20,790 nucleotides of DNA from a virus. Position numbers and translations under genes: made by a program. The notes below the pieces were generated by a model. It was not told the DNA's origin. It worked only from the letters and a program-made list of their open reading frames with translations, and made no database searches. The stretch spans positions 1 through 20,790 of the IMG/VR virus record IMGVR_UViG_3300046499_000443; one strand, given 5' to 3'. Positions 1 to 20,790 of this stretch are shown piece by piece (the first letter of the stretch is position 1; each line of letters begins with the position of its first letter).

Positions 1-2
1 TC

Positions 3-2807
3 AAGGCCGACGGCACCAAGAAGCCCGCCGTGTCCTGGCTCGAATACAAGGTCACCCGCACCACGCCCGAGCAGCACGACGGATGGTTCGGCGGAGACCG
101 GCCCCGCGGCATCGCCGTCGTCTACGGCGCCGTGTCCGGCAACGTCGAGCTGATCGAGTTCGAGGGCATCGCCATCCGCGAGGGCCTGCTCAACGACGTA
201 ACCGAGATCATGGAGGCGTCCGGTCCCCGGCTCAGCGAGGCATGGGCGGCGGTCCTCGGCGGCTGGGTCACTGAGTCACCGTCCGGCGGACGGCACTTCC
301 GCGTCCGTGTCGAGGGCGACGTCCCCGGCAACACCAAGCTGGCCTCTCGCCTCGCCGAAGAGCACGAGTACACCGCCGAGGAGAAGCAGCGGCTTCGCGA
401 GAAGCCGAACGCGCGGATCGTCCGCGTCCTGATCGAGACGCGCGGCGAGGGCGGGTACGGCCTGGTCGAACCGTCCGGCGGGACGGTGCACGCTTCCGGG
501 CGCCCGTACATCCGGCTCGCTGGCGGGCCCGGCTCCATCCCGACCCTCGACGCCGAGACCGTGGGCGCGATCCGGGACGTGTGCCGGATGGTCGACAAGC
601 TCCCCCAGCCCGAGGTTGCGAAGACGGCGCCGCGCCCCGCGCCGCCCCGGCCCGACGGAAGCCTGCGCCCCGGCGACGACTTCGAGGTCCGCGGGTCCTG
701 GGAGGACATCCTCCGTGGCGTCTTCCGGCCGATGCACACCCGCGGCAGCGAGACTTACTGGGGCTGGGCGGACGGCGTCGGCGGTGTGAAGGCGACGACC
801 GGCAAGGACGAGCACGACCGGCTGTTCGTCTTCGCCACCGGGAGCGAGTTCCAGAGCGAGGTTCCCTACAGCAAGTTCGGCGCCTACGCCCTGCTCAACC
901 ACGGCGGCGACCACAAGGCCGCGGCCCGGGAGCTGGCCCGCCAGGGCTACGGCAGTCGGCACCTGGCCACTGTCGGCGCGCCCAGCACCGCGCGCGCCAT
1001 CAGCCCGGCCCCGGCGATCCCTGCCCCTGCCGCAGCACCGGACGAGGACGAGGACGAGCACGCCAGAGCCGACGAGGAGCAGGCACCCCAGGGCGACACC
1101 GCGCGGGACTCGGAAGGCTTCGACTACGCGGACACGTTCGGACTCCCGGCCACGGTCCGCACGCCGTACGACTACCGGGTCACCGGCAGGGGCGTCGAGG
1201 TGCTCAGCCAGAGCGGCGAGAGCTGGACGCGCGTGACGTTCGCCCCGCTGGTGGTGACAGCCACCTTCGAGGACCCCGAGGGAGACCAGTACGTAGAGCT
1301 GTCCTGGATCGACCGCAGCCTCGGCCGGCCGCGCCGTATCTCCCGCATCGTCAGCCGCGAGACCGCAAAGCGCGGCAGGAAGCTGATCGAGACGCTCGGG
1401 TCAGCCGGTCTCCCTGCGGTCGAGGGCGACGCTCGGGCCGTCGAGAAGTGGCTCGCAGAGTTCGAGGCCGAGAACGTCCACCGCATCCCTTCCGAGCAGT
1501 TGGCCCGCTGGCTGGGCTGGCAGGACGACGGCACGTTCGTCTCCTCGCCCGAGGACGGCATCAAGGTCGACACCGCATTCGAGGAGCAGCGCGGCCCGGC
1601 CCGAGCACATGCCAGAAAAGGGACGCTGGAGGACTGGCAGGCCACCGTCGCCCACCTGGCCAGCTTCCCGGTGCCGCGCGTCGCCGTCGCCGCCGCGCTC
1701 GCCGCCCCGCTGCTCAAGCCGCTCGGCCTCAACAGCTTCACCCTCGACATCTCCAGCCGCTCGACCAAGGGCAAGACCACGGCCCTCCAGGTCGCCTTGT
1801 CCGTGTGGGCTGACCCGTCCGAGCACGCCTCCGCCATGTCCAACTGGCGCACCACGCTGTACGCGATCGAGAAGCGGCTCAACCTCGTGCGCGGCCTGCT
1901 CACGGTCTTCGACGAGACGATGGCCGTCACCGACGACACGCTCATCGACGAGGTTCTGTACCAACTCCCGATGAACCACGGCAAGGCCAGGTCGGGCGGG
2001 GCGTTCGGCAACATGCTGCCCTGGGAGACCATCCTCCTGTCGTCCGGCGAGCGGCCCGCGCTCAGCTTCACCACCAGCCAGGGCGCGGCGGCCCGCATCC
2101 TCGGGACGACGATCGCCCCGTTCGGCGAGGGAGGCGGCCCGACTGCGGCAGCCGCCCGCGAGGGCGTCCTCGCCAACCACGGGCACGCGGGACCGGAGTT
2201 CATCCGGTACATCCTCAGCGGCCTCGCCCAGTCGAACGGCAGGGAGAAGCTCAAGGAGCACCACCGCACGCTGGTCGACGAGTTCCGCGGCAGCGGGGAC
2301 ATGACCAACCGGCGCGCCCCCATGGTCGCCGCCCTGGTCCTTGCCGAGACGCTCGCCTGCCGAACCGGTCTCCTGCCGTACGAGCCGCTCACACACGACG
2401 TGTGGCGCGGCCTGTTCACCGCCCACAACCCGACCGACAACCGGCCCGACATGGCCCTGGACGTCCTTCGCGAGTACGTCGCAGGCCACGCGCACGAGCT
2501 GTTCACCGCCGCCAAGGCGGCCATGAGCGACAAGCCTCCGTACTCCGGCTGGCTCGGCGTCCTGTCGACCAAGGACGGCGTCGCCGAGGTGGCGCTCCTG
2601 CCCGAACGGGTCCGCAAGATCCTCGCGGACGCCGGCTACTCGCTCGACGCGGTGGTCGGTAGCTGGGTCGATGCCGAGTACCTGAAGACGCTGAAGAGCC
2701 AGCGGCCCGCGCACCTCGTGCCGCGCCGGTTCGACGGCGCCCGCGCGAAGTGCCTGGCGTTCACGCCCGAGGGCATCGGCTTCGGCGACGAGGACGAGGC
2801 GGCATGA
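3..2807 (+). CDS. Bifunctional primase/polymerase fused to DUF927 helicase (5' partial)
   Basis: Probable replication protein that primes and unwinds phage DNA. The reading frame is open to the left window edge, and the residues before the GTG at 30 (KADGTKKPAV) look like normal prim-pol N-terminus, so the true start lies upstream. Numbering from GTG 30: residues 1-195 are an AEP prim-pol domain with the SPSGGRH motif (83-89) and the TRGEGGYGLVEPSGG stretch (137-151). Residues 220-310 resemble the linker domain found after such primases (SKFGAYALLNHGGDHKAA). An acidic Ala/Pro-rich hinge follows (320-362). Residues 490 onward are a DUF927 ATPase with Walker A SSRSTKGKTT (575-584), Walker B LLTVFDET (623-630) and SSGERP (671-676). 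The usual catalytic D-x-D of prim-pol motif I appears as E-F-E (43-45). It is followed by a repeat-rich non-coding stretch and a second helicase, as expected for a phage replication module. Confidence 0.88.
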   Translation, partial: KADGTKKPAVSWLEYKVTRTTPEQHDGWFGGDRPRGIAVVYGAVSGNVELIEFEGIAIREGLLNDVTEIMEASGPRLSEAWAAVLGGWVTESPSGGRHFRVRVEGDVPGNTKLASRLAEEHEYTAEEKQRLREKPNARIVRVLIETRGEGGYGLVEPSGGTVHASGRPYIRLAGGPGSIPTLDAETVGAIRDVCRMVDKLPQPEVAKTAPRPAPPRPDGSLRPGDDFEVRGSWEDILRGVFRPMHTRGSETYWGWADGVGGVKATTGKDEHDRLFVFATGSEFQSEVPYSKFGAYALLNHGGDHKAAARELARQGYGSRHLATVGAPSTARAISPAPAIPAPAAAPDEDEDEHARADEEQAPQGDTARDSEGFDYADTFGLPATVRTPYDYRVTGRGVEVLSQSGESWTRVTFAPLVVTATFEDPEGDQYVELSWIDRSLGRPRRISRIVSRETAKRGRKLIETLGSAGLPAVEGDARAVEKWLAEFEAENVHRIPSEQLARWLGWQDDGTFVSSPEDGIKVDTAFEEQRGPARAHARKGTLEDWQATVAHLASFPVPRVAVAAALAAPLLKPLGLNSFTLDISSRSTKGKTTALQVALSVWADPSEHASAMSNWRTTLYAIEKRLNLVRGLLTVFDETMAVTDDTLIDEVLYQLPMNHGKARSGGAFGNMLPWETILLSSGERPALSFTTSQGAAARILGTTIAPFGEGGGPTAAAAREGVLANHGHAGPEFIRYILSGLAQSNGREKLKEHHRTLVDEFRGSGDMTNRRAPMVAALVLAETLACRTGLLPYEPLTHDVWRGLFTAHNPTDNRPDMALDVLREYVAGHAHELFTAAKAAMSDKPPYSGWLGVLSTKDGVAEVALLPERVRKILADAGYSLDAVVGSWVDAEYLKTLKSQRPAHLVPRRFDGARAKCLAFTPEGIGFGDEDEAA

Positions 2808-3133
2808 GGGCCGCCACGGCGGTGGTACGCACGATCTGCGTACCACCCGCCGGACCTCATCACCGCAGGTCAGCGGCATCCCGACTGCCGCTTTCGGGGT
2901 GGTACGCAGTCGCCCGGAAATGGCACCCCTCCGGCGTGTGCGTGTGTGCGGGCGCGTGTGTGCGAGCGCGCACACATAGACCCCTGTGTGTTTCTGCGTA
3001 CCTGCGTACCACTAGCTCCCTAGAGAGACATAACAGCAGGTCAACCCCGCTTTTTCCCCGGTACGCAGCCGGTACGCAGCCGGTACGCAGCGCGTACCGC
3101 CCCTCTCCCCTCTCCAACGGATCGAGGTGCCCC
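2808..3133. repeat. Iteron-like array of GGTACGCA octamers; candidate replication origin or operator
   Basis: This 326-base stretch between the two replication genes holds no convincing gene. It contains eight exact GGTACGCA octamers counting both strands: + at 2824, 2901, 3060, 3071 and 3082; - (TGCGTACC) at 2837, 2995 and 3003. A near copy, CGCGTACC, lies at 3091. The first two form a perfect 11-bp inverted repeat (2821-2831/2837-2847, 5-nt centre). The last three form tandem 11-bp units (3060-3092), about one helical turn apart. A GT/GC alternating tract lies in the middle (2934-2978), and a locally AT-richer patch sits at 3010-3058. Such arrays near primase and helicase genes commonly bind an initiator, but a transcriptional operator is equally compatible. 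Confidence 0.75.
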
Positions 3134-4741
3134 ATGTCCTTCACCCCCCGCCCCTACCAGCTCGACGCCATCAAGGCCCTGCGCCAGGGATGGGACGACG
3201 GCAAGAACCGTGTGGCCGTCGTCCTCCCGACCGGCGCTGGCAAGACCGTCGTCTTCTCTCACCTGGCGCACCAGATGCTCGATGCCCTTGGCGGACGACG
3301 AGTCCTCGTCATCGCCCACCGGGAGGAGCTGATCGAGCAGGCCGCTTCCAAGCTCTTGGCCGTCGACCCGATGCTGCGGGTCGGCATCGTCAAGGCGCAG
3401 CGCGACGACCACCAGGACGCCGACGTGATCGTGGCCAGCGTCCAGACCCTGGCCGTGCAGCGGCGCCGCGAGGCCATCCGCGACATCGGCCTGATCATCG
3501 TCGACGAGTGCCACCACGCCGCAGCCCCGACGTACATGGAAGTGCTCCGCCACTTCGGCGCCTGGGACGGCGTGCCCGTCGCTGGGTTCACCGCGACGAT
3601 GACGCGCACCGACGGTGGCCTGGCCGAGGTCTGGCAGGACGTCGTGTTCCGCCTCGACATCCTCGACATGATCAGCGACGGCTATCTCTGCGACGTCCGG
3701 GGCAAGGCCATCACGGTCGACACCCTGGACCTGAACAAGGTGAAGACCCGCGGCGGCGACCTGGTCGACGGCCAGCTCGGCAAGGCGCTGGAGGACAGCG
3801 GCGCGCTCGACGCCATCGCCAAGGCCTACGTCGACCACGCGGCCGACCGGCCGGGCGTCGTCTTCACACCGACCGTGGCAACCGCTCAGCAGGCCGCCGC
3901 CGCCCTGACAGCGGTCGGTATCAGCGCGGCCCCGGTGTGGGGCGACATGGGCCGTGACGAGCGCCGCGCCACCCTCGCCCGGTACGCGGCAGGCGACGTG
4001 CAGGTGCTCACCAACTGCATGGTGCTGACGGAGGGGTTCGACGCCCCGCACACGTCGTGCATCGTCGTCGCCCGCCCGACGAAGAGCCCCGGCCTGTACG
4101 TGCAGATGGTCGGCCGCGGGCTGCGACCGGCGCCCGGCAAGACGGACGCGCTGCTGCTCGACGTCATGGGCGCGGCCTCCCGCCACAAGCTGGCCTCGAT
4201 GGTCGACCTCACCGAGCGGGAGATCGGCCAGGCCGAGGAGGGCAAGAGCCTGCGGCAGGTCGCCGAGGAGCACGCCGCCACAGAGCAGCGCCGGACGCTG
4301 GCCGCGCAGGTCACGGCCGAGGAGATCAACCTGTTCGGCGGCTCGTCCATCCGCTGGCTTCGCACGCCCTCCGGTACCTGGTTCATCCGCGTCTCGAACG
4401 CGATGGTGCTCTTCCTCGTCCGGGACCCGGGCTCACGCCTCTACCGGATGCGCCGCTGGACGGCGGAGGCCGGCGTGCAGCCGCCGCGTGAGGACACCGC
4501 CCGCCCGCTCGGCGAGGCGCTCGCCTGGTTGGAGCAGCAGGCCCGCGTCCTGACCCCCGGCGCCTTCGTCGACCGCCGGGCCCGCTGGCGCTCGGGCAAG
4601 CCCAGCCCCAAGCAGCTTGGCCTGTGCCGCCGTCGAGGCATCGCCGTCCCCCGGCAGGCCACCGCTGGCGACATCGCCGACCTGATCGACACCGAACACG
4701 TGACGTCGGTCCTCGACTCCCTGCTCGTCCCCGCCGCGTAA
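3134..4741 (+). CDS. Superfamily 2 DEAD/DEAH-type helicase
   Basis: ATP-dependent nucleic-acid helicase, 535 residues, probably acting in phage DNA replication or recombination. The start at ATG 3134 follows GAGGTG (3124-3129), and homology to the family begins at once (TPRPYQLDAIKAL); longer in-frame extensions would cross the upstream repeat array and are rejected. Visible motifs: Q-like PRPYQ (5-9), motif I PTGAGKT (32-38), motif II DECH (124-127), TAT of motif III, LTEGFDAP of motif V and QMVGRGLRP of motif VI. The C-terminus ends in a small basic domain (SPKQLGLCRRRGI...) that also occurs at the end of other phage SF2 helicases. It resembles the RadD/YejH-like group in layout, but I cannot assign an exact subfamily or substrate. 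Confidence 0.92.
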   Translation: MSFTPRPYQLDAIKALRQGWDDGKNRVAVVLPTGAGKTVVFSHLAHQMLDALGGRRVLVIAHREELIEQAASKLLAVDPMLRVGIVKAQRDDHQDADVIVASVQTLAVQRRREAIRDIGLIIVDECHHAAAPTYMEVLRHFGAWDGVPVAGFTATMTRTDGGLAEVWQDVVFRLDILDMISDGYLCDVRGKAITVDTLDLNKVKTRGGDLVDGQLGKALEDSGALDAIAKAYVDHAADRPGVVFTPTVATAQQAAAALTAVGISAAPVWGDMGRDERRATLARYAAGDVQVLTNCMVLTEGFDAPHTSCIVVARPTKSPGLYVQMVGRGLRPAPGKTDALLLDVMGAASRHKLASMVDLTEREIGQAEEGKSLRQVAEEHAATEQRRTLAAQVTAEEINLFGGSSIRWLRTPSGTWFIRVSNAMVLFLVRDPGSRLYRMRRWTAEAGVQPPREDTARPLGEALAWLEQQARVLTPGAFVDRRARWRSGKPSPKQLGLCRRRGIAVPRQATAGDIADLIDTEHVTSVLDSLLVPAA

Positions 4742-4746
4742 CGAGT

Positions 4747-4769
4747 CGGGCCTGTCGCTATCAGGCCCG
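4747..4769 (+). promoter_or_regulatory. Leader hairpin, copy 1
   Basis: An 8-bp perfect stem (CGGGCCTG / CAGGCCCG) closes a 7-nt loop TCGCTAT, 5 nt after the helicase stop and 32 nt before the next start. There is no T-tract. A 35-nt stretch starting here (4747-4781) is repeated exactly at 5715-5749. It may be a T-less terminator, an mRNA stabiliser or a translational control element. Confidence 0.7.
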
Positions 4770-4801
4770 GCCCTCCACCCACCACAACCAGGGAGGAACC
4801 C

Positions 4802-5686
4802 ATGGAGACAGCTTCGCTCCGGTCCGTCAGCTACGGAGGCGGCGTCCAGTCCACCGGGCTGCTCGTCCTCGCCGCGCAGAAGCACATCGACTTCCCGCTG
4901 TTCGTCTTCGCCAACGTCGGCAACGACAGCGAGCGGGCCGCGACGCTGCGGTACGTCGAGGAGTACGCCAAGCCCTACGCCGCCGAGCACGGCATCGAGT
5001 TGGTCGAGGTGCAGCGCGTCCGCCGCGACGGCACCACCGAGACGCTGCACGGCCGACTGACGCGTCCCGGCTCCCGCTCGCTGCCGATCCCTGTGCGCAT
5101 GTCCAACGGGGCGCCCGGCACTCGCTCTTGCACCGCCGACTTCAAGATCAAGACGGTCGGCAAAGAGATGAAGCGGCGCGGAGCCACCGCAGGCCGCGTC
5201 TGCGCTGCCCACAGCGGCGACCCGGCCAGCCCCAAGTGCCGAGGCCGCAAGTGCGTCCAGCCGAACAAGGCGACGATCGGGATCGGAATCTCGCTGGACG
5301 AGATCCACCGCGCGAACACCCGGCGGGTCGAGCCGCACGAGCAGATCGTGTACCCGCTGCTCGACCTCGGCCTGCGCCGCATCGACTGCCAGCGCATCAT
5401 CCGCGAAGCGGGCCTGCCCGTACCGCCCAAGTCCAGTTGCTACTTCTGCCCGTTCCACCGGCCGGAGACGTGGCACGACATGCGCCGGCAGGAGCCGGAC
5501 GAGTTCGAGAAGGCATGCCAGCTCGAAGACCTGCTGAACGAGCGGCGCGACGAACTCGGCAAAGACCACGTCTACCTGACCCGCTTCAACAGGCCCCTGC
5601 GCGCAGCGATCCCGGAGGGCGTGGACCTGCTGCCGATCTTCGACGAGGCCGACGGCTCCTGTGACTCCGGCTGGTGCATGACGTGA
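4802..5686 (+). CDS. PAPS-reductase-like PP-loop protein
   Basis: Member of the PP-loop ATP pyrophosphatase / phosphoadenosine-phosphosulfate reductase superfamily, 294 residues. The start ATG 4802 follows GGGAGGA at 4791-4797. Visible signs: PP-loop SYGGGVQS (10-17), the R-S-C-T-x-D-F-K-I-K stretch (108-117) typical of this family, a cysteine-rich insertion (C134, C146, C151) and a C-terminal CYFC (213-216), plus C287 and C292. The many paired cysteines suggest a metal or Fe-S site. Relatives are common in actinophages, but their function is not settled; options include nucleic-acid or nucleotide sulfur modification, as in DndC-type enzymes, rather than sulfate assimilation. No sulfur-pathway partners lie nearby. 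It is preceded by the hairpin leader that is duplicated in front of the next gene. Confidence 0.82.
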   Translation: METASLRSVSYGGGVQSTGLLVLAAQKHIDFPLFVFANVGNDSERAATLRYVEEYAKPYAAEHGIELVEVQRVRRDGTTETLHGRLTRPGSRSLPIPVRMSNGAPGTRSCTADFKIKTVGKEMKRRGATAGRVCAAHSGDPASPKCRGRKCVQPNKATIGIGISLDEIHRANTRRVEPHEQIVYPLLDLGLRRIDCQRIIREAGLPVPPKSSCYFCPFHRPETWHDMRRQEPDEFEKACQLEDLLNERRDELGKDHVYLTRFNRPLRAAIPEGVDLLPIFDEADGSCDSGWCMT

Positions 5687-5711
5687 CCCGGCCGCCGAAC
5701 GCCGCCTGACA

Positions 5712-5740
5712 GGCCGGGCCTGTCGCTATCAGGCCCGGCC
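5712..5740 (+). promoter_or_regulatory. Leader hairpin, copy 2
   Basis: The same loop TCGCTAT as at 4755-4761, here with an 11-bp perfect stem (5712-5722/5730-5740). The upstream bases also allow a competing pairing, GACAGGCC with GGCCTGTC (5708-5724), which shares part of the stem. The downstream region to the GGAGGAACCC ribosome-binding site is also nearly the same as copy 1. Confidence 0.7.
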
Positions 5741-5768
5741 CTCCACCCATCACACCACGGAGGAACCC

Positions 5769-6188
5769 ATGACCACCGATGCTGTCGACCGCATCCCGCT
5801 CGCCCACTCGATCCGCTACGTCGCCCGAGGTCTGCCCGAGGTCCCGAACCAGTACGGGCGCGGTGTCCTCGCCCCCTCCGAGATCACGCTCACCTATCGG
5901 GCCGCCGAGGACAGTCAGCTCGGTCGCGTGCACGCCTACGTGGCGGGCCGCCTGTGGGTGGACGGGGTCGAGGTCCCGCTCCTGAACGACGGCCTGTTCG
6001 GGCAGCACTACGACGCCGGGCTGGACAGCTGGCCGGAGTGGCTGGCCAAGGAGGCGCGGATGCACGACCCGGACGCGCCGGGCGCCCACTGCGTCTGTCG
6101 CAAGTCCGTCTGCCTCGCACTCCACGCCACCCCGGTCACGGGCTGCCCCTGGTGCGCCGACCAGACGCAGACCAGCAAGGAGGCCTGA
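5769..6188 (+). CDS. Hypothetical cysteine-rich protein
   Basis: A 139-residue protein of unknown function. ATG 5769 has a strong ribosome-binding site, GGAGGA, at 5759-5764. The N-terminal 100 residues look like a soluble mixed alpha/beta domain. The C-terminus carries C108, C110, C115 and a CPWC pair (126-129), consistent with a small zinc-binding knuckle. It follows the duplicated hairpin leader, so it may be co-regulated with the PP-loop gene. Three nucleotides separate its stop from the next start, indicating one operon. I do not recognise a named family. Confidence 0.75.
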   Translation: MTTDAVDRIPLAHSIRYVARGLPEVPNQYGRGVLAPSEITLTYRAAEDSQLGRVHAYVAGRLWVDGVEVPLLNDGLFGQHYDAGLDSWPEWLAKEARMHDPDAPGAHCVCRKSVCLALHATPVTGCPWCADQTQTSKEA

Positions 6189-6191
6189 CCC

Positions 6192-6566
6192 ATGAACCGC
6201 CCCGCCCGCGCCCTGTGCACCCTCTACCTCGCCGCCGCCCTGTTCCTCGCCTACGCCACCGTCCAGCAGGCCCTCTACGGCGAGGCCTGGGCGGTCGCCG
6301 CCCTCGCGGCCTGCTCGCTCGTCCCACTCATCGCCTTCATCCGCGAGACCGGACGCGACGACGCTGCGACGACCGCCCGGTCCCTCTTCGGCCCCGTGAA
6401 CGCTGCCCGCGCCCGCAGGGGGCGCCCGTCGCTCCCCCGCAGGACCCCGGGCGCCGAACTCACCGTCGCCGCCGCCATGGCCGCCGCCTGCTGCGAGGTC
6501 TGGTGGGCGACGGCCGGCGCCGACCACGACCCGGCCACCTGCACCAGGAAGGACAGCACCGCATGA
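6192..6566 (+). CDS. Hypothetical small membrane protein
   Basis: A 124-residue protein with two clear hydrophobic segments (about 7-27 and 32-51), a basic, Arg-rich middle (residues 53-85) and a third weaker hydrophobic stretch (89-108) rich in Ala and Cys. It was probably inserted in the host cytoplasmic membrane. Its stop overlaps the start of the next gene (ATGA at 6563-6566), so translation is likely coupled. No family is recognised; roles such as exclusion or membrane anchoring cannot be separated from sequence alone. Confidence 0.7.
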   Translation: MNRPARALCTLYLAAALFLAYATVQQALYGEAWAVAALAACSLVPLIAFIRETGRDDAATTARSLFGPVNAARARRGRPSLPRRTPGAELTVAAAMAAACCEVWWATAGADHDPATCTRKDSTA

Positions 6567-6796
6567 GCAAGCGGCACACCGCGAGCAGCATCAACGACGA
6601 CGACCTCGACGAGCTGTACGAGAACGCGTCCCGCGGCTGGCGGCGCGGCGACGAGTGGAAGCGCCGTGCCGAGAAGGCCGAGGAAGCGTTGCGCATGGTC
6701 GCGTACGTGGCCGAGGTCATCGAGGCCAACGGGATCAAGTGGGCGGCCGACTCGGTTCGCCGCGCGGCCGACATCGAGGGGAGCAGCAGCACGTGA
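6563..6796 (+). CDS. Hypothetical small acidic/helical protein
   Basis: A 77-residue protein starting at ATG 6563, which overlaps the preceding stop by ATGA; longer in-frame extensions run inside the upstream gene and are rejected. The sequence is highly charged and predicted helical (KRRAEKAEEALRMVAYVAEVIEANG), with an acidic N-terminal patch NDDDLDELYE. It has no recognisable domain. Its stop overlaps the GTG of the next gene (GTGA at 6793-6796), making this part of a tightly coupled set of four genes from 5769 to 7419. Confidence 0.7.
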   Translation: MSKRHTASSINDDDLDELYENASRGWRRGDEWKRRAEKAEEALRMVAYVAEVIEANGIKWAADSVRRAADIEGSSST

Positions 6797-7419
6797 ACAT
6801 CTGTGGCCTGTGCGAGCGTCCGCTGGAGTACGGCTACCTGTGCCCCGGCGACACGCGCGCGCTCGTCGAGCGGCTCCAGCGCCTGCCCGCCCTCGCGGGG
6901 CGGCTGAGTGGGGCGCTCGCCCCGGTGACCCGCGGCGCTATGGAGCGCGTCTCTGCGGGTCACCCCGGGCCCTCGTCGCCGCTCAACGACAGCGCGCTGG
7001 ACCTCTGGTACGGCGGCATGGCCAGCGTCCTGGAGCGCTGGCGCTCGGACGTACAGGCGTGGCGCGGCTGGGGCCAGCCCGTCATCGAGAGGAGCGTGGA
7101 CCGCCGCATCCTGGTCGCGGCCCGCTGGCTCTGGATGAACGTCGAGTGGATCGCCGCCGAGTACCCGTCAGCCGGGGACCTGGCCAAGGCGGTCCGCAGT
7201 CTGGAGGGCGAGGCGCTGTCCGTCCTCGGCGAGGGCGACGACCGCGGCCGGCGGCTCGGGCAGTGCGTCGCCGTCGTCGGCGCGGACGGCGCGGTGTGCG
7301 GGGCGCCGCTGCGGCACCGGTCCGGGGAGACGAGCCTGGTGTGCCCGTGGTGTGAGTACGTGTACGAGGCGGACGACTTCCTGATGCTGCACCACTTCCA
7401 GCCGAAGGAATCCGCGTGA
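6793..7419 (+). CDS. Hypothetical zinc-ribbon protein
   Basis: A 208-residue protein with two cysteine clusters: C4-x2-C7 with C17 at the N-terminus, and C158, C169, C184-x2-C187 at the C-terminus, in the pattern of a zinc ribbon (CVAVVGADGAVCG...CPWC). The central part is helical and rich in Trp. The GTG at 6793 is chosen because the CGLCERP motif follows immediately and the start overlaps the preceding stop; upstream in-frame sequence lies inside the previous gene. Proteins of this layout occur widely in Streptomyces phages and mobile elements without known function; nucleic-acid binding is likely by analogy. The end of the gene abuts the promoter/operator at 7425. Confidence 0.8.
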   Translation: MNICGLCERPLEYGYLCPGDTRALVERLQRLPALAGRLSGALAPVTRGAMERVSAGHPGPSSPLNDSALDLWYGGMASVLERWRSDVQAWRGWGQPVIERSVDRRILVAARWLWMNVEWIAAEYPSAGDLAKAVRSLEGEALSVLGEGDDRGRRLGQCVAVVGADGAVCGAPLRHRSGETSLVCPWCEYVYEADDFLMLHHFQPKESA

Positions 7420-7424
7420 CGTTG

Positions 7425-7463
7425 CCAGGGGTGTTGACGTCCGTCGCCACCCCTGGTTACATT
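7425..7463 (+). promoter_or_regulatory. Promoter with embedded 9-bp operator
   Basis: A sigma70-type promoter: -35 TTGACG (7434-7439), 18-nt spacer, -10 TACATT (7458-7463). A perfect 9-bp inverted repeat, CCAGGGGTG (7425-7433) / CACCCCTGG (7448-7456), with a 14-nt spacer brackets the -35 box, so a bound dimer would cover it. The promoter lies about 37 nt before the start of an HTH gene, suggesting autoregulation. Confidence 0.72.
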
Positions 7464-7499
7464 TGTCGGGCAGTCACCGCATCCGGTACTAGGAGGGAC

Positions 7500-7709
7500 G
7501 TGACTACCTGGAGAGAACGCCACGACGCCGCCGTCCGGAAGCAAGCAGCAGCGCAGCAGGCCTACCAAGAAGCCACCGACGAGCGGGCCCAAGCCCTCAT
7601 CGACGGTGAAGCAGAGCTGGGAAGCCAAGCAGCAGTTGCCCGAGACCTCGGCGTCACCCGGGCCGGCATCAGCCGGGCCATCAACGCCCTGAAGAACAAG
7701 CAGGCGTAG
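7500..7709 (+). CDS. Small helix-turn-helix DNA-binding protein
   Basis: A 69-residue protein that looks like a minimal transcription regulator. The C-terminal half is a helix-turn-helix: QAAVARDLGVTRAGISRAINAL (residues 43-64), preceded by a charged helical arm (1-40) that could dimerise. GTG 7500 is preceded by AGGAGGG (7491-7497), a close but good ribosome-binding site, and by the promoter/operator at 7425-7463. The likely role is control of its own promoter and of the transfer-like module that follows. It could equally be a small recombination accessory factor; the family is not certain. Confidence 0.8.
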   Translation: MTTWRERHDAAVRKQAAAQQAYQEATDERAQALIDGEAELGSQAAVARDLGVTRAGISRAINALKNKQA

Positions 7710-7730
7710 CCACACCCCACAACTGAAGAC

Positions 7731-7766
7731 GGCCCAAGGCCGGGACGGCAATCCCGACCAAGGGCC
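7731..7766 (+). terminator. Two-tier hairpin after the HTH gene
   Basis: Nested stems GGCCC/GGGCC (7731-7735/7762-7766) and CGGGA/TCCCG (7741-7745/7752-7756) with 5-nt internal loops on both sides and a 6-nt apical loop. There is no T-tract. It may be an I-shaped terminator or attenuator between the regulator and the downstream genes. Confidence 0.45.
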
Positions 7767-7808
7767 TGACCGAACACCTACCTGACTACACCAGGAGGAG
7801 ATCCGGCT

Positions 7809-8258
7809 ATGGCCGATCTTTCCATGCCCACGCCCACGGGCAGCACCGACCCGTCCGTCGAGGTCCTCGCCCTCCGAGCCCTGCTCGAAACGGTCCTCGA
7901 AGCGATCACCATCCCCAGCGGCGCCCTCGACCATGACCAGCGGATCCTCGACCGCGCCTTGTGGGTGCGGGCCACCGTTAAGGGTGCCCTCGCCGAAGAC
8001 CCGGCAGACCTCGGCTGGAACGTCGACTTCCTCCGCAGCAAGCTGGCCGCCGAGCAGGCCAAGGCCGACGAGCGCACCAAGACCAGGTGCGGCCGCTGCC
8101 ACAAGCCGTTCGACCCGGCCGACGCCCGGTTCGACGGCCACGCCCGCCACGGAGACACGCCCTGGTGCCGCCAGTGCATCGACAACTGCCACGAAGGCGG
8201 CACGGAGCACGTCTGCTTCATCTGCGAGCCGCAGCGCTACGGCGGTGAGGCCCAGTGA
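7809..8258 (+). CDS. Hypothetical cysteine-rich zinc-binding protein
   Basis: A 149-residue protein starting at ATG 7809 behind AGGAGGAG (7793-7800). The N-terminal 90 residues are helical. The C-terminal third carries seven cysteines: CGRC (94-97), C120-x2-C123, C127 and CFIC (136-139), with several histidines, a treble-clef or double zinc-knuckle pattern. It is probably nucleic-acid or protein binding. The stop overlaps the next GTG (GTGA 8255-8258), tying it to the membrane protein that follows and so to the transfer-like cluster. Confidence 0.75.
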   Translation: MADLSMPTPTGSTDPSVEVLALRALLETVLEAITIPSGALDHDQRILDRALWVRATVKGALAEDPADLGWNVDFLRSKLAAEQAKADERTKTRCGRCHKPFDPADARFDGHARHGDTPWCRQCIDNCHEGGTEHVCFICEPQRYGGEAQ

Positions 8259-9373
8259 GTACCCGCCGCCTCAGCAAGGGCCAGGCCGCCGTCCTCGGCA
8301 TCGCAGCCGTGGTCATGCTCGGCGTCGGAGGCTTCGGCGCCTGGGGCACCTACAGCAACATGCAGGCCCAGTTCCACCGCGGCGCCACCGCCGCCGGCGT
8401 CGTCGCCGCCGGCGAAGGCCTCGCGCTCCTCTTGGCGCTCACCATGCTCGGCGTCACCATGCTCGGACAGTCCGCACCCGCTGTAGTGCGCATCGGCTTG
8501 TGGCTCGCCCCGGCTGGCGCCTGCCTCACCGGTCTGTCCATCGCAACCGGTACCGCCGAAGCCGTCGTCTACGGCATCACCCCGCTCGCCATGAGCGGCG
8601 CCGCCGAAGGGCTCGGCCTCATCGCCCGCCGCATCGTCGTCTACCGCACCGGCGTGGACGCCGAGGTGATGCGCCACAACGCCGACGCAGCCCGGCAGCT
8701 CGCCTTCCACCGGGCGGTCGCCGACGGCCACCCGGACGAGCGGAAGCGCAAACGCGCCGTCCGCCGGTACTGGCGCCTGGCCCGGCACGTGGGGGTCGGC
8801 GACGCCGAGCTCGGCGCCGGCCTGGTCGAGGTCCAGCGCACCCGCGTCCGCGAGGGAGCTGATGCGGCCCTCGCATCCATGTACGGCGCCCCGGCCCCAG
8901 CCGCCGAGGCCGCGCCAGCCGAACGCCCCCGGACCGCGTCCGCGACCGAGGTCCTGCGCGAGCGGTTCGCCGCGATGGACCCCGCGGACGCCATCCAGAT
9001 CGCACACGATGCGCGACCTGATGCGGGCCCCGTCGAACTGGCGACGCTGCTGGGCACCTACGGCATGGCCGTGGACCCCGTGGCCGTCGCCCTGGTCCTC
9101 GGACGGCGTGCCCCGGAGTACGAGGTACATCGACCTGATGCGCCTGATGCACCCCAGGTCAGCGAGCTGGAGCCGCTGAACGTCGAGGGCGTCGTCATCG
9201 AAGCCGCATCCATCCTCGGCCCCGACGCATCCGCCCGCGAGATCGCCGAGCACGTCGCCCGGCACCGGCGCCTGGTCGTCACCGAGCCGTACATCCGCAC
9301 CGCCCTCTCCCGGGCCGCGAAGAAGCCCCAGCCCGACACCCCGGCCAAGCCGATGGAAGGTGGATACGCATGA
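8255..9373 (+). CDS. Spd-like polytopic membrane protein of the transfer module
   Basis: A 372-residue protein with about four transmembrane segments at the N-terminus (about 11-32, 44-70, 77-97, 102-122), followed by a long cytoplasmic part. That part includes a basic region (DERKRKRAVRRYWRLARH), an Ala/Pro linker (about 210-230) and a C-terminal HTH-like segment (about 308-350). This layout, next to two small membrane proteins and an FtsK/TraB-like translocase, matches the Spd (plasmid spread) proteins of Streptomyces conjugative plasmids. Those help DNA pass through septal cross-walls of recipient mycelium. The assignment is by architecture and context, not clear sequence identity. The HTH-like tail is unusual and might contact DNA. 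Confidence 0.6.
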   Translation: MSTRRLSKGQAAVLGIAAVVMLGVGGFGAWGTYSNMQAQFHRGATAAGVVAAGEGLALLLALTMLGVTMLGQSAPAVVRIGLWLAPAGACLTGLSIATGTAEAVVYGITPLAMSGAAEGLGLIARRIVVYRTGVDAEVMRHNADAARQLAFHRAVADGHPDERKRKRAVRRYWRLARHVGVGDAELGAGLVEVQRTRVREGADAALASMYGAPAPAAEAAPAERPRTASATEVLRERFAAMDPADAIQIAHDARPDAGPVELATLLGTYGMAVDPVAVALVLGRRAPEYEVHRPDAPDAPQVSELEPLNVEGVVIEAASILGPDASAREIAEHVARHRRLVVTEPYIRTALSRAAKKPQPDTPAKPMEGGYA

Positions 9374-9558
9374 TGCGCATCGCGTTCGGAGTGCTCCTCG
9401 CGCTCCTCGTCGCCGTCCCGCCGCTCTTCGGCCTCGCCGTGACCGTCGGCACCGCGGTCGCCTCGCAGCCCCCGGTCCTGGCCTTCGCCGTCGGCATCAT
9501 CACCTGGCCGCGCATCGCCCGCCGCCTCCGCAAGTGGTGGAAGGGGGTGACGAAGTGA
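9370..9558 (+). CDS. Small Spd-like membrane protein
   Basis: A 62-residue, two-segment hydrophobic protein (about 4-25 and 33-46) with a basic C-terminus (RIARRLRKWWKG). ATG 9370 overlaps the preceding stop; a second ATG at 9373 is possible. Its stop overlaps the GTG of the next gene. Tiny membrane proteins in such tightly overlapping sets are typical of Streptomyces plasmid spd operons, so a role in intramycelial spread is inferred from context only. Confidence 0.6.
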   Translation: MMRIAFGVLLALLVAVPPLFGLAVTVGTAVASQPPVLAFAVGIITWPRIARRLRKWWKGVTK

Positions 9559-9881
9559 CGACCGATCCGCTCGCCAAGGCAGCGCAGGACGCCGTCGCCG
9601 CCGCCGACAACACGGAGCTGGTGCGGACGATCGCCGCGGTCCTCGCCGCCCAGCAGATCGCCCAGCAGCCCGCCGCCCAGCAGCCCGCGCCCAGGCCGGA
9701 GTTCGACGCCCGGAAGTGGTTGACCATCGGGGGCCTCGTCGTCGCCGGCGGAGGCGTCGCCTGCTTCCTGGCCCTGGCCGCCGCCATCCTCGCGGTTGGC
9801 GTCGCCATCGGAGGCACCTGCGCCACCGCCTGCCTGCTCATCCTGCGCTCCATGTGGCGCGACTCCGCCAAGGGCCGCTGA
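9555..9881 (+). CDS. Spd-like membrane protein with Gln/Pro/Ala repeats
   Basis: A 108-residue protein beginning at GTG 9555, overlapping the previous stop by GTGA; the longer in-frame extension would lie inside the upstream gene. An amphipathic N-terminus (1-32) leads into a low-complexity AAQQ-IAQQPAAQQPAP tract (31-46), then two adjacent transmembrane segments (about 56-77 and 79-98) rich in Gly and Ala, and a short basic tail. It resembles the SpdB-type small transfer membrane proteins in size and topology. It is the last gene of the 7809-9881 overlapping set, which ends in a hairpin at 9891-9930. Confidence 0.6.
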   Translation: MTTDPLAKAAQDAVAAADNTELVRTIAAVLAAQQIAQQPAAQQPAPRPEFDARKWLTIGGLVVAGGGVACFLALAAAILAVGVAIGGTCATACLLILRSMWRDSAKGR

Positions 9882-9890
9882 CCCTTCCGT

Positions 9891-9930
9891 CCCCCGTCAA
9901 CCCCGGTCATCACGACCGTGGTTGCGGGGG
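9891..9930 (+). terminator. Hairpin between the Spd-like genes and next cluster
   Basis: A 10-bp stem with one mismatch (9899-9908/9914-9923, loop ATCAC) is extended by an outer CCCCC/GGGGG pairing (9891-9895/9926-9930). There is no T-tract. It sits 9 nt after the preceding stop and ahead of a GGAGGAACCC ribosome-binding site. Confidence 0.45.
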
Positions 9931-9973
9931 CGCGGTGGGGCCGGACAGCCCAGCCCACGACCAGGAGGAACCC

Positions 9974-10183
9974 GTGAACCGAGAGCAGCACCTGAAGCAG
10001 GCGCTCGACGCGCTCACCCAGGCGGAGAAGCTCGCCGGATGGGCCGAGAACGCGGCCCGGGGCGACGGCCCGCACAAGGCCGCCCCCTACGCCGCGGCCG
10101 GCACCCTGTGGGACTCCATCGCCCGCACCCACCTGCGCATCGCCCAGGCCACGCCCGCCGACAACACCGACCCGGAGGCCTGA
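9974..10183 (+). CDS. Hypothetical small soluble protein
   Basis: A 69-residue, largely helical protein. GTG 9974 is chosen for the AGGAGGAACCC just upstream (9963-9973); the same leader ending recurs before the genes at 4802 and 5769. The sequence (NREQHLKQALDALTQAEKLAGWAEN...YAAAGTLWDSIARTHLRIAQ) resembles small proteins seen in Streptomyces plasmids and integrative elements with no assigned function. One base separates its stop from the next ATG. Confidence 0.68.
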   Translation: MNREQHLKQALDALTQAEKLAGWAENAARGDGPHKAAPYAAAGTLWDSIARTHLRIAQATPADNTDPEA

Positions 10184-10184
10184 C

Positions 10185-10358
10185 ATGGCCAGCGACTTCA
10201 TCGAGACCAAGACCGCCGAGGCACTCGCCGCCAACGCGGCCGGAGACGCGCAGGGCCTGGCCCACGCGCTCATCGAGGCCATCCACGAGAACGACGCCCC
10301 GTTCGAGCAGACCATCGCCGACATGACCGACGCCGTCCGCCAGCAGAACGGGAGCTGA
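10185..10358 (+). CDS. Hypothetical 57-residue protein
   Basis: A short acidic helical protein starting at ATG 10185, one base after the preceding stop and two bases before the next ATG. GGAGG at 10174-10178, inside the end of the upstream gene, gives a well-placed ribosome-binding site. The sequence starts MASDFIETKTAEALAANAAG. It has no recognised domain. Its tight spacing within the set and GC-rich third positions support it as real. Confidence 0.6.
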   Translation: MASDFIETKTAEALAANAAGDAQGLAHALIEAIHENDAPFEQTIADMTDAVRQQNGS

Positions 10359-10360
10359 CC

Positions 10361-10696
10361 ATGCCCGCCTCGTACACCGGCCGCGAGAAGCGCCGCAAAG
10401 CCTGGCTCGTCCTCAAGGCCGGCAAGCAGTCCCTCGCCGGGGACCGCAACGCCGACACCATCGACGAAGGCATCAAGCGCGAGGTCGAGCGCATCGACGA
10501 GCGTGCCGAGGAGCGCGGGAAGGCCGAGGTGGCCGAGCTGGAACGCCGACTCAGCCAGGCCCGCCGGGACGCCGCCGGCGCCCGGGTCACCATGCGCACC
10601 AGCAGCGGCAAGGACCGCGCGGACGCCCGCCAGAAGATGAACGAGCACGAGCAGGCTGGCCGCCGCATCGAACGCGAGCTCCGCCGCTACCGCTAG
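10361..10696 (+). CDS. Hypothetical coiled-coil protein
   Basis: A 111-residue, very basic and charged protein. Residues 37-110 have the heptad-like pattern of a long coiled coil (EVERIDERAEERGKAEVAEL, then ARQKMNEHEQAGRRIERELRR). ATG 10361 lies two bases after the upstream stop. It might bind DNA or act as an adaptor for the translocase encoded next, but there is no family evidence. It is followed by a strong hairpin at 10703-10745. Confidence 0.68.
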   Translation: MPASYTGREKRRKAWLVLKAGKQSLAGDRNADTIDEGIKREVERIDERAEERGKAEVAELERRLSQARRDAAGARVTMRTSSGKDRADARQKMNEHEQAGRRIERELRRYR

Positions 10697-10702
10697 CACC
10701 GC

Positions 10703-10745
10703 CCCGGGGACGGCGTCCCACCGCCAAGCAGTCGCCGTCCCCGGG
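10703..10745 (+). terminator. 13-bp perfect hairpin ahead of the translocase gene
   Basis: The inverted repeat CCCGGGGACGGCG / CGCCGTCCCCGGG (10703-10715/10733-10745) with a 17-nt loop lies 6 nt after the preceding stop and 36 nt before the translocase ATG. It is very stable and lacks a T-tract. It could terminate, attenuate, or protect mRNA ends. Confidence 0.55.
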
Positions 10746-10781
10746 CCCCGGACCGCCCATCGAGCAACCGGAGAGACCAGC

Positions 10782-12881
10782 ATGACCGACAGCCTGATCA
10801 AGCCGCTACAGGACGCCCCCGAGGACACCCAGGACGCTGCCGCGCGGCAGACCGTCCTCGACATCATCCAGAGCGCCGAGCCGCATCCCGTCGACCGCCC
10901 CGAGCCCGCCGCCGACGGCACCTGGATCGCCGAACGGCAGGCCTACCTCGCCGACGCCCCGCCCGTCGTCCCCACCTTCCTGCGTAACGCCGCCGAGTTC
11001 GTCAACGCCGCTCGCTGGACCGCTTCGTACTACGGGCACGTCACCGCCTTCCACACCATCCGCCTGCCCGTCTACGTCCTGCGCCTGCTCACCCGCGCGC
11101 CCCGCGGCCTCGCCCGCATGGTCCTGCGCTGGGGAAAGTGGGTCGCCGACACCGAGGCCCGCCCCGTCGAGGCCAAGGCCGCCGCGTCTGCGGACATCGA
11201 GGCCTGGCTCACCCTGTCCCGCGAGCACTCCCGCCGGGTCCGGCCGCGCCGCACCGCCTCTCTGGCGGTCGCCACGACCACCGGCATCACCACACTGGTC
11301 GGCTGCTTCCTGGCACCCGGCTGGACGCTCACCGCGACGCTCACCGCGGCCACCCTGGTCGGCCTCAACGGCAAGAAGAGCGACGGCAAGCCGCTGGTCA
11401 CCCGCTACGTCGCGACCAACATCCTGCGCCGTCTCGACTCCACCGAGGTCATCGACGCGCTCGCCGCCATCGGCATCGAGGGCAAGAAGGGCAAGCGGGG
11501 TGTCGAGTTCGCCGCCGAGGTCATGCGCGACGGGCCCGGATGGCGCGCCGAGGTCGACCTGCCGCCCGGCGTCGAGGCCACCGCCGTACTGGAGAAGCGG
11601 GCCGCGCTCGCCGCCGCCATGCGCCGCCCCATCAGCACCGTGTGGCCGTCCGTCGACCGCACCGCCCACCCCGGGCGCCTCGTGCTGTGGGTCGCCCAGC
11701 GTGACCCCGCGAAGTCCGGCCGCAAGCTGTGGCCCCTCATGAAGCAGGGCACCGCCGACGTGTACGAGCCGCTCCCCTACGGCTTCGACCCGCGCGGCAA
11801 CCTCATCGAGATCACCCTCATGTACTCGAACCTGCTGGTAGGCGGCATCCCCGGCTCCGGCAAGACCTCGTGCGCGCTCGCCATCGTCCTCGGCGTCGCC
11901 CTCGACCCCACCGCCGAACTGTGGATCTACGAACTCAAGGGCTCCGGCGACCTCGACTCGGTCAAGCCCGTCTGCCACCGCTACGTGTCCGGCGACGAGG
12001 ACGAGGACCTGGAGGCCGCCCTCGCAGGCATGCGCTCCGGCATCGCCGAGTACCAGCGGCGCGCCAAGTTCATCAAGTCCCTGCCCGCCTCCGAGGTCCC
12101 CGACGGCCGCCGTGTCACCCGGGCGCTCGCCGAGAAGTACCCCGAGCAGCAGCTCGGCCCGCGCGTCATCGTCATCGACGAGATCCAGGAGCTGTTCACC
12201 CACCCCGAGTACAAGGACGAGGCCGGCGCCCTCTCCACCCGCCTGATCAAGAAGGGCCGCGCTTACGGCCTCATCCTCATCCTGCTCACCCAGAACCCCG
12301 ACGCCCCGTCCCTGCCGTCGTCCGTATCCAGCTCGGTCGGCACCCGGCTGTGCCTGGCCGTCATGGACTGGCGCGCCAACAACAACGTGCTCGGCACCGG
12401 CGCTTACGACCGCGGCCTCCGGGCCACCGACATCAGCATCGACGAGCAGGGCACCGGCATCCTCGCCCGCGGCCGCGAAGGCATCACCGTCCGCGCCGCG
12501 TTCATCAAGCAGACCGAGGCCGAGGACATCGGCAAGCGCGCCCTGGCGCTGCGCACCGCGGCCGGCACCCTCACCGGGCAGGCCGTCGGCGCCCAGGTCG
12601 AGGAGCAGGACGTCGAGACGATCCTCGACCACCTGCGCGCCATCTGGCCGGACGGAGTCGAGACGGTCCACTCCCACCGGCTCGTCGAGGCCCTCGCCGC
12701 GTACCGGGCCGACCTGTACCGGCCGTGGCTCGACATGGACGCCGCCGGGGCCTCCACCGCGCTGAGTGCCGCCCTGAAGCCGTTCAAGGTGTCCACCCGA
12801 CAGCTCACGATCCGGGAGTGCTGCGGCGGCGCGAAGGGCCTTCGGTACGCCGATCTGCCCGTCGCCGAAGACGCCGAGTAG
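10782..12881 (+). CDS. FtsK/SpoIIIE-family DNA translocase, TraB-like
   Basis: A 699-residue ATP-driven double-stranded DNA pump. An N-terminal cytoplasmic region (1-157) with basic clusters is followed by two adjacent membrane segments (about 159-177 and 181-195) and the RecA-like motor. Walker A is GIPGSGKT (355-362), Walker B is VIVIDE (462-467), and LLTQNPDAPSLPSSV precedes the sensor region. The last ~90 residues look like a winged-helix module (ETILDHLRAIWPDG...KGLRYADL), in the position of the DNA-recognising gamma domain of FtsK and TraB. In Streptomyces plasmids and integrative elements, one such protein moves dsDNA into a neighbouring hypha. Spd-like genes upstream and an excisionase-like gene downstream support that role. 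FtsK-like proteins also occur in some actinophages with unknown function. ATG 10782 follows GGAGAG. Confidence 0.88.
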   Translation: MTDSLIKPLQDAPEDTQDAAARQTVLDIIQSAEPHPVDRPEPAADGTWIAERQAYLADAPPVVPTFLRNAAEFVNAARWTASYYGHVTAFHTIRLPVYVLRLLTRAPRGLARMVLRWGKWVADTEARPVEAKAAASADIEAWLTLSREHSRRVRPRRTASLAVATTTGITTLVGCFLAPGWTLTATLTAATLVGLNGKKSDGKPLVTRYVATNILRRLDSTEVIDALAAIGIEGKKGKRGVEFAAEVMRDGPGWRAEVDLPPGVEATAVLEKRAALAAAMRRPISTVWPSVDRTAHPGRLVLWVAQRDPAKSGRKLWPLMKQGTADVYEPLPYGFDPRGNLIEITLMYSNLLVGGIPGSGKTSCALAIVLGVALDPTAELWIYELKGSGDLDSVKPVCHRYVSGDEDEDLEAALAGMRSGIAEYQRRAKFIKSLPASEVPDGRRVTRALAEKYPEQQLGPRVIVIDEIQELFTHPEYKDEAGALSTRLIKKGRAYGLILILLTQNPDAPSLPSSVSSSVGTRLCLAVMDWRANNNVLGTGAYDRGLRATDISIDEQGTGILARGREGITVRAAFIKQTEAEDIGKRALALRTAAGTLTGQAVGAQVEEQDVETILDHLRAIWPDGVETVHSHRLVEALAAYRADLYRPWLDMDAAGASTALSAALKPFKVSTRQLTIRECCGGAKGLRYADLPVAEDAE

Positions 12882-12887
12882 GGCTCT

Positions 12888-12980
12888 CGAACCGGTTTCG
12901 GATCAAGGCTGCGGTTTCACCTTGATCCGAAACCGGTTTCGCCTCCGATATCGGTCCCGAGCTGGGAAGTTTCGAGTTTC
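12888..12980. repeat. Inverted-repeat array with CGAAACCGGTTTCG palindrome; candidate transfer, att or operator site
   Basis: A perfect 19-bp inverted repeat (12890-12908/12920-12938, 11-nt spacer) begins 8 nt after the translocase stop. The right arm contains the 14-bp palindrome CGAAACCGGTTTCG (12928-12941), and the left arm carries the same with one base missing. GTTTC occurs five times on this strand (12895, 12914, 12936, 12969, 12976) plus one reverse copy (12929). It could fold as a hairpin terminator, but the nested palindromes and extra half-sites point to a protein-binding locus. Confidence 0.75.
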
Positions 12981-13067
12981 GGGGCCTGCCGCCAGAGAGC
13001 CGGATCGCCCCGGAACCGGCCTCCGAGACAACGCCCGTCGGCGACACCGCTGCCGCATCATGGAGGC

Positions 13068-13268
13068 ATGGAGTCGCAGATCATCCGCCCCGGCTACCTG
13101 ACCGCCCACCAGACGGCACGCGTCCTCCGTGTCGGCCTCCCCGCCGTCCGGAAGCTGGTCCAGCGCGGCCAGCTCACCCACGCTGGCGGCAGCACCGGTC
13201 AGCCGCTGTACGCGGTCGAGGAGGTCAAAGCCCTCGCACTGAAACGCCGGACACGCAAGGCCGCTTGA
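13068..13268 (+). CDS. Excisionase-like MerR-type HTH protein
   Basis: A 66-residue protein with the winged-HTH pattern of excisionase-family proteins: YLTAHQTARVLRVGLPAVRKLVQRGQL (residues 10-36), then a short wing and LYAVEEVKAL (47-56). Such proteins bend DNA at attachment sites or regulate transcription. ATG 13068 is preceded by GGAGG (13062-13066) with only one base between them, too close for normal use, so a leaderless transcript or an unusual start is possible. It lies 130 bases after the inverted-repeat array, a plausible binding site. No integrase is seen in the window. Confidence 0.78.
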   Translation: MESQIIRPGYLTAHQTARVLRVGLPAVRKLVQRGQLTHAGGSTGQPLYAVEEVKALALKRRTRKAA

Positions 13269-13338
13269 CCTGCGATCAACGGCCTGTCACGCTTTCCGCG
13301 TACAGCTGTGCCCACACACCGGCACCACAGACACCCGA

Positions 13339-13363
13339 GGCCCCGCCCACCAGCGGGGCCTTT
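13339..13363 (+). terminator. Intrinsic terminator
   Basis: An 8-bp GC stem, GGCCCCGC/GCGGGGCC (13339-13346/13353-13360), with a 6-nt loop, followed directly by TTT(G)T. It ends the transfer-like module after the excisionase-like gene. Confidence 0.75.
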
Positions 13364-13381
13364 GTCGTACCCGGAGGCGCC

Positions 13382-13591
13382 ATGCCCGCCGACACTCAGG
13401 CGCCCCGGAGCGCCGCCGAGGCTGCCCACCTGCTCGCCAAGCAGGGCAAGCACGTCCACCTGATCTCCGACGGGGAGCCGAGCTGCCTCAAGGGCTGCTG
13501 CTACCCCAGTCCGGTCCCGCTCCCCGCCGCAGTGCTGGAGCGGGCCAGGCTGGCCCGTATCTCCATGAGCTTCCAGATCCACCGGCTCTGA
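13382..13591 (+). CDS. Hypothetical small protein
   Basis: A 69-residue protein starting at ATG 13382 with CGGAGG (13372-13377) as ribosome-binding site; the longer upstream frame would run through the terminator at 13339 and is rejected. It has a helical N-terminus, then HVHLISDGEPSCLKGCCYPSP with three cysteines (35-40 region) and a helical end. It has no recognised family. Confidence 0.62.
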   Translation: MPADTQAPRSAAEAAHLLAKQGKHVHLISDGEPSCLKGCCYPSPVPLPAAVLERARLARISMSFQIHRL

Positions 13592-13605
13592 CCAGCCCCA
13601 GACTC

Positions 13606-13646
13606 ACGGCGGCGCCCCGGCGACCTGAACCCCGGGCCGCCGCCGT
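13606..13646 (+). terminator. GC-rich hairpin
   Basis: A 9-bp stem ACGGCGGCG/CGCCGCCGT (13606-13614/13638-13646), with further partial CCCCGG pairing inside, lies between two small genes. There is no T-tract. Confidence 0.45.
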
Positions 13647-13672
13647 GCAAGACGCTCACCCCGGAGGAAGCC

Positions 13673-13936
13673 ATGCCACTGCCCACCATCGGCCGGATCG
13701 TCCTCTACAAGCTCACCGAGAACGACGCCCGCCGCATCCAGCAGCAGCGCAGCCACGACGGCACCACGGCCAACATGGCCGGGGCCGGTCATGTTCGGCC
13801 GGCCGTCGTCGTCTCCGCCTTCGGCGACGAGGCGCTGAACCTCCAGGTGCTGCTCGACGGACCCGACAGCTACTGGGCCACCTCCCGACACGAGGGCGAC
13901 GAGCCCGGCACATGGGCGTGGCCCCCCAGGGCGTAG
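13673..13936 (+). CDS. Hypothetical conserved phage protein
   Basis: An 87-residue protein starting at ATG 13673 with GGAGGAAG upstream. It begins PLPTIGRIVLYKL and ends GTWAWPPRA, with VRPAVVVSAFGDEALNLQVLLDG in between. This resembles a small beta-rich family common in actinophages and their hosts (typically PTIGRIVHY... to ...GTWHWP), of unknown function. The link is from remembered pattern, not a search. Confidence 0.68.
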   Translation: MPLPTIGRIVLYKLTENDARRIQQQRSHDGTTANMAGAGHVRPAVVVSAFGDEALNLQVLLDGPDSYWATSRHEGDEPGTWAWPPRA

Positions 13937-14031
13937 ACCACCTACGGGTCACAGGACGGCCATACGGCCACCACGACGCCCCCCAACGGCGCATGATGCC
14001 CACTCAGCCGTCAAGCGTCCTTGGGGGGACC

Positions 14032-14394
14032 ATGCACATCCGAAGAGCCGCCGCCGCAGCCCTACTCACCCTCGCGCTCGGCGCCACCGGCTGCAGCGGC
14101 CAGGCCGACGACGCGAAGCCCAGCGAGCCCACCACGGCCGCCGCCAGCCCCACACCGACCGTCGACGAAGCCGCAGCCCGCCAGGCATGCGTGGACGCAG
14201 TCGCCGGCATCGCGGCGGACGCCAACGGGGAAGTACCGTCCGAGCCCGTCCCCGACGAATGCGCCTCGCTCAGCCAGTCCGACTACCTCAAGGCGTACAT
14301 GGACGGCATCGAGCAGTCCAACCAGGAAGGCCGCGACGCCCTCCAGGACCTGATCGACGAGGCGTCACGCTCCGCCGAGGCGGCACAGCCGTAG
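14032..14394 (+). CDS. Secreted lipoprotein
   Basis: A 120-residue protein with a lipoprotein signal peptide: basic MHIRR, hydrophobic 6-17, lipobox ATG-C with the lipidated cysteine at C21. The mature part begins with a Ser/Thr/Pro/Ala-rich linker (22-44), then a small helical domain with two cysteines (C53, C77) that could form a disulfide. ATG 14032 has GGGGGGAC just upstream; extensions further 5' would lose the signal peptide. It would sit on the outer face of the cytoplasmic membrane. Phage lipoproteins of this type in other systems block superinfection, but nothing specific confirms that here. Confidence 0.78.
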   Translation: MHIRRAAAAALLTLALGATGCSGQADDAKPSEPTTAAASPTPTVDEAAARQACVDAVAGIAADANGEVPSEPVPDECASLSQSDYLKAYMDGIEQSNQEGRDALQDLIDEASRSAEAAQP

Positions 14395-14411
14395 CCCGGG
14401 AGGTGGCGCCC

Positions 14412-14702
14412 GTGGCCGGCAACCCGCGCAACGGGCGCCCCTACCGCCGCCTCTGCGACGCCCAGCGCGCGCTCCTGCTCCCCTGCTGGTGGTGCGGCGA
14501 AGGCATCCGCTACGACATCACCGGCCCGCTCGCCGGACGCCACCGCGACGCCTTCACCCTCGACCACCTCGTACCGCTCTCGCGCGGCGGAGACCTCCTC
14601 GACCCGGCCAACGCCCGCTCGGCGCACCGCCGCTGCAACAGCGCCCGCGGCAACCGCACCGACGCCGCACGACAGCCCGTCCGAGCCTCACGGAGGTGGT
14701 GA
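14412..14702 (+). CDS. HNH endonuclease
   Basis: A 96-residue HNH nuclease. The zinc-binding cysteines are C25-x2-C28 (CWWC) with H72 and C75 (HRRC). The HNH core is D51-H52 (FTLDHLVPLSRGGD), N67 and H72, followed by NSARGNR. GTG 14412 has GGAGG at 14399-14403. In many HK97-type phages a small HNH protein encoded just before terminase is needed for DNA cleavage during packaging, and this gene lies about 1 kb upstream of the terminases, near the candidate cos region. A homing role is less likely given the compact, collinear setting. Confidence 0.9.
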   Translation: MAGNPRNGRPYRRLCDAQRALLLPCWWCGEGIRYDITGPLAGRHRDAFTLDHLVPLSRGGDLLDPANARSAHRRCNSARGNRTDAARQPVRASRRW

Positions 14703-14704
14703 CC

Positions 14705-14893
14705 ATGGCGTCCGGCAACACCACGGGGACCGTCCAGTGCCCCGAGTGCAAGGAACCCGTGACGTACCCCGTCCGAGTCCGCCACCTCAGCACGACCAAG
14801 ATCGGTGTCGCCATCGACCCGACTCCGATCCGCGAGCACCTCGCCAGCCACGAGGCCCGCTTCACTACGGAGCTGCCGCCGACTGCGAGGTGA
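14705..14893 (+). CDS. Small zinc-ribbon-like protein
   Basis: A 62-residue protein with a CPEC pair (12-15) and histidines (H27, H45, H49), suggesting half of a zinc-binding fold. ATG 14705 lies two bases after the HNH stop, with GGAGGTGG (14693-14700) as ribosome-binding site. It is co-transcribed with the HNH and P-loop genes. Function unknown. Confidence 0.7.
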   Translation: MASGNTTGTVQCPECKEPVTYPVRVRHLSTTKIGVAIDPTPIREHLASHEARFTTELPPTAR

Positions 14894-14899
14894 CGCCCC

Positions 14900-15343
14900 G
14901 TGCTGTACGTCATCACCGGTCCGCCGGCCGCAGGCAAGAGCAGCTGGATCGCCGCCCGCGCCCGAGCCACCGACATCGTGATCGACCTGGACCGCCTGGC
15001 CCTCGCGCTCGCCGGTCCCGGCGCACCGAGCTGGAAGCACGACGCGACTCTGCTGAAGGTCGCGCACCGTGCGCGCTTCGCCGCCCTCGACGAGGCCGTG
15101 AAGCACCGCGACGCCGTGGACGTCTACCTGATCCACACCATGCCCAGCCCCAAGGCACGTGCCAAGTACCAGCGGCTGGCCGCCGAGATCGTCACCGTGG
15201 ATCCTGGCAAGGACATCGTGATGCAGCGGGTCCAGGACATGCGCGACCCGGCCATGACTGCAGTGGCCACCCGCTGGTACAGCCAGCAGGCACGGCGAGG
15301 TAGCTCACACACCGTCACGCGTCAGGCATCGCGCACATGGTGA
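14900..15343 (+). CDS. P-loop NTPase, kinase-like
   Basis: A 147-residue protein with Walker A GPPAAGKS (7-14), a DLD motif (29-31) and a YLIHTMPSP strand-loop (76-83) like that of small nucleoside or polynucleotide kinases; the DIVMQRVQDMRDP stretch (105-117) is a plausible lid. GTG 14900 sits six bases after the previous stop. Small P-loop proteins of this kind are often found beside HNH and terminase genes in actinophages, possibly acting on DNA ends. The C-terminal 18 residues are basic and disordered-looking. Substrate unknown. Confidence 0.75.
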   Translation: MLYVITGPPAAGKSSWIAARARATDIVIDLDRLALALAGPGAPSWKHDATLLKVAHRARFAALDEAVKHRDAVDVYLIHTMPSPKARAKYQRLAAEIVTVDPGKDIVMQRVQDMRDPAMTAVATRWYSQQARRGSSHTVTRQASRTW

Positions 15344-15463
15344 GCTACGCGAGCTGATCGACTTCACTCAACGCGCGACAGCGGGTGAGCACTCGACCCG
15401 GCAGACTCCGCAGGCTCTGGGTGACCCGGCGCCAACGGAACCCGACCACCGCGGGGGTGGTGG

Positions 15464-15500
15464 GTGGTGGTGGGCACCGGAGGCCGGCGCCCACCACCAC
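15464..15500 (+). terminator. GT-rich 12-bp hairpin
   Basis: Perfect inverted repeat GTGGTGGTGGGC/GCCCACCACCAC (15464-15475/15489-15500) with a 13-nt loop that itself contains CCGG/CCGG. It could be a structured terminator or part of the packaging site. Confidence 0.5.
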
Positions 15501-15600
15501 GGTCCCCCGCCGACGGGCCGACCATGATCACCTATCGGGTCTGAGCATGATCGTCCGGGATGGGAGGGGGGCCCGACCCCATCGTGAATTTTGGCTTCCC

Positions 15601-15634
15601 GGGCGACCCAAACGCCCTTGTCGCCCTGTTTTTT
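15601..15634 (+). terminator. Intrinsic terminator before the head operon
   Basis: Perfect stem GGGCGAC/GTCGCCC (15601-15607/15620-15626) with a 12-nt loop, then TG and six T (15629-15634). It is the only hairpin here with a proper T-tract of this length, and it implies that the head genes start from their own promoter between 15635 and 15777. Confidence 0.82.
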
Positions 15635-15664
15635 GCGCGGCCGAAATCTCGTCCCTATTCACGC

Positions 15665-15756
15665 GAACTCGGTTCGAGTGAATTAGTGGCTTCACTCTCA
15701 GTGACCACCCGCTAATTCACCTGAACCCAGTTCGACCGAATTAGTGGCTTCACTCT
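15665..15756. repeat. Repeated dyad element upstream of terminase (two direct, one inverted copy)
   Basis: Two direct units of 34 bp (15665-15698 and 15723-15756) differ at four bases and share an exact 19-bp core ending in GGCTTCACTCT. Each begins with the dyad GAAC-N3-GTTC, and the first also has GTGAA-N8-TTCAC. A third, inverted copy of the left part lies between and overlaps the second (15712-15733, 19 of 22 matching). A degenerate fourth core is at 15584-15600. It may be terminase-binding (cosB-like) sites, or operator/activator sites for the late promoter. Confidence 0.78.
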
Positions 15757-15777
15757 GCGTGACAGGGGGTGGCGATC

Positions 15778-16059
15778 ATGGGATCGGTCACCGACGCGAT
15801 CACCCGGGAGATCGAACAGCTCCGCGTGGAGGATCTCTCCCCCGGCATGGCCGAACTCGCGACGAGCCTCGCCCGCTCGGTCGACGAGGCCGACGCCCCG
15901 ACCGCGAAGGCGGTCGCCGCCCGAGAGCTGCGCGCTGTGATGGCCGACCTTCGCAAGCTGGCCCCTGTCGGAGAGGAGGGAGACGCCGTCGATGAGATCC
16001 TCTCTGACCGAGCCGAGCGCAAGGCCAGGCTCCGAGCCGTCCCAGCCTCCGGCGAGTGA
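15778..16059 (+). CDS. terS: Terminase small subunit (probable)
   Basis: A 93-residue helical protein directly before the large terminase, with which it overlaps by 68 nt. ATG 15778 is preferred because GGGGGTGG (15765-15772) then has normal spacing; GTG 15769, in frame, lies within that ribosome-binding site. The sequence (VTDAITREIEQL...LATSLARSVDEADAPTAKAVAARELRAVMADLRKLAP) resembles actinophage proteins annotated as small terminase. It would recognise the packaging site and recruit the large subunit. The repeats at 15665-15756 just upstream are candidate binding sites. The assignment rests mainly on position and general similarity. Confidence 0.75.
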   Translation: MGSVTDAITREIEQLRVEDLSPGMAELATSLARSVDEADAPTAKAVAARELRAVMADLRKLAPVGEEGDAVDEILSDRAERKARLRAVPASGE

Positions 16060-17575
16060 GGCGTTCGGCGTCCAGACGCCGCGTCTCTTCACGGCCCCGG
16101 CGACCGCCGTCTCGACGGCAGGGCAGGAGGCCATCGACCTCGCTGCGAAGGCGGGCCTGGTCCTCGACCCCTGGCAGCGGTACGTGCTCAACCAGGCGAT
16201 GGCTGAGGACGACGAGGGCCGCTGGGCCGCGTTCGAGGTGTGCGTCAACGTGCCGAGGCAGAACGGCAAGGGCGCGATCATTGAGGCCAGGGAATTGTGG
16301 GGACTGTTCATCGGAGGCGAGGAGCTCATCCTCCACTCCGCCCACGAGTTCAAGACGGCGAAGGCCGCCTTCAAGCGCATCGAACGGCTCATCCGCCGAT
16401 GCCCTGACCTGCTGAAACGCGTGAAGACGTTCCGGCAGACCGTCGGCGAGGAAGCGGTCGAGCTCCACGACGGTCGCACGCTGCGGTTCATCGCCCGCTC
16501 GAAGGGCTCGGGCCGCGGCTTCACCGGGGACTGCAACATCTTGGACGAGTCCATGATCCTCGGAGACGAGGCGATGGACGCCCTGCTGCCGACGATGGCT
16601 GCCGTGGACGATCCCCAGATCTGGTACCTGGGTTCGGCAGGGATCGGCGCGCCGTCCGTGCAGCTCGGGAGGCTGCGCAAGCGGGCCGAGACGGCACTGG
16701 AGACGGGCGTCCCGGATTCCTCGCTCGCCTACATGGAGTGGTCGATCAGCCCGCATGTGAAGGAGTGCGTGAAGGGCTGCACCGACCACGACAACGCGGA
16801 CAGCGACGAGGCGATCCTGCGGGCCAACCCGTCGACCGGCTACCGCCTGTCGCTGGTGAAGAGCCGGAACGAGCGCACGACGTTGAGCACGGCTGGGTAC
16901 GCGCGTGAGCGGCTCGGGGTGGGCGAGTACCCGTCTGAGGAGGGCGACGCCTGGGCGGTCATCGGCAAGGACGCGTGGGAGGCCCTGGCGGACGGTGACA
17001 GCCAGATGGCGGACCCTGTTGCCTTCGCCATCGACGTGACCCCAGAGCGGTCGCACGCCTCGATCTGCGCGGCCGGCCACAACGGCGAGGTCGTGCACGT
17101 CGAGGTCGTCGACAACAGGCCCGGTACGGACTGGGTGGCCAAGCGGGCCCGGGAACTGACGAAGAAGTGGAGGCCGCGCTGCTGGGTCATTGACCCGGGC
17201 AGCCCGGCCGGATCACTGATCCGGGAGGTCACGGAGGAGCTGAAGGTCGATCCCGATGAGGAGGTCGCCGACGACGAGGAACCTCAGCTCCTGGCTCCGA
17301 TCGTGCAGACCAAGACGCGCGACGTCGTCCAGGCCACCGGCCAGTTCTACGACGCGGTGGCGGCGGCCCGGATCGTCCACCTCGGCCAGGCGCCGTTGTC
17401 GACGTCCCTGGCGGGGGCCAAGAAGCGGGACTTGGGCGAGGCGTGGGCGTGGGCGCGGCGAGGGGTGGGCGTGGACATCACGCCGCTTGTCGGTGTGACG
17501 AACGCACGGTGGGGCCTCTTCGTGGAGATCGAGGAGCCGGAAGAGGAGGTGGACCCGTGGGCCGAGTACGGCTGA
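15992..17575 (+). CDS. terL: Terminase large subunit
   Basis: A 527-residue packaging ATPase/nuclease. ATG 15992 has AGGAGGG (15974-15980) upstream. ATPase domain: Walker A-like VPRQNGKG (87-94), Walker B NILDE (182-186) and the GSAG coupling motif (214-217). RNase H-like nuclease domain: AIDVT with D348 and VIDPGSPAG with D401 as probable metal ligands, with a further acidic region (about 424-438) whose role is unclear. Length and motif order fit the HK97-type terminases of actinophages. A cysteine-bearing insertion, ECVKGCTDHD, lies at 258-267. It pumps genome DNA into the prohead through the portal encoded next but one. Confidence 0.94.
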   Translation: MRSSLTEPSARPGSEPSQPPASEAFGVQTPRLFTAPATAVSTAGQEAIDLAAKAGLVLDPWQRYVLNQAMAEDDEGRWAAFEVCVNVPRQNGKGAIIEARELWGLFIGGEELILHSAHEFKTAKAAFKRIERLIRRCPDLLKRVKTFRQTVGEEAVELHDGRTLRFIARSKGSGRGFTGDCNILDESMILGDEAMDALLPTMAAVDDPQIWYLGSAGIGAPSVQLGRLRKRAETALETGVPDSSLAYMEWSISPHVKECVKGCTDHDNADSDEAILRANPSTGYRLSLVKSRNERTTLSTAGYARERLGVGEYPSEEGDAWAVIGKDAWEALADGDSQMADPVAFAIDVTPERSHASICAAGHNGEVVHVEVVDNRPGTDWVAKRARELTKKWRPRCWVIDPGSPAGSLIREVTEELKVDPDEEVADDEEPQLLAPIVQTKTRDVVQATGQFYDAVAAARIVHLGQAPLSTSLAGAKKRDLGEAWAWARRGVGVDITPLVGVTNARWGLFVEIEEPEEEVDPWAEYG

Positions 17576-17736
17576 CACGAGCGGGCCGAGCGCGGGCGGG
17601 AGTCCTGGCGGGCGGCGCCATGGCGGCGTCGGGCGCCGGTTTGGGGCTCGGCCTCGCGATGGGCCTGGTGGTCGGCGGCGTGCTGCTGGTGGCGTACTGC
17701 CTGCTCCTGATGGACGTTGACAGGGGCAGCCCGTGA
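17557..17736 (+). CDS. Small single-span membrane protein
   Basis: A 59-residue protein that starts at GTG 17557, inside the end of the terminase gene (19-nt overlap), with a strong GAGGAGG (17543-17549) correctly spaced, and ends overlapping the portal start (GTGA 17733-17736). It has a basic N-terminus (RVRLTRAGRARAG) and one long hydrophobic segment of Gly/Leu/Val (about 26-52). It has no known homologue that I recognise; its location between terminase and portal is unusual for a membrane protein. Confidence 0.65.
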   Translation: MGRVRLTRAGRARAGVLAGGAMAASGAGLGLGLAMGLVVGGVLLVAYCLLLMDVDRGSP

Positions 17737-19085
17737 CGAGTCTGTGGCGGCGCGCCCGAGGGCGGCCGGCGGTGCGCGACATCGCGACGATCGACGATTA
17801 CGCGGCGGCCCTGCAACAGTCCCTGGGGTACGGCGGCTTCTCCGCGCTGGGCATCACCCAGTCGCAGCCCGGCCAGGCCGCGGAGAAGGCGCCGACGGAC
17901 CTTCCCGGGTACGCGACGCTCTTCGCGACCAACCCAGTGATCTGGGCGTGCATGGTGGCCCGCATGTCGGTGTTCTCGGCGCCCCGGTTCACGTGGCAGC
18001 GGCTGAACAACGGCACGCCCAGCGAGATGTTCGGCACGCAGGAACTGAAGCTCCTGGAGACGCCGTGGGCGGGCGGCACAACCCAAGACCTGCTCTCGCG
18101 GGTCATCCAAGACGCCGACCTCGCGGGAAACAGCTACTGGACCGCTCACGAGGGCGACGCAGTGCGGATGCGCCCGGACTGGGTCCAGATCGTCCTTGAG
18201 CGCCGCCGCCACCCGCACGGCGGAGACCTGGGGTGGCGCCGGTACGGATACCTGTACCAGGAGCCCGGCTGCGACCCGGTGTTCCTGTGGCCCCAGGAGG
18301 TCGCGCACTTCGCGCCCGTCCCGGACCCGCTGGCGACGTTCCGCGGCATGTCGTGGCTGACGCCCGTGCTCCGCGAGACGATGAACGACAACCTGATGGC
18401 CGCACACAAGCGGAAGTATTTCGAGAACGCGGCCACCCCGAACCTGGTGGTGAAGCTCGCGCGCGAGGTCACCCCGGAGGCCTTCGGCAAGTTCAAGGCC
18501 AAGATGGAGTCGAGCCACCGAGGCGTCGAGAACGCCTACAAAACCCTCTACTTGGGCGGCGGCGCCGACGTGAGCGTGGTCGGCTCCGACTTCCAGCAGA
18601 TGGACTTCAGCAGCGTGCAGGGCGCCGGCGAGACGCGCATCGCCTCGGCGGCCGGTGTGCCGCCGATCATCGTGGGCCTGTCCGAGGGCCTGAAGGCGGC
18701 GACCTACTCGAACTACGGGCAGGCCCGGCGCCGGTTCGCAGACGGCACGATCCATCCGCTGTGGCAGAACGCGGCCGGCAGCTTCGCCCCCCTTGTGACG
18801 CCGCCCGGATCCGGCTCTGGCGCGGTGCGCCTGTGGTACGACGCGCGACAGGTCCCGTTCTTGCGTGAGGACGCCCGGGACGCGGCCGAGATCCAGGGCA
18901 TCGAATCCCGAACGATCCGCGCGCTCGTCGACGCCGGGTACACGCCGGCATCCGTCCAGCAGGCCGTGAACGCCTCCGACTGGTCGCTCCTCGTCCACAC
19001 CGGGCTGTTCTCCGTCCAGCTGCAGAAGCCCGGCGACGTCGGCGGCAAGCCCGCCCTACCCGCACCCACCGAAGGGGGTTCCTGA
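17733..19085 (+). CDS. Portal protein, HK97 type
   Basis: A 450-residue phage portal protein forming the dodecameric ring through which DNA enters and leaves the head. Family signs: LFATNPVIWACMVARMSVFSAPRFTW near residues 65-90; LAGNSYW; WPQEVAHFAPVPDPLATFRGMSWLTPVLRE; YFENAATPNLVVKL; SAAGVPPIIVGLSEGLKAATYSNYGQARRRFADGTIHPLW. Length is normal for the family. GTG 17733 overlaps the preceding stop. The stop overlaps the ATG of the protease gene (TGATG), so stoichiometry may be set by coupled translation. Confidence 0.94.
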   Translation: MTSLWRRARGRPAVRDIATIDDYAAALQQSLGYGGFSALGITQSQPGQAAEKAPTDLPGYATLFATNPVIWACMVARMSVFSAPRFTWQRLNNGTPSEMFGTQELKLLETPWAGGTTQDLLSRVIQDADLAGNSYWTAHEGDAVRMRPDWVQIVLERRRHPHGGDLGWRRYGYLYQEPGCDPVFLWPQEVAHFAPVPDPLATFRGMSWLTPVLRETMNDNLMAAHKRKYFENAATPNLVVKLAREVTPEAFGKFKAKMESSHRGVENAYKTLYLGGGADVSVVGSDFQQMDFSSVQGAGETRIASAAGVPPIIVGLSEGLKAATYSNYGQARRRFADGTIHPLWQNAAGSFAPLVTPPGSGSGAVRLWYDARQVPFLREDARDAAEIQGIESRTIRALVDAGYTPASVQQAVNASDWSLLVHTGLFSVQLQKPGDVGGKPALPAPTEGGS

Positions 19086-20110
19086 TGCCCGCCCTGTCCG
19101 CCGTGACGCGCGATCTGGAGCGCTCGGCGCCATTCCAGCTGCTGCGCGCCGAGGGCGACGAGGAGGGCGACGGCCGGACCCTGTCCGGGTACGCGGCGCT
19201 CTTCGGCGAGCCCACCGAGATCAACTCCTGGGAGGGCACCTTTACGGAGACCATCCGCAAGGGCGCCTTCAAGAAGACCATCCGCGAGCAGACGCCCGTG
19301 ATGCAGTTCGACCACGGCCGGCACCCGCTCATCGGCTCCATCCCGATCGGCTCCATCTCGGACCTGCGGGAGGACGACCAGGGCCTCTACGTCGAGGGCC
19401 GCATCACCGACAACTGGCTGATGCAGCCGGTGCGCGACGCCATCGCAGAGAAGTCCGTGAACGGCATGAGCTTCCGGTTCGAGGTCGTGCGCGACGAGTG
19501 GCGCGACGTCAACGGGAAGATCGTCAAGCCAGAGGAGGTCTACGACCTGCTCTGGATGCCCGGTGACCGCGGCCCCCTGTCGCGCGAACTGATCGAGCTG
19601 AAGTGCCGCGAGCTGGGCCCCGTAGTTTTCCCGGCCTACGCCGGCACGAGCGTGTCGGTGCGAGCCCGGGACGTCGCCGAGGGCCTGGCCCTCGACGACG
19701 AGATGACCCGGCGCATCCGTCACTCGCTCGCCCGCGACGCCGCAGCCCCGTCGGTACCGGACGACCCGGAGCTCCGGCGCGAGGTCGCGACCGCCCTGCT
19801 CTACCAGCGAGCCGTTCCCGGCCGCGCGCAACTGGACAACAGGGACGCGCGGTTCACGCCGCACGATCCTCCGGCCCCGACCTTCCCCGCCGCGCCGCCC
19901 GCCGAAGGGCACCCGGCCCCTACACGTTCCACTGGCGCGCCGCTCGATCCCGAGCACCCGCCGACCCCGAGCACCACAGACGCGCCGCCCGCCGATGGGC
20001 ACCCGTCGCCATCCGACCGCACAGTCCGCATGCGCTCTCAGCTGGCCGAAATCGGCGAGCTGATGGACGGCGTGCTGGCGTCCATCGACACCCCGAAGGA
20101 GACCGGCTGA
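19085..20110 (+). CDS. HK97-family prohead protease
   Basis: A 341-residue capsid maturation protease (peptidase U35 type), which cleaves the scaffold-like N-terminus of the capsid protein. The N-terminal ~195 residues form the protease: GYAALFGEPTEI (35-46), catalytic His in QFDHGRHPLIGS (H77), Ser in NGMSF (S129) and a probable acidic partner in CRELGPVVFPAY (E176). The last ~145 residues are an unusual extension: helical to about 240, then a Pro-rich stretch with two near-identical APPAEGHPAPT/APPADGHPSPS segments, and a terminal short helix (RMRSQLAEIGELMDGVLASI). That tail could serve as a scaffold-like element. It overlaps both portal and capsid genes by TGATG. Confidence 0.92.
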   Translation: MPALSAVTRDLERSAPFQLLRAEGDEEGDGRTLSGYAALFGEPTEINSWEGTFTETIRKGAFKKTIREQTPVMQFDHGRHPLIGSIPIGSISDLREDDQGLYVEGRITDNWLMQPVRDAIAEKSVNGMSFRFEVVRDEWRDVNGKIVKPEEVYDLLWMPGDRGPLSRELIELKCRELGPVVFPAYAGTSVSVRARDVAEGLALDDEMTRRIRHSLARDAAAPSVPDDPELRREVATALLYQRAVPGRAQLDNRDARFTPHDPPAPTFPAAPPAEGHPAPTRSTGAPLDPEHPPTPSTTDAPPADGHPSPSDRTVRMRSQLAEIGELMDGVLASIDTPKETG

Positions 20111-20790
20111 TGCCCAAGCTTCAGCTTTCCCACGGCCAGGCGGTCATCCGCCTGCGCGACATCCGCGCCCAGCTCGAAGAGCTGGAGAAGCGCGACGCCC
20201 TGACCACCGAGGACGAGCAGACCTTCGACGAGCTCACCCGCGAGTTCGCCGAGGTCGACGACCACCGCCGCCAGCTGGAGCGCCGCAGCGCCCTGGAGCG
20301 GGTCCGCGCCGCCACTCAGGCCAGCGACCGCACCCCGCCCGCGATGGGTATCGAGCGGGGCACGCCGAGCGGCAGCGGCAGCACCTACGACCTCGACCCG
20401 ATCCTCAACCCCGACAGCGTCGAGGACCGCCGGTTCCGCAACCCGTGGGACCTCGGCGAGATGCGCAGCTTCGGCCGGTCCCCCGAGGACCTCGGCCAGG
20501 AGCTGCGCGCCCGCGCGCTGTGCGCGGTCGAGAAGATGGCCGGCGCCAACGACCGCATCCGGTCCGGTGCAACGCAGATCATCGAGGGCTGGGACGACAA
20601 GCGCGGCACGATCGCCCGCATGTGCCTGGCGACGTCGTCCCCGGAGTACATGCGCGCCTGGTCGAAGCTGGCCCGCGGCAAGGGCCACATGGTCACCCCG
20701 GAGGAGCAGCAGGCTCTGGAGCGTGCGATGTCCCTCACGGACAACGCGGGCGGCTACCTGGTGCCGTTCCAGCTCGACCCGACGGTCATC
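20110..20790 (+). CDS. Major capsid protein, HK97 fold (3' partial)
   Basis: The first 227 residues of the coat protein; the frame is open to the window end. ATG 20110 overlaps the protease stop (TGATG). Residues 8-62 form a charged coiled coil (VIRLRDIRAQLEELEKRD...), the delta domain that acts as an internal scaffold and is removed by the protease. A Gly/Ser linker follows (about 87-97), then a helical region, and the mature-domain signature TDNAGGYLVPFQLDPTVI begins at about 210. The cleavage site is probably in the linker or helical zone before that signature but cannot be fixed by eye. Confidence 0.92.
   Translation, partial: MPKLQLSHGQAVIRLRDIRAQLEELEKRDALTTEDEQTFDELTREFAEVDDHRRQLERRSALERVRAATQASDRTPPAMGIERGTPSGSGSTYDLDPILNPDSVEDRRFRNPWDLGEMRSFGRSPEDLGQELRARALCAVEKMAGANDRIRSGATQIIEGWDDKRGTIARMCLATSSPEYMRAWSKLARGKGHMVTPEEQQALERAMSLTDNAGGYLVPFQLDPTVI

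Follow-up and report, generated by a model that had tools for sequence, protein, structure and literature searches.

The 326-bp gap between a primase gene and a helicase gene of this viral DNA raises the question of why it should hold eight exact copies of one octamer, GGTACGCA. The window, meaning the whole stretch that was analysed, is one entire IMG/VR virus record of 20,790 bases and represents a 20.8-kb fragment. All eight copies lie at 2824–3089, and none occurs elsewhere in the window. Dinucleotide shuffles of the whole window contained the octamer 0.34 times on average and at most twice, which bears out the original prediction that its number is far above chance, and when the gap itself was shuffled the best 8-mer reached no more than 3 copies. 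On the evidence of homology, conservation, position, a low-stability segment and joint exchange with the initiator, the array is very probably a replication origin of a Streptomyces phage, of the iteron type that had been proposed.

The array had been placed between the primase and the helicase, and its limits indeed run exactly from the primase stop codon to the helicase ATG. The arrangement described for it, consisting of an inverted pair, a tandem pair and three units spaced by 11 bp, was also correct, with a single site at 2901 to be added. The inventory of eight exact copies holds as well, although it lacked a ninth, degenerate copy at 3092–3098. The features of the locus are as follows (window coordinates, strand):

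3–2807, plus strand: probable replication initiator (the primase gene), with Prim-Pol, DUF927 AAA+ helicase and a predicted C-terminal winged-helix region; 5′ end cut by the start of the record
2559–2762, plus strand: part of the initiator modelled as a winged helix, with a predicted DNA-binding function as the putative iteron reader (alignment-based model)
2808–3133, no strand: putative origin region, from the initiator stop (2807) to the helicase ATG (3134)
2824–2831, plus strand: iteron 1, GGTACGCA, left arm of the perfect palindrome 2821–2847 (11-bp arms, 5-bp loop)
2837–2844, minus strand: iteron 2, right arm of the same palindrome
2865–2872, plus strand: first copy of GCAGGTCA, a second conserved short motif
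2901–2908, plus strand: iteron 3, lone site
2911–2935, no strand: conserved non-iteron block CGCCCGGAAATGGCACCCCTCCGGC, from the gap alignment
2934–2978, no strand: alternating purine-pyrimidine stretch, in which the window's three longest tracts of this type lie
2995–3002, minus strand: iteron 4, in tandem with iteron 5 at a distance of 8 bp
3003–3010, minus strand: iteron 5, in tandem with iteron 4
3006–3045, no strand: likely DNA-unwinding element, with the lowest stability of any 40-mer in the window and conserved GAGAGAcATAAcAGCAGGTCA
3036–3043, plus strand: second copy of GCAGGTCA, within the low-stability segment
3060–3067, plus strand: iteron 6, first of the 11-bp-spaced triple
3071–3078, plus strand: iteron 7, second of the triple
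3082–3089, plus strand: iteron 8, third of the triple
3092–3098, minus strand: degenerate iteron 9 (GGTACGC), where several relatives have an intact GGTACGCA
3134–4741, plus strand: DEAD/SF2-type helicase gene (PHROG 16), common to both origin classes

Searches with the primase and the helicase yielded 59 loci, mostly on viral contigs and including five Streptomyces genome contigs. Class I denotes loci in which the C-terminal half of the primase (C-half) resembles that of the window, and class II sister loci in which it is unrelated. In every class I locus the same gap contains 7–10 copies of GGTACGCA, with hardly any outside it. A scan of 11 whole related viral records (32–97 kb) likewise found 7–10 copies clustered here and 0–3 elsewhere, and the even scatter over the full genome that was named as evidence against an origin is not what these records contain. 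In an alignment of 20 gap sequences, 60 of the 64 iteron columns are invariant, versus 71 of the 243 other columns (p = 1e-18), and the order and spacing of the iterons are nearly constant (13, 64, 94/106, 8, 57, 11 and 11). Class I gaps also keep GCAGGTCA at two positions, and the plasmid gaps described below have GGTCA-like counterparts of it. About 20 two-copy matches of GGTACGCA in viral contigs look like chance.

The protein encoded directly upstream of the array matches a Prim-Pol domain (PF09250, 1.3e-5) and DUF927 (PF06048, 4e-35), as well as the phage families PHROG 8841 and 19930. A profile of its C-half aligned over nearly full length with SaPIbov1 Rep (8tch, E 1.2e-55) and SCCmec Cch (5dgk, E 6.3e-47), and when the predicted structure of this half was searched with Foldseek, the same two entries were by far the best PDB matches (E 1e-23 to 1e-25). 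This structure is a model based on a 25-row alignment, with a mean pLDDT of 81; folding the C-half from its single sequence gave a pLDDT of 36. The C-terminal elements of the alignment-based model follow the order strand-strand-helix-helix-strand-wing-strand, which is winged-helix-like, at a local pLDDT of about 73–84. The Cch HTH family PF18662 scored 19.6 bits on this protein, under its cut-off of 26.2, and was under the cut-off for the DUF927 protein of plasmid pFP4 too. SaPI Reps are self-loading initiator helicases, apparently acting as two hexamers, whose C-terminal domain binds iterons directly 3′ of their own gene (PMC7581432). The window shares two features of this SaPI Rep/Cch module: its DUF927 AAA+ helicase is a homologue of both SaPIbov1 Rep and Cch, and several short repeats lie directly 3′ of the initiator gene.

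Class II loci provide a natural swap of both parts. Their N-terminal Prim-Pol domain and their helicase are 54–75% and 64–97% identical to those of the window, whereas their C-half has no detectable similarity to the window C-half. In the same gap they carry six to fourteen copies of TCCCCGCA, TCCCTGCA or ACCCCGCA, so that the class II iteron reads TCCC[C/T]GCA or ACCCCGCA instead of GGTACGCA. The clearest case is locus L020, whose helicase is the closest to that of the window (97% identical) and which nevertheless belongs to class II, with GGTACGCA absent from its gap. Its DNA is similar to the window at 1–914 and at 3138–4801 (94.7%), with nothing in between, and the similarity restarts inside the helicase gene, in its first few codons. 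No mismatched combination of C-half and iteron was seen among the loci compared. This absence of mixed cases, together with the natural swap, places the determinant of the iteron most likely in the C-half. Judged from these comparisons, the C-half and the gap most likely travel as one cassette, and the most likely binder of the GGTACGCA iterons is the primase itself, through its C-half.

In class II, the C-half shares 47% identity with RepA of the Streptomyces plasmid pWTY27, a protein that binds in vitro the iterons adjoining repA, and these iterons lie within the minimal replicon (PMC3583192). Of the two alternative modules, one thus comes from a protein family for which iteron binding has been demonstrated, while the other is of the SaPI/Cch family. 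Within class II, phages with TCCCTGCA differ from those with TCCCCGCA or ACCCCGCA at columns 462, 495, 512, 539 and 551 of the initiator alignment; column 539 holds K versus R or C between the iteron groups. Eight protein columns in all distinguish the groups defined by the T/C change in TCCC[C/T]GCA, and five of the eight fall among the last 98 columns of an alignment of 559. Since this grouping ranked third of 78 possible choices, the columns near the C-terminus are suggestive only as candidate specificity positions.

The idea that the octamer occurs with this initiator alone was rejected because arrays lie beside unrelated initiator-like genes as well: 11 copies of GGTACGCA lie directly 3′ of a gene for a Prim-Pol plus AAA_25 protein (L068, 3285–3479) and 4 copies directly 3′ of a gene for an AAA+-like protein (L105, 3962–4174). 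The octamer may therefore serve other replicon types. The downstream helicase was rejected as the octamer reader, being common to both iteron classes, as its counterpart in L020 illustrates. The original prediction had named the primase-helicase and the HTH proteins of the phage as candidate binders; the former is retained, most likely through its C-half, and the latter were dropped since they do not track the octamer.

Joint change of the C-half and the array might also reflect shared ancestry or linkage, with two old lineages and block exchange, rather than reading of one by the other. The tree of the Prim-Pol N-terminal domain is compatible with this, as the class label needs only 2 changes on it, and the C-half adjoins the gap, so that joint travel would be expected anyway. 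The helicase tree, however, requires 8 class changes, at least 4 of which are forced by starred (well-supported) branches; the nearest helicase of all sits in the other class, with DNA similarity resuming only at the helicase start; and both types of C-half are homologous to iteron-reading initiators. We consider linkage alone highly improbable. An array that served mainly as an operator, through which a phage regulator or an initiator-repressor controlled the helicase operon while replication started elsewhere, is very unlikely as well. The array does end about 35–45 bp before the helicase ATG, and palindromes and tandem sites occur in operators too. Yet the octamer precedes no other gene of the window, and the gap holds no sigma-70-like promoter match in a search that covers Streptomyces promoters poorly. 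Nor do the HTH genes co-vary with the octamer: the HTH gene at 7416 occurs in both iteron classes and is absent from several class I loci, and the MerR-like gene at 13068 was found in two tested loci only, one per class, in loci that extend about 5 kb past the helicase. Neither a co-varying regulator nor sites at several promoters, as expected of an operator array, were thus found in the window, and what the type of iteron does follow is the primase C-half, which is homologous to helicases that bind origins. The origin reading would be compatible with an initiator that binds the iterons and thereby regulates its own gene, and the array may have such an autoregulatory role beside that of an origin.

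That the array is a centromere-like (parS) or packaging (pac) site and no origin seems extremely improbable. Partition sites too can be direct-repeat arrays, and one class II relative exists as a circular 34.5-kb plasmid. Against this stand the lack of any ParA/ParB family match in the ten window proteins scanned, the joint change of the repeats with the initiator C-half, and the equivalent arrays by the rep genes of plasmid homologues, an arrangement shown for pWTY27 to be the minimal replicon (PMC3583192). The plasmid relative is L109 (NZ_CP108372.1) of Streptomyces sp. NBC_01335, which contains terminase, portal, capsid and tail genes. Two class I relatives are located within a Streptomyces chromosome (L058, in Streptomyces sp. 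WAC 01529) and within a large contig (L061). Some members of the family look like phage-plasmids.

For the iteron origin that we favour, the low-stability segment at 3006–3045 is well placed between the tandem pair and the 11-bp-spaced triple, i.e. among the inner iterons. Repeats, a low-stability segment and an adjoining initiator gene, as in iteron-type theta replicons, are thus found together. A change in GC skew, which had also been envisaged, did not appear as a clear switch at the site within the window. In the model that we infer for initiator binding, iteron reading, ring loading, melting and thereby origin activity, the initiator would be a three-part protein in which a Prim-Pol domain is followed by an AAA+ helicase of the DUF927/Cch type and, at the C-terminus, by a winged helix that would bind the GGTACGCA iterons 3′ of the initiator gene. 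If it acts as SaPI Rep does, a pair of helicase rings might then assemble from the oppositely oriented inner groups at 2995–3010 and 3060–3098 and melt the low-stability segment, after which the attached Prim-Pol domain would prime DNA synthesis. As the record is a 20.8-kb fragment, the phage may have a second origin elsewhere.

Just past the helicase gene of the window, a PAPS-reductase-like gene (4802–5686) is flanked by 55-nt direct repeats (4732–4786 and 5700–5754) that are 89% identical. Similar repeats in L020 (6539–6661 and 7679–7804) surround a C-5 cytosine DNA methylase gene, and this repeat-flanked site resembles a slot for cargo genes that can be exchanged. A tRNA called by ARAGORN at 16363–16456 on the minus strand lies inside the terminase gene, has no clear anticodon and is probably spurious.

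For a Streptomyces phage family that is widespread, the analysis predicts an origin, an initiator and a reader domain, and Streptomyces vectors could gain a compact replicon from it. Because many C-halves, each with its own octamer, occur naturally in similar phages, origin specificity of the SaPI/Cch type becomes testable. A broader proposal, to which we give about an even chance, is that the family changes replicon type by repeated exchange of a cassette, made of the helicase and DNA-binding half of the initiator and its matching iteron origin, with the primase domain and the accessory helicase left in place. Actinobacterial and firmicute DUF927 initiators would then share one layout (a tandem pair, a melting segment of about 50–60 bp and inverted sites) with a variable octamer, and the winged helix and the octamer would form a recognition code, possibly driven by incompatibility of co-resident phages and plasmids.

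Among known systems, SaPIbov1 Rep and SCCmec Cch (8tch, 5dgk; PMC7581432) share with the window the DUF927 AAA+ helicase and short repeats directly 3′ of the gene, a probable origin in the window, and their C-terminal DNA-binding region has a predicted counterpart there. The window initiator differs in being fused to Prim-Pol and in belonging to a Streptomyces tailed phage, and its family has another octamer with 7–10 exact sites in a fixed layout. The repAB-iteron replicon of pWTY27 (NC_013667; PMC3583192) likewise combines Prim-Pol, an initiator and adjoining downstream iterons, but its Prim-Pol and initiator are separate genes, and its RepA belongs to class II whereas the window has the DUF927 type. 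The Streptomyces plasmid-phage pFP4 (NC_017833) has a 42% identical DUF927 protein and a Prim-Pol gene alongside. Its downstream gap contains a similar tandem pair, a GAGAGA segment, a stretch of alternating GTGCGC and, at a distance of about 12 bp from each other, inverted sites, while its candidate iteron is AGTTACCC and its Prim-Pol is separate. An S. virginiae plasmid (NZ_CP108092) encodes a 39% identical DUF927 protein, with GGGGAACA as iteron and a similar gap layout; the pFP4 and S. virginiae gaps both contain an alternating purine-pyrimidine stretch, a tandem pair at about 8 bp, GAGAGA and GGTCA-like motifs, and inverted sites.

Strong repeat arrays also lie right downstream of DUF927 genes in Geobacillus, Thermoanaerobacterium and Faecalibacterium elements, and several distant viral DUF927 loci have downstream arrays too. 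Among 22 DUF927 loci of greater distance, roughly two thirds had no clear iterons within 400 bp downstream, so that not all of the superfamily has this arrangement. Extrachromosomal prophages of mycobacteriophages resemble the present case as actinobacterial temperate phages with their own initiator-dependent replicon (PMC7157519). Their RepA is a small plasmid-type protein of 320–350 aa, and no repeat motifs were identified as their origin (PMC7157519), in which the window differs. One initiator-origin module would link phages, plasmid-phages, staphylococcal islands and SCCmec. A search of openly licensed papers gave no description of this octamer as an origin, none of the 15 papers listed out of 399 being about one. 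Origins of this kind are known from SaPI Rep and SCCmec Cch and from Streptomyces rep-iteron plasmids; what is new is this octamer, the Prim-Pol-fused initiator in Streptomyces phages, and the repeated exchange of the C-half together with the origin.
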